Assembly (NCBI GenBank): GCA_016192075.1
Contig: JACPUU010000012.1
Coordinates: 682,001 to 746,000 of the forward strand
From: Bacteroidota bacterium
GTDB taxonomy: Bacteria > Bacteroidota > Bacteroidia > Flavobacteriales_D > Crocinitomicaceae
DNA: 64,000 nt
Direction: 5' to 3'
Shown one piece after another: positions 1 to 64,000 of the stretch (positions within the stretch are counted from its first letter, which is position 1; the number at the start of each line of letters is the position of its first letter). Under the pieces are notes generated by a model, which did no database searches, was not told where the DNA came from, and was given only the letters and a program-made list of their open reading frames with translations. Position numbers and translations under genes: made by a program.

Positions 1-1
1 G

Positions 2-550
2 GAATATCACGGCAAAAATATTTCAGATGTGCTGAGCCTTTCGATTGATGACGCCATTGTATTTTTTGACGGCAAAACCGGGCTCGAACAAAAAATTGTA
101 GAACGTATTAAACCCCTTGCAGATCTTGGCCTGGGATACCTTACCCTGGGACAATCATCAAGCACGCTCAGCGGTGGTGAGGCGCAACGCATCAAACTGG
201 CATCTTTCTTAACCATTGGCCAAAAAAATCCGGACCCTACCCTCTTTATTTTTGATGAACCAACAACGGGGCTGCATTTTCATGACATTGATAAATTGCT
301 TATTGGTTTCAATGAACTCATCAAACTCGGACACTCCATACTGGTTATTGAACACAACATGGAGGTTATCAAATGTGCTGACTGGATTATAGACATTGGA
401 CCGGAAGGTGGTGTCAACGGTGGAAACATTGTTTTTGAAGGTACGCCGGAAGATCTTGCAAAAGATAAAAAATCATACACCTCTAAATTTTTAAAAGAGA
501 AACTGGAGGTAAAAGAACCGGCTAAATCAAAGCCCGTAGCTGCCCGCTGA
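2..550 (+). CDS. uvrA: UvrA excinuclease ATPase subunit, C-terminal fragment
   Basis: This is the last ~182 codons of UvrA, the damage-recognition ATPase of UvrABC nucleotide excision repair; the gene begins before the window and the frame is open from base 2. The fragment reads straight into the C-terminal ABC module. The ABC signature LSGGEAQRIKLAS is followed by Walker B LFIFDEPTTGLH, then the H-loop stretch LVIEHNMEVIKCADWIID and the UvrA-typical IGPEGG. The tail past the last conserved block is short and Lys/Pro-rich, as usual in Bacteroidota. A GTG at 29 is internal and not the start. A hairpin with a T tail follows the stop at 584-613. The family call is secure; only the N-terminal two thirds are unseen. 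Confidence 0.97.
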   Translation, partial: EYHGKNISDVLSLSIDDAIVFFDGKTGLEQKIVERIKPLADLGLGYLTLGQSSSTLSGGEAQRIKLASFLTIGQKNPDPTLFIFDEPTTGLHFHDIDKLLIGFNELIKLGHSILVIEHNMEVIKCADWIIDIGPEGGVNGGNIVFEGTPEDLAKDKKSYTSKFLKEKLEVKEPAKSKPVAAR

Positions 551-583
551 TTTTTTTGTGTTTCAATCCAACATCAGCGGCAT

Positions 584-613
584 TTTTCCGCGACAATCCG
601 CGGGAAAATTTTT
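584..613 (+). terminator. Rho-independent terminator after uvrA
   Basis: A stem TTTTCCGCG (584-592) pairs with CGCGGGAAAA (599-608, one bulged G) around a 6-base loop, and TTTTT follows at 609-613. It lies between uvrA and the convergent carotenoid gene and has the right polarity to end uvrA. Confidence 0.7.
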
Positions 614-653
614 AATCGCAGAATCATTTTTAAATAGTCTCTCGGAAAAAAAA

Positions 654-2135
654 CTAAAGCTCCCGCTGAATCAGCTGCGCAACAATTTTAGCTGATTTCA
701 AAACCAGTGGTATACCGCCACCGGGGTGAACTGTGCCACCGCAGAAATAGAGATTCGGGTATTTTCTGCTTTTGTTTCCATGTCTTTTTAACGCCGCCAG
801 TTTTCCGTTTGATGAGGCGCCATACAATGCCCCCATAAACGATCCGGTTTCCCGTTCAAATGATTTTGCATCACGGCAATATTCACATACAATGCGCGGG
901 CCAAGGTCTATGTTAAATTGCAGTTGAATACGGTCCAGAATTTTTTTCCGGATGCCTGCTATCTCTTCGGGCGTAGGCTGTTTTCCGGCCGGGGAATTTA
1001 CCATAACAAACCAGTTTTGTCCGCCTTCAGGAGCATCTGAAGGGTTTACGGCAGCTGAAATATGAATATAGATGGTTGGATCGTCCGGCAATTTGCCGGC
1101 GTCAAAAATCTGCTCAAATTCAGCCCGGTAATCTTCACTGAACAAAATAGTGTGTAAACCCAGTTCTGCCACGGCTTCTTTTATTCCCCAGTAAAACACA
1201 AGTCCTGAACTTGATCTTTCCTGTTTTACATAGCGGTTATACTTGCGTTCATCTTTCAGCAAATCACGGTAAAAAAGTAAATGATCCATAGCACAAACCA
1301 GCTTGTCAGGCCGCCATTCTGACGACGCACTTTTAAGCAGATACCCTTGTTGAAGGAGTTTTACAGATTCAATTGTTTCTTCAAACCGAAATTCTACTCC
1401 ACGCAAAAAAGCAAGGTGATACAGCGAGTCTGCCAGATCACGCATGCCGTTTACCGGAAAAAATGTACCGGTATTTTGTTCAAGGTGCGGAATCATGCTG
1501 TATAAGCCACTCATTTTGTAAGGACTTGAGCCATTATCTGTGCCAAACCGGTCAAAAATCTGAACCAGTTTCGGGTCTTTCAACGCAGCGTGATTGTACT
1601 GATGAAGCGTCTTTCGCATTTTTGCTGTCAGAAAATGCGGATACCGAAGCAGCAGATCTCTGCGGAACAAATCTTTCAACCCCACCAACGGATGATCAAT
1701 AAATGAATCACCTATCAGTTTATACGTTTCACGGCTTCGCTCCAGGTAGGTCATGGTTTTATAAGCAGCATCGGCATTGAAACCAGCGATAAGTTCGTGC
1801 TTTAGTTTTTCCTGATCATTCCAAAACCGGACAACGGATTTGTCTTTAAAATAATACGTACATGAAATATCATGCTTTTTGTATTTCAAATGTTCACGGG
1901 GATTTTCACCGCACAGCTCAAAAATTTCATCAAGCTCAGCAGGCATTGAAAAAAAAGACGGGCCTTTGTCCCAGCGATATCCTTTTTCAGAAAAATCAGT
2001 CATCATGCCACCATAAGTAGCATTTTTTTCAATTACGGTCACTCTGAATCCGGCCTGTCTCAAACGGATAGAAACAGCCAGACCTGCCAGCCCGGCTCCC
2101 AGCACAACAATATGTTTGGCGCCTGAACGGTTCAT
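654..2135 (-). CDS. CrtI/CrtD-family carotenoid desaturase
   Basis: A 493-residue FAD-dependent carotenoid desaturase of the phytoene-desaturase family. The N-terminus has the dinucleotide-binding motif VVLGAGLAGLAVSIRLRQAG (about residues 10-29) followed by the acidic end of the second strand (VIEKN). The C-terminus carries the family signature NLYFCGGTVHPGGGIPLVL. The GGSVHPGGG-like form recalls CrtD-type 1-hydroxycarotenoid 3,4-desaturases more than bacterial phytoene desaturases, but that subtype is an inference. The start ATG (2135) overlaps the idi stop in an ATGA, so the two are translationally coupled. idi supplies the isoprenoid precursor balance and this enzyme acts late in pigment synthesis. 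No crtB or crtY is nearby, so the rest of the pathway lies elsewhere. Confidence 0.88.
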   Translation of the reverse strand: MNRSGAKHIVVLGAGLAGLAVSIRLRQAGFRVTVIEKNATYGGMMTDFSEKGYRWDKGPSFFSMPAELDEIFELCGENPREHLKYKKHDISCTYYFKDKSVVRFWNDQEKLKHELIAGFNADAAYKTMTYLERSRETYKLIGDSFIDHPLVGLKDLFRRDLLLRYPHFLTAKMRKTLHQYNHAALKDPKLVQIFDRFGTDNGSSPYKMSGLYSMIPHLEQNTGTFFPVNGMRDLADSLYHLAFLRGVEFRFEETIESVKLLQQGYLLKSASSEWRPDKLVCAMDHLLFYRDLLKDERKYNRYVKQERSSSGLVFYWGIKEAVAELGLHTILFSEDYRAEFEQIFDAGKLPDDPTIYIHISAAVNPSDAPEGGQNWFVMVNSPAGKQPTPEEIAGIRKKILDRIQLQFNIDLGPRIVCEYCRDAKSFERETGSFMGALYGASSNGKLAALKRHGNKSRKYPNLYFCGGTVHPGGGIPLVLKSAKIVAQLIQREL

Positions 2136-2656
2136 TGTTTTGGCTGATTGAGTAAATGTGCTTTTACTTTTGAATAGATAATTTTAAACCATACCGTATA
2201 GTGATCAGGATTCACTAAAAGATCATGCTCCAGTTCTGCAAGGTCGGTAAATTTCCACGCGGTCACTTCTGTTTCATTAATGACCGGATGTTGATTGTAT
2301 GACCCAATGTAGACATGATCAAATTCATGTTCGGTGAGCCGTTGATCAACAGCTGCCTTGTAAATAAATGAGGTTACAAACATCAGCGGGGTGTCAAAGC
2401 CCATTTCTTCCTGCAGCCTTCGATGACAGGCACTTTCAATTGACTCACCCGGGGCAGGATGACTGCAGCAGGTATTGGTCCAGAGTCCGCCTGAATGGTA
2501 TTTATCAAAGGCGCGCTGCTGAAGCATTAACTGATTCTGATCATTAAAAATAAAGACCGAAAATGCACGGTGAAGTAAGCCTTTCTGATGAGCCTCCAGT
2601 TTTTCCAAAACCCCAACAGGCTGATCGTGTTCATTTACTAAAATAACAGTGTCCAT
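2132..2656 (-). CDS. idi: Isopentenyl-diphosphate delta-isomerase, type I
   Basis: A 174-residue Nudix-fold enzyme that interconverts isopentenyl and dimethylallyl diphosphate. The type I active-site Cys lies in TNTCCSHP (about residues 60-67), and the Nudix-like segment ACHRRLQEEMGF supplies metal-binding acidic residues. FDHVYIGSYN in the second half is also typical of the family. Length matches type I enzymes. The ATG at 2656 opens the operon; its stop overlaps the ATG of the downstream carotenoid desaturase by four bases. Isoprenoid precursor isomerisation plus desaturation point to carotenoid supply. Confidence 0.94.
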   Translation of the reverse strand: MDTVILVNEHDQPVGVLEKLEAHQKGLLHRAFSVFIFNDQNQLMLQQRAFDKYHSGGLWTNTCCSHPAPGESIESACHRRLQEEMGFDTPLMFVTSFIYKAAVDQRLTEHEFDHVYIGSYNQHPVINETEVTAWKFTDLAELEHDLLVNPDHYTVWFKIIYSKVKAHLLNQPKQ

Positions 2657-2988
2657 TGGTTTTCAACTAACAATTTTTACATATTTTTGACATTGCTGTC
2701 AATTGCAGGTACGCAAAAAGTATCTGTTTATTCTGCTTTCATCCGGACTGAAAGTCTGGCCTGAAAAAACGGGCATTCCTGCTGCGGCGAAGATACTGTA
2801 TTTCAGTACACAACAGCCATTTTTCACCCTTGCTTCATCCGTAATTTTTTCCGCTCATCCGAATTTTTCAACTGTTGCCGGAGCCCTGTTACTACAACAG
2901 CGATGCTGCAAAAAAAGCACCCGTTTTTTTGAAGCTCCAATAGCAAACATCTCCCTGTTACAACACCCTTGTGATACGAAACCTTTTT
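2657..2988. other. 332-bp intergenic region between idi and proC
   Basis: It must hold the promoter of idi on the minus strand. A plus-strand frame opens with TTG at 2703 and runs 104 codons into the 3' end of proC, but it has no recognisable domain and poor codon texture. No hairpin, repeat or RNA gene was recognised. Confidence 0.4.
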
Positions 2989-3777
2989 TTATTTCTCAAT
3001 TTTTTCAAATGATTTGACAATACCCTGAATCAGTGATGAACTGAATCCCTGGTGTTCCATCTCATTCAACCCGGTAATGGTACAGCCTTTTGGTGTGGTT
3101 ACTTTATCAATTTCCTGCTCAGGATGTGTGCCTTTTCGAAGCAACAATTCAGCTGCCCCTTTTACGGTTTGTGTTGTAATTTTGGTAGCGGTTGCGGCAT
3201 CAAAACCAATTTGAATTCCACCCTGAATCATGGCTCTTATAAAACGCAGAACATAAGCAATACCGCAAGCGCCCAAAATAGTGGCGGCCTCCATCAGGTT
3301 TTCATCAATCACAACCGTTTCACCAATTGTTTCAAAAATGGCAGACACCTCGGCCGTTTGCGCAGCAGAAGCATTTTTAGAACTGATGCAGGTAATTGAT
3401 TCACCAATTGAGCTGGCTGTATTAGGCATAACCCTGAAAACAGGAATGTCTTTTTTTATAGCAGCCTTTATCTGGTCTATACTTACCTCTGAAGCAACTG
3501 AAATAAGCACGTGCTCTTTTTTCAGCTGTGGCGCAATTTCACGCAGCAGTTCCACCACCCTATACGGCTTAACCGCAACAATGATAAACTTTGCATTTTT
3601 TACCGCTTTCAGGTTGTCTGATCCCACAACAACGCCTTTGCTTTCAAGCCCTTTCAATGATGCCGGATTGCGCCGCGTGGCATATAGTTTCCGGGTATTT
3701 TTTTTGTCTTTGGAAATTAATCCCTCAACAATGGAAAGACCAATGTTACCACACCCCAGAACTGCTATTGAACTCAT
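2989..3777 (-). CDS. proC: Pyrroline-5-carboxylate reductase
   Basis: A 262-residue enzyme for the last step of proline synthesis, NAD(P)H-dependent reduction of 1-pyrroline-5-carboxylate. It starts with the Rossmann motif VLGCGNIGLSIVEGL (residues 6-20). The middle has the family-typical FRVMPNTASSIGES, and the C-terminal family signature appears as VTTPKGCTITGLNEME. Length is standard. It is flanked by gaps on both sides and seems monocistronic. Confidence 0.95.
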   Translation of the reverse strand: MSSIAVLGCGNIGLSIVEGLISKDKKNTRKLYATRRNPASLKGLESKGVVVGSDNLKAVKNAKFIIVAVKPYRVVELLREIAPQLKKEHVLISVASEVSIDQIKAAIKKDIPVFRVMPNTASSIGESITCISSKNASAAQTAEVSAIFETIGETVVIDENLMEAATILGACGIAYVLRFIRAMIQGGIQIGFDAATATKITTQTVKGAAELLLRKGTHPEQEIDKVTTPKGCTITGLNEMEHQGFSSSLIQGIVKSFEKIEK

Positions 3778-3917
3778 AAAAAAAATTAAAAATTCAAAGC
3801 TACATCAAATTGATGAGCCGATGACAGAAATGAGGTGGCTGTTTTTGGGTGCAACTTAAGTTTTCCAATCAGGGCTTCATTGGCAGCAGTTGTCTGCCGG
3901 GTTTTGAAGAGCCGGCT

Positions 3918-4607
3918 TTACTCTTTATCAGTCTTCTGTAACGCTCTCTTTTTCTCGCGCTCTTGCTGCTTTTTGGCTTTTTCACGCTCTTTATACTGTT
4001 CTTTGCGTTCACGGTCTTTCTGCTGTTCCACTTTATATTCCTGCTTATCCAAAATAATAACCTCATTGTTGAAAGGCACAACACCGCTTTGAATGTCGCG
4101 GATCACGTGCTCGGCTATCTTGTCAGTCCCTAACGGATCAAACTGAATTTTAATGTCCTGATCCCAGAGTTTACCCATCATTTCAAATATCTCAGCATTC
4201 TTTTTACCGCGATAGGCTTCAGCAATCTGGTAAACTGTCAAACCGGTTTCACGGTGCACCAGTTTCATCAGCATAATACCTTCAGAGGTATACAACTCAT
4301 AAAAAACATATTTGAATTCATCTTTCAGATTCTGGTATGAATCCTTCAGGTATTGATTCTGCTTTCTTCTTTTTTCAATTGCAGCTACATTATTGGTGAT
4401 CTGATCAAGTATATCAGCCGCATAAAGGGCATAGGGATAAACCTTTACAATTGTTCTTTTCAGCATATTGTATTGGCGCATGTAGTCTTTGGTATAAACC
4501 GCAACAGGGGCTGAACTGTATTCAGGCATTGAGTCTGATTGAATGACGGATTGTGTTAAACCCGTCATACCGCACCAAACCAGGAGTATAGATACGATTA
4601 GTTTCAT
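3918..4607 (-). CDS. DUF4294 family secreted protein
   Basis: A 229-residue protein with an N-terminal signal peptide (MKLIVSILLVWCGMTGLTQS). The central part, from about residue 38 to 185, resembles DUF4294, a family almost confined to Bacteroidota: KDYMRQYNMLKRTIVKVYPY, then VFYELYTSEGIMLMKLVHRE and TGLTVYQIAEAYRGKKNAE. The C-terminal ~40 residues are a highly charged Lys/Glu/Arg tract, probably an extended helix. Its function is unknown. It is commonly found as a single gene and stands alone here. An ATG further upstream in another frame was not used. Confidence 0.82.
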   Translation of the reverse strand: MKLIVSILLVWCGMTGLTQSVIQSDSMPEYSSAPVAVYTKDYMRQYNMLKRTIVKVYPYALYAADILDQITNNVAAIEKRRKQNQYLKDSYQNLKDEFKYVFYELYTSEGIMLMKLVHRETGLTVYQIAEAYRGKKNAEIFEMMGKLWDQDIKIQFDPLGTDKIAEHVIRDIQSGVVPFNNEVIILDKQEYKVEQQKDRERKEQYKEREKAKKQQEREKKRALQKTDKE

Positions 4608-4799
4608 GACTATTCAGTAACGGCAAATTTTGTACCATATTGCGGGGCGTGCTGCTGCATAAGGTATACTGTATTTGCATCAGGCAATCTTTTTGCCGGC
4701 ACTGCGCCGGCAACCCGTTCGTGTACTTATCTGCCAATTAATAGTATAATTTACGATTTTTTTTTCTAAAATTGTTGTGCGTTTACATAATCTTAACAC

Positions 4800-5237
4800 A
4801 TGCGTCCAGTTATCATTCTTTCAATTGCCTCTGTTTTTTTCGCTATCAGTTCATGCTGCTATTGCGGTAATAAGGATGCAGAAACTGCAGGACACGACTC
4901 ACTTCACCACGACACGTTAACACAGGAAGTGCTTTTGGATTCCAACTACATAGATACCGGCGGTTATGTGAATGACACGCTGGCCAATCAAAACGAAATT
5001 GAAGCCAAATATGGCGTTCAATGGGATTTCTGTGATTGCGTTGTGAAAAATGATTCCATTGAAAAAGCAATCATGAATACCGAAGATGAAGCTCAAATTG
5101 ACCTCATTCTGATTCGTATGGATGAAGTAGACCAGCATTGTAAAGCCATGCTGGCACAACCCAATGTAACACCTGAACAGCGTGACAAACATGCGCGCAA
5201 AGTGCGTAAGTGTTTAAAAGAAGCGGGAGTATTGTAG
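4800..5237 (+). CDS. Small putative lipoprotein, function unknown
   Basis: A 145-residue protein starting with a lipoprotein-like signal: MRPVIILSIASVFFAISSC, with Cys 19, 20 and 22 as candidate lipidation sites. The mature part is acidic at first (Asp/His/Thr-rich linker), then has WDFCDCVVKNDSIEKA and a C-terminal helix-rich part with VDQHCKAML and RKVRKCLKEAG. The spaced Cys residues could form disulfides or bind metal. No family is recognised. It is the only plus-strand gene between uvrA and the DinB gene. Confidence 0.7.
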   Translation: MRPVIILSIASVFFAISSCCYCGNKDAETAGHDSLHHDTLTQEVLLDSNYIDTGGYVNDTLANQNEIEAKYGVQWDFCDCVVKNDSIEKAIMNTEDEAQIDLILIRMDEVDQHCKAMLAQPNVTPEQRDKHARKVRKCLKEAGVL

Positions 5238-5290
5238 TTTTGCAGAGCGATTTTTTTAGCCTCTTACCTGCTTTTACAGATTCTGTAATT

Positions 5291-5971
5291 TCAATTGATA
5301 TTCAACCGGAGTGCCACACCCGGCGTTGTATAATTCAACATGGTTGGTGACCAGCTGAACGTTAAATCTTCAGAGACATCAAATGTTACAAAGTGACCGT
5401 CTACAAGTGCTTCTACTACCTGCAGCCCCCAGATTGCCATAAAACCAAATGCAAGCATGTCACGGCGTTTGGCGGCATCATCAAACCCTAAATAGGAAAC
5501 GCCGCCTACAACGTTTCCACTCAATAATTCAGAATCACTCCAGGTATTGTACTCAGGGTATAAAAACTGGTTCGGGTTCTCTTGCCTGAAAATCCACTCT
5601 GCTTTTAAAGCCCTTGCGGTAGCAAGATTTTGATAAAAATAATAACCGGTAACACCGAGTGCACCATAAATAATGGGAGCTTTCCACCAGGCCCGGTGCC
5701 TTTTGTCCTGAACCCTGCGGTATCCTATTTCATTGTAAATCTGACCGGCGCCCGGCAGGCAGGCTGACCAAATGGTGGCACGTTTCCAGGAATGATGATA
5801 CGATGTATCAGCAACAAAGGGTAAAGTGTCTCTGGCAATAAAAAGTGAATGCGTATCCAACGAATTAGTTGTGTATACACTGTCAGACGCTGAAACACTC
5901 CCAATAGCCATGGGGGTAGCATGACTGCTCAAAACAAAAAATACAGTAATCAGAACAAAGAAATTACGCAT
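5291..5971 (-). CDS. DUF5683 family membrane or secreted protein
   Basis: The ATG at 5971 gives 226 residues starting with a signal peptide (MRNFFVLITVFFVLSSHA). It overlaps the parB stop by 8 bases, which argues for this start over an upstream frame opening inside parB. The DUF5683-like core starts near residue 60 with the hallmark WSACLPGAGQIYN, followed by WWKAPIIYGALGVTGYYFYQ, and ends with FGFMAIWGLQVVEALVDGHF. The family is Bacteroidota-specific, predicted to be envelope-located, and is often linked to parA-parB, as here. Its function is unknown. Confidence 0.85.
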   Translation of the reverse strand: MRNFFVLITVFFVLSSHATPMAIGSVSASDSVYTTNSLDTHSLFIARDTLPFVADTSYHHSWKRATIWSACLPGAGQIYNEIGYRRVQDKRHRAWWKAPIIYGALGVTGYYFYQNLATARALKAEWIFRQENPNQFLYPEYNTWSDSELLSGNVVGGVSYLGFDDAAKRRDMLAFGFMAIWGLQVVEALVDGHFVTFDVSEDLTFSWSPTMLNYTTPGVALRLNIN

Positions 5972-6911
5972 TGACAGTTGCTGTAGAATTTCCAATGGCG
6001 TCGATAATCCGATCCAATTGTTCCTGCGAGTCAAAGGTAATAACGATTTTACCACGGCCTTTAGTATCTGCTGAAATAGCAACTTTGGTTGAAAGGTTTT
6101 CAGCCAGCCTGTTTTTAAACTCCACTATGGCCGGGCTAAGTTCAGCGTTTTGCGATTTTTCAGCCGAATCAATGATTTCTTCCAGCTTTGGTTTTTCTTC
6201 TTTAGCCTCAGGCGCACGCTGACCTTTGATCAGGGCCTCTACATCACGCACTGAAAGTTCGTCCGCCACAATTTGTTTAAAGAGGTTTACCTGGGTTTCT
6301 TCATCACCGGCATTTACCAGCGCACGCGCATGCCCCATGGTAATTAACCCTTCACGAATTCCGATCTGAATAGCTGCAGGTAATTTTAAAAGGCGCAAAA
6401 AGTTGGCAATGTTAGAACGGCTTTTACCCAGTTTCTGACTGAGTTGTTCCTGGGTGAGATCACACTCATCCAGCAACCGCTGATAAGACAAGGATACCTC
6501 AATGGCATTGAGATCTTCACGCTGAATGTTTTCAACCAGTGCCATTTCAAGCATGTTCTGATCGTTGGCAATACGAATGTAACAAGGCACTTCTTCCAAA
6601 CCTGCCAGTTGTGATGCCCTGAAACGGCGTTCGCCTGAAATAAGCTGGTATTTATCACGTCCTAATTTACGAACGGTGAGTGGCTGAATAATGCCATGTT
6701 CTTTGATTGACTCACTCAACTCCTGCAACGCTGCTTCTTCAAAATTGCTGCGCGGATTGAATGGATTTGCTTCAATCTGAGAGATGGAAAGCGACGAAAT
6801 AGACCCCACGGTCTGTCCACCGGCTACTCCAATGTTTTTGGTTGTAATATCGGTATTCGAATTCTCTAACAAGGCACTCAAACCTCTTCCTAAAGCCCTT
6901 TTCTTGCTCAT
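5964..6911 (-). CDS. parB: Chromosome partitioning protein ParB
   Basis: A 315-residue centromere-binding CTPase clamp. The N-terminus MSKKRALGRGLSALLENSN is the typical ParA-stimulating segment. The ParB/Srx domain (about 40-130) has ANPFNPR, EHGIIQPLTV and the CTP-binding box GERRFRAS. The helix-turn-helix that reads parS is at about 150-180 (LTQEQLSQKLGKSRSNIANF). A C-terminal dimerisation segment follows a charged linker. It lies 13 bases downstream of parA in the usual parAB order, then DUF5683. No perfect parS palindrome was spotted by eye. Confidence 0.96.
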   Translation of the reverse strand: MSKKRALGRGLSALLENSNTDITTKNIGVAGGQTVGSISSLSISQIEANPFNPRSNFEEAALQELSESIKEHGIIQPLTVRKLGRDKYQLISGERRFRASQLAGLEEVPCYIRIANDQNMLEMALVENIQREDLNAIEVSLSYQRLLDECDLTQEQLSQKLGKSRSNIANFLRLLKLPAAIQIGIREGLITMGHARALVNAGDEETQVNLFKQIVADELSVRDVEALIKGQRAPEAKEEKPKLEEIIDSAEKSQNAELSPAIVEFKNRLAENLSTKVAISADTKGRGKIVITFDSQEQLDRIIDAIGNSTATVNA

Positions 6912-6924
6912 TGTAAACCAGAAT

Positions 6925-7725
6925 TTATATTAATTGTTTGTCTTTGTTTTTCATTTTGGTGAGGTCATTTTTCTGAAGAACTTCACGTGCAAAATTGAGG
7001 TAATTGATAGCACCTTTGCAGGTGGCATCGTGCATAATGATGGTTTCACCAAAACTTGGAGCCTCACTCAGGCGGGTGTTGCGGTGAATAATGGTATCAA
7101 AAACCAGTTCCTGAAAATGCGTTTTTACTTCATCCACAACCTGGTTAGCCAGGCGCAGGCGGGTGTCATACATGGTGAGTACAATACCTTCAATATCCAG
7201 TTCTTCATTCAATCTTCCCTGAACAATTTTGATGGTGTTCAGCAATTTTCCAAGTCCTTCAAGCGCAAAATATTCACACTGTACCGGAATAATAACCGAA
7301 TCAGCTGAGGTGAGTGCATTAACGGTAATCAGGCCCAGTGAAGGTGAACAGTCAATAATAATGAAATCGTAATCGTCTTTAATTTTATCAAGCGCCATTT
7401 TAAGGCGATGTTCCCGGTTGGGCATGTTAATCATTTCCAGTTCAGCACCTACCAGGTCAATGTGTGCCGGTATCAGGTCAAGGTTAGGATTTTCTGTTGC
7501 CAGAATAAGTTGCCGCGGATCAATTTCATTAATGAGGCAGTCGTAAATGTTGGTGGTAATATTTTTTGGGTCAAGACCCAGACCCGAAGTTGCATTTGCC
7601 TGGGGATCAGCATCCACAACCAACGTTTTATATTCCAACACTCCAAAAGCAGCCCCCAGGTTGATTGCTGTGGTGGTTTTGCCTACTCCTCCTTTTTGAT
7701 TGGTGACCGCGATAATTTTTCCCAT
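6925..7725 (-). CDS. parA: Chromosome partitioning ATPase ParA/Soj
   Basis: The ATG at 7725 gives MGKIIAVTNQKGGVGKTT, the standard ParA opening, so an in-frame TTG ten codons upstream is not needed. The deviant Walker A motif KGGVGKTT carries the signature Lys. The A' segment is DADPQANATSG, and Walker B is FIIIDCSPSLG near residue 120. Length is about 266 residues, normal for small chromosomal ParA proteins that bind DNA nonspecifically and move ParB-parS complexes. It forms an operon with parB and the DUF5683 gene. Confidence 0.96.
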   Translation of the reverse strand: MGKIIAVTNQKGGVGKTTTAINLGAAFGVLEYKTLVVDADPQANATSGLGLDPKNITTNIYDCLINEIDPRQLILATENPNLDLIPAHIDLVGAELEMINMPNREHRLKMALDKIKDDYDFIIIDCSPSLGLITVNALTSADSVIIPVQCEYFALEGLGKLLNTIKIVQGRLNEELDIEGIVLTMYDTRLRLANQVVDEVKTHFQELVFDTIIHRNTRLSEAPSFGETIIMHDATCKGAINYLNFAREVLQKNDLTKMKNKDKQLI

Positions 7726-7799
7726 GATTTTAGCTCCGTTTTTACCGAACCTCAAAGATACCCATTTTCCACAAAATCTCCGGAATTGTTGAAAACTTA

Positions 7800-9275
7800 T
7801 TAACCCCTTGTGGATTCGGTGATTGAGTAAAGAAAAACGCTTAAAAACCCGAGGGCTGCCATGGAATGAAACGGAATCATTCCATAAACTTCTGACTGGA
7901 TTCCGATAACGATACCGGAACAGAAAAACAGGAACAAAACAAACTCTATCCAGGTTGAAAGTTTAATACCTGAACTAAGATAGGCATTTGTTTTCCAGCG
8001 TGATTTAGCCCCGTTACCGGTATTAAACTTAGGGGTACGCACAAAAGCCGTTTTTTTTCCAAAATACCCCTGTAACACCGCAACGGTGTTATGGTATGAA
8101 AGTCCCATGGAAACAACCAGGAACTGAAAAAACCGGAAAACGAACAAAGGCCCGCGGAGTATTGGATATGTTGTTTTTTCGCGGAATGATACGGCATAAT
8201 AAAACATCAGAAACAGGGTGCTGATAAAAAAGACAGAGGCATAATTCAGCCAGGCAGAAACCATGGAGTTAACTGTTACGAGGTAAACGAGCACCACACT
8301 TGATAAAGACAAGAGCAATACAAAAACAAAAACAGAACTATTGAAAAGGTGTGCCAGCCCGTTAATACGCTCTGAAAAACGCAAACCGGGTGTTTGAATC
8401 AACCTGCCCGACATTTTTTTAAACGTCTCTGCCCCACCCTTGGTCCACCTGAACTGCTGTGACTTGAGGGCTGACATGGCAACCGGCAGTTCAGCCGGAG
8501 ATCCGACATCTTCACGGTAAATAAATTTCCAGCCTTTCATTTGGGCGCGGTAACTCAAATCCAGATCTTCTGTCAGCGTATCAGCCTCCCAGCCCCCGGC
8601 ATTTTCAATGGTTTTGCGGCGCCAAACACCAGCCGTTCCATTAAAATTAATGAAAAATCCGTTTACATTTCTTCCCACCTGTTCAACGCTGAAGTGTGCA
8701 TCCAGCGCAAATGCCTGAAGCTTTGTGAGCACTGAAAAATTGCGATTGAGATGCTCCCAGTGTGTTTGTACAACGCCCACTTTTTCATCCGCAAAAAAGG
8801 GAATTGTTTTTTTCAGAAACTGCGGATCAGGTACAAAATCTGCATCGAAAATAACAATGAATTCTCCGCGGCAAAGTGCTAAACCGTGTTTTAAAGCCCC
8901 TGCCTTATACCCTTCACGTGCAGGCCTCCTTACAATGTTCACCATAACGCCTGCTGACTGCAGATCAGTTACTGTTTTATCAACAAGGGCACTGGTTTCA
9001 TCGGTACTATCATCCAGTACCTGAATTTCAAGTTTTTCTGCAGGCCAGTCCATTTGCACAGTGCACTGTAAAAGGCGCTCTACCACATATTTTTCATTGT
9101 AAATGGGCAGCTGAATGGTTACAAACGGAAATTCCCCGCTGATTTGAGGTGGCAGCGTCGCTTTCTTTTTCCGGAACCACAGATAGGATACAGCGAGCGA
9201 AAACTGAATCACCGCATAGAAAAAAATCACCAGCAGTGAAAGCCCGTAAAGACCGATGATAATTGCGCCAACCAC
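7800..9275 (-). CDS. Membrane family-2 glycosyltransferase, cellulose-synthase-like
   Basis: A 491-residue processive-type GT2 enzyme. One transmembrane helix (about 5-33) precedes a cytosolic catalytic domain with the expected motifs: DD at 88-89 (LDDSTDET), DAD at 144-146, TED at 235-237 (TLTEDLDLSYR) and the QxxRW box at 273-277 (QQFRWTKGG). Several C-terminal membrane helices follow (about 310-395 and 440-485). This layout is shared with bacterial beta-glucan and mannan synthases. The donor and product cannot be told from sequence, and no BcsB-like partner is present. GTG start at 9275, overlapping the stop of the next GT2 gene by one base. Confidence 0.88.
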   Translation of the reverse strand: MVGAIIIGLYGLSLLVIFFYAVIQFSLAVSYLWFRKKKATLPPQISGEFPFVTIQLPIYNEKYVVERLLQCTVQMDWPAEKLEIQVLDDSTDETSALVDKTVTDLQSAGVMVNIVRRPAREGYKAGALKHGLALCRGEFIVIFDADFVPDPQFLKKTIPFFADEKVGVVQTHWEHLNRNFSVLTKLQAFALDAHFSVEQVGRNVNGFFINFNGTAGVWRRKTIENAGGWEADTLTEDLDLSYRAQMKGWKFIYREDVGSPAELPVAMSALKSQQFRWTKGGAETFKKMSGRLIQTPGLRFSERINGLAHLFNSSVFVFVLLLSLSSVVLVYLVTVNSMVSAWLNYASVFFISTLFLMFYYAVSFREKTTYPILRGPLFVFRFFQFLVVSMGLSYHNTVAVLQGYFGKKTAFVRTPKFNTGNGAKSRWKTNAYLSSGIKLSTWIEFVLFLFFCSGIVIGIQSEVYGMIPFHSMAALGFLSVFLYSITESTRG

Positions 9276-9967
9276 TATAAATATTTAAAAATAGTGAGTA
9301 TAATTTTATAGCCGGCAAAGATAGTTCCTTTCACCGTTCCCGATACTTTGGAAACCCCAATGCGTTTTTTGTAGTTAACGGCAACTTCAACCGAACGCAG
9401 CTTTTTTTTTGCGGCTTTAATTTGCATTTCAATGGTCCAGCCGTAGGTTTTATCTACCATACCCAATGACATCAGCGCGTCGTAACGGATAGCCCTGAAA
9501 GGTCCCAGATCAGTATACCGGACACCGTGAAAAAGCCGCATCAGCCGCGTTGCAAGCCAATTGCCAAATACCTGGGGAATGGTCATGGATCCTTTTGCTC
9601 TTTTGCCCAACGCACGTGAACCTATTACAAAATCAGCCCGGTCATCGAGAATGGGTTTTACCACCAGGGGCATTTCCTGCGGATAATCTGAATAATCACC
9701 GTCAATAAAAACAACAATATCAGGTTTGATCGGCTGTGAGGCAACGTAATCCATACCTTTGAGACAAGCCCAGCCATAGCCCTTTCTGTCTTCAGTTAAC
9801 ACGGTTGCACCTGCCGCTTTGGCTACTTCTTCTGTTTTATCCACAGAACCATTGTTGCAGACAATTATTTCAGCCACCAGGTCTTTGGGAATTTCAGCCA
9901 CCACTTTTCCAATCGAATGTTCTTCGTTAACGGCAGGAATGATGACTACAATTCTGGGATTATGCAC
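9275..9967 (-). CDS. GT2 glycosyltransferase, polyprenyl-phosphate sugar transferase type
   Basis: A 230-residue soluble GT-A fold glycosyltransferase resembling dolichol/polyprenyl-phosphate mannosyl- or glucosyltransferases. It has IIPAVNEEHSIGKVV at the N-terminus, VCNNGSVDKT, the metal-binding VVFIDGDYSDYP (about 87-98) and DLGPFRAIRYDAL in the acceptor region. It lacks the C-terminal membrane helices of the larger DPM-like proteins. The one-base stop/start overlap with the cellulose-synthase-like gene downstream suggests co-translation, perhaps with one enzyme supplying a lipid-linked sugar; that link is an inference. Confidence 0.85.
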   Translation of the reverse strand: MHNPRIVVIIPAVNEEHSIGKVVAEIPKDLVAEIIVCNNGSVDKTEEVAKAAGATVLTEDRKGYGWACLKGMDYVASQPIKPDIVVFIDGDYSDYPQEMPLVVKPILDDRADFVIGSRALGKRAKGSMTIPQVFGNWLATRLMRLFHGVRYTDLGPFRAIRYDALMSLGMVDKTYGWTIEMQIKAAKKKLRSVEVAVNYKKRIGVSKVSGTVKGTIFAGYKIILTIFKYL

Positions 9968-9984
9968 GCTTAGAGATTAAATTC

Positions 9985-10001
9985 CCTGTCTCGCCGACAG
10001 G
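9985..10001. repeat. Short GC-rich palindrome
   Basis: CCTGTC (9985-9990) pairs with GACAGG (9996-10001) around TCGCC. It resembles the CCTGCC/GGCAGG hairpins that recur between genes in Flavobacteria. It lies between the 4Fe-4S gene stop and the GT2 start. Confidence 0.4.
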
Positions 10002-10075
10002 CAGGCAAATTCAAATTTTGAAACCAGTGGGAAACCGTCCGGAACCCGTTTTAGCATTTGACCAACCTTTAACAG

Positions 10076-10096
10076 ATGCTGAAACAAGTTCAGCAT
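10076..10096 (-). terminator. Hairpin, possible terminator or repetitive palindrome
   Basis: ATGCTGAA (10076-10083) pairs perfectly with TTCAGCAT (10089-10096), 5-base loop. It sits 40 bases past the stop of the minus-strand 4Fe-4S gene. There is no strong T run, so it may be a dispersed palindrome rather than a true intrinsic terminator. Confidence 0.4.
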
Positions 10097-10135
10097 GACT
10101 GGTTCTAAGAAAATAAGGTTTTGAATGCCGGACAT

Positions 10136-11728
10136 TTAGTTTTGAATTTCAAATCCATTATTCCCCAGCACAATTGGTCCTTCATTGCCAAAGCGATTTT
10201 GCTCAGGACCGTTTTCCAATTTCAAAACTCCGCGCGGGCAAACGGCTGCACAAACTCCACAACCCACGCACGATGAACGAACAATATTCTGCCCTTTTTG
10301 CGCATAAGCGCGCACATCAATGCCCTGCTCACAGTAAGTTGAACAGTTACCGCAGGAAATGCACTGTCCGCCGTTGGTTGTAATTCTGAAACGCGATTTG
10401 AACCGCTGTACCAATCCCATGTAAGCCGCAAGCGGACAACCGAAACGACACCAGGTTCTGTTTCCAAAAATGGGATAAAATCCGGTTCCGATTATACCGG
10501 CAAAAACAGACCCGATCAAAAAGCCATAAAGTTCACGCACATCGTAAGCCGATATGCCCACCAGGTATTCTTTAGACTCCATGTCAGGGTTATTGATGAC
10601 GTTATAGGTCAGATAGCCGGTAAAAAAAGTCATGATTATGGCAAAAACCAGCACACCGTGAATCAGCCACCGCTCCAGTTTCCAGGCGCTGAGTTTTTTG
10701 CTGGAGAGCTGACGATACGGATCACCCAGCGTTTCTGCCAAACCACCGCAGCCGCACACCCAGGAACAGTACCAGCGTTTTCCGTAAAAATAAACCATTA
10801 CCGGAACAATAACCAGTGACAGCACAATGCCCCAGGCAAACAAAAATTTTCCAAAATGCCCGCTGTCAAGTAATTGCTGCACATTCCATTCAAACAAAAA
10901 CGTATAATCCAGCGGCCAGGCATTTTTCAGATCACGTGCCGGAAGATCAAAGAGCGGCAGAATTTCTATCAGCAAAAAAGCAAAAATCAATTGAAAAAAA
11001 ACAACCACCACAGTGCGCACAACCTGGTAATTATTATGCCGGTATTTGATGATCATACGTACCCCCATCACCGTCATCACAACGCAATACAGAAACCCAT
11101 ACAGAAACCACTGAGAGGCCGTATCAGCAGGATTAAAAAGGTGTTTGACCGGGTCAACGGCGAGTGTACAATTCACCAGTGCGTATGGGAAATAATAGAG
11201 CAGAACGTAAAACGATACGAGGAAAATGAAGGTACTGATACCAACCCAGCCCCGGTTGGTGGCAGCACGCTGATAAATGCCGTTATTTTTGATTCCGGCC
11301 GGCCCGCCAAGTTTCAGTTCGGTTAAAACAAACAAAAGCGCGCCTATAATGCCCAGCCCGAATGTCAGAAAAAACAACAGTGCTTTGTGTGCCGGAATCC
11401 ACCCGGTTGAAGCCACCCGGGCCAATTTCAGCGCAAACTCTTTGGGTGGTGTGTACATGACCCTATCCCATTGCTGCGCATTACGAAACTGTTGATTGGT
11501 TTCATTGTAGATCTGAATTACCGCATTGCCAAATGAAACCGGTGATGTATAGTTTTTATCAACAATTTCAGCAGACATACGCTCACCCAGGTTGGTGAGT
11601 TCCATCTCTGACAAATTGCTGCGCATCAACTCTTCTGTCAACCTAAAATTACCGGAAAACACCAGCAATGTAAAAACAATCAACCCGCCCAGGAATAATG
11701 TAAGACCTATGTATTTTAACTGTTTCAT
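10136..11728 (-). CDS. Polytopic membrane 4Fe-4S ferredoxin-type protein (NosR/RdxA-like)
   Basis: A 530-residue membrane electron-transfer protein. It has one N-terminal helix, a ~90-residue extracytoplasmic segment, and then about six more membrane helices. Cys motifs typical of the NosR/CcoG/NapH type follow: CSWVCGCGG and CRFGCP near helix ends in the second half, then two classical 4Fe-4S sites, CISCGNCSTYCEQG and CVGCGVCAAVCPRG, in the C-terminal ~80 residues. This layout carries electrons across or along the membrane. It is one base away from the upstream FAD oxidoreductase gene, the likely electron donor or acceptor. No nos, nap or cco genes are near, so the pathway is unknown. Confidence 0.85.
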   Translation of the reverse strand: MKQLKYIGLTLFLGGLIVFTLLVFSGNFRLTEELMRSNLSEMELTNLGERMSAEIVDKNYTSPVSFGNAVIQIYNETNQQFRNAQQWDRVMYTPPKEFALKLARVASTGWIPAHKALLFFLTFGLGIIGALLFVLTELKLGGPAGIKNNGIYQRAATNRGWVGISTFIFLVSFYVLLYYFPYALVNCTLAVDPVKHLFNPADTASQWFLYGFLYCVVMTVMGVRMIIKYRHNNYQVVRTVVVVFFQLIFAFLLIEILPLFDLPARDLKNAWPLDYTFLFEWNVQQLLDSGHFGKFLFAWGIVLSLVIVPVMVYFYGKRWYCSWVCGCGGLAETLGDPYRQLSSKKLSAWKLERWLIHGVLVFAIIMTFFTGYLTYNVINNPDMESKEYLVGISAYDVRELYGFLIGSVFAGIIGTGFYPIFGNRTWCRFGCPLAAYMGLVQRFKSRFRITTNGGQCISCGNCSTYCEQGIDVRAYAQKGQNIVRSSCVGCGVCAAVCPRGVLKLENGPEQNRFGNEGPIVLGNNGFEIQN

Positions 11729-11729
11729 G

Positions 11730-13061
11730 TCAGGTATTCAGCAGGTTTTTCCACCAGGTTTTTGGTTTTAGCTGCACATTTTTTCCGCTGGCGCGATTAA
11801 AGGCAGCAATAATTTCAGGTTCAAAATGCGCGTAAAATTCAGGATCAAAATTGGCACTTCGTAAATGCTTCACCACTTCTTCTACCAATGCTTTTTTGCG
11901 CAGCCAGGCATCAAAAAGTTCATGCCGCATGCGAATACCAAACGTATTAATTCCTTTAAAAATACCGCTATCTTTATCCCACACCAGGTGAATGCATTTT
12001 TCGCCGGCAGCATGTTCCCAATAGAATTCAGCTTCTCCGGCAGCCAGCGAAGCGCCAACATTACCATAAGTCTGGTATTCAATATCAAAAAATTTGGCTG
12101 AATTAAACCAGGGCCCGGGGTTATATGCCTGGCGGTTTCCGCAAAGTGTTTGTGCCAGGGTTTCTCCCATAATGCGGCCGGTATACCAAACCTGCTCCAG
12201 GGCACGTCGTCCGGCAACGGGCTCCCTGAACTGAGCACAATCACCAATGGAATAAACATTGGGAATACTGGTTTCAAAAAAGGTATTAATGAGAATTCCG
12301 TTTTTTGTTTCCAGTTCTGAATTACGCACAAGGTCAATGTTTGGTGAAACACCGGCAGTTAAACCAACAAACTGGCAGGGAATGCGTTCGCCTGATTTGG
12401 TGATAATTGCTCCCGCGCTTCCGGTTCCGTCATCCACTATTTCAGCCAGTTCGTTTTCAAAACGCAAATCAACATGGTGTTTAAGAATATGTTTTGAAAT
12501 CAACTGCGCCTCTTGTATAGGAAGCACATTGCTCCAGAATTGTTTTTCACGCACTAAAAAAGTCACTTTTATACCCCGTGACAAAAGCATCTCAGCCAAC
12601 TCAATGCCAATGAGGCCACCGCCTACAATAACAGCTTCACGGACCAATGGTGAAACGGCTTCAAGCATTTCAAGATCCTGGCGGGAATAAAGTCCCTGCA
12701 CCGCTTTTAAATCCTGCCCGGGCCAGCCAAATTTATTGGGCTTTGAACCAAGCGCCAGAACCAGCTTGTCATATTGCAATGTTTTACCTGACCGGGTAGT
12801 GATCGACTTGTTGGTATAATCAATTGAAATAACCCAGTCTTCGACCAGTTGAATGCGGTTTTTAGCCCAAAACCAATCTTCATAGGGTTTGATGTCATTC
12901 CACCGCATGTGCCCCATGTATACATACATCAGTGCTGTGCGCGAAAAAAAGTGCGTTGACTCACCAGAGATCACGACTATTTCATGGTCACTGTTTTTAC
13001 GAATGTGACGAGCGGCTGTAATGCCTGAAATTCCATTTCCTATGATAACAATTCTGGACAG
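11730..13061 (-). CDS. FAD/NAD(P)-dependent oxidoreductase with a non-standard start
   Basis: A pyridine-nucleotide-disulfide-type oxidoreductase. The second dinucleotide-binding motif is VIVGGGLIGIELAEMLLSRG, and the FAD-proximal SIGDCAQF lies in the C-terminal half. An in-frame GTG at 12974 would give 414 residues but would cut off the FAD-binding N-terminus. Reading upstream without a stop gives RIVIIGNGISGITAARHIRK, the expected first GxGxxG. No ATG, GTG or TTG lies between the stop at 13104-13106 and this motif. CTG at 13061 gives M(L)SRIVIIGNG and is the best-placed start; ATT at 13052 or ATC at 13088 are alternatives. It sits one base from the membrane 4Fe-4S gene and probably forms a redox pair with it. 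Confidence 0.85.
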   Translation of the reverse strand: MSRIVIIGNGISGITAARHIRKNSDHEIVVISGESTHFFSRTALMYVYMGHMRWNDIKPYEDWFWAKNRIQLVEDWVISIDYTNKSITTRSGKTLQYDKLVLALGSKPNKFGWPGQDLKAVQGLYSRQDLEMLEAVSPLVREAVIVGGGLIGIELAEMLLSRGIKVTFLVREKQFWSNVLPIQEAQLISKHILKHHVDLRFENELAEIVDDGTGSAGAIITKSGERIPCQFVGLTAGVSPNIDLVRNSELETKNGILINTFFETSIPNVYSIGDCAQFREPVAGRRALEQVWYTGRIMGETLAQTLCGNRQAYNPGPWFNSAKFFDIEYQTYGNVGASLAAGEAEFYWEHAAGEKCIHLVWDKDSGIFKGINTFGIRMRHELFDAWLRKKALVEEVVKHLRSANFDPEFYAHFEPEIIAAFNRASGKNVQLKPKTWWKNLLNT

Positions 13062-13211
13062 TGACGTGTGTTTTTTTGTTTGGACGATGAAGTTAAATAA
13101 ATCTTACAAAATCCGGATAAAAAGTTATGGACACCAGTGGCTGAATATTTTAGCCCGGTTTAACATGGTTATATCTGCATAAATGAGTTATCTTTACGGC
13201 AGCAAAAGGCT

Positions 13212-13826
13212 ATGGCAAACGTCCTCAGTAATATCAACATCAAAAAAATGCGGGTCAGTGAGTTGCTCAAAAAAATGAGTGATATGACGGCTCAATTGAA
13301 TGAAGATGTTAAAAAGCACTTTGCTGATCTGACTCCGGAACAATTATTCTGGAAACCCAATGAACGCAGTTGGAGTATTGCCCAATGTCTTGCACACCTG
13401 AATGCCTATTACAGTTTTTACATTCCGGTTTTTAAAGAGCGTATAAAAAATACACGTTTCCGCACACCGGGAGAGTATTTTGTAAGCAGCCCGCTAGGAA
13501 CAGCCTCTATACTTTCTGTAAAACTGGGTAAGGTAAAAAATGTCAAACGCCGCCTTAAAGCCGCCAAAGATTATAACCCGCTGGTAAATGCATCACTCAA
13601 AACAGAAAATGCCGTTCAGGATTTTCTCACCTACCAGGAAGAGATGCTGAAAGTTATTGCAGAATCACGGTTTATCAATGTTCGAAAAGCCAAATGTACA
13701 CTGGCCGTTACGTCATTTATCAAACTAAGACTCGGTGATGCTTTTCAGGTGGTGGTTTATCACAATGAGCGGCATGTGGAGCAGGCAAAAAATGTGTTGA
13801 AGACAAAAGGGTTTCCGGCTTCGTAG
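13212..13826 (+). CDS. DinB-like protein (DinB_2 / YfiT fold)
   Basis: A 204-residue protein of the DinB/YfiT four-helix-bundle superfamily. The first half has the telltale LFWKPNERSWSIAQCLAHLN, whose last His is the first metal ligand. The C-terminal HNERHVEQAKNVL supplies two further His ligands (HxxxH). Members are metal-dependent thiol transferases or enzymes of unknown role in Bacteroidota. A TATCTTTA box at 13189-13196 could be its promoter. The last codons and the stop lie inside the first unit of a 164-bp tandem repeat, so the annotated C-terminus could be repeat-derived. Confidence 0.82.
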   Translation: MANVLSNINIKKMRVSELLKKMSDMTAQLNEDVKKHFADLTPEQLFWKPNERSWSIAQCLAHLNAYYSFYIPVFKERIKNTRFRTPGEYFVSSPLGTASILSVKLGKVKNVKRRLKAAKDYNPLVNASLKTENAVQDFLTYQEEMLKVIAESRFINVRKAKCTLAVTSFIKLRLGDAFQVVVYHNERHVEQAKNVLKTKGFPAS

Positions 13827-14255
13827 CTTCGTATTTAATCTTAGCTTTTTTCAGAAAATATCGAATAAGGATTAACGAATAGTGAATTTTGAAGTAGAAT
13901 TAGTTTAGCATTCGTTGATCGGTATTAGCCATTCGCTATTCAACAAAAATACTTTCTCAAAAAAAGAGTCAAGGATTTCCGGGTTCGTAGCTTCGTATTT
14001 AATCTTAGCTTTTTTCAGGAAAATATCGAATAAGGATTAACGAATAGTGAATTTTGAAGTAGAATTAGTTTAGCATTCGTTGATCGGTGTTAGCCATTCG
14101 CTATTCAACAAAAATACTTTCTCAAAAAAGAGTTAAGGGTTTCCGGGTTCGTAGCTTCGTATTTAATTCTGCTCTTTTCAGAAAATATCGAATAAGGATT
14201 AACGAATAGTGAATGATAAGAGAAGCAAAACTTCGAAATTCAGCATTCGTTGATC
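13809..14255. repeat. 164-bp tandem repeat, 2.6 copies, starting inside the DinB-like gene
   Basis: The string CGTAGCTTCGTATTTAAT recurs at 13822, 13986 and 14150, exactly 164 bases apart. Units 1 and 2 are nearly identical over the full length; unit 3 diverges after about 65 bases and ends near 14255. Similarity runs back into the last ~6 codons of the DinB-like gene, including its TAG stop. Each unit carries facing inverted segments (CGAATAGTGAAT against ATTCGCTATTC, and AACGAAT against ATTCGTT), so it can fold. This fills most of the 478-bp gap between 13827 and 14304; the rest (14256-14304) shows nothing clear. Confidence 0.9.
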
Positions 14256-14304
14256 ATCTGTTCAATATTCAAAAAACCAAACATGAACAAGGGTATATTC
14301 TTTC

Positions 14305-15228
14305 TCAACTTCTGAACCTTTTCAAAAAACGCTCTTTGTGCTCGAGCTTAACTTCAGCGGGGTTTGCAGGAACGTCTTTTTTCCAGCGTTTGTGTGACCA
14401 GAGCCAATAACGCGGTTCTTGCACAATGGCCTCTTCCAGGTTACGGATGTAAGACTCGGTAATGAAACCGTATGCTTCCATTTTTGGAGTAGCTGTAATC
14501 AACTTTAATTCAAGTTCGTATTTACCGCGGCTGACTTTGTGAATGATGCCGCAAATAACCGGCATATCAAATTCATTCGCCATAAACTCAGCCCCAAAAT
14601 AAAAGGCGGTTTCCTGGTTCAGAAACGTAGTCCAATAACAATTTTCTGCCTTACCGGGCGACTGGTCACCAAGTACCAGTGTTGCAGCAGGGCGTGACGT
14701 TAGTTTTCGTAATTCATCTTTGTAATTGCTGGCGTGGACCACTTTCATTCCAAACCGTTCACGGCGCCCGGTAATTTTACGATCCCAATACTTATTGGAC
14801 AAAGGCGAACCAATACCAACGGCCTGAAACCGGAACAAGAGACTTTGCGCTGTAATCAAAAACTCCCAGTTATTATAATGTGATGACAGTAAAATGACGG
14901 ATTTACCCTGATCGTAAAACTGCTCCATAACTTCAGGATTCCTCACTTTCATGCGCCTGCGCAGACTCTTTTCAGTGATAAAAAGATTTTTGACAGATTC
15001 AGCAAAAAGATCGGTAAAAAACCCATAGAATTTCTTTTTAATGTAGCTGATTTCAGGTTCAGATGCATTGGGAAAAGACTTTCTTAAATTCTGCTCTACA
15101 ACTTTCTTGCGGTAAGGAATAATGGTTCTGATGAGCAGGTAAAAAATATCAAACAGACCATAGATGCAAAACAATGGCAAATTTCCAATTGGAACTGTTA
15201 AACAATAATATAGAAACCGATCAAGCAA
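14305..15228 (-). CDS. Lipid A biosynthesis acyltransferase (LpxL/HtrB family)
   Basis: A 307-residue membrane-associated acyltransferase that adds secondary acyl chains to lipid A or a related lipid. An N-terminal hydrophobic anchor (about 1-38) precedes NLRKSFPNASEPE, typical of the family. The catalytic H(x4)E box is SSHYNNWEFL near residue 117, and LGDQSPG follows near 192. The only start near the N-terminus is TTG at 15228, eleven bases after a stop in the same frame. The C-terminus ends RYWLWSHKRWKKDVP plus a tail, also as expected. Confidence 0.9.
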   Translation of the reverse strand: MLDRFLYYCLTVPIGNLPLFCIYGLFDIFYLLIRTIIPYRKKVVEQNLRKSFPNASEPEISYIKKKFYGFFTDLFAESVKNLFITEKSLRRRMKVRNPEVMEQFYDQGKSVILLSSHYNNWEFLITAQSLLFRFQAVGIGSPLSNKYWDRKITGRRERFGMKVVHASNYKDELRKLTSRPAATLVLGDQSPGKAENCYWTTFLNQETAFYFGAEFMANEFDMPVICGIIHKVSRGKYELELKLITATPKMEAYGFITESYIRNLEEAIVQEPRYWLWSHKRWKKDVPANPAEVKLEHKERFLKRFRS

Positions 15229-15335
15229 GTCTGCCGAATTTTAGCACGAAGCTAAGGATTAAAATCTACTCCTCAAACGGCCAAACCGTAAGGTTATTTT
15301 ACGTGATCTCTTAAAAAAACTTAATGCGGGGTGGG

Positions 15336-15887
15336 TTAGTTATTGGCAAAGTTGAGTTCTCCGTTGCGCATTTTCTTGTAATAGAGCGCCAGAAAGCCTA
15401 GCATCTCTGAAATCTGCGCAAAGGCTTCGTCAGTGGCTTGTGAGAATGCCTGACCCTTTAATTTCAGAATAAGTTTGCTGTAAAGTGCATTAAAGCCCAC
15501 CTCTACCAGGTTGATGTTTGAGGCATTGCTTTTTTTCTGAAAATCTTTCAGCGCGGGCAAGGCCTTTTCAAAAAGTTCAAGGTATTTGGGCTGATGCAAA
15601 ATATTTAACAGGGTATTGTGTAACAGCAGCAATTCCATCAGAATTTCATTGAGGTCTGAATTGTGACCTTTTTTCAGAATTCCCTCTGCTTTCATTTGTT
15701 TTATGAGGCCGGCATACCAGTTACGATACTCTTCAACCAACGCCGGATCTTTCAATTGCGGCTCAATAAGGGTGTGAATGATGGTATCCAGGTCAAAATT
15801 ATTTGCCCTGATCAGGTCTTCTATCTGGAACATGTAAATAACATGTTCTGCAATGTTATTTTCTTTGGTACGCTTAGCAATGAGCAT
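15336..15887 (-). CDS. DUF4924 family protein
   Basis: A 183-residue, mostly helical, soluble protein recognised as DUF4924, a Bacteroidota family of unknown function. Typical features are the opening IAKRTKENNIAEHVIYMFQI, the segment EYRNWYAGLIKQMKAEGI and the C-terminal EMLGFLALYYKKMRNGEL. It starts at the base where the OmpH-like gene ends (15887), so the two are cotranscribed and perhaps coupled. No catalytic residues are evident. Confidence 0.82.
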   Translation of the reverse strand: MLIAKRTKENNIAEHVIYMFQIEDLIRANNFDLDTIIHTLIEPQLKDPALVEEYRNWYAGLIKQMKAEGILKKGHNSDLNEILMELLLLHNTLLNILHQPKYLELFEKALPALKDFQKKSNASNINLVEVGFNALYSKLILKLKGQAFSQATDEAFAQISEMLGFLALYYKKMRNGELNFANN

Positions 15888-16543
15888 TACTGGGCGGTTT
15901 CAGCATCAGCAGGAACTTCAGTTGCCGTAGAATCGTAATCTGAATTCATGGTATTAACCAATTCATCCGTAATATCCATTTTTGGATTGCAAAACATTAC
16001 CTGCCCCCCCATTTGATAAGATATCACATAATCATAACCTTTCTGAAGGGCTAGGTCGCGACAGTATTTTTGAATTCTTGTCAGTGCAGTAAGCGTCAAT
16101 CTATTCTGTGTTTCATATAATTCCTGTTCCAATTGCTGCTGCAATTCCAGCATCTCTGTTTGTTTTTTTTCACCTTCACGCTGATATTGCTCTTGCTCAG
16201 ATGAAATTAACGGAAATTTAGCTTCCCATTTTTTATTCCAACTTTCAAATTCTTTCTGTTTGTTCTGCAGACGGCTCTCAGCATTTACCTGAGCATCCAT
16301 AATTTCTTTCTGAACTTCAACCACCAGGCTGCATCGTGTATTTAATGAATCAGAATTGTAATAAACAATTATGGCTCCCTGACCTTTTTCATGGAGTTTG
16401 GTCATGTCAGTTGTATCAACCGGGGTTGAAACCGCTTCGGCTGATCCGCCAGGCGCTTTCATAAAAAGTATAATTACCGCAATTACCAGAATTGCGCTAA
16501 TAATCAGGGAAATTACTGCCAGCTTATTTGAGTTGTTCTGCAT
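15887..16543 (-). CDS. OmpH/Skp-like periplasmic chaperone
   Basis: A 218-residue protein with one N-terminal membrane helix (about 9-29) and a long coiled coil at about 80-150 (Glu/Gln/Lys heptads such as EQEQYQREGEKKQTEMLELQ). The C-terminal LALQKGYDYVISYQMGGQVM resembles the OmpH trimerisation region. Skp-type proteins hold unfolded outer-membrane proteins. Here the N-terminal helix looks uncleaved, a variation seen in Bacteroidota OmpH paralogs. It is the first gene of a pair with the DUF4924 gene. Confidence 0.82.
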   Translation of the reverse strand: MQNNSNKLAVISLIISAILVIAVIILFMKAPGGSAEAVSTPVDTTDMTKLHEKGQGAIIVYYNSDSLNTRCSLVVEVQKEIMDAQVNAESRLQNKQKEFESWNKKWEAKFPLISSEQEQYQREGEKKQTEMLELQQQLEQELYETQNRLTLTALTRIQKYCRDLALQKGYDYVISYQMGGQVMFCNPKMDITDELVNTMNSDYDSTATEVPADAETAQ

Positions 16544-16662
16544 TTTTTATAAATATTCGTTCAATAGATTCATCACAAAAGTAAAACAATATCTTAATTA
16601 TAGCGACAAAGGGGAATTTCGCTTTAAAAAGGTTGCGGGTATTTAAGTTTAATTAACAGAAT

Positions 16663-16690
16663 AAAAAAACCCTTCTGCCGGGCAGAAGGG
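16663..16690 (-). terminator. Rho-independent terminator of the SiaC-like gene
   Basis: A perfect 9-bp stem CCCTTCTGC/GCAGAAGGG (16670-16678 and 16682-16690) with a 3-base loop is followed, in minus-strand direction, by seven T (A run at 16663-16669). It lies just past the stop at 16715. Confidence 0.92.
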
Positions 16691-16714
16691 TGCACAAAAT
16701 CTTAGTTGTAAAAA

Positions 16715-17119
16715 TCAGGCAACAACAACGCTGCGCTGATTCATGGTGTAACTAATAAAATCAAAGGGAACTTTGACCATAAAGGCATAGTCCTGACCAA
16801 CCTCAAACATGTCTTCGTCTTCTTCATTGTAAAGCCATTGAACACGTACTTCTTTATTTTTGGCTTTCAGCTCATTCAGTTTATACAACAAAAAGAGTAA
16901 TCGTTTTGATGAAGAGATATTGAAATATTCGAGATCAATTTTCAGAATTGTATTATCACAGGGATTTGCAACATAATCTTCAAACCAATGCAGAATACCG
17001 CTGTAAAAATCCTCGGCATCATCCGGTATTGATTTTCCTTTAATTTCAAAAACCTGATGCGTAGGATCAAATAAAACCTCAGGCGTCTTAATAGTTGATG
17101 GTATACGTAATGCTTCCAT
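16715..17119 (-). CDS. SiaC-family regulatory phosphoprotein (DUF1987)
   Basis: A 134-residue STAS-like protein of the DUF1987 family. The ATG at 17119 (MEALRIPST) fits better than a TTG two codons earlier. Family marks are the opening TPEVLFDPTHQVFEIKG, YSGILHWFEDYV and DLEYFNISSSKRLLFLLYKL. In Pseudomonas SiaC a Thr in this last region is phosphorylated by SiaB to control a diguanylate cyclase. Here the stretch reads FNISSSK, so the acceptor would have to be a Ser or lie elsewhere. No SiaB, SiaA or cyclase gene is adjacent. It ends in a strong terminator. Confidence 0.85.
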   Translation of the reverse strand: MEALRIPSTIKTPEVLFDPTHQVFEIKGKSIPDDAEDFYSGILHWFEDYVANPCDNTILKIDLEYFNISSSKRLLFLLYKLNELKAKNKEVRVQWLYNEEDEDMFEVGQDYAFMVKVPFDFISYTMNQRSVVVA

Positions 17120-17241
17120 AGGCAAGTTTGTTATACACTATAAATATCCGAATTAATCCGGAATCAGAATCAGAAATTCTACTAAGGGCTGATTCTTATA
17201 GACTAATTTTACGTTTAAAGGGTTATACGGTTACAAAATCA

Positions 17242-18075
17242 TTATTTAAAACCTTTGCGGCGGTGATATTCAAGCAGTTTTTGTGCCGGATTTTCAACCA
17301 ATACTATTTCTTTAATACCTGATTGATAAGCCGATAGGCGAATGACTTTTTCAAATCCAATGGCTACCCCACCCACCAGTCCCAATTGCGCGGTTGGATG
17401 TTTTATCAGAATTGGTGCAACATGACGATCAAAGAACATAGCAAAATAGCGCACTAACAGTTGTTGAATTTCAGGATTAGTGGTAAACGGAATAAGTAGT
17501 TTTGCCAAAGCAGCCACCATTGCCAGATCGGGATTTTTATAAAAAACGGTTGTAAAATCTGCTTTGGGTGTTTTTACAAACGCTGAAACCGCATTATCCA
17601 TTTCCGGTGACAGGTCATTATTCAGCCAGGCTGAAAGAATTACTTTTCCAAGTTCAAATCCACCGCCAATATCATCAATCAGGTATCCGTGCCCTCCTTT
17701 GCGGTCATGCAACTGCTCACCATCATACCAGGCTGCAAAGGCACCTGTTCCCAGTATTCCAACCAAACCTGCCGAATCACCAAACACCGCACGGGCCGCA
17801 CCTAACTGATCATCATAAACAGAAACCCCGCCGGTTGTTTTTTGCTGTAATACAGACCGCACAATTTCTTTGTTGGCATCAGACGCCAGGCCACTGCCAT
17901 AGAATATCAACTGCGCACTGGCGGGGAGGTTTATTTTTTGCAGTTGCTGTTCAAAATGGGGCGTATAGCGGTTGGGGTTAAAACCGGGCAATTCAAACCG
18001 GTCTACCTGACCATTCCGGTCAATCAACAAGGTGGTTTTTGTACCGCCGGCCTCAAACAAACAAATAGATTGCAT
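17242..18075 (-). CDS. BadF/BadG-type ATPase, N-acetylglucosamine-kinase-like
   Basis: A 277-residue sugar-kinase-like protein of the ASKHA fold. The phosphate-1 loop is EAGGTKTTLLID (residues 8-19), where most relatives have Asp as the first residue. The phosphate-2 region GILGTGAFAAWYDGE is near 108, with the downstream GHGYLIDDIGGGFELGK that characterises Bacteroidota GlcNAc-kinase-like proteins. LVGGVAIGFE near 235 is the adenosine-binding motif. The substrate is probably an amino sugar from cell-wall recycling, by family analogy only. It lies downstream of aconitase but a terminator separates them. Confidence 0.8.
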   Translation of the reverse strand: MQSICLFEAGGTKTTLLIDRNGQVDRFELPGFNPNRYTPHFEQQLQKINLPASAQLIFYGSGLASDANKEIVRSVLQQKTTGGVSVYDDQLGAARAVFGDSAGLVGILGTGAFAAWYDGEQLHDRKGGHGYLIDDIGGGFELGKVILSAWLNNDLSPEMDNAVSAFVKTPKADFTTVFYKNPDLAMVAALAKLLIPFTTNPEIQQLLVRYFAMFFDRHVAPILIKHPTAQLGLVGGVAIGFEKVIRLSAYQSGIKEIVLVENPAQKLLEYHRRKGFK

Positions 18076-18102
18076 GTGCTAAAGATAAATTTTTTCCAAA
18101 CA

Positions 18103-18140
18103 AAAAACCGCTTCACCGAAAAGCACGGGAAGCGGTTTTT
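18103..18140. terminator. Bidirectional-looking terminator after aconitase
   Basis: AAAAAACCGCTTC (from 18102) and GAAGCGGTTTTT (to 18140) form a 12-bp stem around a 14-base loop. The T run on the plus side and the A run on the other side make it usable in both directions; it lies directly after the aconitase stop. Confidence 0.85.
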
Positions 18141-18163
18141 ACTTGTTTTTCTGACAGTAGATT

Positions 18164-20428
18164 TTATGCCTGCTGCTGTTTAATCAGGTTAAGGGCAGAT
18201 CCGGCTTTAAACCAATCAATCTGCTGCTTGTTGTACGTATGGTTCAATTTAATTTCTTCTGATTTTCCGTCTGTGTGATCTAAACGAAGTGTCAGTTGTT
18301 TGCCTGGGGCAAAAGATTCCAGGTCAATAAAATTGAGTGTATCATCTTCCTGCACTTTATCCCAGTCAGCCTCATTGGCAAAGGTAAGTCCAAGCATTCC
18401 CTGTTTTTTAAGGTTTGTTTCGTGAATGCGCGCAAATGATTTTACAATGACTGCTAAAACGCCAAGGTGTCTTGGTTCCATGGCAGCATGTTCACGTGAT
18501 GAACCTTCACCGTAGTTTTGATCACCAATCACCACCGAAGCAATTCCGGCTTTTTTATAGGCCCGTGCAGTAGCAGGTACTTCACCATGCTCACCGGTAA
18601 GCTGATTTTTTACCTTGTTGGTTGCACCACCAAATGCATTCACTGCACCAATGAGCATATTGTTTGAAATGTTATCCAGGTGACCGCGGTATTTCAGCCA
18701 TGGTCCGGCCATTGAAATATGATCTGTCGTGCATTTGCCTTTTACTTTGATCAGCAATCTTGCACCCATCACATTTTTACCATTCCACGCAGGGAATTCT
18801 TCAAGCAACTGCAGACGATCAGAATCAGGCTTAACGTAAACGTTCACTGAACTTCCGTCAGCCGCCGGGGCCTGATACCCGTTATTTTCAACGGCAAATC
18901 CTTTAGATGGCAACTCATCTCCGGTTGGCACATCAAGTTTTACCTGTTCACCGCTGCTGTTGGTAAGCGTGTCTGTAAGCGGGTTAAATCCTAAATCACC
19001 GGCAATGGCAATAGCAGCAACTATTTCAGGTGATGCTACAAATGCATGGGTATTTGGATTTCCATCCGCACGTTTTGAGAAGTTGCGGTTAAACGAGTGA
19101 ATGATGGTATTTTTTTCACCTTTTTCAGCACCTGCCCTGTCCCACTGACCGATACACGGACCGCAGGCATTGGTAAATATTTTGGTGTTCAGTTTTTTAA
19201 AGATATCGAGCAGCCCATCACGTTCTGCTGTGTATCGAACCTGTTCAGAGCCCGGGTTGATACCAAATTCTGCTTTGGTCACCAGGCCTTTTGCCACCGC
19301 CTGTTTTGCAATGGAAGCCGCACGTGCTAAATCTTCATACGATGAATTGGTGCATGAACCAATTAAACCCCACTCTACTTTCAGCGGCCAGCCGTTTGCT
19401 TTTGCTTTTGCAGCCAGTTCATTGATAGGTGTTGCCAGGTCCGGCGTAAATGGTCCGTTTACATGCGGCATTAAAGTTGAAAGATCAATTTCAATAACCT
19501 GGTCAAAGTATTTTTTTGGATCTGCATAAACTTCAGCATCACCGGTTAAATGTTCTGCAACTGTATCAGCAAGGGCAACAACATCCGCACGGTCTGTTGC
19601 TTTGAGGTAACGGCGCATGGAATCATCGTATCCAAAGGTTGACGTGGTTGCACCAATTTCAGCCCCCATGTTGCAAATGGTTCCTTTTCCGGTACAGGAA
19701 AGTGATTCTGCTCCCGGTCCAAAATATTCTACAATACATCCGGTTCCGCCTTCAACAGTAAGAATACCGGCTACTTTCAAAATTACATCTTTGGGTGCTG
19801 TCCAGCCATTCAGTTTACCGGTCAGTTTTACACCAATAAGTTTTGGAAATTTAAGTTCCCACGCCATACCGGCCATTACGTCTACTGCATCTGCCCCGCC
19901 TACTCCAATGGCTACCATACCTAAACCACCTGCATTGACGGTGTGTGAATCGGTACCAATCATCATACCGCCCGGGAAAGCATAATTCTCAAGCACTACC
20001 TGGTGAATGATTCCGGCGCCGGGTTTCCAGAAACCAATACCGTATTTATTACATACCGATGAAAGAAAATTAAATACCTCATCGTTTTTATTCAATGAAT
20101 CCTGCAAGTCTTTATCTGCCCCAACTTTTGCCTGAATAAGGTGATCAGCATGGGCGGTTGAAGGCACTGCTACTTTTTTACGGCCTGCCTGCATAAACTG
20201 AAGAAGGGCCATTTGTGCGGTAGCATCCTGCATGGCTACACGGTCAGGTGCAAAGTCAACGTACGATTTTCCCCGTTCAAAAACCTGCGTGTTGGGGTTT
20301 TCCCACAAGTGCGCATACAGAATTTTTTCACTCAGTGTCAATGGTTTTCCAACTGCTTTGCGGGCAGCTGCTATACGCTCAGGATACTTAGCGTAAACTT
20401 CTTTAATCATTTCAATGTCAAAAGCCAT
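18164..20428 (-). CDS. acn: Aconitate hydratase, mitochondrial type
   Basis: A 754-residue aconitase that interconverts citrate and isocitrate in the TCA cycle. The length and lack of an extra N-terminal domain match the mitochondrial-type enzyme used by Bacteroidota rather than AcnB. The first cluster Cys is in [11 protein letters not shown] (about 357-367), and the other two in [14 protein letters not shown] (about 420-433). The swivel domain has [17 protein letters not shown] (about 640), with the active-site Ser and Arg. ATG at 20428 is preceded by a credible promoter (20461-20490), and a terminator follows. Confidence 0.97.
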
Positions 20429-20460
20429 ACGATGTTTGTTTTTTTGAATGTAAGGATATG

Positions 20461-20490
20461 CGAATTTAGTTATTTAACCCTCTTTTCAAA
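20461..20490 (-). promoter_or_regulatory. Predicted Bacteroidota-type promoter of acn
   Basis: On the minus strand TTTG (20490-20487) is followed after 18 bases by TAAATTCG (20468-20461), close to the -33 TTTG / -7 TAnnTTTG consensus of this phylum. It lies 33 bases before the ATG. Confidence 0.45.
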
Positions 20491-20651
20491 CCGAATTTCT
20501 ACTTTTATACCGATAAGCACTCTAAATTAGTTTAAAAAGAAGACTAACAGTGTGTCTGTCGGTATTTACGATTGAAAAATTATAAAATGGTTCTGACTAC
20601 TTTATTATTGCAATCCGTAGAATATCTTCAACCGGTATTTAACAGTTATCC

Positions 20652-21077
20652 ATGAATCATTTTCAACGATTAATGCGGCTTTATGAAAAAGCACCCATTC
20701 ACAATTTCTACCAGGGAATAAAACTGCTTGTTGACGACAAAAAAGCAATCATCAGTTTGCCCATTGATGAGCGTTACTTTCACGGTGGCATGGCGGTACA
20801 CGGTTCGGTCTATTTCAAACTGCTGGATGATGCAGCCTATTTTGCCTGCCAGTCACAAATTTACGACTACTTTATTGTGACCACCAATTTCAACATCAGC
20901 CTGCGGCGCCCCATTGTATCGGGAACAATTACCGCTACCGGTGAATTTGAATGCTTTGATGAAAACATCATTCGCGCAAGGGCTACCCTGACAGACGAAA
21001 ACGGAAAAGTATGCGGCACCGGAATTGGTGAGTTTATGAAAAGTAAAACCGCACTGGAAGGGTTGAATGATTATTAG
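20652..21077 (+). CDS. PaaI-type hotdog thioesterase
   Basis: A 141-residue hotdog-fold protein. The signature YFHGGMAVHGSVYFKLLDDA (about 42-61) matches the PaaI-like active-site helix (HGG...HGG type plus a catalytic Asp). VTTNFNISLRRPIVSGTITA forms the central sheet, and the protein ends soon after GTGIGEFMKSK. Such enzymes hydrolyse acyl-CoA thioesters; the acyl group is unknown. It is divergent from acn and stands alone. Confidence 0.85.
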   Translation: MNHFQRLMRLYEKAPIHNFYQGIKLLVDDKKAIISLPIDERYFHGGMAVHGSVYFKLLDDAAYFACQSQIYDYFIVTTNFNISLRRPIVSGTITATGEFECFDENIIRARATLTDENGKVCGTGIGEFMKSKTALEGLNDY

Positions 21078-21096
21078 GAAATTTTTTGTGGAATGG

Positions 21097-21131
21097 TCAT
21101 TTCGAATGGAGCGCAGCGGAGAGAGAAATGA
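21097..21131. repeat. REP-like palindrome
   Basis: TCATTTC (21097-21103) and GAAATGA (21125-21131) flank a purine-rich centre (AATGGAGCGCAGCGGAGAGA). This form recurs between genes in many Bacteroidota genomes. It lies between convergent genes and may also act as a weak terminator. Confidence 0.45.
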
Positions 21132-21176
21132 CGTTTCAGATGGGCAATTGCCTGGACTTTTAAGTGCGTCTCCTAC

Positions 21177-21788
21177 CTAGTAAAACCAGTTCACTGAAAT
21201 GGACGAGCAAATGTTATTCTGCTCCGGATAAAACTTGAAATTAACTGAATACTTATAGTTTTTTGAATCGTAACTGATTGACTGAACCCCACCTTCAAGC
21301 GCCTCATCAGCGGCGGGTTTACCCATAATTTTAACGATTTCATCTTTTTTCATACCAAAAAACTTAGAGTCACAAGACTGAATATTGTATTCTTCAGCGG
21401 CTTTTTTCAAATCCTCCTGAAAGTATTGCTCATAGCTCAAAACCTCCATAAAAATAGTTTCTACTTTTTGAGATTTTGCATTTACCCAAACGGTAATGGG
21501 TGCATTTTCAATCGTTTTGAAATAATACATAAAGGCCAGCGAGTCGGCGGTATATGCACCACCGGTAAAACTGCCCAGAATTTTTTCCAGTTTCAGTTCG
21601 TTGGTGCCGTATTCAATACCCAGAAAATTATCAAAATCATCCGCACTTTCTTTGGCACAATCTTCTTTCTTTTCGTCGGTTACATCCGGATTGGTTGTTT
21701 CTGAACTATCACTGCCGGCGCAGGCTACTGAGAAAATGGAAAGAATACCGATCAGCAGTGCAAATCCATACTGTTTTTTACGTTTCAT
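21177..21788 (-). CDS. Secreted lipoprotein, paralog of the next gene
   Basis: A 203-residue protein with a lipoprotein signal (FALLIGILSIFSVACAGSDS, Cys near 23). After an acidic linker, a compact domain runs from about residue 48 to the end: DNFLGIEYGTNELKLEKILG, VNAKSQKVETIFMEVLSYE, SKFFGMKKDEIVKIMGKPA and the terminal VNFKFYPEQNNICSSISVNW. The same blocks occur in order in the neighbouring gene (21809-22363), so this is a recent tandem duplication of an unnamed family. The FFGMKKDEIVKIMGKP block resembles SmpA/OmlA-type GMxxxEVxxxLG segments. Function unknown. Confidence 0.75.
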   Translation of the reverse strand: MKRKKQYGFALLIGILSIFSVACAGSDSSETTNPDVTDEKKEDCAKESADDFDNFLGIEYGTNELKLEKILGSFTGGAYTADSLAFMYYFKTIENAPITVWVNAKSQKVETIFMEVLSYEQYFQEDLKKAAEEYNIQSCDSKFFGMKKDEIVKIMGKPAADEALEGGVQSISYDSKNYKYSVNFKFYPEQNNICSSISVNWFY

Positions 21789-21808
21789 AGTGTACTTTTT
21801 AGTTCTAA

Positions 21809-22363
21809 TTAATGATACCAGTTAACAATTACCGAGGAGCACCAATTTTCCTGCTCGGGATAAAATTTGAAATTGACTTCGGTTTTACGGTCTTGCGAAA
21901 AATAATGCAATGAGGTGACATTTCCATCAAGCAACTCCTCTTTTTCAGGCTCTCCCATTTCTGCTATCAGTTCTTCTTTCAGCATTCCAAAAAAGCGGGA
22001 GTCACAGTCAGGAATATTGTAGGCAACTGCAACGGCCTCCAGGTCTTTTTTAAAATCGTCCTTAAATGTCAGCACTTCCATAATAACGGTTTCAACACGG
22101 GCGCTGGAAGCATTTACCACAACCGAAACGGGCGCATCAGGTACGGCAAAAAAATTGTAAATAAACCGCAGGTTGTCTTCGGAATAATATCCACTGGTAA
22201 AATCACCCAGCTTATTTTTTAATTCAATTTCAAGTGTACCGGCGTCAAGTCCCAGGAACGAATCAAACTTCTCAATATCAGAATTTTCACAGGTGTTCTT
22301 TGCTTTGCAGGAAAACAAAACAAGCAGTGAAAACAAAACAATAAGCCGGTTATTCCTGAGCAT
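21809..22363 (-). CDS. Secreted lipoprotein, paralog of the previous gene
   Basis: A 184-residue lipoprotein with signal RLIVLFSLLVLFSCKAKN (Cys near 19). Its domain aligns block by block with the downstream gene: DSFLGLDAGTLEIELKNKLG, VNASSARVETVIMEVLTFK, SRFFGMLKEELIAEMGEPE and VNFKFYPEQENWCSSVIVNW. The two share a conserved Cys pair (DCDSRFFG and WCSS) that could form a disulfide. The genes are 20 bases apart and certainly cotranscribed. No characterised family is recognised. Confidence 0.75.
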   Translation of the reverse strand: MLRNNRLIVLFSLLVLFSCKAKNTCENSDIEKFDSFLGLDAGTLEIELKNKLGDFTSGYYSEDNLRFIYNFFAVPDAPVSVVVNASSARVETVIMEVLTFKDDFKKDLEAVAVAYNIPDCDSRFFGMLKEELIAEMGEPEKEELLDGNVTSLHYFSQDRKTEVNFKFYPEQENWCSSVIVNWYH

Positions 22364-22452
22364 TTGTGCGAATTTTTTCAGTTATCTGGTTGACAAAGAT
22401 AACGAAGCAATGGAAATCTGGCAGAACTGATTAAATTAGTCAAAAAAAATTT

Positions 22453-22947
22453 ATGCGGGCACTCTATATTACTTCGCTGGTTATTACCATTGCCATGTTT
22501 GTGGCGGTTGGTGCAATCGCAGAACAATATTCTGAACTGGACTGGGCCATTTTTTTTGATGAGCTGTACAGTACTGATTCATACAGTTACAACTATGATG
22601 ATTACCGCTATGGTGAACTGCGTGACATCACCGCCATGGGAGGTATTGTTTCATTAGGGTTTACCCTATTCTACATTCTCACATTTTCTTTTACGTTAAA
22701 AAACATCAAACGTATGACTGCTAAAGTGATGAGTATTATAGGCCTCTCAATATCAGGGCTTATCTTTTTCTGCTGCCTGGTTCCGACCTTTGAGCCGGGC
22801 GGAGTGGCATTTGATGATGAGTTTGCGCCGCTGATGATATTCTATGGCCTTATTATGCTTGGCTTTTGCATTGTTAACCTGGTGCAGGCTGTGCGCAATA
22901 CAACGGTTGTTACAGTCAATCAGCAAACGATTGATGATCTTGTCTAA
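22453..22947 (+). CDS. Small four-helix integral membrane protein, unknown
   Basis: A 164-residue hydrophobic protein with four predicted membrane helices (about 4-24, 62-82, 90-112, 122-145). The first loop is outside or periplasmic and rich in Tyr/Asp/Ser (DSYSYNYDDYRYG). The loop between helices 2 and 3 is basic (NIKRMTAKV), which puts it on the cytosolic side by the positive-inside rule. No domain is recognised. It is divergent from the lipoprotein pair. Confidence 0.6.
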   Translation: MRALYITSLVITIAMFVAVGAIAEQYSELDWAIFFDELYSTDSYSYNYDDYRYGELRDITAMGGIVSLGFTLFYILTFSFTLKNIKRMTAKVMSIIGLSISGLIFFCCLVPTFEPGGVAFDDEFAPLMIFYGLIMLGFCIVNLVQAVRNTTVVTVNQQTIDDLV

Positions 22948-23233
22948 ATAAGGTTCTGTTTGGCTTAACACGGTTTTGTACCTCTGTACAACTTTACGTT
23001 TTCAACCGGTCTGCACTTAATTTCTCTGCGCTACCATTTAATCAATGAACCGCGGTTTTTGCTCGTTTTGAACATTTCGGTACGGCATTTGTATTTACCT
23101 TGACAGAAGATTAATTATTGAGTTATGTACAAGCTACATTCACAAAACAAACAAAAAGGCAGAATTTGCCAGGGAATTGACAGCGGAATTTTGAAAATGG
23201 GTGGAAAATCAGTCCTTGCTGAAAGGCTGCGGA

Positions 23234-23935
23234 TTAAAAAGGGTTCGTAGCAAAAACACTGACCTCCGGAATAAATCCGCGGTTATCCATTTTTAACGCA
23301 TTAATCACCACGTGGGCAATCTCATCGGGCGTTAATTTTTTAGGCTGGGGTTCTTTTTCAACCCGGTCTTCGGTTCCAAAAGCCGTCAGTACTTCAGACG
23401 GATTTACCTGAATTACACGAATATTAAATGGTCTCAGCTCCTCTTGCCAGCACTGACTCATACCGCGCAGCGCAAATTTAGACGCCGCATAAATGGTTCC
23501 GTTTTTAAAGCCTTTGAGTGATGCCGTTGAAGCAATGTTTACAATGTTGCCCCGTTTCATCTTTTTAAAATGAACGGCAGCACGTGCAGTCATCAGGGCG
23601 GCACCGTATACATTCACCTCAAAAACGCTTCTAAAACGCTCTCTGGTCACTTCTTCAACCGGTCCAAAATCACCAATACCGGCGTTGTTGATGATTCCGT
23701 CCAATCTTCCAAACTTTCTCAGCGTATAATTGAAAAGCGCATTGATTTGTTCATCGTTGGTGACATCAGCGTGGTAATAAATAGCATTGATTTCTTTAGC
23801 AACCTGCTTTAATTTTTCTTTGTCACGCCCGGTAATGACAACCGTTGCAAAATTCTTAATCAGCTGGTGCGCAATTTCCTTACCAATGCCGGAGCTGCCG
23901 CCGGTAACGATATAGACACTTTCAATCAGTTGCAT
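23234..23935 (-). CDS. Short-chain dehydrogenase/reductase
   Basis: A 233-residue classical SDR. The cofactor loop is TGGSSGIGKE (about 11-20), NNAG is near 86, and the catalytic Ser and YxxxK are in IASTASLKGF and YAASKFALRG (about 133-160). The C-terminal half is that of FabG-like reductases. TGRDK after the second strand suggests NADP preference. Substrate unknown. It sits 24 bases downstream of the outer-membrane barrel gene, probably by chance of gene order rather than shared function. Confidence 0.88.
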   Translation of the reverse strand: MQLIESVYIVTGGSSGIGKEIAHQLIKNFATVVITGRDKEKLKQVAKEINAIYYHADVTNDEQINALFNYTLRKFGRLDGIINNAGIGDFGPVEEVTRERFRSVFEVNVYGAALMTARAAVHFKKMKRGNIVNIASTASLKGFKNGTIYAASKFALRGMSQCWQEELRPFNIRVIQVNPSEVLTAFGTEDRVEKEPQPKKLTPDEIAHVVINALKMDNRGFIPEVSVFATNPF

Positions 23936-23959
23936 GTTGATGCAGGTTTATTAATACTA

Positions 23960-26491
23960 CTACATTCCCATATCGCCGCCGTCACCGGTAAATGTACCTT
24001 CGCGGCCGCGTTTGCGTCTGTCAGGATCCTGATTACCAAAAACATATCCAATGGTAATCATATACCTGCGTGATTGGTGTTTCCACAAACCTGAGCTGGT
24101 AAATTCACCGGGCTGTTCCAGTTCATACCCAAACTGACGGGTGTTAAAGATATCAGTTACCTTGGCATTTACATACATTTTGTCTTTCAAAAAAGTCTTT
24201 TTAACTGCTAAATCAAGACTATACATGGGTTTTGAGCGGCCCTGTGTAAGCACCATCGGTGAACGGTAAAAGCCGGTGATCTGCCCGCTCCAGCCTTTAT
24301 TGAAGGTAAATACCTGTGACATGTTGGCTGACCAGCTGAAACCGCTATTATTCAGGTCACTTTCACCCGATGTTGAATTAATATAGGTTTGAGAAAGATT
24401 GCCCGACAAGGTAATTTTCCACCATTTTACCGGTTTGTAAATAGCCATTAATTCAGAACCAATAAACTGAGCCTCATCTACGTTTGACCAGGATACCGTT
24501 GAAACACCGAGCGAATCAATTGAGCGCACACGCTGAATCATGTTTGTCATATACCGGTAATACACTGAACCGGTGAGCGTCAGTTTTTTTCCGTATGACC
24601 CAAAACCAAACTCTACACTGTTAATATATTCCGGCAAAAGTTTGGGGTTACCAACCTGCAGGTTCAGCGGATCAGTATATTTTGAAAACGGATTCAGAGC
24701 ATGTAGACCAGGGCGGTTCACCCGGCGGCTGTAACTCAGGGTAACCTCGCTGGTTTTGGTAACCGGCTTAACCAGGTGCAGGGATGGGTAGAGTGAATAG
24801 TAATTATTGGTATACCGGGTTGGGTCTTTGTCTATTTCAGATGTAATAAATACCATTTCACCGCGCATACCCACCTGGTATTTGAATTTGGTAAAGTCCT
24901 GCCCGTAAATGGCATAAGCGGCATGCACCTGCTCTGTAAAATTGTAGGTATTGTTCAGGCTATCATCAGCTGTCTGAAAGGTTTCCTGGTAATAATCCTG
25001 GCTTATTTGCCGGATTGTTGTTTTAGCGCCTGCTTCCAGTTTGGCCAACCGGGTTATTTTGGTTGAATCATTCTTTGTGTAGGTTTTGCTCATGGGCCTG
25101 TAATAATCAAGCTGCAAGGTAGTAATTGCGTTACCGTCAATGGTGCGCACATACTGATCAAGCGTGTTAGCTGTTAAAAGTGTCAGATCAACCGGATTGT
25201 AGGTGTTTTGAGTATAAAAGCCTTCTTCCGTACTTTGTCCGGTAGAATATTGCCCGTTAAAATCAAGTTTATGTTCGGGCTGGTCAAATTTTTTGTTCCA
25301 GAAAACAGAAGCATCCATGCCGTACTTTTCTCCCGGATCGTCACTGATCCGTTCCCACACATCGTAACGGGATATGGAGTCGTAGGAATAATAAAACATA
25401 TCACCGGTGCGCTCTTCACGCCCCAGGTTTCCATTCACTGAAAACCCGACGGTATTTTTGGGGTTGATGTAAAAATCACTCCCGAATTTGAGCATTTGTC
25501 CCTGCCGGAGGTGTGTACCTCTTCTCACCTGTTCCTGCATGTCATACACATCGTTGTAAAAAGTTTCATTGGTCTGGTTAAAATTGCGGTACCCCTCATA
25601 CCAGTTTGAACTGTAGCCCCCGTAAACATTGAAAAACTTATTGCGGTAGGCCAGGTTAAAGGCAATGTTGTGATTGAACCCTAAAAATTTAGGGTACGTA
25701 TCCAGTGAATCGGGATGAATTCCGTTTTCAATACTCAAATCAACACTGCCGTTAAACCCTTTCATTTTATTTTTTTTGAGCACAATGTTTATGATTCCCG
25801 ACATTCCGTCAGGGTCATATTTGGCTGAAGGGTTTGTAATTACTTCAATGGATTCAATGGAACTGGCCGGTATAGAAGCAAGTGCTCCCTGTCTGCCGCC
25901 GCCTGTGATGGACGACGGGCGTCCGTCTATCAAAATAGTTACGTTGGCACTGCCCCTAAGGCTTACGTTGCCGTCCATGTCAATGGTTATGGAAGGTACA
26001 TTCTGAAGTGCATCCAGGGCCGTTCCCCCTTGTGATGTTAGTTGCTTTTCCATCGTAAAAACCTTACGGTCTATCTGGGCTATAACCTCTTGCTTTTCAT
26101 AAACAACATCAACCACATCTAACTGATTAGCATCTGTTTTCATTGAAAGGGACCCCAGCTCAATTTTAGGCGTACGCTGTGTAAAGAAAAGTGAATCAAC
26201 ATAAAGCGGTGCAAAACCGAATGATGTAATTTTTGCAATGTAGGGGCCTGCCTGAATTTCTTCAATCGAAAATTTACCAAGACTATCTGCCAGTGCACCG
26301 GTTGCAACCGAACTGTCACGCACATTCAGCAAAAATATTTTTGCATAAGGTATGGCCTTTTGAGAAACCTCTTCTTTAACCTGGCCGGTCAACGTTCCAA
26401 TTTTCGGGCGTTCTCCTCCTCCCCCTGGCTGCGACCAACTCACAGAAAACAAGACTGTTGTAAATAAAAACAGAAATAAGCCCAACTTCAT
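23960..26491 (-). CDS. Outer-membrane beta-barrel protein, TonB-dependent-receptor-like
   Basis: An 843-residue outer-membrane protein. A signal peptide (to about residue 20) leads to a CarboxypepD_reg-like domain (about 34-110, LTGQVKEEVSQKAIPYAKIF). A plug-like segment (about 130-240) with ALQNVPSITIDMDGNVSLRG and TNPSAKYDPDGMSGIINIVL follows. A large barrel of the OMP_b-brl_3 type runs to the C-terminus, ending in an aromatic-alternating strand and a Gly/Asp/Arg-rich tail. No TonB box is obvious. The ligand is unknown. A second barrel of the same type lies at 30837-33215. Confidence 0.87.
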   Translation of the reverse strand: MKLGLFLFLFTTVLFSVSWSQPGGGGERPKIGTLTGQVKEEVSQKAIPYAKIFLLNVRDSSVATGALADSLGKFSIEEIQAGPYIAKITSFGFAPLYVDSLFFTQRTPKIELGSLSMKTDANQLDVVDVVYEKQEVIAQIDRKVFTMEKQLTSQGGTALDALQNVPSITIDMDGNVSLRGSANVTILIDGRPSSITGGGRQGALASIPASSIESIEVITNPSAKYDPDGMSGIINIVLKKNKMKGFNGSVDLSIENGIHPDSLDTYPKFLGFNHNIAFNLAYRNKFFNVYGGYSSNWYEGYRNFNQTNETFYNDVYDMQEQVRRGTHLRQGQMLKFGSDFYINPKNTVGFSVNGNLGREERTGDMFYYSYDSISRYDVWERISDDPGEKYGMDASVFWNKKFDQPEHKLDFNGQYSTGQSTEEGFYTQNTYNPVDLTLLTANTLDQYVRTIDGNAITTLQLDYYRPMSKTYTKNDSTKITRLAKLEAGAKTTIRQISQDYYQETFQTADDSLNNTYNFTEQVHAAYAIYGQDFTKFKYQVGMRGEMVFITSEIDKDPTRYTNNYYSLYPSLHLVKPVTKTSEVTLSYSRRVNRPGLHALNPFSKYTDPLNLQVGNPKLLPEYINSVEFGFGSYGKKLTLTGSVYYRYMTNMIQRVRSIDSLGVSTVSWSNVDEAQFIGSELMAIYKPVKWWKITLSGNLSQTYINSTSGESDLNNSGFSWSANMSQVFTFNKGWSGQITGFYRSPMVLTQGRSKPMYSLDLAVKKTFLKDKMYVNAKVTDIFNTRQFGYELEQPGEFTSSGLWKHQSRRYMITIGYVFGNQDPDRRKRGREGTFTGDGGDMGM

Positions 26492-26600
26492 ACCGTGGAA
26501 TTTTTTACAAATTTACCGAATAATAAATCTTTAAGACCACCACAATGACAAAAGGTTTAAACCGCTGATAACTTGTCAAAGCAGCTGTGGATTCTAACTT

Positions 26601-27509
26601 TTAGTACGATTTAGCAACCGCAGGATTTGTAAAAATCACAAAGTCTCCCAGGTGCTTATAGTCATCTAATTTTACGTTGGGATAATTTGCATCATCACCA
26701 ATCAGCGTAATTACTTTTGATGTTATAGCTGCATCAAATTCAGCCAGACGCTGAACAATTCCAAATCTTTCTTCAGTATGAAAACGGCCGTTCAGGTGTA
26801 AAATTTTTGCAGCACTGTTTTTCTGCATAGCTTGATAAATTGAATATGCCATGGTAGCATCCCACAATGATTGACCCGGAATCATGTCATAAGCCGGTTT
26901 TGATTTTGGATCATTCGGGTCGTGCCCCATCAACGCATTTAATTTATCAGCATAAGCGCCTGAAGCCAGTGTATATGGCAGCGGAGCCATTGCATTTTTT
27001 GCAGACTCAGAAAGTTTCATCAGGCCGTCAATACCTTTTGATGAAGCAATATTTACATACCTGAAAGGAGCGTTGGCACAAACAACTGAAAGCCCTTTTT
27101 CTTTGGCAAACTCAACCATGGGTTCATAATCTTTGTAATTGCTCCAGACTTTTGCATCTTTTATAAAATAAGACCGCTTGATGAGGCCCTGCAGGTATTC
27201 ATCCATAATCTGCTGCACATCTCTGTCAAACATTTCCATAGACAGTGTTGCGTTTGATCCATAAACGTTATACAATTCTTCAAAAAGTATCATTTGCAAA
27301 GCATGCCCGATTGAATCATTGTGTTCTTCACCAAAAAAAAGCACATCCACTGAATCTATTTCACCAATGATATCAGCTGGTTTCAGCTCTTTTCCATCAC
27401 GGGTAGAATAGATGATATAATCTGTTTTTGATAATTTGGCGGCGTTTGCTGAAACAGTAAAACCAGTGGTCAGGCAAACGATTAATTGCAATAGCATTAT
27501 TTTTTTCAT
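26601..27509 (-). CDS. ChaN-like (haem-binding uptake / Tiki fold) secreted protein
   Basis: A 302-residue secreted protein with a signal peptide to about residue 23. It matches the ChaN family of iron-regulated, haem-binding proteins with a TIKI/EreA-like fold. VDVLFFGEEHNDSIGHALQM (about 54-73) is the family signature with the conserved GE..H, SMEMFDRDVQQIMDEYLQG follows, and KILHLNGRFHTEERFGIVQR near 235 supplies the second conserved His. It could bind haem or be a metal-dependent hydrolase. The surrounding genes give no hint of iron regulation. Confidence 0.82.
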   Translation of the reverse strand: MKKIMLLQLIVCLTTGFTVSANAAKLSKTDYIIYSTRDGKELKPADIIGEIDSVDVLFFGEEHNDSIGHALQMILFEELYNVYGSNATLSMEMFDRDVQQIMDEYLQGLIKRSYFIKDAKVWSNYKDYEPMVEFAKEKGLSVVCANAPFRYVNIASSKGIDGLMKLSESAKNAMAPLPYTLASGAYADKLNALMGHDPNDPKSKPAYDMIPGQSLWDATMAYSIYQAMQKNSAAKILHLNGRFHTEERFGIVQRLAEFDAAITSKVITLIGDDANYPNVKLDDYKHLGDFVIFTNPAVAKSY

Positions 27510-27564
27510 GTCGTGTTTTTTGAGTTAGACAGTTTGATTGTTCAATTTATTCCCGGGGAGCTAA

Positions 27565-27915
27565 TTATTTTTTGTGCTGGCCCTGTTTATTCCAGTTTTC
27601 CATTTGTCCGGGGGTGAGAATGGTACTCAATTCTGCCGTTAAAGCACGCATTAATTCACCGTGTTCTTTTTTCCATTTGTCATGCAGTTCACCATTCAAA
27701 CCGGCATATTTATCAATAATAGCATTCACCTGGGTTTCCTGCCCGGGTGTTGGTTCAATGGCTTCGGTTACAATTTCCTTGAATCCGTCTTCTGTACCCC
27801 AGCGCATAATTTCATTCATTTCATGCTTTGTCATTTGTCCTGAAACGAGAAATCCGAGCACAAAACCGATGAGTACTGTAGCAAGCAGAATTAATTTTGG
27901 TTTCATTTTTTTCAT
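27565..27915 (-). CDS. CpxP/Spy-like small periplasmic protein
   Basis: A 116-residue protein with a single N-terminal membrane anchor or signal (KLILLATVLIGFVLGFLVSG) and a helical periplasmic part. TPGQETQVNAIIDKYAGLNG and the final LTPGQMENWNKQGQ recall the LTPEQ-repeats of CpxP/ZraP/Spy chaperone-like stress sensors. It is the third gene of an operon with a sigma factor and an anti-sigma factor, an arrangement used for envelope stress or metal sensing. The exact family is uncertain. Confidence 0.62.
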   Translation of the reverse strand: MKKMKPKLILLATVLIGFVLGFLVSGQMTKHEMNEIMRWGTEDGFKEIVTEAIEPTPGQETQVNAIIDKYAGLNGELHDKWKKEHGELMRALTAELSTILTPGQMENWNKQGQHKK

Positions 27916-27926
27916 ACAACTAAAAG

Positions 27927-28322
27927 TTAATGTCCAATTACGTTAAATGTCAGTACATCAGCAGAGACCGATTCTATGCCCAGGAAACTCTCCAGCGAGA
28001 GTGAACCACCCGACAACAAATGAGAGCCCAGCAAAATGATAATGGATGCCGCCCCGGCATAGGCTATTTTTTTAAACAGCGAAATAGTGCCGGTACTGAA
28101 ATTATTTTCGGCTATCCGATCCATCACTTCTGAGCTAAAATTTTGTCCCGGCGAAATGCTGGTGTTCGAAATCAGGCTGCGAAGGCTCAGCAGCTGCTCT
28201 TTTTCCAGTCTCAATTCTTCTGAATTTTGCAAGGCATTATCGAGTTCCGCCTGCTCATCGGGGGTCAGATCCTGGTCGAACGACCGAACCAACAGATCAT
28301 TTAGCTTCTCATCCATACGCAT
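27927..28322 (-). CDS. Membrane anti-sigma factor
   Basis: A 131-residue protein. The N-terminal ~50 residues (DEKLNDLLVRSFDQDLTPDE) look like a small cytosolic anti-sigma domain of the kind found in Bacteroidota, without a zinc-binding HxxxCxxC motif. One membrane helix at about 86-104 is followed by a short outer tail. The ATG at 28322 shares one base with the stop of the ECF sigma gene (TAATG), which is the usual coupling of cognate pairs. The sequence is weakly conserved, so the call leans on gene order. Confidence 0.72.
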   Translation of the reverse strand: MRMDEKLNDLLVRSFDQDLTPDEQAELDNALQNSEELRLEKEQLLSLRSLISNTSISPGQNFSSEVMDRIAENNFSTGTISLFKKIAYAGAASIIILLGSHLLSGGSLSLESFLGIESVSADVLTFNVIGH

Positions 28323-28873
28323 TATATTTTTGGTATCAGTATTGTTTTTAATTTTTGCTGCCCTCTCGCCAAACGCGACAGCACAGTTCCTAACGGAATC
28401 TCAAGCATTTCAGCAACTTCTTTGGTTGAATATCCGTCCATCAGCCGCAGTACAACAACAACTCTGAATTCAGGCTCCAGTTGCAGAATTGCTTTTTGTA
28501 CCATTTCACTCAGTTCATTGGAATCCTGCGTGCGGCCAGAATCTTCTATGTGGTGGATGGAATAGGTATCACTCACAATTCTCAACCGGCTAAGTTTCAT
28601 TTTCTTTAGTTCATTCAATGATAAATTAATGGCAATGCGTGTCAGGTATGTTCTCAGGGTTGAATCACCTTTAAATTTATCCATGTTCTTATAAAATTGA
28701 ATAAACACTTCCTGCGCAACATCTTTTGCATCATCTGAATCACCAAGCATTCCAATAACAACGCGCACCACCCCTTGCTGATTTGCTTCAACAAGTTGTT
28801 TGAATGAATAATCATCACCGGCTTTTGCGTTGAGCAATAAAATTTTCTCATTTCCGGAATCGTGCGGTGCCAA
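28322..28873 (-). CDS. ECF-family RNA polymerase sigma factor
   Basis: A 183-residue extracytoplasmic-function sigma factor. Region 2 is recognised by DSDDAKDVAQEVFIQFYKNM and LRTYLTRIAINLSLNELKKM, and region 4 by LRLMDGYSTKEVAEMLEIPL plus GTVLSRLARGQQKL, a helix-turn-helix that reads the -35 element. The only start is TTG at 28873, since the frame is closed just upstream. It heads an operon with an anti-sigma factor and a CpxP-like protein, so an envelope-stress regulon is likely. Confidence 0.92.
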   Translation of the reverse strand: MAPHDSGNEKILLLNAKAGDDYSFKQLVEANQQGVVRVVIGMLGDSDDAKDVAQEVFIQFYKNMDKFKGDSTLRTYLTRIAINLSLNELKKMKLSRLRIVSDTYSIHHIEDSGRTQDSNELSEMVQKAILQLEPEFRVVVVLRLMDGYSTKEVAEMLEIPLGTVLSRLARGQQKLKTILIPKI

Positions 28874-29032
28874 ATTTGCTGTGCTTTTTAGTTAGACAAT
28901 CGAAAGTTCAAATTTATTCCCAAGGTACTGAATGAAACTTAAACTATTTCAACGCGCACCGGTGCAAATGCTTCCGGAAAGCCGGTTTACCCATTTTAAC
29001 AAGCCAATGGATCACTACAGCAGTGTGATACC

Positions 29033-29040
29033 TAAATTTG
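29033..29040 (+). promoter_or_regulatory. TAnnTTTG-type -7 box upstream of the vWA gene
   Basis: TAAATTTG matches the Bacteroidota -7 consensus and lies 46 bases before the ATG at 29086. No clear -33 TTTG is seen at the ideal spacing. Confidence 0.3.
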
Positions 29041-29085
29041 TAACATTCGTAACCAAATTGCATTATAACGGCCACCGCATAACTT

Positions 29086-30732
29086 ATGAAAATCTACTTT
29101 TTCAGTTTCTTTCTTTTTGGCTCATTCTTTTTATGGGGGCAATCCACTGCCAGAATTGAATCTATTCTCAACACCAAACGCACGCAGATAGCCCAAGTCG
29201 AAACCGGGCCGGCATCAACCATTTTATACCTGCCCTGCCCTTTCTCAGAGAGTAGTTTCAATGTCGGACCAAGCCCGGAAAATATAGGAGAACTTACCGT
29301 TGTCAAAATTTATTATGTCTACACCCGGTATAAGCAAAGCAGCAGCTTCAACCAATCAGCACTTGACCAAAAACGCTTTGAATGGTTGAATGCAACCTAC
29401 CCCACACTGCTTGCTGACCCACTTATTGAGTGGGAAATTATTGAACAAACCGGCTGCACTGATTACACCCAGGGTGATTCTTATTTCCATGGTTTTATTC
29501 TTGTTCACAGACCCATTGCTGGTCCCGAATCACGTGAAGACGAATTGAAACGGATTAACGCTTACCTGCAAAACCCTACAGATCTGTTCTATGAACCAAA
29601 TATTGACCCTATTAGCGGACAATTACCAACCGATGCAACCAAAACTTCAGCAACAACGGTACAAACAACTAATACGTCTAAAAAAGCGGAATTTGCCGAT
29701 GGCGAATTTGCCCTGTATAAACACTTTCAAACCAGCCTGGTTAATTCTGAGAATGTACCGCAGCAACGTATTGATAAGTGGATCAGCGTAAGCTTTACCG
29801 TAAGTGCTGATGGCAAAACAGACAGCCTGGTTTTTAAAGAAAATTATGCTGAAGCAGCGAAAGACCAGGTACAAAATGCGTTTCTGAAAATGCAGGCCTG
29901 GACACCCGCCTATGAAAATGGAAAAGCCGTTAAATCAACCGTAAATCTTGAAATACGGGTTTCATACTCGGGTGATGTTAAGGGCATGTATTCACGCGAC
30001 GGAATAAAACCTACGTTCAGTAATGAGAAAACAGATGTTCCGGAATTGAGCGATGACCATGGCATTAATTTACTGGTTAATTCAGAACCCATTTCCATTA
30101 AATCATCAGCTGTATACAAAGGACTTGAACTAACCCGGAGTTTTAAAAACACCGCCCTGGTAATGGATGTAACAGGCAGCATGACCACCCACATTGCGGC
30201 ATTAATCAACTGGGTTAAAACCAACAAACTGGCTGCACCTTTCACCAGCTATACCTTTTTCAACGATGGTGATGCTAAAACCACCAAACAAAAAAAGGTG
30301 GGAGAAACCGGCGGCATTTATCTCACCCAAAACCTGGATGAGGTCGATAAAGTAATTGAAGAGGCCATGCGTAAAGGTAACGGCGGTGAAGCACCGGAAA
30401 ATGATATGGAAGCCGTTAGTTATGCTTTTCAAAATGACGAAGATGCAAATGCTGTTTTGTTAATTGCAGATAATTATTCTGAAGTGCGTGACATTGAATT
30501 GCTCAAAAACATTTCACGGCCAGTTCATGTACTGCTTTGCGCGGCTCCAAAATTTGTGCGCTGTGAATACCTGAAAATAGCCAAAGACACCGGCGGAATG
30601 TTCTTCCTGAACGGTGAAAAAACAGACCTGTCTCAAATACAGAAAGGAGACATTGTTGTGCTTCAAAAAGTAGAATACAAATACAACGGCAGTGACTTTG
30701 AAATCTTACACAAAGGTGAAATAAACTACTGA
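29086..30732 (+). CDS. Secreted TonB_C-like / von Willebrand A domain protein
   Basis: A 548-residue protein with a signal peptide (to about 18). An N-terminal unrecognised domain contains several Cys. From about residue 215 to 305 there is a TonB C-terminal-like domain (KWISVSFTVSADGKTDSLVF, then KMQAWTPAYENGKAVKSTV). From about 355 the vWA domain begins with the MIDAS-like ALVMDVTGSMTTHIAALINW, followed by NDMEAVSYAFQ and ADNYSEVRDIELL. The MIDAS DxSxS is altered to DVTGS. TonB_C-like domains in Bacteroidota often occur in outer-membrane or secreted proteins with no TonB role. It lies just upstream of an outer-membrane barrel, but with its own spacing. Function unknown. Confidence 0.65.
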   Translation: MKIYFFSFFLFGSFFLWGQSTARIESILNTKRTQIAQVETGPASTILYLPCPFSESSFNVGPSPENIGELTVVKIYYVYTRYKQSSSFNQSALDQKRFEWLNATYPTLLADPLIEWEIIEQTGCTDYTQGDSYFHGFILVHRPIAGPESREDELKRINAYLQNPTDLFYEPNIDPISGQLPTDATKTSATTVQTTNTSKKAEFADGEFALYKHFQTSLVNSENVPQQRIDKWISVSFTVSADGKTDSLVFKENYAEAAKDQVQNAFLKMQAWTPAYENGKAVKSTVNLEIRVSYSGDVKGMYSRDGIKPTFSNEKTDVPELSDDHGINLLVNSEPISIKSSAVYKGLELTRSFKNTALVMDVTGSMTTHIAALINWVKTNKLAAPFTSYTFFNDGDAKTTKQKKVGETGGIYLTQNLDEVDKVIEEAMRKGNGGEAPENDMEAVSYAFQNDEDANAVLLIADNYSEVRDIELLKNISRPVHVLLCAAPKFVRCEYLKIAKDTGGMFFLNGEKTDLSQIQKGDIVVLQKVEYKYNGSDFEILHKGEINY

Positions 30733-30787
30733 GCGCTGATTTTAGAAATATTAAGAAAACAAAACGTACCCGGGCTGATTGGATTCG

Positions 30788-30795
30788 TAACTTTG
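30788..30795 (+). promoter_or_regulatory. TAnnTTTG-type -7 box upstream of the second barrel gene
   Basis: TAACTTTG matches the phylum -7 consensus, 42 bases before the ATG at 30837. It suggests that the barrel gene has its own promoter. Confidence 0.33.
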
Positions 30796-30836
30796 ACTCC
30801 CAAACTCAAAACACATACCCACAAAAAGACTCCCTG

Positions 30837-33215
30837 ATGAAACACCTTTTCCTTTCAGCTTTGCTGTGCTTTACGGCTTCTTCATTTTCACAGTTAACGC
30901 GGCTGGAAGGGATGATTCAACTCGACTCTGCCGCCAGCCCCTTCGGGCAGTTTATTATCTATTCATTGCCTGATTCGTTGCTGGTAAAAGGAAGTTATGT
31001 TGACAGTACTTATTTTCAAACAGAATTTTCAACCGAATCAACCAACCATTTTTATGTTAAAATCAGTTTAGCCGGTTACCCGGATACGCTTATTAATTTT
31101 CAGACATCGGGTGAAACGGTTTCACTTGGAACCATTATTTTTTCAGGTGACCGCACATTAAAAACCGTAGATGTTACCTATAAAAAACCAGAGTTTCAAC
31201 GAACGATGGATGGAATAACAGTTAACGTTCAGGGCACAACGCTTCAGACACTGAATACACTTTTCGACGTGCTCATTGCATCACCCAAACTGACGTCACC
31301 CGACGGTGAAAAAATTGAAATTATTGGCAAGGGCACACCGCTTATACTGATTGACCGGCAGCCCATTATTACTGTCGATGAACTCAGGGCAGTGCCCGCT
31401 AATATGGTTGAAAGTATTCAGATTATTACCAACCCGTCAGCCAAATACAAAGCACAGGGAAGTGCAAACGGCGTTATTGAAATTTTCACCAAAAACTTTG
31501 CGTTGGAAGGGTACAATATGAACATCAGTACTTCTGGCGGAATCAACACACAACTTAAACCTACGGCCGGGCTAAATGGCGGCATCAACATCAAGCGCAA
31601 AAAATTCTCGCTGAACGGATACATGGGCGGCAACTACAATGCATCAAACAGTTTTGGACATTCTGAAGGCACAACAACAGATGACTCACAGCGCTCACTG
31701 ATTTCTGATTACCGCGATGACAACTGGAACAGCTGGATGTATTACCAGGTTAAAGCCGCTTACCAGCTTAATGAAAACCAACGAATTACTTCAGGGTTCA
31801 GGGGCAACAGTTCATTTGGAGGTTCAGAAACAACATCTGATATTTCATATGCTGAATTTGCACAATTGGAAACAACCAATTCCAGTTTTTCAGACCCTAC
31901 CTATACCTGGATGAACAACAGCGCTTTTGTAAACTATCAGCTGGAAACGGACACCAACAAAAGCAACCTGGAAATTAACTTCAACATGATTCAGAAAAAC
32001 AGCAGCAGCAGCGGATCATCACTTAACCGTTATACCAATTATATAACCGGTCAGTTTTCAGAATTCAATATTAAAACAGAATCGTTTGACAAACCGCTGG
32101 TTGGTGAACTCAGGGTCAATTATGAGCATAATTTTGATACCAGCGGCTGGCAGCTCAGGGTTGGTTTTTCATACAGCGAACTGCGCAACGGCAAAATCTA
32201 CAACAGGTATAACAGAGCCGGAAGTGAGTGGATTGAAGATACACTCTATACCAATTCGTACGATTATAAAGAGCATATCGGAACCATCTATTCTGAACTT
32301 TCAAAAAGCTGGAAAAAAATGGGATTCCGTTTAGGAGTTACCGGTGAATATACCGGACTGGACGGATACAGCAATTCCCTGCAAAAACAGTTTATGGATT
32401 CTACCTACCTCATTCCTTTTCCATCTGCCAGCATTATGTTACAGCCCACTGAAAATGTCGGGCTCACATTCTCTTACGCTGCTGGTATTGACCGCCCGCA
32501 GTTTACCGATTATGACCCCTTTATACGGTATGAAGACAGCCTCAGCATCTCTTATGGAAACCCTTTTTTGAAGCCTTCTGTGTCACACACGCTAAGCCTT
32601 GACATGGACCTTTTTTACGCCTACACATTCTCGGTTTATGTCAACAAAACCTTTAACCCGATAAGCCAGATTTCATTTGTCAATGACAGCAGTTATATAA
32701 CAGCCTCTACACCGTGGAATGCAAAATACGATCAGTCCCTGGGGGCTGATATAAGCATTCCGCTGCAGTTGAAATGGCTGCAGGGATGGAACTCGATGTG
32801 GATAAGTTATAACCAGTATAGTTTTACCCCTGAATTCGGACGTGAAAATTTTGCCAACCTCAGTTACGGTGTTTATTCATACCTGACATTTATACTGCCT
32901 AAAGATTTCAGTATTATGAACCAGTTGCATGTTATGCGCTGGGGAACCTCTGAAACAAAATCCAATACGCAGGTTAACTGGGGCCTGCGGTTTACTAAAA
33001 AATACAAAAACAACGACCTGCAGTTTTACCTGGATATTTCCAACATAGTTCCGCCTAAATCCAAATCAACCGACTATTACGGCAACTATATTTATTCCAG
33101 CACATCGCAATATTGGTTTACGGCATTCAAAGTTGGTTTATACTACAAGTTCGGCCGCCTGAAACAAGCGACCCAGATTCAGGAATCCAGCTCAGGACAG
33201 TCAGGCAGGATCTAA
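30837..33215 (+). CDS. Outer-membrane beta-barrel protein, TonB-dependent-receptor-like
   Basis: A 792-residue outer-membrane protein with signal peptide (ending near 18, SSFSQ). A degenerate carboxypeptidase-regulatory-like domain (about 20-105) is followed by a plug-like part with VNVQGTTLQTLNTLFDVLIA and TNPSAKYKAQGSANGVIEIF, then a barrel of OMP_b-brl_3 type rich in alternating Tyr/Asn strands. It is related to the 843-residue protein at 23960-26491, sharing the ITNPSAKY element, but is clearly diverged. The ligand is unknown. Confidence 0.85.
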   Translation: MKHLFLSALLCFTASSFSQLTRLEGMIQLDSAASPFGQFIIYSLPDSLLVKGSYVDSTYFQTEFSTESTNHFYVKISLAGYPDTLINFQTSGETVSLGTIIFSGDRTLKTVDVTYKKPEFQRTMDGITVNVQGTTLQTLNTLFDVLIASPKLTSPDGEKIEIIGKGTPLILIDRQPIITVDELRAVPANMVESIQIITNPSAKYKAQGSANGVIEIFTKNFALEGYNMNISTSGGINTQLKPTAGLNGGINIKRKKFSLNGYMGGNYNASNSFGHSEGTTTDDSQRSLISDYRDDNWNSWMYYQVKAAYQLNENQRITSGFRGNSSFGGSETTSDISYAEFAQLETTNSSFSDPTYTWMNNSAFVNYQLETDTNKSNLEINFNMIQKNSSSSGSSLNRYTNYITGQFSEFNIKTESFDKPLVGELRVNYEHNFDTSGWQLRVGFSYSELRNGKIYNRYNRAGSEWIEDTLYTNSYDYKEHIGTIYSELSKSWKKMGFRLGVTGEYTGLDGYSNSLQKQFMDSTYLIPFPSASIMLQPTENVGLTFSYAAGIDRPQFTDYDPFIRYEDSLSISYGNPFLKPSVSHTLSLDMDLFYAYTFSVYVNKTFNPISQISFVNDSSYITASTPWNAKYDQSLGADISIPLQLKWLQGWNSMWISYNQYSFTPEFGRENFANLSYGVYSYLTFILPKDFSIMNQLHVMRWGTSETKSNTQVNWGLRFTKKYKNNDLQFYLDISNIVPPKSKSTDYYGNYIYSSTSQYWFTAFKVGLYYKFGRLKQATQIQESSSGQSGRI

Positions 33216-33433
33216 ATCAGGCAAGGGCAAAAAGCTACACAAAAAGAAACCAGCGGATGCAAGGCCTTTTTACCTCTTGCCTGCGCCAACGCTGTTAGCC
33301 TATGCTGACCTTGCTAAGGCGTAAGCGTTTATCGCTCATAGCTCTTCCCGCTACAATTACCAACAAATTTTCCCATGAGCTTTTTGAATCGTGCGATTTT
33401 CCGTAAATTAGGCTCCTAAAACAGCACATTTGC

Positions 33434-35842
33434 ATGGCACACGAACAAAACGTATTAAACCAGGTGGACAAAAAATACATTGCAGAAGTATTGAATGACT
33501 ACAAACTAGCCCGTATTTCAAGAGAATGCTCCCTTTTGGGAAGACGCGAAGTTTTAGGAGGCAAAGCTAAATTCGGAATCTTTGGTGATGGTAAAGAAGT
33601 GGCTCAGCTGGCTATGGCCAAACAGTTCCGGAATGGTGATTTCAGATCAGGTTATTACCGTGACCAGACCTTTATGATGGCCATTGGTGCACTTACCGTA
33701 AAAGAATATTTTGCTGCGCTTTATGCGCATACCGATGAAGTAAAAGAACCCGCATCAGCCGGCAGGCAAATGGGAGGCCACTATTCTACCCGCAGTTTAA
33801 ATGCTGATGGTACCTGGAAAAATCTGATGACACAAAAAAATTCATCAGCTGATATTTCACCTACCGGCGGTCAAATGCCGCGTTTGGTAGGACTGGCACT
33901 TGCATCAAAAGTTTACCGCAACAACAAAGCACTTCATCACATGACACACTTTACCGACAAGGGAAATGAAGTCGCTTTCGGAACCATTGGTGATGCCAGT
34001 ACATCAGAAGGCCCTTTCTGGGAGTCTGTTAATGCTGCCGGCGTACTCCAGATTCCTTTTGCCATCTCTATCTGGGATGACGGGTACGGAATTTCAGTAC
34101 CAAAAAAATATCAAACCACCAAAGGCAGTATTTCAGAAGCACTTGGCGGCATGCAGCGCAGCAAAGACAAACCGGGATATGAAATTTTCAAAACCAAAGG
34201 CTGGGATTACGCTCACCTTTGTACAACCTATGAAAAAGCCATTAAACTTTGCCGTGAAGAACATGTGCCGGTAATGATTCACGTGGAAGAAGTAAACCAG
34301 CCCCAGGGCCATTCTACTTCCGGATCACACGAGCGATACAAATCAGAAGAACGCCTGAAATGGGAAACTGAAATGGACTGCATTGAAAAATTCAAAGCGT
34401 TTATTCTGCAGGCTGAAATTGCTCCCAAAGAAGAACTGGAAGCCATTGATACCGAAGCAAAAAAAATTGTCCGTGAACAAAAAGCCGAAGCGTGGAAAGA
34501 GTTTAACGATCAGCTCAAAGCTGATGTCACTGCCGTTTGCAATTTACTCGATGGCATGTCTGCCGAAAGTACCAACGGTGCATTTATCAAAAAACTGGCT
34601 GATGATCTGCGCAAAACCATGGATCCGGTTAAGCGTGATATTTATGCTGCAGCCAAACGGGCACTGCGTTATATGCGCGGTGAACAATCTGCCACCAAAC
34701 AGCAGCTGGTTACATTAATCAGGCAGCGTGATCTTGAAAATGAGGACAAATATGCCTCTCACCTCTATTCACAATCTGCAAAAGCGGCATTAAAAATTGT
34801 GCCGGCAGCACCGGTATATAACACCGATGAGCAGATTGACGGACGCCTGATATTGCGGAATAATTTTGAAGCCAATTTTAATAAATATCCTGAAGTGCTG
34901 AGTTTTGGAGAAGATGTTGGAAAAATTGGCGGAGTAAACCAAAGTATGGAAGGGATGCAGGACCAGTTTGGTGAAATACGTGTTTCTGATACCGGAATAC
35001 GCGAGTGTACCATTATTGGTCAGGGAATTGGCATGGCCATGCGCGGACTCAGACCCATTGCTGAAATTCAATACCTGGATTATTTATTATACGCCATTCA
35101 GGTTATGAGTGATGACCTTGCAACCGTTCAATACAGAACCAAAGGTGGTCAGAAAGCTCCCCTCATTATTTCAACCCGCGGTCACCGGCTTGAAGGCGTT
35201 TGGCATTCAGGCTCACCAATGGGTATGATTATTAATGCCGTGCGTGGTATGTATGTGTGCGTGCCGCGTAACATGACCAAAGCAGCAGGCTTTTACAATA
35301 CCCTGCTTGCGTCAGACGATGCAGCGCTGGTTATTGAACCCCTGAACGGATACCGGATTAAAGAAAAAGCACCATCCAATTACGGTGAGTTTTATGAACC
35401 CCTGGGTGTAGTGGAAACGGTTCAGCAGGGTACTGACCTGACACTGGTTTCATACGGTTCTACATTCAATATTTGCCAGGAGGTGGTTAAACAACTGGCT
35501 GAAGCAGACATTTCAGTTGAATTGATTGATGCACAAACACTCCTTCCGTTTGACCTGAATGGAGACATTGCCAAATCACTCCGCAAAACAAGCCGCCTGG
35601 TTATTGTAGATGAAGATGTAGAAAGTGGTGCAACTGCCTATATGCTTGATCAGATACTGGTGAAACAAAAAGCTTATTTTGCGCTGGATTCTGAACCGCT
35701 GACCATTTCAGCCAAAAATCACAGACCGGCTTATGGAACTGACGGAGATTATTTCTCTAAACCAAACCAGGAAACCATTTTCGACGCGGTTTATATGTTG
35801 ATGCATGAAGTTGATCCGGTAAAATATCCTGCCATTTATTAG
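33434..35842 (+). CDS. 2-oxoacid dehydrogenase E1, fused alpha and beta subunits
   Basis: An 802-residue thiamine-diphosphate enzyme in which E1 alpha (about 1-400) and E1 beta (about 465-802) are one chain, as is common in Bacteroidota. The alpha part has GRREVLGGKAKFGIFGDGKE, QMPRLVGLALASKVYR and the ThDP/Mg motif starting GDASTSEGPFWESV and ending IWDDGYGISVP. The beta part has VLSFGEDVGKIGG, ATVQYRTKGGQKAPLIISTRG and VEPLNGYRIKEK-like elements. Substrate is most likely branched-chain 2-oxo acids or pyruvate; E2 and E3 are not in this window. It is followed 4 bases later by a quinone-reductase-like gene. Confidence 0.9.
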   Translation: MAHEQNVLNQVDKKYIAEVLNDYKLARISRECSLLGRREVLGGKAKFGIFGDGKEVAQLAMAKQFRNGDFRSGYYRDQTFMMAIGALTVKEYFAALYAHTDEVKEPASAGRQMGGHYSTRSLNADGTWKNLMTQKNSSADISPTGGQMPRLVGLALASKVYRNNKALHHMTHFTDKGNEVAFGTIGDASTSEGPFWESVNAAGVLQIPFAISIWDDGYGISVPKKYQTTKGSISEALGGMQRSKDKPGYEIFKTKGWDYAHLCTTYEKAIKLCREEHVPVMIHVEEVNQPQGHSTSGSHERYKSEERLKWETEMDCIEKFKAFILQAEIAPKEELEAIDTEAKKIVREQKAEAWKEFNDQLKADVTAVCNLLDGMSAESTNGAFIKKLADDLRKTMDPVKRDIYAAAKRALRYMRGEQSATKQQLVTLIRQRDLENEDKYASHLYSQSAKAALKIVPAAPVYNTDEQIDGRLILRNNFEANFNKYPEVLSFGEDVGKIGGVNQSMEGMQDQFGEIRVSDTGIRECTIIGQGIGMAMRGLRPIAEIQYLDYLLYAIQVMSDDLATVQYRTKGGQKAPLIISTRGHRLEGVWHSGSPMGMIINAVRGMYVCVPRNMTKAAGFYNTLLASDDAALVIEPLNGYRIKEKAPSNYGEFYEPLGVVETVQQGTDLTLVSYGSTFNICQEVVKQLAEADISVELIDAQTLLPFDLNGDIAKSLRKTSRLVIVDEDVESGATAYMLDQILVKQKAYFALDSEPLTISAKNHRPAYGTDGDYFSKPNQETIFDAVYMLMHEVDPVKYPAIY

Positions 35843-35846
35843 CTTC

Positions 35847-36509
35847 ATGAAAAAAGTTCTGATTATTCATGCACACCCTGAAAAGCAAAGTTTTTGCAGT
35901 GCGTTGAAAGATGCTGCCATTGCCCACTTTCAACATGCAGGCAGTGAAATAAAGCAATCAGATCTTTACAATATGGGCTTTAACCCGGTGGGTGGCAAAA
36001 ATGATTTTCTGGAACTGGCGGACCCCGCTTTCTTTAAATACCAGGCTGAACAAACGCATGCGTTTCAGCATGATCTTTTTACACCTGAAGTGAAAGCCGA
36101 GATGGAAAAATTTGTCTGGTGTGATACGCTGGTATTTACCTTTCCCATCTGGTGGTTTGGATTACCGGCTATTTTAAAAGGCTGGGTAGACCGGGTTTTT
36201 GCAATGGGCTTTGCGTATGGCGCCGGAAAAGGGGTTTATGACAATGGTGCTTTTAAAGAAAAAACCGCTTTTTGTATTTTAACCACCGGCGGCCCTCAGA
36301 TTGCTTACGGCCCAACCGGAAAAAACGGCGACCTGGATACCATTCTCTACCCCATTCACCACGGCATGCTCTATTTCACAGGCATGCAGGTAAAAGAGCC
36401 TTTTGTTTGCTTTTCACCCGCCAGAATTACGCCCGATGAGCGTAAATCAGAACTGATTAAACTTGAACAATACCTGCAACGCGTTAAGGAGATGAAAAGC
36501 CTGTATTAA
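35847..36509 (+). CDS. Flavodoxin-fold NAD(P)H oxidoreductase
   Basis: A 220-residue protein of the flavodoxin-like fold 2 family (NQO1, MdaB, KefF/KefG). It begins VLIIHAHPEKQSFCSALKDA and has the FMN/FAD-binding and dimer signature FPIWWFGLPAILKGWVDRVF at about 93-112, followed by TTGGPQIAYGPTG. Such enzymes make two-electron reductions of quinones or act as ancillary subunits of K+ efflux systems. It follows the E1 dehydrogenase gene after four bases, so the two share a transcript. Confidence 0.86.
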   Translation: MKKVLIIHAHPEKQSFCSALKDAAIAHFQHAGSEIKQSDLYNMGFNPVGGKNDFLELADPAFFKYQAEQTHAFQHDLFTPEVKAEMEKFVWCDTLVFTFPIWWFGLPAILKGWVDRVFAMGFAYGAGKGVYDNGAFKEKTAFCILTTGGPQIAYGPTGKNGDLDTILYPIHHGMLYFTGMQVKEPFVCFSPARITPDERKSELIKLEQYLQRVKEMKSLY

Positions 36510-36640
36510 GCTTTAATACACCCTGTTTTGCTTTCAAATTCTGCCCCCGGGCCTCACCACTGGCTTTTGTAATTTCCCCGGCAGCTATCCTTTTATCAGA
36601 TTTTTCGTATTAAATGGTGTACAAACGTTAATTTTGCAAT

Positions 36641-38518
36641 GTGATCAGAATACCGAAACATATTACACCGCGCTGGATTGTTTTTGCAATCGATGTAATT
36701 ATTTCTGTGCTGTCACTTATTGTGGCTTACCTGGTGCGCTTTGATGCAGCAAACATGCCCTTTGAGTCAGAGTACCGGATATTTATTACCGGCCTGCCTT
36801 TTTTTCTGATAATACGTGCAGCCGGCTTTCTCTTCTTTAAAATTCACACCAGCATCTTAAGACATACCAGTTCACAAGATGTGAAATCAGTCATTTTTGC
36901 TACCGGGTTTGGTACGCTGGTGCTGGCTCTTATTTCCAGCATCAAATACATTTGGGTAGATCAGTTGTTCCTTTTCCCCATTTCAATTCTGGTGGTAGAG
37001 TTCTTTGTAACCATTAGTTTTCTGTTGGTTTTTCGGTTTGCAATCAAGCTCCTTTACCTTGAAAGTTTTAAAAGCGGCAAACAAACCATGCCTACTGCTA
37101 TCTACGGTTCAGGTATTTATGGCCTCATTACCAAACATACACTTGACAAAGAAGCCAACGTAGAAGGCAACGTAGTGTGTTTTATTGACGACGATAAAAA
37201 GAAATCAGGCAGTTCACTGGAAGGGCTTCCGATTTATCACAGTTCACAACTGGAACAGGTGATTAAAAACAAGGGCATCCGCAAAATGATTCTGGCCATC
37301 AAAAATCCGGACAATAAAAATAAACGCACAATCATTGATATTTGCCTTGCCAATAATGTAGACATCATGAATGTGCCGTCACCCACCAAGTGGATCAACG
37401 GGGAATTTACATCCGGACAAATCAAACCTATCCGCATTGAAGATTTGCTGGGGCGTGAATCAATCAGGCTTGACCAGGATCAGCTGGTAAAAGAGTTTAA
37501 CAACAAAGTAATACTGGTTACCGGGGCAGCCGGAAGTATTGGCAGTGAAATTGTACGGCAGCTGGTTGAGTATTCGCCCAAAAAAGTCATTTTGCTTGAC
37601 CAGGCTGAATCACCCATCTATGAACTGGAGATGGAACTGCAGGAGAAAAAACAACGGTACCTGACCGAATCCGTAATTGCAGATATACGAAATGCTGAAC
37701 GGTTGGAAAATGTGTTCAAAACTTTTAAGCCTGCCTATGTCTTTCACGCCGCAGCATACAAGCATGTGCCGCTGATGGAAGACAACCCGTCTGAAGCGTT
37801 GCTTACCAATGTACAGGGCTCTAAAAACATGGTTGACCTTGCTGTAAAATACAACGTTGAAAAATTTGTACTCATCTCTACCGATAAAGCGGTCAACCCA
37901 ACCAGTGTTATGGGTTGTTCAAAACGAATAGCAGAGATATACGCTCAATCAGCCAACAGCCTTGGCACCACCCGGTTTATTACCACCCGTTTTGGAAATG
38001 TGCTGGGCTCTAACGGATCTGTTATTCCCCTGTTTAAAAAGCAAATTGAGGCAGGCGGACCGGTAACGGTTACCGATAAAAATATCACCCGGTATTTTAT
38101 GACCATTCCTGAAGCATGCCAGTTGGTACTTGAAGCCGGCATGATTGGAAAAGGTAAAGAGATTTTTGTTTTTGACATGGGTGAGTCCGTACGCATTTAC
38201 GATCTGGCTGTAAAAATGATCAAATTAAGCGGTCTTGAACCGGGTAAAGACATCCAGATCAAAATTACCGGATTACGCCCCGGCGAAAAATTGTATGAAG
38301 AGCTGCTTACCAAAGATGAAGATACCATTGCCACACACCACCCGCAAATTTTGATTGCCAGGGTAAGGGAATATGATTTTGACGAAATTTCCAGAACCAT
38401 TTCACAACTGACTGCGCTTTTTGGAAACCAAAATAATACCGAAATTGTACAGCTGATGAAAGAAATTGTTCCGGAATTCAAGAGTAACAATTCTGTCTTT
38501 GAAAAACTGGACAAATGA
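36641..38518 (+). CDS. WbpM/CapD-type nucleotide-sugar 4,6-dehydratase
   Basis: A 625-residue membrane protein of the polysaccharide biosynthesis CapD family. Four N-terminal membrane helices (about 14-145) are followed by a CoA-binding-like Rossmann domain (about 150-255). The catalytic SDR domain starts near 280 with VILVTGAAGSIGSEIVRQLV. Its active-site stretch is ISTDKAVNPTSVMGCSKRIA, with Met in place of the usual catalytic Tyr as in WbpM/FlaA1. These enzymes make UDP-4-keto-6-deoxy-HexNAc for surface glycans, an entry point also to diamino nonulosonic acids. Start is GTG at 36641; TAATTTTG at 36629-36636 is too close for a normal leader. Confidence 0.9.
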   Translation: MIRIPKHITPRWIVFAIDVIISVLSLIVAYLVRFDAANMPFESEYRIFITGLPFFLIIRAAGFLFFKIHTSILRHTSSQDVKSVIFATGFGTLVLALISSIKYIWVDQLFLFPISILVVEFFVTISFLLVFRFAIKLLYLESFKSGKQTMPTAIYGSGIYGLITKHTLDKEANVEGNVVCFIDDDKKKSGSSLEGLPIYHSSQLEQVIKNKGIRKMILAIKNPDNKNKRTIIDICLANNVDIMNVPSPTKWINGEFTSGQIKPIRIEDLLGRESIRLDQDQLVKEFNNKVILVTGAAGSIGSEIVRQLVEYSPKKVILLDQAESPIYELEMELQEKKQRYLTESVIADIRNAERLENVFKTFKPAYVFHAAAYKHVPLMEDNPSEALLTNVQGSKNMVDLAVKYNVEKFVLISTDKAVNPTSVMGCSKRIAEIYAQSANSLGTTRFITTRFGNVLGSNGSVIPLFKKQIEAGGPVTVTDKNITRYFMTIPEACQLVLEAGMIGKGKEIFVFDMGESVRIYDLAVKMIKLSGLEPGKDIQIKITGLRPGEKLYEELLTKDEDTIATHHPQILIARVREYDFDEISRTISQLTALFGNQNNTEIVQLMKEIVPEFKSNNSVFEKLDK

Positions 38519-38925
38519 TAGCTACTTCCATTCAAATACGCTTTGCAGATGTTGACATGGGCGGACACGTTCATAACGCAGCCTACCTGCATTACTTTGA
38601 ATCAGCCCGCATCAATTTTTTTATAGGCGGGCTTGGCAGCGGCTGGGACTGGAAAAAGAACGGTTTTATTGTCAAAAAAAATGTCATTGAATACCACATT
38701 CCGGTTTACATAACTGATGAGATACGTGTTGAAGTAAGTTCAACCCATATCGGAGAAAAAAGTTTTACACTTTCATACCACATTTTTGACAAGGCGGGCA
38801 ACCTGAAAACCAACGGTGAATCTGTTATTGTATGTCTTGATTACCTGGCCGGTAAAACAATTCCCATTCCGGCTGAAGTAAAAAAAATACTCACCAGCCA
38901 TTTTGTTCCAAAAACCACGGCATAA
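38515..38925 (+). CDS. 4-hydroxybenzoyl-CoA thioesterase-like hotdog protein
   Basis: A 136-residue single hotdog domain. The active-site motif is IRFADVDMGGHVHNAAYLHY (about 7-26), the family's D..GHVNN pattern with the catalytic Asp. ITDEIRVEVSSTHIGEKSFT forms the central sheet. Acyl-CoA thioesterase activity is likely; the substrate is unknown. Its ATG overlaps the stop of the sugar dehydratase gene (ATGA), so it is cotranslated, although the two functions have no obvious link. Confidence 0.85.
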   Translation: MIATSIQIRFADVDMGGHVHNAAYLHYFESARINFFIGGLGSGWDWKKNGFIVKKNVIEYHIPVYITDEIRVEVSSTHIGEKSFTLSYHIFDKAGNLKTNGESVIVCLDYLAGKTIPIPAEVKKILTSHFVPKTTA

Positions 38926-38937
38926 AAATTGAAGTGA

Positions 38938-38945
38938 TAATTTTG
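38938..38945 (+). promoter_or_regulatory. TAnnTTTG-type -7 box upstream of the MORN-repeat gene
   Basis: TAATTTTG matches the phylum -7 consensus and is 27 bases before the ATG at 38972; no well-spaced -33 element is evident. Confidence 0.35.
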
Positions 38946-38971
38946 TACATTAAGCGCAGAAAATCATTTTT

Positions 38972-39955
38972 ATGAAATCAATTCTTGTTTTTTCATGCCT
39001 GTTCATGAGCAGCATTGCCGGCCAGAGCCAGATTCTGGACACCCCTGCCCCAACAAAAACAGACACTCCTGAGCCACCTGTTTGTCGTGACCCCCGTTTC
39101 AGAATGATTGCAGATTGTGAAAACCTGGTTTATGTAGACAAAGTCAATATTGACGGTGAAGACAAAGACGTGGTTTACAATAAAAAAACGCAGGCTCCCT
39201 ATTCAGGACGATGTAAAGTATGCCACAACAATGGAAACCTGTGGATGCTGCTGGAATATAAAAACGGATGGTCCTTTGGTATTGATACGGTTTACTATGA
39301 AAATGGAAACATTAACCTGATACGCAGCCATGATACACAAGGCCTGGGAAAAGAAGACGGAACCTGGAAATTTTACCGTGAAGACGGCACCCTGAAATGG
39401 GAAAAAACATTCATTATGGGCGCCGCTGATGGTGAGCAGCGCTATTATTTTCCTGACTCCACGTTAGAAAAAGTGGAGATGTGGAAAATGGGACAGCTCA
39501 ATGGTAAAAAACAAGAATACTATCCGGGCGGAGCAATCAGAAAAGAAATTGGTTATAAAAACGGAAAGTTTGACGGCACGTATGTGACCTATTTCAAAGA
39601 TGGAAAAGTAGAATCAGAACAACAATACCTCAACGATAAAAAAATAGGTCCTTCCTCTTATTATTACGAATCAGGTCAGCTTTTTTATACCGAGAACCAT
39701 GAGAATGGCCTGCTGGAGGGTGAGTGCAAACGCTTTTACATGAGCGGCCGTAAATGGACCGTGGAAAATTACAAAAAAGGGGTACGCAGCGGTATTTTTG
39801 AAGAATACTACGACGATGAAAAAAACACACTCAAATACAGCGCCGTTTATAAAAAAGGAGTTGTTGTAGAAGAACATTACTACGACGAGTTTGGTGATGA
39901 AACTGCACCACCTGCCAAAGAAGGAGAAAAAACCACGCCGGAAGGAGGGCAATAA
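38972..39955 (+). CDS. Secreted MORN-repeat protein (YwqK-like)
   Basis: A 327-residue secreted protein with a signal peptide (to about 18) and a Pro/Thr-rich linker. From about residue 100 to 300 it consists of consecutive MORN_2-type repeats of 20-24 residues, such as GTWKFYREDGTLKWEKTF, NGKKQEYYPGGAIRKEIGY, DGTYVTYFKDGKVESEQQYL and GIFEEYYDDEKNTLKYSAVY. Such repeat proteins abound in Bacteroidota; some are annotated as YwqK-type antitoxins but this one has no partner toxin gene. It is the last core gene before the accessory island. Confidence 0.85.
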   Translation: MKSILVFSCLFMSSIAGQSQILDTPAPTKTDTPEPPVCRDPRFRMIADCENLVYVDKVNIDGEDKDVVYNKKTQAPYSGRCKVCHNNGNLWMLLEYKNGWSFGIDTVYYENGNINLIRSHDTQGLGKEDGTWKFYREDGTLKWEKTFIMGAADGEQRYYFPDSTLEKVEMWKMGQLNGKKQEYYPGGAIRKEIGYKNGKFDGTYVTYFKDGKVESEQQYLNDKKIGPSSYYYESGQLFYTENHENGLLEGECKRFYMSGRKWTVENYKKGVRSGIFEEYYDDEKNTLKYSAVYKKGVVVEEHYYDEFGDETAPPAKEGEKTTPEGGQ

Positions 39956-40045
39956 TTAATTCAGGGAATACACTCCGTTGTCATTCATTAATGGGAGTAC
40001 CATCTGATTTTTCGTTGTGACGCCAATGTGTCACGCTTATTATTT

Positions 40046-40120
40046 GGTTACGGTTTGCAAATAGGCACAGAGGGCAACAGGAAATGGGCGTTCGCCTTTT
40101 GTGCTTATTTGCTGTTAGAA
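40046..40120 (-). repeat. attC-like palindrome F, downstream of the Abi-like gene
   Basis: A 19-base arm (40057-40075) pairs with 40094-40112 (GCAAATA.GCACA... against ...TGTGC.TATTTGC). The outer ends are GGTTACGG on one side and GTTAGAA (40114-40120) on the other; the latter fits the GTTRRR core of integron attC sites. TTTGTGC occurs at 40098-40104, as in the five other island palindromes. It lies directly after the stop of the Abi-like gene. Confidence 0.5.
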
Positions 40121-40128
40121 GCTGTTTT

Positions 40129-40836
40129 TCATTTACCATAGTTAAAAATATACTCCAGTCGTTCAAGTTTCAATTTAAGGAGTTTTGTTTGCCAGTCTTT
40201 TATGTCAGTATGCGAAGAATCGGGTTTCTCAATTATCTCTAGCTTAAAAGAAATCAACGTGTATATTGCCGGGTTAATATTTGAACGCATAAATTTCTTC
40301 AGTTTATTTATCTCTGTAGTTTCAACGTCGGTTTCGTTAGAAATTTCTTCAAAACTGAAAAATGCGCTGTGGACTTTAGTTATTGCCTCATCGATTGTCC
40401 GTTCTTGATTTTTGAGAAATTTTTTCCAGTCATAATCCTTGCTTTTAAAGTCCGCAATTTTTTCGGCAAATTCAGATATTCCAATGTTTTCTGTCCCTTG
40501 CCCCAAACCGAGATGCCAAACAAAATTTATTTTATCAAGTTGTGAATTGAGATAGTCCGTTTGCTTAAAAAGTATATTTGTAAGTCTATTAATTTTGAAT
40601 TCATATCTAGTCTGTTTTAATTCTTCTTTTTGCAAATTCATTTCTTGTTGCTGAATTAAAATTGATACAATTATTCCAAATAATGCTAGACCTGAGAATA
40701 GTGCATTTACAGCACCAAACATGTCGCCAAATGTTCCTCTGTTACTTGTTCCGTAGTGAATAGCAATACCTGATCCAATCCAAATGAAAATGACAATAAC
40801 AATTCCGACGATGAGTTTATTTGTTGTAATTTGCAT
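40129..40836 (-). CDS. Two-helix membrane protein, putative phage abortive-infection type
   Basis: A 235-residue protein with two N-terminal membrane helices (about 8-28 and 40-62) separated by NRGTFGDMFGAVNALFSGLA, then a coiled-coil-prone cytosolic part beginning QQQEMNLQKEELKQTRYEF. This layout and the GDMFGAVNALFSGLAF-like motif are characteristic of the 'putative phage abortive infection protein' family (PF16872-like) and of many orphan defence-island genes. The C-terminal ~100 residues are Lys/Glu-rich and helical. No catalytic motif is visible, and a toxin partner is not seen. It is one cassette of the minus-strand island. Confidence 0.6.
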   Translation of the reverse strand: MQITTNKLIVGIVIVIFIWIGSGIAIHYGTSNRGTFGDMFGAVNALFSGLALFGIIVSILIQQQEMNLQKEELKQTRYEFKINRLTNILFKQTDYLNSQLDKINFVWHLGLGQGTENIGISEFAEKIADFKSKDYDWKKFLKNQERTIDEAITKVHSAFFSFEEISNETDVETTEINKLKKFMRSNINPAIYTLISFKLEIIEKPDSSHTDIKDWQTKLLKLKLERLEYIFNYGK

Positions 40837-40872
40837 TATAATCTGTCAATTAATGTTTTTCGACAATTGCTT

Positions 40873-41060
40873 CTAACGGACGACGCATAAAAGTAGTAGC
40901 GCAGCCTTGATTAAATGTACTGAACTTAATGCTAACCCACCGAGCCGCACAAAAACTTTTTTAATAAATTTCTGTGTTTAAAAAATTTTTGTGCGGCGCT
41001 GCTGCTATGAAACACTGAAATTGGAGAACGTAGCGCTATTACTTTTATGTGGTGTTAGGG
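40873..41060 (-). repeat. attC-like palindrome A (homologous to B)
   Basis: Outer arms 40873-40902 (beginning CTAACGG) and 41033-41058 (ending GTGTTAG) are imperfectly complementary around CATAAAAGTA(A/G)TAGCG. Nested inner arms GCCGCACAAAAA (40944-40955) and TTTTTGTGCGGC (40986-40997) are perfect. Total ~188 bases. In the gene direction the ends read CCCTAAC and GTTAGAA, one base off the integron R-box consensus each. It lies just past the stop of the protease gene and is ~85-90% identical by eye to site B. Confidence 0.6.
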
Positions 41061-41075
41061 TTAGTTTTCTTTACT

Positions 41076-41912
41076 TCAAACAGTCGGTTTTGGAATGACT
41101 TGCTCAAATTCTTGTATGACTTTTGAAGAAATGACACAGCCAAGATTGGCAGGAATTTTTGAGCGGAAAATTGAGTCTAATGTCGTTGGAATATTTGTTG
41201 TTTCAATTTTTCCAGTGGCATTCAATTCGTGACCGCCATATAGAACGCCGACAAAATAAAATTTATCATCCCTTCCTGCAAGTCTAGTTCCTGCAGAGTT
41301 TACAACATTGAGTCCTTCCTTATATAAAAAAACGGGACTTCCACTTGAGCCTGGGAATGCGGCGATGTCAATCAAAAATTCGACTCTACCATTGTAAGGG
41401 AGACCGGGTTTAGTTGCTGTAACTCCTTTTCTGAATATTGGACGGTTGTTATGCTCATCTGAAAGTCCAATTGGGTAACCTACCATTAAAACATCTTCTA
41501 GTTCTGAAAATGTTTCAAATTCTTGTGTGGTCGGAATAATATCGGGTGCAATTCTAGACCATCTAATTTGTGAACCTAAGTTTTTTTCGAATGTGGTTAA
41601 TATATTTCCGAATGTCGTAGCACAAAGATCAATTTTTTCATTCGGATGATTGATCCATAGATTCTTGGTCGGAATACGAACAGTTGGAAAGTCCCGAAAT
41701 ATTGGCTTTCCTGTTCCGTCCTTTTGAGTCAATCTAAAAACGGTTTCTACTGAGTCCTTAATCACGTGCTTATTAGTGATTAGTATTGGAACATGAGAAG
41801 TCCCATCACCATGGAGCGCAAATATGAAGCCCGTACCCGCTGATTTAGTTCCATCAGCTTTTGTGCAAATAAGTCTTGTTACACAATATGCAATATTTTC
41901 AGTATTTATCAT
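41076..41912 (-). CDS. Cytosolic trypsin-like serine protease
   Basis: A 278-residue chymotrypsin-fold (S1-like) protease without a signal peptide or membrane helix. The catalytic triad is visible: His49 in LITNKHVIKD, Asp95 in NEKIDLCATTF and Ser190 in FPGSSGSPVFLYK. Substrate-pocket features cannot be assigned. An intracellular trypsin-like protease in a mobile island suggests a defence or toxin-processing role, as in several anti-phage systems that use proteases, but that is inference from location. It is bracketed by the two homologous palindromes A and B, so it looks like an individually mobile cassette. Confidence 0.82.
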   Translation of the reverse strand: MINTENIAYCVTRLICTKADGTKSAGTGFIFALHGDGTSHVPILITNKHVIKDSVETVFRLTQKDGTGKPIFRDFPTVRIPTKNLWINHPNEKIDLCATTFGNILTTFEKNLGSQIRWSRIAPDIIPTTQEFETFSELEDVLMVGYPIGLSDEHNNRPIFRKGVTATKPGLPYNGRVEFLIDIAAFPGSSGSPVFLYKEGLNVVNSAGTRLAGRDDKFYFVGVLYGGHELNATGKIETTNIPTTLDSIFRSKIPANLGCVISSKVIQEFEQVIPKPTV

Positions 41913-41920
41913 ATAATTAA

Positions 41921-42113
41921 CCCTAACGGACTACGCATAAAAGTAGTAGCGCAGCCTTGATTAAAAGTACAGAACTTAATGCTAACCCACCAAGCTGGAC
42001 AAAAACTTTTTTAATAAATTTCAGTGTTTAAAAAATTTTTGTGCAGCGCTGCTGCTATGAAACACTTAAAATTGGAGAACCGAAGCGTTATTACTTTTTA
42101 TGCGATGTTATGC
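41921..42113 (-). repeat. attC-like palindrome B (homologous to A)
   Basis: Outer arms 41923-41952 (CTAACGG...) and 42085-42111 (...GATGTTATG) pair imperfectly. Inner arms GCTGGACAAAAA (41994-42005) and TTTTTGTGCAGC (42036-42047) pair with one mismatch. Compared with site A, the C-G pair in the inner stem becomes T-A, a compensatory change. It lies between the lipoprotein stop and the protease start. Confidence 0.6.
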
Positions 42114-42121
42114 ATAGTTTT

Positions 42122-42709
42122 TTACTCCTTGACAATAAATTCAAAGGTCATTAAACATTCTACCATCATAGACATATTCTTAAATAAATCATCGGTTTGA
42201 GAAGCACCCGCAATCAGATGATAAAAATAACCTTCCTCATCGCTTTTGATAATAAAGCCAATATTTTCAATTGCTCCATAATGCCCAGAATCTGATTTCG
42301 TATGAATGAAATATGCGGGATAATTCAACACTTCTGTTTCTCCTGATTCCACCAATTTCATGCCTAGAGGGTTGGTCTTGGATAGATTTAGTAGGTGATC
42401 GTATTCGGTTTGGAGGTCATTCGATTTACTTTGACTTTTGATTTTTTGAATAGAAATTATATCAATGTAGCCATCCTTATCAGCAGGCGATGCGGCGTTA
42501 AGCATGACGAGGAAATTCTCCCCATCACAATCCTCTTCTTCATTTCGCCAACTCCAACCAGAAGGAATCATTAACGCGAAATTTTCAGAAGTTAACGAAA
42601 CTTCTTGCTTTTCAAAATTAACTGGATTATTGACAATTTGATTTAATGTAATGTCTCCACCACAAGAGCTTAAGGCAGCTAAATAAAGTAGAATTGGAAT
42701 ATAGTTCAT
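42122..42709 (-). CDS. Putative lipoprotein, unknown, in the cassette island
   Basis: A 195-residue protein with a lipoprotein signal (YIPILLYLAALSSCGG, Cys near 16). The mature part opens with LTSENFALMIPSGWSWRNEE, a pattern seen in small envelope proteins whose domain resembles PsbP/DUF1795-type folds; this is a tentative structural hint. It continues with VESGETEVLNYPAYFIHTKS and ends in MVECLMTFEFIVKE. No function is assigned. It is AT-rich like its neighbours and is a single-gene cassette between palindromes B and C. Confidence 0.62.
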   Translation of the reverse strand: MNYIPILLYLAALSSCGGDITLNQIVNNPVNFEKQEVSLTSENFALMIPSGWSWRNEEEDCDGENFLVMLNAASPADKDGYIDIISIQKIKSQSKSNDLQTEYDHLLNLSKTNPLGMKLVESGETEVLNYPAYFIHTKSDSGHYGAIENIGFIIKSDEEGYFYHLIAGASQTDDLFKNMSMMVECLMTFEFIVKE

Positions 42710-42725
42710 GGTGTTTTCATATTAT

Positions 42726-42858
42726 GCATAACGGTTTTGGGCTTGGCGTTCGTGCGGGATTTCAGGGCACAAAACTGTCAAGCCAGCACAAAAGTTGATT
42801 TGAAAAACTGCACTTGAATTTGTGCATGTCACCCCGCATGACGCCAAACCCATGTTAC
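42726..42858 (-). repeat. attC-like palindrome C
   Basis: Arms 42726-42758 and 42833-42858 pair well (TAAC....GGGCTTGGCGT.CGTGCGGG against CCCGCATGACGCCAAACCCATGTTAC). The ends are TAAC and GTTA. Inner GCACAAAA (from 42767) faces TTTGTGC (42819-42825). It lies upstream of the lipoprotein start and downstream of the restriction-like operon, next to palindrome D. Confidence 0.55.
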
Positions 42859-42885
42859 CTGCTGCCCCTTTTTCGGTAGTCTGTC

Positions 42886-42976
42886 CAGCGTTGGCAAAAA
42901 GCACACTCTTTTGCAAGCTTTGGCGTGTGTGTTGGCTTTGTGCGGCTTGCAAATGTGTGTGCTTGTGCATTAGCAT
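42886..42976 (-). repeat. Palindrome D, downstream end of the methylase-MORC-Z1 operon
   Basis: Arms GCACACTCTTTTGCAAGC (42901-42918) and 42945-42962 are complementary at 16 of 18 positions. It is homologous to palindrome E: CAGCGTTGGCAA is shared and a 27-base block (42931-42957) is identical to 49200-49226. It begins a few bases past the stop of the PD-(D/E)XK gene. D and E therefore bracket the operon. Confidence 0.6.
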
Positions 42977-42986
42977 TATGTCAGCA

Positions 42987-43967
42987 TTAGATTGCATTAA
43001 ATAATTTTTGTTTGTTTATTAGTTTATTTATGTCTGCCTGTTTAGTTTCTGTCAAGTCAGATTTATAACGAACTTCTGAAACTTCTGTAGGAATGTGCAC
43101 CAACTCAATTTTGCTTATGTCTTGATGTTTGTAAAAGCGTAACGATTGTTTAGCAATTTCATAGTCAAACTTTATTCCTATGGAATGTTCTAAAGAACTG
43201 CCAAGTGTCTTGCAAATAATACTGTTTAGTTTTTCCTTCAGTTCGTAATCCCTACCTAATTTTTCAGAGATGCTTTCCGTGAGTTGGTGAATATTTAGGC
43301 CTGAATTATTTTGTTTTACGAAAATTGAAGCGATTAAAACCTGTGTGTCGGCTGGCGGATTTAATTGCTCCGATGAAAAGATGTGTTTACGTTCAAATGT
43401 AGAGCTACTCTTTACTTCAATTCGTTCTGTTCCTGCATTAAAATCAAACTTTTCTTCGGGAATGCTATGCCAATATTCTAGTAGCGTTTGCGGATTTGAT
43501 GCATTGTCAATTAAAAACAACTCTGCCCAAAGTCCGTTTACTGTGTTGGTTGGTGAATCTGTTAAGATTTTAAAAACTTCAATAAACCTTTTTAAAGCAT
43601 CAACAACTTGTTGTTGCGTAGGATTTGCTCCTATTGTTTTGATTAGAGTTTCTGCAATTCTCAAAAAATATTCTTGCAGATTTCTATCTAAACTTCTGAA
43701 AGTAATTACAGTAAATGTTTGTAGTCTACTTCCTCCGTTTTCTGATATTTTGCACTCAATGTTTTGTTGAAGCTGTAAATATTTCAAGCGAAAGTTTTTT
43801 AGACTAATATCTTTTATGCGTTTTGTAACTGATAGTAAAAGAACAGCATTACCTTCAACGTCTATTGCAATTCTAAATTCAGGATATTCAGGAATAGCGA
43901 TAGCATTGAAAACATTGGTGTTGTTTTCAGGAATTGAAAGCGTGTCATATAAATCAATTAAATTCAT
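42987..43967 (-). CDS. PD-(D/E)XK nuclease-like protein (DUF4420 type)
   Basis: The ATG at 43967 (MNLIDLYDTLSIPEN) overlaps the Z1 gene stop as ATGA, giving 326 residues. The middle contains a nuclease core: FDFNAGTERIEVKSSSTFER (about 187-206), where Asp, Glu and Lys of the D...ExK motif are visible, preceded by LWAELFLI. This matches PD-(D/E)XK motif proteins (DUF4420) that sit with Z1 and MORC-like ATPases in restriction-like islands. It is the probable DNA-cutting subunit. A longer TTG start is possible but not needed. Confidence 0.8.
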   Translation of the reverse strand: MNLIDLYDTLSIPENNTNVFNAIAIPEYPEFRIAIDVEGNAVLLLSVTKRIKDISLKNFRLKYLQLQQNIECKISENGGSRLQTFTVITFRSLDRNLQEYFLRIAETLIKTIGANPTQQQVVDALKRFIEVFKILTDSPTNTVNGLWAELFLIDNASNPQTLLEYWHSIPEEKFDFNAGTERIEVKSSSTFERKHIFSSEQLNPPADTQVLIASIFVKQNNSGLNIHQLTESISEKLGRDYELKEKLNSIICKTLGSSLEHSIGIKFDYEIAKQSLRFYKHQDISKIELVHIPTEVSEVRYKSDLTETKQADINKLINKQKLFNAI

Positions 43968-46201
43968 ACTTGCCTGATTATGTCTGTTCCAATATGTTCG
44001 GGAATCCAAATTGCAAGTGTGGGCACTCTTGTAAATTCTGTGTCTCTAATGTTGAGCAAGTGAATTTGAATAGTTAACAAATTCTCGTCTTTAATTTCCG
44101 AATCCCCTGGATAGATTACTTCTCCAGTTCTTGGGTTTTTACCTTGAAACAACTGTTGAATTTCTTGGTTTCTATCTAGCCTACGGGTTCTCCCTGCCCA
44201 ATTGTCAATAGAATTAGCACTCATCAAATAAACCAAACATTCATCGTCTGGGTGTTCTTCTATGTAGGCTTTTAAAATTCCTCGTAAACTTGAATAAGTA
44301 GCAGAATCGCTTTCTCTTGTGTAACGAAGTTTATTTAGCAAATGCTCCAAACAATTTTTGATTGTAATTTTTGCAACCAAATGTTTTTGTTCTTCCGTTC
44401 TGTTTGGGTGCCCTGCATCTTGTGAGAAGTTTGCAGCGTTAGTTTGTAAAAAGGCAAACAAAGAATTCCTGTTTGTATCAATTAGTTCTTCTGTGTCGTG
44501 TGGTGCATTAATTCTAAACCAATCGTTTCCAAACGTATCTCTTTCCAAATCATCATAAATTACGTTACGTCTAGTCAGATTAAGCATTTGGTCTAATACT
44601 GCCTCTCTGTCCCAATCATTCAAATGCCGATTGTTAAGGTCAAATTCTAAAAGTCTGTTTCTTACATCTTCTTCATGTGCAACAATGAAATTGTATGAAT
44701 CAATCGTTACTTGGTCTAGAAACACACGGCAAAATCCTAAATAATTTCTTTTGTAACCGAAAAATCTTGCCCGCTGCTGGATTGTATCAACATTTCCTGT
44801 TCCTATATTTCTGGGCATATAAGTTACCGTTAACCCTTCAACGGTGAAACCTCTGTCCATAGATTGCCCACCTACTAAAATCCAAGAATAGGAATCGTTC
44901 CAAGGAATTTGAGGTGTTTCACCATTACGAGAGTTTACCTCTACAATTTGTGTGTATCGTATTGCATGAATTAGGTTTGTTCCTGTTAATTCTTCAAATG
45001 ATTGTATGTTAGAAACCGTTTGCTGTAATTGGTTATATGATTCTCTAAATTCATTCAGTAATTCACGCCTATCTTCACTGTCATTGCTCGACAACAATCT
45101 TTGCCAACTATTGCAAGTATTCCGAATCCAATTTGTAAAATCGTTGTGGTCTCCCTGCAATCTTGATGGGTGAACAAGCATTGTTCTATTTCTTTGGTCT
45201 TTGTTTATTTCACCTGCAACAACGCCTAGAAAGTAAATTCGTAAAGCACTTTTCAGACTTTCAGGAATCTCAAATAGCTGATTATTATTTGTTGAAATTT
45301 CGTTCGCTGGAATTTCTACAATCAAATTCGGATTATTCCTAAAAAATTCAATTCCGCCCGTGTATTCTAGCCCGGGTGTTAAAAGCTTAATAAAATTAGG
45401 CGAAAGTCTATCCATAATGTTGATGAATAGATTTGCTTGTGGTGTTGCAGTGTATTGCAAAAAAGTGTGATGAAAAAAAATAGAACGTAATGCAGTTATT
45501 CTTCTATATATTGTAGAAACTTGGTTTTCACTTAAATTTTCAACATCAATACCTTGTCTTGCTGCCCACCTCGCTCTTGTGTTCAAACTTGCTTGGTCGC
45601 CCTCATCATCAATTATCAATGTAGGAACGCCTTGTAAATTTTGTCCTTGTAAAATATTCACTAGATTGTTTAGGTGGGAAGTGTTTTTCATTACCGTAAT
45701 TAGTAATGTCCTACACCTATCATTTGGGAAAGTCGGGTCTGCCCACTGTGCTAGTGTTGTTTCTATGATTTCTGCATCTTGAGTTCTGCTTGGATTTTGA
45801 AGTAATGTCCATTTTCTATCAAAACGAGTATTTAATCTCAAATCGTTTGATAAGCGTTGTGTTGATTGATTTACCAAGTTTGTTGAAACTCCTGCAATTA
45901 CGATGACTACTTGATAATTGTTATCTCTTGCTAAAGCCGTAAGCGTAGTAAATGAAAGTGTTTTACCACTTTGAACATAACCAATTACAATTCCTGTTTC
46001 GTTGTTAGTTGGATTGTTCGGACTTCCGCAAACCTGCATAATGCGATACGTTTCATTTAAAACACGTTCGCCACTTTCGTTTGGTGTTTTGTCAGCATTG
46101 GCAAAACCTTTACTGCGTAATAGTTCAATAGTCTCATCTCCAACAAACGGTTGCCATTCGCCATTTGTATTGTTATTCTGTATTTCAATTATTTCAGTCA
46201 T
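43964..46201 (-). CDS. Z1-domain SF2-type ATPase
   Basis: A 745-residue protein from the ATG at 46201, seven bases after the MORC stop. A P-loop IGYVQSGKTLSFTTL lies near 75-90, Walker B TLIIDDEGDQASLN near 205. The Z1 core contains SWILVGGQSMDRGFTVEGLT and TVTYMPRNIGTGNVDTIQQR, ending in a motif-VI-like ARFFGYK. Z1 proteins are SF2-related ATPases found with MORC-type ATPases and methylases. They are thought to translocate on or remodel DNA. The C-terminal third has no recognised domain. Confidence 0.86.
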   Translation of the reverse strand: MTEIIEIQNNNTNGEWQPFVGDETIELLRSKGFANADKTPNESGERVLNETYRIMQVCGSPNNPTNNETGIVIGYVQSGKTLSFTTLTALARDNNYQVVIVIAGVSTNLVNQSTQRLSNDLRLNTRFDRKWTLLQNPSRTQDAEIIETTLAQWADPTFPNDRCRTLLITVMKNTSHLNNLVNILQGQNLQGVPTLIIDDEGDQASLNTRARWAARQGIDVENLSENQVSTIYRRITALRSIFFHHTFLQYTATPQANLFINIMDRLSPNFIKLLTPGLEYTGGIEFFRNNPNLIVEIPANEISTNNNQLFEIPESLKSALRIYFLGVVAGEINKDQRNRTMLVHPSRLQGDHNDFTNWIRNTCNSWQRLLSSNDSEDRRELLNEFRESYNQLQQTVSNIQSFEELTGTNLIHAIRYTQIVEVNSRNGETPQIPWNDSYSWILVGGQSMDRGFTVEGLTVTYMPRNIGTGNVDTIQQRARFFGYKRNYLGFCRVFLDQVTIDSYNFIVAHEEDVRNRLLEFDLNNRHLNDWDREAVLDQMLNLTRRNVIYDDLERDTFGNDWFRINAPHDTEELIDTNRNSLFAFLQTNAANFSQDAGHPNRTEEQKHLVAKITIKNCLEHLLNKLRYTRESDSATYSSLRGILKAYIEEHPDDECLVYLMSANSIDNWAGRTRRLDRNQEIQQLFQGKNPRTGEVIYPGDSEIKDENLLTIQIHLLNIRDTEFTRVPTLAIWIPEHIGTDIIRQV

Positions 46202-46208
46202 ATGCAGT

Positions 46209-47744
46209 TTACTTTGATAAATTGGCAATTAGTTCATTGAAGTTTCTACGCACTTCGCCTTGATTTTTGTAGCTGTCTTTTGCAATAATTTCAGAAAGTC
46301 CAAAAGCTGCGGCTATACGAAGTATCGGTTCAATTTTATTTGTGTCTGCTCCTGCAAACTCAACCATAAAAGGGTGAGTAAGAGAAAGCCGAATACCGAT
46401 TTGTCTGACTGATGAATTGTTTACTTTTTCTTTTATAAAACTGTCACCAACTTCTATTAACTCTGTTAATGATGGGTCATAAGACAATTCTATTGAAACT
46501 TTCCAATCAGTTTTATTAAATCGTAAATCAAATTCACGATGCAGCGTTTGTTCGGTTTTTGTTAATTCTTCTTGTTCAGGTTCTTCTACTCTTGAAATAG
46601 AGTTTACAACATCTGCAACCGCTTGTGGTGCTTTCTTTTCAAAATCATTAACTGTTTCGTCAAGTGCTTTTACAGCAGCTTTGTATTCAACTACTGTAGC
46701 ACGAACTCTATATTGTTCTGCTTGTTGTAATAGAGGAAAATCCTTTGAACTAATATCGTCTTTCAAAAGACGAAGAAAAATATCAAGATTTTCATCCCAT
46801 TGAATACCTTTCTTGGTGAAGTTTACGCTAAATCCATCTAGGTGTAACTCGCCAAAAACTCTTTGATAGCGATAGCTGTTCGGTGCACCAAAAATAAAGT
46901 CTGGTCTAAATCCATCGTCAAAACTTCCTTCAATCACACGTCCTCTTCGAAATAATGCAAATCCTGCTTCTGCTGTCGAAGCTTTTTCACGAATAGCGAC
47001 AAATCCATGAACGCTTAATCCTTCTTCGATAACAAAGTTGATTTCTTTACGCCAAAGAATCGATTCACCATTTGGCTCATCGTGTTTTGGAACATTTAAA
47101 ACTTTTGGGTCATTGAATGTTAGTTCTTCACCGTTCAATGTTAGCTTTAAAACTCCTTTTCGGATGAACTCTCTGTAAATGCTTCGTAAATGGTCTTTTA
47201 CTTTTCCAACTCCTTTGCGTTTTGGAATACGGTTTACATTAAATAATTCAACGATTGTATAATGACGTTTTTTGTCGCAAGGTCTAGTTTCAACGTCTAG
47301 TTCTTCTAGTTTGTCTTCAAAAATCTTTTGCATATCAAAGACAACTTTTTTGACGTTGTCTTCGCCCAATGCAGTTGTTGTAACACACCAATTGTCAGCA
47401 AACCAACAAGCCGCTGATTTCATTCCCATTCCGAATTCAGACAAGCCTGAATTATCAGGCGGAACTTCTGCTGCTCTAAAAGCCCTTGCGTAGTCGGCTT
47501 TTCCAATACCACCTGCATTATCACGAATGGTAATTCTGTTTTCTGGTTCGTTGATTTCTACTTTTACTTCAAGTTGAAAATCTTTACCCTCAATTTCTTT
47601 AATTGCTTTTTCGTTTTTAAGATAACTGTCAATTGCATTATCAATAAATTCAGCCAAAGCAAACCAAGTTTGATACTCTATATGTTTTAGCACAGAGAGC
47701 ATGGTTACTTGCGGGCGAATACTTACTTTATTTTGCTGACTCAT
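46209..47744 (-). CDS. MORC/paraMORC-type GHKL ATPase
   Basis: From the ATG at 47744 (MSQQNKVSIRPQ) it has 511 residues and overlaps the methyltransferase gene by 17 bases. The Bergerat ATP site is complete: N-box ALAEFIDNAIDSY, G1 RDNAGGIGKADYARAF, G2 SEFGMGMKSAACWFADNW. Next comes an S5-like region with KKGIQWDENLDIFLRLLKDD, and a helical C-terminus. Prokaryotic MORC-like proteins occur in restriction-modification neighbourhoods with methylases, SF2 ATPases and nucleases (Iyer, Abhiman and Aravind), as here. It may clamp or reshape DNA in response to methylation state. Confidence 0.87.
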   Translation of the reverse strand: MSQQNKVSIRPQVTMLSVLKHIEYQTWFALAEFIDNAIDSYLKNEKAIKEIEGKDFQLEVKVEINEPENRITIRDNAGGIGKADYARAFRAAEVPPDNSGLSEFGMGMKSAACWFADNWCVTTTALGEDNVKKVVFDMQKIFEDKLEELDVETRPCDKKRHYTIVELFNVNRIPKRKGVGKVKDHLRSIYREFIRKGVLKLTLNGEELTFNDPKVLNVPKHDEPNGESILWRKEINFVIEEGLSVHGFVAIREKASTAEAGFALFRRGRVIEGSFDDGFRPDFIFGAPNSYRYQRVFGELHLDGFSVNFTKKGIQWDENLDIFLRLLKDDISSKDFPLLQQAEQYRVRATVVEYKAAVKALDETVNDFEKKAPQAVADVVNSISRVEEPEQEELTKTEQTLHREFDLRFNKTDWKVSIELSYDPSLTELIEVGDSFIKEKVNNSSVRQIGIRLSLTHPFMVEFAGADTNKIEPILRIAAAFGLSEIIAKDSYKNQGEVRRNFNELIANLSK

Positions 47745-49083
47745 AGGTCTTAGATAAAGAATTATATGAATGGTGTTGCTTCGCAACACCATTAACTTTC
47801 TTCTCTTGTTCTAAAAGTTGTGTTGCTATGAGTTTTACAATTTTTGCATTTACAGCGTTGCCTAATGCTTTGAATGCAGCATTGTCATTTTCAGGAAGTT
47901 TTAAACCTTGCAGGGATTGAAGTTTCAATCCTTCTTTTCTTGTTATGTATCTGTTTTCCCATCCAATTATAGGAATTTGTGTATTGGTGCAAACAAGCGA
48001 AGGGAAGAAGTCTGGCTTTTTAATCCTGATGCCTGATGCTCTAAACTGTAAAATGTATTTATTGATTTTGCGTTTGCCATCTCCAACATTCCACTCCAAC
48101 TTTTGCCAACTTTGAGATGGTAATTCTGCAATTTTATTTACGGCTTCTTTAATGTATTTCTTGTTGTCTTTGTAAAACTGTCTATTTTGTTTGATATAGC
48201 GTTGTTTCCAATCGGGAAACACATCATCAACCCTTGCGTAGCTTGGTAAGTTTGCAAATTGTTCTTCTTTAGTCATTCCTTTAAGAGAAATACCAAAGTT
48301 ACCTTTGTATTCTCCTAATTCCTTTGGCGAAAGCAAATGAGGATAGATTTCTTCAAAAGGATAATCCGCACCAAACTCCATTCCCCAAATTGGGAAACCT
48401 GGGATTTTGATTTCTTTTGGTAGAGCATCTATTAGTTCTTGCCAAAGTTTAATACAGTCTTGGTTTGCTTTGGGCAACTTCTTTGCGTTGGCAGGATTGA
48501 GTTCAATAAAGTTGTCTAATTCCACAATGCTTTTTTTGTGTTTGTCAACTTTGTCAAAACTGAAATGTTGAAGTGCATTTTTGCCCAATGCTCCGACAAT
48601 AAAAATTCTTTGTCTATGCTGTGGAATGCCAAAGTCGTGGGGCGAATAATCTCTATGGTCAACATCATAGCCCAACCTTTCAAAGTCGGCTTTCATTGCT
48701 TTCCAAGTTTCTTCGTTGTTGTGCTTTGCTATGAAACGGACATTTTCAAGTATGAAAAATTTTGGAGTTCTTGCTTCAAGAATTTTTACAATCTCGTCAA
48801 ACAATGTTCCCCGTTCGTCTTCACGTCCAAGTTGTTTACCTGCTTTTGAAAATGGTTGGCAAGGGAACCCTGCACAAAGTATGTCGTGGTCAGGAATGAT
48901 TTCAATATTGTCTTTGACAATTTTTCTAATGTCTCCGTGAATGTTGATGTCCTTTCCCCAGTTAAGTTTGTAGGTTTCTCTTAAAACAGGGTCTAGTTCA
49001 CTGGCAAAAACACACTCGTGTCCAAGTTCGTGTAAGGCTTTGTGAAAACCGCCAATCCCTGCAAATAAGTCTATAAATTTCAT
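47728..49083 (-). CDS. DNA (cytosine-5) methyltransferase
   Basis: A 451-residue C5 methyltransferase, the modification part of the system. Motif I is DLFAGIGGFHKALHELG at residue 5; motif IV with the catalytic Cys is CAGFPCQPFSKAG (about 70-82); motif VI is FILENVRF; motif VIII is QHRQRIFIVG (about 155-164); motif X is FKALGNAVNAKIVKLIA near the C-terminus. The target-recognition region lies at about 200-375, so the recognised site cannot be read off. It is the first gene of the four-gene operon and is preceded by palindrome E. Confidence 0.95.
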   Translation of the reverse strand: MKFIDLFAGIGGFHKALHELGHECVFASELDPVLRETYKLNWGKDINIHGDIRKIVKDNIEIIPDHDILCAGFPCQPFSKAGKQLGREDERGTLFDEIVKILEARTPKFFILENVRFIAKHNNEETWKAMKADFERLGYDVDHRDYSPHDFGIPQHRQRIFIVGALGKNALQHFSFDKVDKHKKSIVELDNFIELNPANAKKLPKANQDCIKLWQELIDALPKEIKIPGFPIWGMEFGADYPFEEIYPHLLSPKELGEYKGNFGISLKGMTKEEQFANLPSYARVDDVFPDWKQRYIKQNRQFYKDNKKYIKEAVNKIAELPSQSWQKLEWNVGDGKRKINKYILQFRASGIRIKKPDFFPSLVCTNTQIPIIGWENRYITRKEGLKLQSLQGLKLPENDNAAFKALGNAVNAKIVKLIATQLLEQEKKVNGVAKQHHSYNSLSKTYESAK

Positions 49084-49154
49084 TCTGTTTTTATGTCCAA
49101 TTTTGTTATTATCAATTTCGCAATTTACGATTTTGTCTGTTCAATTTTTGTCGG

Positions 49155-49245
49155 CAGCGTTGGCAAGATTGCGGCTCTTTTGCAAGTTTTGTTTTGTGCG
49201 TTGGCTTTGTGCGGCTTGCAAATGTGCCACAATGTGTGTGGGCTG
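49155..49245 (-). repeat. Palindrome E, upstream end of the methylase-MORC-Z1 operon
   Basis: Arms TTGCGGCTCTTTTGCAAG (49169-49186) and 49215-49232 are complementary at 15-16 of 18 positions. Homologous to palindrome D, but the outer stem differs (TTGCGGC/GCCACAA against GCACAC/GTGTGC in D) while staying self-complementary. TTTGTGC at 49206-49212. The rest of the 49084-49400 gap has no gene; GGTTGCAGGTAAC near 49295-49305 could be another palindrome end. Confidence 0.6.
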
Positions 49246-49400
49246 TCTATGTTTTTTCCGTCAGCCCAATAGTAGCATTGTCGCTCGTCTGGGGTTGCAG
49301 GTAACTAGTTTATACCCCCACCTTTTCCACACTTATTTACCCAATATAGGGGAATAACCACAGGTTTGTTGGGGTTTATTTTTTCTAAGTTATCTATTTT

Positions 49401-49499
49401 TTACAGATCATCAAACAGACTCTTTATCTTTTCAATATTTTGGGTACAGACGTGCGTATGAATTTCAGTTGTTTTGCTGCTTGAATGGTCTGGACTTAA
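49401..49499 (-). pseudogene. C-terminal remnant of a tyrosine recombinase
   Basis: Between a TAG (49503-49505) and TAA (49401-49403), the minus strand encodes 33 codons ending SPDHSSSKTTEIHTHVCTQN and then IEKIKSLFDDL. This is the last block of tyrosine recombinases of the XerD/integron-integrase kind (normally LGHSSSKTTEIYTHVS...SPLD.L). The GH of LGH is replaced by DH after a Pro, and the catalytic Tyr is His. No other part of an integrase was found upstream; the flippase gene begins eight bases away. A dead fragment of a once active recombinase. Confidence 0.75.
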
Positions 49500-49506
49500 A
49501 AGCTAC

Positions 49507-50985
49507 CTAAAAGAATTTTGTACGCATTTTTAAAAGCCATTTATTAATGTCTACAGACAATTTGAGCAGAACGACGGCTCCCCAGAATACGATTGAAAGC
49601 AGTATGGTATTCAGCGCAATCTTCACAAAGGGATGCGCTTCGTAATCCAGAAAAAAGGTAAAAAACAAATAGGCAATGCAAAGAATCAGCGCCTTTAGAA
49701 AGTTAAGGTTAAACGGCTGCAGGTTGTATGCCCTGAAAAGTAACAACCACCTTCCAAAATTGACAACCGTCATGGAAATTACAGAAGCTATGGCTGCTCC
49801 AATAAGCTGATAGTGTGAAATAAGTACATAGTTCAGTGCTATTACCAAAACCGCCAGCACTACATTAAAATACATGTTATAGCGGTAGTGTTTGGATGAA
49901 GCAATTATAGCTGCGTTTACACCTGTAGCCATTTCAACGGCAATTCCTATTCCTAAAATCAGAAAAATATAACTGTGCGGAATATAATCAGCATACTTTG
50001 GATGCAGTGAAAAAACCGGTTGAATAACAGTCCACCCCAGTCCCAGCAAAAAAACAGCAATCAGCATCAGGTTGACACAACTTTTTTCATAAACCTCACT
50101 GATGGTTTTACGGTCATCCCGCTCCCAGGCCTCTGATATAACCACTTGTGCAATGCGAATAATACCGTTAGACGGAATTAATATAAACCGCGCCGCAAAA
50201 AAAAGTATCGTATAAATACCTACCATTTCAAACGACATCATGTTTGAGATCATAAGCTGATCTACATAAACAACAATAGAACCTGAGGCTCCCATCAGCA
50301 TACCAAAAAGTATGTATCCGTATATTTTTTTTCGCTCAGCAGGCGCCCTCAGTTCACGTGATGGCATTACAATTTTTTTAGTGCGGATGAACGCAAACAG
50401 CATTACCAATACACCGGGAATGCAAAATGAAAGTGCATAGAAATAGATAAAATAGTCAAAACTGATCAGGGTTAAGACATAAAGAACCAGGCTGACTGCT
50501 ATAAAAACCTTGCTTAAAAAAGTATCCAGAAAAACACCAATAAATGTGTTGTAAAGCATCTTGGCATAGCTATCTACATTGAGAAAAATTATTCTGAAAA
50601 AAATCATGGGAAAAATAAGAAACCCAAATTTTTTAAACAAGGCCATATCAGTATTGCTGTTAGGCAAATAATCGCCAAAAAAATAGAAAATGGTAGCGCT
50701 TATACCTATTCCAATAATTGAAAGCATAATACCCAGAAGCAAAAAACCATGATGGCCGCCTTCTTCATTGCGGTATTTGGGAAACAGCTTCACCAGAATC
50801 TGGTTGTATCCCATGCTGAATAAGGTTACAAACAGGCCTGAAATAGAATCCAGCAAGCTCATTAACCCCACCTCTGAATTGGAAGGAACGACCAGTGGGG
50901 TTAGCATACGAACAATTCCGCCCAGCACGGCCCCTGCAAAATTTATGATTGTATTACGTAATGCCTGGCGCTGAATTATTCCCAC
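49507..50985 (-). CDS. Wzx-type oligosaccharide flippase
   Basis: A 492-residue polytopic protein with about 12-14 membrane helices of the MATE/MVF-like polysaccharide transporter superfamily. The opening IIQRQALRNTIINFAGAVLG and the later DQLMISNMMSFEMVGIYTIL and FFAARFILIPSNGIIRIAQV are typical of O-antigen or lipid-linked oligosaccharide flippases of Bacteroidota. It likely exports the product of the glycan genes to the right. Starts with GTG. Its 3' end touches the recombinase remnant, so the island abuts it without damaging it. Confidence 0.87.
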   Translation of the reverse strand: MGIIQRQALRNTIINFAGAVLGGIVRMLTPLVVPSNSEVGLMSLLDSISGLFVTLFSMGYNQILVKLFPKYRNEEGGHHGFLLLGIMLSIIGIGISATIFYFFGDYLPNSNTDMALFKKFGFLIFPMIFFRIIFLNVDSYAKMLYNTFIGVFLDTFLSKVFIAVSLVLYVLTLISFDYFIYFYALSFCIPGVLVMLFAFIRTKKIVMPSRELRAPAERKKIYGYILFGMLMGASGSIVVYVDQLMISNMMSFEMVGIYTILFFAARFILIPSNGIIRIAQVVISEAWERDDRKTISEVYEKSCVNLMLIAVFLLGLGWTVIQPVFSLHPKYADYIPHSYIFLILGIGIAVEMATGVNAAIIASSKHYRYNMYFNVVLAVLVIALNYVLISHYQLIGAAIASVISMTVVNFGRWLLLFRAYNLQPFNLNFLKALILCIAYLFFTFFLDYEAHPFVKIALNTILLSIVFWGAVVLLKLSVDINKWLLKMRTKFF

Positions 50986-51143
50986 TTAGAATACTTTTGG
51001 TTCATTAAACGTCAAAATTAGCGCAAAGTTTGAGAATTAAGGAGATTTAACACCCTCAGTCTTTAAACAGGTTTAATTTCAAAATGGTGACATGACCCGG
51101 TACAGCCCCAAACCAGCACTCGCCACATTGCAGCTATCAATCC

Positions 51144-51845
51144 TCACAGATCACTTAATGCCTGCCTGAAGGCATCCATTTTTGCCTTGGAAACAGGGAT
51201 ACTGTTTTCTCCCACCAAAACAGTTTCAGCATCATATTGCTTCACTTTTGACAGGTTGATAATATACGACTGGTGAATTCTGAAAAAAGGCAAGCCACCA
51301 AACTGATCATCTTCAAGTTTTTTAATATTCTTGGTTATCAGGTAACATTTGCCTGAAACCGTATGTATGGTTGAATAATTGCCTTCAGAACTGATAAATA
51401 CTATTTCATTCTGCTCCAGCAGCATTACCCTGCCATCTGCCTTGATCTGCAGTTTTGCAGCAGCATTTGGTTCAGACCGGGGCCTGCTGTTTAAATGATT
51501 TCTGGCCTTGGAAACAACCCGGGTAAGCTCATCAACCTGCAGGGGTTTTAACAGATAATCGAAAATATTTATTTTGATTGCGTCAAAAGCAAAATCTTTA
51601 TGCGCACTTACAAAAACAAACAAGGCGCCGCTTTGGCTGATACGTTCCAGCAAATCAAAACCAGTGCCGTCAGGCATTGAAATATCCAGAAAAACAAGAT
51701 CTGGTTTAAGCCGTATTATTTCTTTTCCGGCCGTTACAATATCTGAAGCGGTACCAATTACCGAAATATCGGGAAAAAATTCACGCAGGTAATAGTTCAT
51801 TGTAACCTGTGCCTGCTCTTCATCATCTACTAAAAAAACGTTCAT
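51144..51845 (-). CDS. LytTR-family response regulator
   Basis: A 233-residue regulator. The receiver domain (about 1-120) starts VFLVDDEEQAQ, has its phospho-acceptor in PDLVFLDISMPDGTG (near Asp 53) and the conserved Lys in FDYLLKPLQ. The LytTR DNA-binding domain follows (about 132-230: EIVFISSEGNYSTIHT, FFRIHQSYIINL). The ATG overlaps the stop of the sensor kinase as ATGA, so kinase and regulator are made together. Targets are unknown; nearby polysaccharide genes are candidates. Confidence 0.93.
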   Translation of the reverse strand: MNVFLVDDEEQAQVTMNYYLREFFPDISVIGTASDIVTAGKEIIRLKPDLVFLDISMPDGTGFDLLERISQSGALFVFVSAHKDFAFDAIKINIFDYLLKPLQVDELTRVVSKARNHLNSRPRSEPNAAAKLQIKADGRVMLLEQNEIVFISSEGNYSTIHTVSGKCYLITKNIKKLEDDQFGGLPFFRIHQSYIINLSKVKQYDAETVLVGENSIPVSKAKMDAFRQALSDL

Positions 51846-54730
51846 GCTTTTTTATACAGTTTAATTTGTGTTATCCAGCCGCTTGTATCGTCTGATTCAT
51901 AAAACCCATACTCCAGATCACTTTCAGCATAAGATGCCCCGTTGTGTAAACGTATCCGGTCTCTGAGTATTTCAAGGCCTACTGAAGATTTAATTTTTTT
52001 TGATGCAGCCGGTTTATCCTGCTTTCCATTGTCTTTAACCACAACCGCGTAATGTGTTTTATATTCTGTAAGCTGCAATTCAATTTTTCCGGAATCCACT
52101 TTGCTTAGCGCATGTACAATGGAATTTTCAACCAGGGGCTGAAGCAAAAGCGGCGGCCATTTTATTTCTGCTGCAGCACATACCAGGTTCAGGTTTTCTT
52201 TAAACTCAAATGTATGACGGAATCTTTTGTTTTCCAGTGCTACGTATAAATTTATAAACCGGAGTTCCTCGTCGAGGGCAATGTATTCTGCTCTTGAATA
52301 ATCGAGCGTTTTTCGTATCAGCATTGCAAAATCAGACAAATAAATGACCGCGTCACGTGTGCCGTGGTTAATGATATACGACTGAATGGAGTTTATGGTG
52401 TTAAAGGTAAAATGCGGATTCATCTGCGATACCAGTGAACTCATTTCAAGCTTTACCCGCTCGTATTCAGCATCTTTCTTTTTTTGAACACGTTTCAGTA
52501 CAACCCGGTAAACCACCCACCCCAGCGCAAGCAGTATCAGTAACAGCAGCAGGTAAAACTCAAGTCTTAACCAAAAAGGTTTGCCAACCACCAGCGGAAT
52601 GCAGAGCGCGGTATAGTTACCAGGGCCAGCCATGGCCTGAATCTCTAACCGGTGCTCACCCTGTGTAATACCGTTAACAGATACGTGATTGTCTTCACAT
52701 ACCTGCCAGTCATCCTCTTCTGAAATACGATACCGGTAACTGATATTTTTGCTGTTGGCAAAAGCAACCTGGGTTACGTAAAGATCCAGGTTATCAAAAT
52801 AATCCAATTGAACGGGAAGGTTTTCAGCAAAGCTCCGGGGTGTATTATTCACGCTTAGTGAATCAACATAAAAATAACCGGAATTCATTTTGTCTTTGCC
52901 TGAAATGTTGTTTTGGTTAAAGAAACAAACTCCTTTTTTGCCTGCTACCCAAAGGGTGTCATTGTATAAACTCAGCATGGTAATTTCATTACTTGTCAGC
53001 CCATGACTGATTGTGACCATATCTACTCTATACCTCCCGTTTTTGCCAAACACCACCTGGTTGATGCCTTCACTTGATGCAACCCAAAAAGTTGAATCAG
53101 CTGCGGGTTCTATTTCCAGTATATAGTCTGACAAAAGGCCCCTTTCTGTTCCAAAACTGACAAGCCGGTCGTCTTTAAAAATATAAACCCCTTTATCGTC
53201 TGAACCAATCAGCAATACCCCGTTCTGGTATGCAAGCGCATTAAAGTTTCTTCCCCGGCCGTTAATAAACTGTGATTCGAGAATGGTATCTGCGCTATGC
53301 CTGATCTCATAGATTCCAGAAACGGTTGCAGCCAAAGAAACCGAATCATTTATTTCTGCAACATCATTTATGCGCGGTATTTCAAGCAAATGAGAAACCA
53401 AACCATTTTTACCATTGACATAAACCGAATTACCTGACCAGCCAATGATTCTTTTTGTATTTTTTTCATTTAAATACCAGTACGTGTTGCGGTATTCATT
53501 TGAACCAGCCAATTTTCCAAAATAAGATTCACAACCGGCCTGTTTCGTCTGATAATATCCACAGTAGCTGATATCCGGCATGGTAATTACCGCTCCACTA
53601 AAATCAGCGGCAAAAATATTGGCTGTTCGTTCTATATTTAAAACAATGAGTTTGTTTTGATACCGTTCAACACGCCTCACGGATATTGACTGAGAATCGG
53701 GTAATTCAACCTGCCTGATTTCCTGCGCGGGGTAATAAAAAACGCCTTGCTGCAATGTAGAAAGCCACAGGCCGCCTTCATGATCAATGCAAATATTATC
53801 AACCGTATAATCTTTCAAAAGTGTGTGACAGGTTTCAAGGTTACGGTCAACTGCAAAGCAGCCTTTAAACGTGCCTGCCAGCAGGTCATTTTTACGGCCC
53901 TGCAATTTAAGGCATTCTGCCGGAAGCTCCCTGTAGCTGATTTCATGCGGCGTCATTTTAAAAAGGTATTTTCCAAGCGCCAGAAAGCAAGTATCACCTT
54001 CAAAAAAATGATCTGCTATACCAAACTGAAAATTAAAATTATACAGGGCCGTTGACAAGGCCAGTTCTTTGCCGTAAGGTGAGCGTACTATCAAATCTTT
54101 TTGCCCGTTTTTGGGAACATCAGGCTTATCAAAACGGGTTGCCGGTATTTTATGCGCACCAAATGATTCAAATTCAACATACATCATATAGTCTCCCTCC
54201 ACAAACCGGGTGTGGTCACCGGTATTAACAGCACGTACCCCGCCTGCCTGATCAATGTGAATAAAACCCGGTGATGTCAAAAAAGTAAGTATGTACGAAT
54301 GATCTTCCAGAAAATAAACATGACGAATGTAAGCCCGGGCTATGGAGGTGCTTTGCATGACTGACAGCAGGGTGTCACTGACGGGGTGTTTTATAAAACG
54401 GACATTTTCAGTCAGCGGGTTGAAAAAAAAGAGGGCATGGGACTCAGCATACATCCATACTTTATCAGGTGATTCAACAAAAAAATTCAAGATGCAATTT
54501 TCAGGTAACCCGTTAACAGTATTATAAGTAACAAAATGGCGACCATCAAACCGTGTAATACCCATATTGGTTGAAAACCACATACGGCCGCGTTTGTCCT
54601 GAAACATGCCGTGTACCTCAGAAGCAGGCAGCCCGTCATCAGGCGTGAAATTTCTGAAATACAAGTGCTGGCAATGCACAGGCATGCAGTTGAATACAAG
54701 TACAAAAACAAGGAGTTGTATTATTTTCAC
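51842..54730 (-). CDS. Sensor histidine kinase with two-component propeller (LytS-type)
   Basis: A 962-residue hybrid-length sensor. A signal peptide (to about 20) leads to a periplasmic beta-propeller of the Reg_prop type (opening YFRNFTPDDGLPASEVHGMF, with repeated motifs like GLSTLQQGVFYYPAQ-like WLSTLQQGVFYYP), then a Y_Y_Y-like domain (about 640-720), a membrane helix (about 733-753), and a LytS-type kinase. The phospho-acceptor His lies in LVSQMNPHFTFNTINSIQSY and the ATP N-box in LVENSIVHAL. Propeller sensors in this phylum often read polysaccharides. It is coupled to the LytTR regulator. Confidence 0.92.
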   Translation of the reverse strand: MKIIQLLVFVLVFNCMPVHCQHLYFRNFTPDDGLPASEVHGMFQDKRGRMWFSTNMGITRFDGRHFVTYNTVNGLPENCILNFFVESPDKVWMYAESHALFFFNPLTENVRFIKHPVSDTLLSVMQSTSIARAYIRHVYFLEDHSYILTFLTSPGFIHIDQAGGVRAVNTGDHTRFVEGDYMMYVEFESFGAHKIPATRFDKPDVPKNGQKDLIVRSPYGKELALSTALYNFNFQFGIADHFFEGDTCFLALGKYLFKMTPHEISYRELPAECLKLQGRKNDLLAGTFKGCFAVDRNLETCHTLLKDYTVDNICIDHEGGLWLSTLQQGVFYYPAQEIRQVELPDSQSISVRRVERYQNKLIVLNIERTANIFAADFSGAVITMPDISYCGYYQTKQAGCESYFGKLAGSNEYRNTYWYLNEKNTKRIIGWSGNSVYVNGKNGLVSHLLEIPRINDVAEINDSVSLAATVSGIYEIRHSADTILESQFINGRGRNFNALAYQNGVLLIGSDDKGVYIFKDDRLVSFGTERGLLSDYILEIEPAADSTFWVASSEGINQVVFGKNGRYRVDMVTISHGLTSNEITMLSLYNDTLWVAGKKGVCFFNQNNISGKDKMNSGYFYVDSLSVNNTPRSFAENLPVQLDYFDNLDLYVTQVAFANSKNISYRYRISEEDDWQVCEDNHVSVNGITQGEHRLEIQAMAGPGNYTALCIPLVVGKPFWLRLEFYLLLLLILLALGWVVYRVVLKRVQKKKDAEYERVKLEMSSLVSQMNPHFTFNTINSIQSYIINHGTRDAVIYLSDFAMLIRKTLDYSRAEYIALDEELRFINLYVALENKRFRHTFEFKENLNLVCAAAEIKWPPLLLQPLVENSIVHALSKVDSGKIELQLTEYKTHYAVVVKDNGKQDKPAASKKIKSSVGLEILRDRIRLHNGASYAESDLEYGFYESDDTSGWITQIKLYKKA

Positions 54731-54958
54731 AAAAAACAGCTTAGTGTATTCCCTACATACGAACGCGACCTCACAACTGTACTATTTCACTTGTCCGGCA
54801 TGCTCTAAGGTAACAAAAACCAACAAATGGAAACCATCAGACAGCAAGTGCCTTACAAAAATCTGCCTGGCGTTACCTGGCGGCATTATCAATCAGAGGC
54901 CTGAAACCCCTCAGCCAAATTATAAGTATATTTATCCCCAAACATAAGATGATTCAGC

Positions 54959-56107
54959 ATGCTAAGGTTGTTTGTCACTTCTTCACAAATATGTACGGTT
55001 TACCTTTCGGTATATGCAAAAAAAAGCGTTCAGCAGGGTTATAAAGACATTCTGATTATCGATAACACAAAAAAGAAGAAGGCACTCGTTGAAGGGATTC
55101 AAAAAGCTTCAAAAATTCATAACTGGACCGAGGTAATTGACCTTTCAGAAAATATAGCCAATGAATTAAACAGCAAACCAAGTTTACGAAAACGGATTAC
55201 CCGTAAAATGAAATCGCTGCTGTTTATACGGTCTGTTTACGGTGCGCTCCACGCGTGGTTTGTAAAAAAACAAGACCAAAAAAGAATCGGTCTGCTCAGG
55301 GAACGGCTCAAAAACTACCTGCATCAGAATTCAGACAATGTTGAATTGGGAATGCTCACTCAGACAAGTCTCAACAAACCACTCATTCAACTATTTCCCG
55401 GTGCCAGAAAGTTGTATTTTGAGCACGGCATTGGTGATTACTTTTACATCAGCACACCACCTTTTGCCAACTCGTCCTTTTATTGTGTTTTTGCCGCATC
55501 GTTCAGTAAATTTGTTTCAAAAAACAATTACCCCGTGAATGTTCACGGCTATATTGAGCCTGTTGATTACCGTAATGCGTTTGATCAGCTTTCAAGCGTT
55601 GAAACGGACAAAAATCTGAAAAAATATACGGGAGAAACTAAACTGGTTCTGATACTAATGGATGCTGCTGAAATTTATCATCCACCCAAAGTATTCTGGA
55701 CAGATTACCTGGCTGAATGTATTCGCCTGACCGACACACCTGAAAACTACCGGTTTCTATTGAAACCGCACCCCGCCCAATCAAATGAGGTGTTGGAAAT
55801 TACCGAACAGTATTTTAAAACATCAGGTCTGGATTTTGTTATGCTGAAAGATCAGTATTTTATTCACTCTGGTGTTGAGTTGTTATACCATGATATTTAC
55901 AAGGATGTAGATTATGTTTTTTCAACATTTTCTTCGGCTCTGTTTTACCTGGCACACTTCTATCCTCAACATACAAAATACTATTACCTCTATAATTTTG
56001 TGAAACCTTATTTTAAAAATGCGCCGCAACAATACAGTGAAATTTTTAGCGGTCTGGACAATTATTTTAACGAGGTTTTCAGCGGAGAAAATGTAGTCCG
56101 GATTTAA
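54959..56107 (+). CDS. Sialyltransferase-like glycosyltransferase (polysialyltransferase family)
   Basis: A 382-residue protein with three motifs of bacterial (poly)sialyltransferases: an acidic-X-G element in YFEHGIGDYF (about 160), the HP motif FLLKPHPAQSNE (about 268) and a Ser-rich SS motif YVFSTFSSALFYL (about 325). The order and spacing fit the GT52/PF07388-like group. It would transfer a CMP-activated nonulosonate onto a surface glycan. The neighbouring NeuB and CMP-sugar synthetase genes fit this role. It is convergent with the methyltransferase gene. Similarity is by motif only. Confidence 0.58.
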   Translation: MLRLFVTSSQICTVYLSVYAKKSVQQGYKDILIIDNTKKKKALVEGIQKASKIHNWTEVIDLSENIANELNSKPSLRKRITRKMKSLLFIRSVYGALHAWFVKKQDQKRIGLLRERLKNYLHQNSDNVELGMLTQTSLNKPLIQLFPGARKLYFEHGIGDYFYISTPPFANSSFYCVFAASFSKFVSKNNYPVNVHGYIEPVDYRNAFDQLSSVETDKNLKKYTGETKLVLILMDAAEIYHPPKVFWTDYLAECIRLTDTPENYRFLLKPHPAQSNEVLEITEQYFKTSGLDFVMLKDQYFIHSGVELLYHDIYKDVDYVFSTFSSALFYLAHFYPQHTKYYYLYNFVKPYFKNAPQQYSEIFSGLDNYFNEVFSGENVVRI

Positions 56108-56166
56108 CTGCGACCAGACACAACATCATTTTATGCAATTGAATTAGTGCGCCCGACACCCTGTAC

Positions 56167-57051
56167 TTACGGTTTTTCGGCAATTGCAATAATGGTATCA
56201 GTTTGATCAAGTGATTTCAGTACGTTAGCGTATGCCTCCTCCAGGGATGCATTTCTGAACGCATGGAGTTTATCATGACCGCCCGGCTCACCTTTATGCA
56301 ACCAGTTGAGATGATTTGCAAGCGGATAACGCTGAACCCCTTTTACCGTGATATTTTTGAAGCCGGCTTCCTGCAAAAAAGTACTCAGACTTTGACGTGT
56401 ATGTAAAATCAGGTGCTCACTCCAAAAGGTAAAACGCTTGAATGCATCAAGATCAAAACTGGTGATCAAAGCGTCATTTGCATGCGGAACTTCGATGATT
56501 ATTTTTCCGCCGGCACACATTCGGTCAGCAATATCTTTCAGCATCGTTAATGGATCAACCAGGTGTTCAAATACATGAAACAAACTCACTACTTCAAATT
56601 TTGCCGTTGCCGGTATGGCAGAAACGCTTTCAAAAACAGGGTATCCCAGTTCATTTAAAAGCAGGCGTATATCACGTTGAGGCTCAACAGCAGAAACTTC
56701 GGCAGCAAAGGGTTTTAGCAAATCCAAAATACCTCCTAACCCTGAGCCGATATCAAGGTAATTTTTATTTGTAACCAGGTGTCTGAACTGGTTGTAACGA
56801 CGGTAATCATCGTCGTAGGTGCTTTTGAGCGCTTGTTCGCGCCCGTCTGCTGACCAGTAAGATGTCCCTTCTTTTTCAGTATAATACGCTTTTTGAATAT
56901 GGCTAAGGGTTGACAGAAAAATTACCCCTGATTTGTTACACCGCATTACGGCAACATCCTTGTTGTCACGAACAGCCGGATAAAAAGTAACCACCTGATT
57001 TTCATCAATCACATTCAGCGCTGCCAACTGCCGTCTTATTTCATTTTCCAT
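56167..57051 (-). CDS. Class I SAM-dependent methyltransferase
   Basis: A 294-residue protein. The SAM site is NYLDIGSGLGGILDLLKPF near residues 95-113; EVSAVEPQRDI is the acidic loop and FEVVSLFHVFEHLVDPLTML is motif IV-like. The N-terminal ~80 residues (VTFYPAVRDNKDVAVMRCNK) resemble those of sugar-modifying methyltransferases in polysaccharide loci. It is the last gene of the nonulosonate operon and probably methylates a sugar or its precursor. Confidence 0.78.
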   Translation of the reverse strand: MENEIRRQLAALNVIDENQVVTFYPAVRDNKDVAVMRCNKSGVIFLSTLSHIQKAYYTEKEGTSYWSADGREQALKSTYDDDYRRYNQFRHLVTNKNYLDIGSGLGGILDLLKPFAAEVSAVEPQRDIRLLLNELGYPVFESVSAIPATAKFEVVSLFHVFEHLVDPLTMLKDIADRMCAGGKIIIEVPHANDALITSFDLDAFKRFTFWSEHLILHTRQSLSTFLQEAGFKNITVKGVQRYPLANHLNWLHKGEPGGHDKLHAFRNASLEEAYANVLKSLDQTDTIIAIAEKP

Positions 57052-57112
57052 AGTAAGGTTATATCTACTGGTTTATTAGTTTTTTTCACCGTATTTGTAT
57101 GTATTCATATAT

Positions 57113-57892
57113 TCAGAGACTCCACCCATCATCAACCACAATGTTCTGCCCGTTGATGTATTCAGACAAATCAGATAGTAAAAACAAAAGTGTTCCACAC
57201 AGATCTTCCGGATTCAGCATGCCTTTATTGGTGCCGTACCTGTTGTATTTTTCGACAAAGGAAGGGTGCTGATTATTGAAAACACCGCCCGGACTGATGC
57301 AATTAAAACGAAGGTTCTTGTTTTTATAGTAACGGGCAAAATATTTTGTCAGGTGAGTAATTCCTGACTTAATGGGAGCATAATCAACCGGCATGGTAAA
57401 ATCAGCTTCTTCATAAATATCAAACCGCGGCGCCACCACTCCGTAAATGGAACTCATGCTGATAATATTTCCAAATCCCTGTTTGACAAAATACTTTGAA
57501 AACTGCTGCATGCAAAGAAAATAGCCTCCCAGGTGGTTGGTCAAATTCTCACAAAACGCATCGTACGAAGACTCGTCCAACACCTTTGAATAATTGGAAT
57601 TACGTGGGTGTGCATTGTTAAGCAAGGCATCTATTTTTCCAAATTTAAGGTGCGTTTCTTCGATCAGGCGCTCAACTGAATGGATGTTGTTGATTGACGT
57701 TTCAGAAAATAAAATACGGTCCTGACTAACACCACTTTCGGCCAACGTCAGCAGCAGTCTGTTTCCGGCTTCTTTGTCCAGATCAGCAATTACCACACGC
57801 CCGTTGTGCTCCAGTACAGCTTTTACAAATGTACTGCCCAGGAAACCGCATCCGCCGGTAATGACAACAACTTTATTTTCCAGATTTATCAT
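57113..57892 (-). CDS. SDR-family oxidoreductase in the nonulosonate operon
   Basis: A 259-residue classical SDR. TGGCGFLGSTFVKAVLEHNG (about 12-31) binds the cofactor, NNAHP is near 90 in place of NNAG, and the catalytic SMSSIYGV and YAPIKSGITHLTKYF (about 145-178) complete the triad. The second strand's acidic residues (VIADLDKEA) suggest NAD(H). GGVFNNQHPSFVEKYNRYGT is an insert typical of sugar-modifying SDRs of surface polysaccharide loci. The substrate is likely a sugar intermediate. Confidence 0.82.
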   Translation of the reverse strand: MINLENKVVVITGGCGFLGSTFVKAVLEHNGRVVIADLDKEAGNRLLLTLAESGVSQDRILFSETSINNIHSVERLIEETHLKFGKIDALLNNAHPRNSNYSKVLDESSYDAFCENLTNHLGGYFLCMQQFSKYFVKQGFGNIISMSSIYGVVAPRFDIYEEADFTMPVDYAPIKSGITHLTKYFARYYKNKNLRFNCISPGGVFNNQHPSFVEKYNRYGTNKGMLNPEDLCGTLLFLLSDLSEYINGQNIVVDDGWSL

Positions 57893-57943
57893 GAGTTATT
57901 TTTATACGTAAGCAGCACCCCAAAATAATGGTGAACGGGTACA

Positions 57944-59302
57944 CTAATTATATTTTCTGAAAACAGGTTTTACGCTCCGGCCGGTTAAATAGTGCTCTAT
58001 TCCATCTTCCAGCGCTTTCTTATAAACAATCAATGATTTTCTGGCCGCGTTCAGGGTTATATCAAGTTCTTCTTCACGGTGTGAATAGGATAATGCAACC
58101 CAGGGAATAAGTACGTTATTTTTAATCATCTCCTGCGAAAAAAGCGTTCTGAACTCTAACGAAACAGCCTTGTTCTGATCACGCGTAAAGTAATACGGTG
58201 AACAGGCAAATCCGCCCATATTAAACTGCTCTGAAATCTGCAACTCTTCAGCAATTTCATTAATACCGGTAATCATTTTTTTTCCGTAATTCCAAAGGTG
58301 ATCTGTGACATGGTGCTTTTTGTAAACATCAATGGTTTTGATTAAAGCACCAAACGCACTCATTTCACTGCCGTGCGTGGTGGAAATCAAAAATACCCGT
58401 TCTTTACCCTCTTCATTGATTCCGCCAAGGTTCATGATTTCTTTTTTGCCTATGAGTGCAGCTTGCGCAAAACCATTGGCCATGCCCTTGCCAAAAGTTG
58501 CCAGATCAGGTTCTATGTCGTATGTTTTTTGCGCACCGTGTAAATCCCATCTGAAACCGGTAATCATTTCGTCAAGAATAAATACGGTTCCGTTTTTTTT
58601 GCAAAGTTGCTTTACCTGGTGTAAAAAATTAGACTGCTTATTGGAACATAAAGCGGGATTTGGCTTATCAAGCAAGCCGCAGGTACATTCAGGCGGACAA
58701 GGTGATTGAAACGTTGCCGGCTCAAGTATTACGCAGGCAATTTGTCCCGGATATTGCTGAAACAATGCCTCAAGCGTCTCTATTTTGTTATAGTTGAATT
58801 TTAAACTCAGGCTTTTATGCTCTTCCGGCACGCCTTTGTCCATGGGTGTTGTACCAATAAACCAATCGTCATAGGTAAAAAAAGGATGATCAGCGCACAG
58901 CGCCACATATTTACGCCCGGTATAAGCACGCGCCAGTTTTACCGCAGCGGTGGTAACGGTTGATCCGTTTTTGGCAAACTTAACCATATCAGCCCAGGGG
59001 AAAAGTTCCAGCATGGTTTCAGCAGCCTTAAGTTCAGTCAGCGTTGAGCGTGTAAGGTTATTTCCCTTTTTTATTTCTGCAATGGCGGCATCACTCACTT
59101 CATCAAAATCATACCCCAGAGTTACAGAACGAAGGCCCATGCCATAATCCAGAAACTTATTGCCGTCGGCATCCCAAATGTAGGCGCCTTTTCCTCTTTC
59201 AAGAATGGCCGGTGCATTTACAGGATATTGATCATCTCCACGGCTATAGGTATGAGCCCCACCGGGAATTAATGCATTTAATTTTTTACTGTAGTCTGTC
59301 AT
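57944..59302 (-). CDS. Class III aminotransferase, glutamate-1-semialdehyde-aminomutase-like
   Basis: The ATG at 59302 (MTDYSKKLNALIPGGAHTYS) gives 452 residues; an upstream TTG is unlikely. It shares GSA-aminomutase hallmarks: IPGGAHTYSRGDDQYP, GAYIWDADGNKFLDYGMGLR and, near 255, ILDEMITGFRWDLHG. The PLP Lys lies in LATFGKGMANGFAQAA. True HemL is usually elsewhere in the genome and lacks the CPPECTCGLLDKPNPALCSN Cys-rich insert seen at about 212-231, so this is probably a sugar or side-chain aminotransferase of the operon. Confidence 0.82.
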   Translation of the reverse strand: MTDYSKKLNALIPGGAHTYSRGDDQYPVNAPAILERGKGAYIWDADGNKFLDYGMGLRSVTLGYDFDEVSDAAIAEIKKGNNLTRSTLTELKAAETMLELFPWADMVKFAKNGSTVTTAAVKLARAYTGRKYVALCADHPFFTYDDWFIGTTPMDKGVPEEHKSLSLKFNYNKIETLEALFQQYPGQIACVILEPATFQSPCPPECTCGLLDKPNPALCSNKQSNFLHQVKQLCKKNGTVFILDEMITGFRWDLHGAQKTYDIEPDLATFGKGMANGFAQAALIGKKEIMNLGGINEEGKERVFLISTTHGSEMSAFGALIKTIDVYKKHHVTDHLWNYGKKMITGINEIAEELQISEQFNMGGFACSPYYFTRDQNKAVSLEFRTLFSQEMIKNNVLIPWVALSYSHREEELDITLNAARKSLIVYKKALEDGIEHYLTGRSVKPVFRKYN

Positions 59303-59325
59303 GATTGTATTCAAATTTTGCAATT

Positions 59326-60042
59326 TTATTCCAGTATACCTTCTATTCTTGCCTGTATTAAACGCTCAACAAGAATAAAGTCAACGATGTCATCAATTTC
59401 AAATGATTTCCATTTAGGCATAATATACCCCAGTGTTTTTTCATGATAAAAACTCCTGCGGGCTTTCAGGCTTTCTGTTTTTGAAATGTACATACTGCCT
59501 TCAAAAAAATAAACATCTTCGGTGTCCTGTCTCCTGTAAAATTTGAAATCCTTGTTTTCATACGGATCCAAAAAACCACCCTTCAATTTGGTTAGAAACA
59601 TGGGATGACAACTTTCAGTTTTACCAACACCCACAAGACTTTCAGCACCGGGCGTTTTTTTTAAAAAATCAAGTGCCTGCATCAAATCCAAAGCTGTTCG
59701 CTGGGGTGATGTAGGTTCTACCATAGCCAGATAGTCAAAGTGTTCACCTTTTTCTTCCATGGCAATAAGCGCATGCAAAACCACGTCTATATGCCCAACA
59801 TGGTCCTGCGCCAGTTCAGCGGGGCGCATAAAGGGAACAAGCGCCCCGTAATTGCGTGCTACGTCAGCAATCTCCTCACTATCTGTTGATACAATGACAC
59901 GGGCACCGGTTATTTGCGCGGCCGCCTGTAAAGCAGCTTCAATAGACCATGCAATAAGCGGCTTGCCACACATGGGTTTTATGTTTTTACCGGGCAAACC
60001 CTTGCTTCCTCCTCTTGCCGGAATCAGAAATAATACACTCAC
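59326..60042 (-). CDS. CMP-nonulosonate cytidylyltransferase (NeuA-like)
   Basis: A 238-residue nucleotidyltransferase of the acylneuraminate cytidylyltransferase family. The mononucleotide-binding motif is FLIPARGGSKGLPGKNIKPM near residue 5; AWSIEAALQA and RVIVSTDSEEIADVARNYGA follow, with VEPTSPQRTALDLMQALDFL near 108. It activates the product of NeuB with CTP. Starts with GTG. It lies between the CBS-DegT fusion and the class III aminotransferase. Whether it uses Neu5Ac, legionaminate or another nonulosonate is open. Confidence 0.9.
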   Translation of the reverse strand: MSVLFLIPARGGSKGLPGKNIKPMCGKPLIAWSIEAALQAAAQITGARVIVSTDSEEIADVARNYGALVPFMRPAELAQDHVGHIDVVLHALIAMEEKGEHFDYLAMVEPTSPQRTALDLMQALDFLKKTPGAESLVGVGKTESCHPMFLTKLKGGFLDPYENKDFKFYRRQDTEDVYFFEGSMYISKTESLKARRSFYHEKTLGYIMPKWKSFEIDDIVDFILVERLIQARIEGILE

Positions 60043-60046
60043 GCTT

Positions 60047-61510
60047 TTATTGTTTAATTTCTTTGATCTCCATAATTGTTTTCAGAGATAGTTTAATGTT
60101 TTCTATTTCATCCGAAGTAATATTTACCGATGAAGGAAAACTTATCCCCTGTTTAGAGATGTATAATGAATTTTCAAAAGTACTTTTTGTCGGGTAATCT
60201 TTATACGGCGGCATTAAATGCAATGGATAAAATGCCGGGCGTGTTTCAACCCCGTTACGCAACATTTTTTCAATCAGCAAATCCCTTGATACGGGTACGC
60301 CTTCTTTAAGCAGTGCCGTATAGAGCCAGAAACCGTTATAAGCCCACTCCTCCTGCGGTGGCAATTCAAACGAACCGAGTTCACCCAGTATGGCATTGTA
60401 GGTTGAAGCAATTTCTCTTTTTTTGGTTACAAAATCATTTACACGCTCTAACTGAGCACACCCCAATGCGCCCTGCAGATTTGTCATCCGGTAATTAAAG
60501 CCAACAAATTCATGCCAGTATTTGCGGGTTTTACTCATTCCGTGATCACGCAGTATCAATGCTTTTTCGTACACCTTTTCATTTTTAAAAAAGACCATTC
60601 CGCCTTCACCGGTTGTGATGGTTTTATTTCCAAAAAAACTAAAGGTGGCAGCATCAGCCTCTCTCCCCACATGTTTTCCTTTATACAGGCTGCCAACTGC
60701 CTCAGCACAATCTTCAACAACAAAAAGGTTGTGCTTTTCAGCAATGGCAAAAATTTCATCCATGTGGCAAGGATGCCCGTAGAGGTGAACCGGCATAATG
60801 GCCTTTGTTTTGGGACCCAGGTTTTTTTCAATTTCTGAAATGCTGATCGTCCATGTTTTGCGGTCTATATCTACAAGAACGGGCGTAGCACCAGTATAGA
60901 TAATGGCATTGATGGATGCGGCAAACGTAATATCAGGCACCAGCACCTCATCTCCGGGACCTATTCCCAAAGCCACCAGTGCCAGGTGTAAGGCTACCGT
61001 TCCATTGCTGACTGCAAGCGGATACCTGGCCCCGCAAAATTCAGCAAAGTCTTTTTCAAAGCGCCTTACATAAGCCCCCTGTGAAGAGATCCATCCGGTT
61101 TTTATACAATCAGAAACATAAGTCAGCTCATTTCCATCAAGCATTGGCTGCATAATGGGAGTACGATGCAAACGACTGAAACTGGCATAATCCACAGGTT
61201 TACGTTGCTCATCTACCAGCGGAATGTGTCTTACCACATTAGTCAGTGCTGCCTGAACCACTGCCTGCGGTGAATCAACCGAAAAACTGATAAACGATGT
61301 TTGCATGACATCCCGAATACCCACCTGGATTGTTTTTCCTTGAATCAATGCCCTGCGGATGTCACCATCTGTTAAAACTCCCACCAATTGACCGGCATTG
61401 TTTGTTACAAAGCAAATACCCTGGGCATTATTGTCGATCACCTTTAATGCATCAGCAAGGTTATTGTCCTGGTTGATCAACATCTCCTGTATGGCAGAGT
61501 TAGTTTGCAT
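60047..61510 (-). CDS. CBS domain pair fused to a DegT/DnrJ/EryC1 aminotransferase
   Basis: A 487-residue fusion. Residues ~1-120 are a CBS pair (VTNNAGQLVGVLTDGDIRRA, then RDVMQTSFISFSVDSPQAVV and RHIPLVDEQ). From ~125 a sugar aminotransferase of the DegT/DnrJ/EryC1/StrS family follows, with ICVSNGT-like PLAVSNGTVALHLAL, MPVHLYGHPCHMDEI, VVEDCAEAVG and the PLP-Lys region FSFFGNKTITTGEGGMV. CBS pairs in nonulosonate pathways are normally fused to a nucleotidyltransferase, so this linkage is unusual. It probably aminates a keto-sugar precursor under nucleotide control. It overlaps the upstream gene by 11 bases. Confidence 0.9.
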   Translation of the reverse strand: MQTNSAIQEMLINQDNNLADALKVIDNNAQGICFVTNNAGQLVGVLTDGDIRRALIQGKTIQVGIRDVMQTSFISFSVDSPQAVVQAALTNVVRHIPLVDEQRKPVDYASFSRLHRTPIMQPMLDGNELTYVSDCIKTGWISSQGAYVRRFEKDFAEFCGARYPLAVSNGTVALHLALVALGIGPGDEVLVPDITFAASINAIIYTGATPVLVDIDRKTWTISISEIEKNLGPKTKAIMPVHLYGHPCHMDEIFAIAEKHNLFVVEDCAEAVGSLYKGKHVGREADAATFSFFGNKTITTGEGGMVFFKNEKVYEKALILRDHGMSKTRKYWHEFVGFNYRMTNLQGALGCAQLERVNDFVTKKREIASTYNAILGELGSFELPPQEEWAYNGFWLYTALLKEGVPVSRDLLIEKMLRNGVETRPAFYPLHLMPPYKDYPTKSTFENSLYISKQGISFPSSVNITSDEIENIKLSLKTIMEIKEIKQ

Positions 61511-62780
61511 GGCTGTGTTTTTTTAGAAGATTTAATTGAAAATTGACCTGTTCAACGGATTGTTTTTTTACTTCCAGCACATGAACAATATCAGCATATT
61601 GAGGCATCAATGGTAAAAACCAGTAATCGGCTTTCAGGGATTCATTTGTATCACGCTCACCATTGTTGTCACTGTGATGAATGCACCTTACAAAGGGTTT
61701 TATTTCAGACATTGCATCAACCAATGAAAAACCAAGAGAACCTGATGATACTTTCAGGTGAGCCGTATCCAGCAGTATACCCAATCTTGGATTATCAATC
61801 TGCGCTATCAGCGCCTGCATTTCTTTTGCATCTGCACATAAAAGCGGGTTTGTAGAATCAGCATACAAATTCATTTTGGCCAGCACATTATTTTCAATAA
61901 GAAAATCAACGCCTGTGTGTTTTGTATGATCAAGCACCTGGTTTACGGAATTGATAAACAAACGCCAGTTTTCATTGCGGTCAATGCCTGTTGTTTTGAC
62001 CAGTTCATTTCCCAGTTCAGCCGGTGAGGGATCAATGCAAAAACCAGCGTGCGCTGAGAAAAAGGGAGCTTTTACTTTTGCTGAAAGTTCAATGCCACGA
62101 ATGCAATGCTGAATGGATTGTTGCCTGATGGTTTCATTTCTGCTGGCTAAATTCAGTACAAACGGAATTTCAGGTGCCGGAAAATAATTATGTGCAAAAC
62201 GTTGTACCGGGGCAGTGATAAAATAGTCTTCCATTTTTTCATGGTAGGGCAACCCTGAACTGAATTCGAGCGCATAGTCAGCCGCCACTGAAATTGAAAT
62301 TATTTCATCAATTGGTTTGCCCATGAATGCAAGCGTACTTACCAGCACCAGGAGCTGTTTTTTTACATCATACCGGTAAAAACTTATGGTCTCCTTTTTC
62401 TCCAGCAGGCGAAACCCCAGGCCTGTATATAATGCAATGGCTGCGGTATTGATATTGTCTACCGATAAGCGGATGTGATCAACTTGTTTTTGCCGGGCAA
62501 CTTCAAGCAGTTGCTCCATCATTTGTTTACCAAAGCCCCTGCCCGTATTTTCCTGCGCTACGGCAATGCCCAGCCAGGTAATTCCATTTTCCTGATCCAG
62601 GTGACCGTAAGCTACCGGTGTTCCTTCATCATCAACCAGCAATGTTGTGTAGAGATGGTTTTCAAGACACTTCAGCTCTCTGGACTTAAAATACCGGAAA
62701 CTGTCCAGGGAATTGCCTGCACGTTGAAGAAACGCTGTCAGCAGTTTAGTCTCAGGATATTTTACAGCTACAAATTTCAC
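61500..62780 (-). CDS. GNAT acetyltransferase fused to a TIM-barrel sugar isomerase/epimerase
   Basis: A 426-residue fusion. The first ~140 residues are a GNAT N-acetyltransferase: WLGIAVAQENTGRGFGKQMM holds the acetyl-CoA loop, followed by DNINTAAIALYTGLGFRLLE. The remainder (about 148-420) is a xylose-isomerase-like/AP-endonuclease-2-type TIM barrel, with VDFLIENNVLAKMNLYA, LGILLDTAHLKVSSGSLGF and CIHHSDNNGERDTNE supplying metal ligands. Acetylation and isomerisation or epimerisation could be successive steps on an amino-sugar. Start is GTG at 62780. It lies between neuB and the CBS-DegT gene. Confidence 0.82.
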   Translation of the reverse strand: MKFVAVKYPETKLLTAFLQRAGNSLDSFRYFKSRELKCLENHLYTTLLVDDEGTPVAYGHLDQENGITWLGIAVAQENTGRGFGKQMMEQLLEVARQKQVDHIRLSVDNINTAAIALYTGLGFRLLEKKETISFYRYDVKKQLLVLVSTLAFMGKPIDEIISISVAADYALEFSSGLPYHEKMEDYFITAPVQRFAHNYFPAPEIPFVLNLASRNETIRQQSIQHCIRGIELSAKVKAPFFSAHAGFCIDPSPAELGNELVKTTGIDRNENWRLFINSVNQVLDHTKHTGVDFLIENNVLAKMNLYADSTNPLLCADAKEMQALIAQIDNPRLGILLDTAHLKVSSGSLGFSLVDAMSEIKPFVRCIHHSDNNGERDTNESLKADYWFLPLMPQYADIVHVLEVKKQSVEQVNFQLNLLKKHSHAN

Positions 62781-62803
62781 GTTAAAACGGCTTACTCATT
62801 CTT

Positions 62804-63826
62804 CTATACATTATACAGCAGCACATCCATTGTAAATGCCTCATCCTGCTGCATATCCCTGTTTATTTTTTTTCCAATCAAAAAATCAGCATGTTTTGGA
62901 GCCAGGCCGTTTGCAGGCCTTTTAAAACCCAGGTGGCTTGCGTCTATAACGGTTCCCTTAGGTAAAAAAGTATTGGCAACAATACTGCGGCGCATGCCAA
63001 ACGTATTCTTTTTTTCAGCTGCACCAGGTGTTTTAATTCCGCTGCCCAACGATTTTTCCACATTCCTGATTCCGGAAATCAGCTCCTGGAATTCGGCTGG
63101 CTCCAGTGAGCAGGAATGATCAGGACCCGGGAGATTTTTATCAAGCGTAAAATGCTTTTCAATAACTTCAGCCCCAAGCGCTACTGCCGCATAGCAGGCA
63201 TAATTGTTGGGAACATGATCTGAATAACCAACACGCACCCCAAGGGCATCACGCATGGTTTGCATGGCCAGAATATTGGAATCTTCAATAGCCGACGGAT
63301 AATCAGTGTTGCATTGCAATACAATAATATCTGTGTTTCCGGTACTTTTAATAGCCTCTAACGCTTCATAAACTTCAGCTATAGTTGCCATACCGGTAGA
63401 TATAATCATTTGCTTGCCAAAAGAAGCCACGTATTTTAAAAAGCCGGGCTCTACAAGCTGACCTGAGGCTATTTTAAATGCATCTACCCCCAGTTCATGC
63501 AACAAATCAGCATCTTCATGATTGTATGGTGTAGACAAAAAACGAATTTGTATTTTTTCACAATGGGCTTTGATCTTTCTGAAATCTTCTTTGGAAAGTT
63601 CCAGTTTTTTCAGCATCTCAAACTGGCTTTCAGCAGCATCTGTTACCTTCAACTGGTAGTTGGCCTTGGGTGAGGCATTGGTCACAATTTTTTCAGCCCT
63701 GAATGTTTGAAACTTGACACAATCAGCGCCAATTTTTTTGGCCATATCAGCCAGCTCAAGGGCCTTTTGCAGGTCACCGTTGTGATTGACACCGGCCTCA
63801 GCAATTATAAAAACATGTTGACTCAT
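62804..63826 (-). CDS. neuB: N-acetylneuraminate/legionaminate synthase (NeuB family)
   Basis: The ATG at 63826 (MSQHVFIIAEAGVNHNGDL) gives 340 residues. The NeuB catalytic barrel (about 1-270) shows KIGADCVKFQTF, LGVDAFKIASGQL, IISTGMATIAEVYEAL, VLQCNTDYPS, VGYSDHV and EVIEKHFTLDKNLPGPDHSC. The C-terminal SAF antifreeze-like domain (about 280-340) includes RRSIVANTFLPKGT. It condenses phosphoenolpyruvate with a HexNAc-type sugar. The GPDH form favours the NeuB/LegI rather than the PseI subtype. It is the first gene of the minus-strand operon running to 56167. Confidence 0.92.
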   Translation of the reverse strand: MSQHVFIIAEAGVNHNGDLQKALELADMAKKIGADCVKFQTFRAEKIVTNASPKANYQLKVTDAAESQFEMLKKLELSKEDFRKIKAHCEKIQIRFLSTPYNHEDADLLHELGVDAFKIASGQLVEPGFLKYVASFGKQMIISTGMATIAEVYEALEAIKSTGNTDIIVLQCNTDYPSAIEDSNILAMQTMRDALGVRVGYSDHVPNNYACYAAVALGAEVIEKHFTLDKNLPGPDHSCSLEPAEFQELISGIRNVEKSLGSGIKTPGAAEKKNTFGMRRSIVANTFLPKGTVIDASHLGFKRPANGLAPKHADFLIGKKINRDMQQDEAFTMDVLLYNV

Positions 63827-64000
63827 CAGGTAAATCTTGCCCGGGGTATCCAAAAATCAGGTGCATGTGCCGGGTAAAATTACCCTGACCGCTCCTGTTT
63901 CGTTCCCCGTGGTTTTGTACAAAAAACTAAGAAGTAAAGGTAACTATTATTTTGGTAAAATAATTACCTGAGCCTGTTGCCGGCATGTTATTTAAGTAAT

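What the first reader, a model, noticed from the sequence alone, without database searches (positions are those of the whole stretch)
42987..49083. Four-gene methylase-MORC-Z1-PD-(D/E)XK restriction-like system
C5 methyltransferase, GHKL MORC-type ATPase, Z1 SF2-type ATPase and a PD-(D/E)XK protein are chained by overlaps of 17 and 4 bases and a 7-base gap. MORC-like ATPases with methylases, SF2 ATPases and nucleases were noted by comparative genomics (Iyer, Abhiman and Aravind), but how such a set senses and cuts DNA is little studied. All catalytic motifs look intact here, so it is a good test case.
Basis: partly seen in the sequence, partly recalled or inferred. Interest (0 to 1): 0.72.

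Follow-up and report, generated by a model that had tools for sequence, protein, structure and literature searches.

The report
MORC restriction operon as integron cassette
The four-gene methylase-MORC-Z1-nuclease operon is real and looks like a DNA restriction system already predicted from other genomes, but here it is the cargo of one large mobile gene cassette, part of an integron-type array that in related bacteria carries other multi-gene anti-phage systems.

Summary
In detail: four minus-strand genes at 42987-49083 with the stated overlaps and intact motifs. The set is the 'third type' MORC operon of Iyer et al. 2008; the order MTase-MORC-Z1-nuclease recurs in 65 of 80 related loci. MORC, Z1 and nuclease co-evolve (r 0.95-0.97 in a close cluster); the methylase is exchanged (r 0.47) but keeps a conserved recognition region. 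Predicted function: ATP-dependent restriction-modification, untested.

The operon is one 6.6-kb cassette in a four-cassette integron-type array (about 40.05-49.31 kb). Each cassette starts with GTT and 6-7 more bases whose exact complement precedes its attC-like hairpin. A 33-codon remnant of a tyrosine recombinase lies 95 nt upstream. A conserved hairpin pair, found only there in this genome, brackets the operon. Such hairpins occur in 38 of 99 relatives (own genome included). In the arrays read they bracket co-oriented operons; 17 of 19 intervals tested hit defence families (RM types I, II, IIG, III, Zorya, MZA-like, SIR2-pAgo). Recombinases beside such arrays lack the about 42-residue IntI insert. 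Integrons with defence genes are known; multi-gene, hairpin-ended defence cassettes with a compact integrase look like a new variant.

The parts
47728..49083 (-). C5-cytosine DNA methyltransferase, 451 aa
   Evidence: PF00145 4e-66; M.HhaI structures 3e-44; catalytic motifs intact
46209..47744 (-). MORC-type GHKL-S5 ATPase, 511 aa
   Evidence: PF13589; Iyer MORC signature; AlphaFold2 model matches Hsp90-type GHKL folds, best E 2e-16
43964..46201 (-). Z1 SF2-type ATPase, 745 aa; residues about 20-536 form two RecA lobes, the Pfam 'Z1 domain' lying in the second
   Evidence: PF10593; AlphaFold2 model pLDDT 83.4; VIA-align Z 18.0, rmsd 3.8, 357 aligned to RIG-I; 17.6 to the FANCM translocase
42987..43967 (-). 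DUF4420 PD-(D/E)XK-type nuclease, 326 aa
   Evidence: PF14390 6.5e-54; the E, D, E and K positions are at least 90% conserved over 68 sequences; fold not predicted
49156..49235 (-). Upstream cassette-end hairpin (LE), 72 nt before the MTase start
   Evidence: 83% direct repeat of the downstream copy; profile and CM hits
42887..42966 (-). Downstream cassette-end hairpin (RE), 20 nt after the last stop
   Evidence: only two copies in the 4.65-Mb genome
49297..49305 (-). Cassette start, core site GTTACCTGC
   Evidence: perfect complement of R'' at 42854-42862
42726..42862 (-). attC-like site of the operon cassette: R'' GCAGGTAAC 42862-42854, stem, R' GTTATGC 42732-42726
   Evidence: folds better than shuffles on both strands as DNA, z -3.4 and -3.3
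49306..49400 (-). attI-like stretch between integrase remnant and cassette start, 95 nt
   Evidence: same spacing as in loci with intact recombinase (92, 98 and 95 nt in L140, L191 and L197)
49404..49502 (-). Remnant of a tyrosine recombinase (integrase), last 33 codons
   Evidence: profile of array-region recombinases, E 1.6e-8, only hit in the 64-kb window
42122..42709 (-). Second cassette: 195-aa lipoprotein-like gene; start 42732 GTTATGCATA, R'' 42116-42107
   Evidence: 10-nt start/R'' match
41076..41912 (-). Third cassette: trypsin-like peptidase PDC-S45; start 41927 GTTAGGGTTA, R'' 41063-41054
   Evidence: 10-nt match; PADLOC PDC-S45 4.5e-91
40129..40836 (-). Fourth cassette: 235-aa membrane-protein-like gene; start 40877 GTTAGAAGC, R'' 40122-40114; last attC-like site has a degenerate R' near 40051
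   Evidence: read by eye

Best explanation
A four-gene ATP-dependent restriction-modification operon is carried as one multi-gene integron-type cassette. The methylase marks host DNA at a conserved site. A complex of the MORC clamp-like ATPase, the Z1 SF2 translocase and the PD-(D/E)XK nuclease attacks unmodified incoming DNA: Z1 moves along duplex DNA, MORC closes on DNA and licenses cutting, the nuclease cuts (this division of labour is inferred from the families). The unit moves as a circle: a tyrosine recombinase joins the GTT core of a folded attC-like site to an attI site just after the recombinase gene. Here only the last 33 codons of that gene are left beside the array, and the own genome's best matches to the integrase model are weak (2.2e-19 against 1e-28 or better in many relatives), so the array is probably stranded. 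Shown by sequence: operon, cassette boundaries, attC-like hairpins, core-site complementarity, integrase remnant, hairpin pair. Inferred: recombination, restriction and defence.
For: Cassette hallmark: the first 9-10 nt of each of the four window cassettes are the exact complement of R'' at that cassette's own end (three, the fourth by eye). Among 32 hairpin-to-hairpin intervals, 13 have a mixed-sequence match of 9 nt or more against 22 of 920 mismatched pairings (p 4e-12). 152 of 157 genes in these intervals run in the hairpins' direction; 44 of 44 neighbouring hairpins within 15 kb, in 20 genomes, share orientation (table, counted). Recombinase gene, then 25-150 nt, then at least two chained cassettes: 9 of 20 testable recombinases, 0 of 53 control ORFs (p 1.7e-6). 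Integrase remnant E 1.6e-8 at the right distance. Cargo: 17 of 19 intervals tested hit PADLOC. Operon order in 65 of 80 loci; distances of MORC and nuclease to Z1 correlate 0.97 and 0.95, of the MTase 0.47 (34-locus cluster).
Against: No activity was measured. These recombinases lack the IntI insert reported as necessary for activity (title of Messier and Roy 2001, seen in the reference list of PMC4792948). 11 of 20 testable recombinases were not followed by two chained cassettes; with one link only, 10 of 20 against 8 of 53 controls (p 0.005). 19 of 32 hairpin intervals show no mixed-sequence core match; in 7 of these the only long match is A/T-rich and is not counted. The 32 intervals are not independent (7 loci with the MORC operon, 2 with the same 589-aa gene) and at least two (L126 13.3-18.2 kb, L015 11.3-15.4 kb) run from an RE to the next LE. 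Only 12 of 80 operon loci have a hairpin at an end; L007, for one, has none.
Confidence: 0.8

Rival explanations
1. The cassettes were made and moved by canonical IntI integrases of other Bacteroidota classes; the compact recombinases beside arrays in this class are Xer-like bystanders.
For: Canonical IntI over the curated cut-off occurs in 46 of 148 genomes of the phylum; two of three examined lie beside chained cassettes with attC-like sites of similar length (about 118 nt against about 126, same measure). Some genomes have both IntI and the hairpins, e.g. G099, G104, G114.
Against: 0 of 99 genomes of the same family or order have IntI over the cut-off, yet arrays there start 25-150 nt after a compact recombinase (9 of 20), with up to 11 chained cassettes in L198.
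Confidence: 0.25
2. The hairpin pair marks a single-strand transposon of the IS200/IS605 kind; the attC-like sites are incidental.
For: LE and RE are distinct hairpin classes in one orientation, close to the cargo.
Against: The core-site complementarity and attC-like stem lie outside LE and RE and fix the unit's ends. I did not search for Y1 transposases.
Confidence: 0.1
3. The operon is not a restriction system but an abortive or regulatory defence (MZA-like), the methylase protecting the host from triggering it.
For: Weak NCBIfam similarity to MzaB, MzaC and MzaD; a cassette in L124 combines a methylase-like gene with MzaC- and MzaE-like genes.
Against: All three scores far under curated cut-offs; none of the four cassette proteins hits MzaA or MzaE; catalytic nuclease residues conserved.
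Confidence: 0.2
4. An ordinary defence island whose hairpins are terminators or repeats with no role in mobility.
For: RE hairpins sit just after last stops, and in the window five T follow the RE stem, so a terminator role of the hairpins themselves is not excluded; no terminator scan was run. GC is low, 0.35-0.38, across the island.
Against: Only two copies in the genome, both at the operon ends, one before the first gene; chained core matches and integrase remnant do not depend on the hairpins.
Confidence: 0.05

Closest known systems
Third class of prokaryotic MORC operons (Iyer, Abhiman and Aravind 2008, PMC2292703; parts 1-2 of 4 read)
   Same: MORC with GhXhhpXXRhl, SF2 helicase with DThhQXuRhFG, E-D-ExK nuclease, often a cytosine methylase
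   Different: No cassette context is given in the parts read
Putative defence system of Miller et al. 2022 (PMC9523054; section 11 read)
   Same: Core of Z1 protein, PD-(D/E)XK protein and cytosine methyltransferase
   Different: Theirs has further genes (AIPR in type II, three others in type I); the window has the four genes with MORC
MZA system (mzaABCDE, attributed to Gao et al. 2020 in PMC9523054; that paper itself not held)
   Same: Distant MzaB, MzaC and MzaD relatives
   Different: No MzaA or MzaE hit in the cassette, methylase present; scores far below cut-offs
CglI/NgoAVII restriction systems (PMC4267653; passages read)
   Same: DEAD-Z1 ATPase partnered with a nuclease and a methylase
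   Different: Their nuclease is PLD-B3; no MORC among the three genes
Integrons (sedentary chromosomal type; PMC8618304, PMC9668308, PMC4792948, passages read)
   Same: attI-like site by an integrase gene, co-oriented cassettes, attC-like hairpins, GTT core and R'' complementarity; defence genes among cassette functions
   Different: Intervals of 1-9 genes and 1.8-12.3 kb with an extra hairpin pair; integrase lacks the IntI insert and is co-oriented with the array

Membership tests
Iyer class-3 MORC operon | MORC S5 signature GhXhhpXXRhl | tested here: met
   GFALFRRGRVI in the window protein
Iyer class-3 MORC operon | SF2 helicase with DThhQXuRhFG | tested here: met
   DTIQQRARFFG; predicted tandem RecA fold
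Iyer class-3 MORC operon | RE-fold protein with E-D-ExK | tested here: met
   PF14390 and conserved residues; fold itself not predicted
Restriction-modification system | Methylation and cutting of a defined site | not testable with these tools
   Needs enzymes or methylome
MZA system | MzaB, MzaC and MzaD over cut-off, MzaA and MzaE present | tested here: not met
   28.5, 124 and 22.7 bits against cut-offs 850, 1500 and 420; no MzaA or MzaE hit among the four proteins
CglI/NgoAVII type | PLD-B3 nuclease | tested here: not met
   The nuclease hits PF14390 only
Integron-type cassette array | Cassette start complementary to R'' at the cassette end | tested here: met
   4 of 4 window cassettes; 13 of 32 intervals against 22 of 920 pairings
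Integron-type cassette array | attC-like hairpin between R'' and R' | tested here: met
   for the first window site; lengths over many loci peak at 124-132 nt (both strands counted)
Integron-type cassette array | Integrase gene next to attI | tested here: inconclusive
   Window: only a 33-codon remnant 95 nt away. Relatives: 9 of 20 testable recombinases
Canonical integron | IntI with its specific insert | tested here: not met
   0 of 99 relatives over the TIGR02249 cut-off; 57-59 residues between KDR and H.LRHS in seven recombinase genes measured, against 100 in three IntI; same gap in all 17 aligned
Integron | Recombination activity | not testable with these tools
   Needs an excision assay
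IS200/IS605 element | Y1 transposase | not tested
   No search made

The most novel reading that the evidence does not exclude
Bacteroidia have their own integron lineage, run by a compact Xer-type integrase without the IntI insert, and a hairpin pair (LE/RE) that lets whole operons, largely anti-phage systems of up to nine genes and 12 kb, travel as single cassettes. The window operon is one such cassette, stranded after its integrase decayed.
Probability: 0.5. Interest if true: 0.88.

Novelty: new variant of a known kind. Interest (0 to 1): 0.74.

Why it matters
Integron cassettes are usually pictured as single small genes (recalled). If restriction, Zorya or MORC systems move as one cassette, integrons could swap whole immune systems in one step, and defence islands of Bacteroidota would have a definable unit of transfer. 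Cassette ends also offer a way to delimit candidate defence systems exactly, and the compact integrase asks how folded attC DNA is recognised without the insert thought to be essential. For the operon itself, the data separate a co-evolving MORC-Z1-nuclease machine from an exchangeable methylase, which makes the sensing question testable.

Tried and rejected
Specificity swap test: I looked for a segment of MORC, Z1 or nuclease that changes together with the methylase. None stood out by eye in L023 (MTase 53% with Z1 84%), but conserved stretches of the recognition region remain in its methylase, so specificity may not have changed and the test is weak. The target site could not be predicted. 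L059, with two unrelated methylases, could be informative; one locus is not enough.

Conserved neighbours: peptidase and lipoprotein genes were found in no other of the 85 loci then held except the window's own copy (L003), the membrane gene in none (one search's count for the membrane gene was an artefact of an empty alignment). They are separate cassettes.

Rfam: no family matches in window 42600-49500; in four array loci only group II intron families were hit, all in L134. Classical inverted attC ends inside LE/RE were looked for by eye and not found; the attC-like site lies outside them. PDB sequence searches: none for MORC and nuclease, one chance-level hit for Z1.

My first cassette walker chose wrong next sites; searches replaced it. 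One search's control loci included array regions, so its control is not used. One search counts each array on both strands and is used only for the length peak.

Literature: ten searches were made. Those on this point (53, 74, 92, 103, 110) listed, by title and abstract, no description of hairpin-ended multi-gene cassettes or of a compact integrase in Bacteroidota; the library is open-access only, and I read passages of few of the listed papers. I recall two 2025 reports of Vibrio integrons as anti-phage libraries, not seen here. That the skipped stretch of TIGR02249 (180-238) holds the I2 domain is recalled; I showed that it is skipped and that the protein is about 42 residues shorter there.

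Full report
Observation. Searches confirm the four genes, strand, overlaps and motifs.

Operon family. Of 80 loci found with Z1 alone, 65 hold MTase-MORC-Z1-nuclease in this order and direction, in records named Bacteroidota groups, Proteobacteria, Chloroflexi, Clostridia and others. The 15 others: 12 lack a nuclease hit (several at contig ends; L048 also has a different methylase), L043 shows only Z1, L046 and L059 have no methylase before MORC. L012 and L016 have two extra genes between MORC and Z1. In 34 closely related complete loci, window included, pairwise distances of MORC-Z1, nuclease-Z1 and MTase-Z1 correlate at 0.971, 0.952 and 0.474; over all 64 complete loci at 0.979, 0.933 and 0.861 (L046, L048, L059 and fragments dropped). 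L039 and L040 share 80-82% of the methylase but 46-48% of Z1 with the window; L023 is the reverse. The methylase recognition region (residues 201-345, limits set by eye) keeps 16 columns at 90% or more over 74 sequences (six odd or partial methylases dropped). I read this as one restriction machine plus an exchangeable methylase of conserved specificity.

Structure. The Z1 model (pLDDT 83.4) aligns over about residues 20-536 with RIG-I (Z 18.0, rmsd 3.8, 357 aligned), the FANCM translocase (17.6), Mfd (16.9) and RecG (15.8); Foldseek also lists EcoR124I HsdR. The Pfam Z1 stretch (324-533 of the 754-aa reading, so about 315-524 here) falls in the second RecA lobe. The MORC model (pLDDT 79.1) matches Hsp90-type GHKL proteins; its part after residue 350 is of lower confidence. 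The nuclease was not modelled.

Cassette. A 72-nt direct repeat, 83% identical, lies at both ends of the operon (42886-42957 and 49155-49226) and nowhere else in the genome by BLAST or covariance model. Related hairpins lie at one or both ends of the same operon in 12 of the 80 loci. 4 of 8 predicted stem pairs have changes on both sides. Two hairpin classes exist, LE mostly before the first gene and RE after the last stop; classes were assigned by simple patterns and some copies stayed unclear.

Outside the hairpins lies the integron signature. Minus strand: recombinase remnant ...HSSSKTTEIHTHVCTQNIEKIKSLFDDL-stop at 49404-49502 (E 1.6e-8), 95 nt, then GTTACCTGC at 49305. At the other end is GCAGGTAAC (42862-42854), its exact complement, then a hairpin and GTTATGC (42732). 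The next three genes repeat the pattern. The last attC-like site has a degenerate R'.

Relatives. The hairpin model hits 38 of 99 genomes (own included) and 59 of 296 genomes of the phylum, in 44 of 140 genera. In the table, 44 of 44 neighbouring hairpins within 15 kb share orientation, in 20 genomes. I fetched arrays from a part of these genomes. In 32 intervals between successive hairpins (1.2-15 kb allowed; 1.8-12.3 kb found), 152 of 157 genes of at least 100 aa are co-oriented, median five genes; at least two of the 32 are RE-to-LE stretches, and L123 holds four of the five opposed genes. PADLOC on 30 chosen proteins from 19 intervals gave hits in 17: type I (L122, L134, L136, L157), IIG (L120, L128, L132), III (L184), II (L121, L138, L155), Zorya (L135), ZorB-like (L131), MzaC/MzaE-like (L124), SIR2-pAgo (L122, with type I), PDC-S39 (L159), UvrD-like (L015, the stretch after the MORC cassette) and Orf5/HEC-06 (L033); none in L129 (Hsp70-like) and the second L010 cassette. 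I mostly chose large genes and no control set was scanned, so this is not an enrichment test, and completeness of the systems was judged from gene sets by eye. Other intervals hold efflux-like and biosynthetic-looking genes (L126, L185; read from sequence only). Core-site matches: 13 of 32 against 22 of 920 mismatched pairings; without the MORC-operon cassettes 8 of 25.

Integrase. In three loci a recombinase gene is followed after 48, 10 and 42 nt by a GTT and then an LE-type hairpin (L180, L181, L182; read). Of 34 recombinase genes with the LRHS-type box, 14 end too near a contig or locus edge; of 20 testable, 9 are followed at 25-150 nt by at least two chained cassettes, against 0 of 53 other ORFs (p 1.7e-6); with one link, 10 of 20 against 8 of 53. 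L198 shows up to 11 chained cassettes starting 50 nt after the gene (8 under the settings). Five of these proteins score 213-237 bits to NF040815 (XerA/'integron integrase', cut-off 220; two pass) and 195-229 to TIGR02249 (cut-off 265; none passes). TIGR02249 passes its cut-off in 0 of 99 relatives but in 46 of 148 phylum genomes. In three canonical IntI (of seven fetched; the other four were not caught by my motif) 100 residues separate KDR and H.LRHS; 57-59 do so in the seven compact genes that the motif measured, and the alignment shows the same gap in all 17 aligned. Two canonical IntI have 12 and 4 chained cassettes in divergent orientation, a positive control for the walker; their attC-like sites are similar in length, about 118 against 126 nt.

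Verdict. The operon is a new member of a known predicted class. Its vehicle is the interesting part: a multi-gene, hairpin-ended integron-type cassette. Recombination and defence are inferred, not shown. Papers: PMC2292703 parts 1-2 of 4, PMC9523054 section 11 and passages, passages of PMC4267653, PMC5379612, PMC8618304, PMC9668308, PMC8352920 and PMC4792948; others only as search listings.

Noticed in passing
L134 14826-16666: A group II intron (RF00029, RF01999) with an RT-like gene sits right after the hairpin of a type I RM cassette, where the attC-like site would be.
   Followed up: partly
L012 5851-7865, L016 6005-7995: Six-gene variant of the operon with two extra genes between MORC and Z1; no Pfam hit for the two L012 proteins.
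   Followed up: partly
L059 11454-13633: Operon without its own methylase, followed by two unrelated methylases; a natural test for the specificity subunit.
   Followed up: no
L030 11226-12227: A fifth gene after the nuclease is a RhuM-family protein (PF13310 1e-111); a gene of similar size follows the nuclease in L028, L029, L031, L032 and L033.
   Followed up: partly
L139 6010-7779, L159 7365-9134: The same-length 589-aa single-gene cassette (L159: DUF4209, PDC-S39-like) with both hairpins in genomes of two families.
   Followed up: partly
L129 5380-10612: Five-gene hairpin-ended cassette with an Hsp70-like protein and no PADLOC hit in the one protein tested; a candidate new system.
   Followed up: no
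L008 11606-11674, L123 4364-4431, L030 13717-13785: Arrays abut a gene of about 300 aa on the other strand in different genomes (epimerase-like by eye in L008 and L123), suggesting a shared insertion point.
   Followed up: no
phylum sample: Canonical IntI is common (46 of 148 genomes), almost all outside the window's class, and over the cut-off in none of 99 relatives.
   Followed up: partly
L200-L219: Many of these contigs end within a few hundred bases after the recombinase gene, as expected if repeat-rich arrays break assembly.
   Followed up: no
L074: A Vsr-like endonuclease lies between methylase and MORC (motif read by eye).
   Followed up: no
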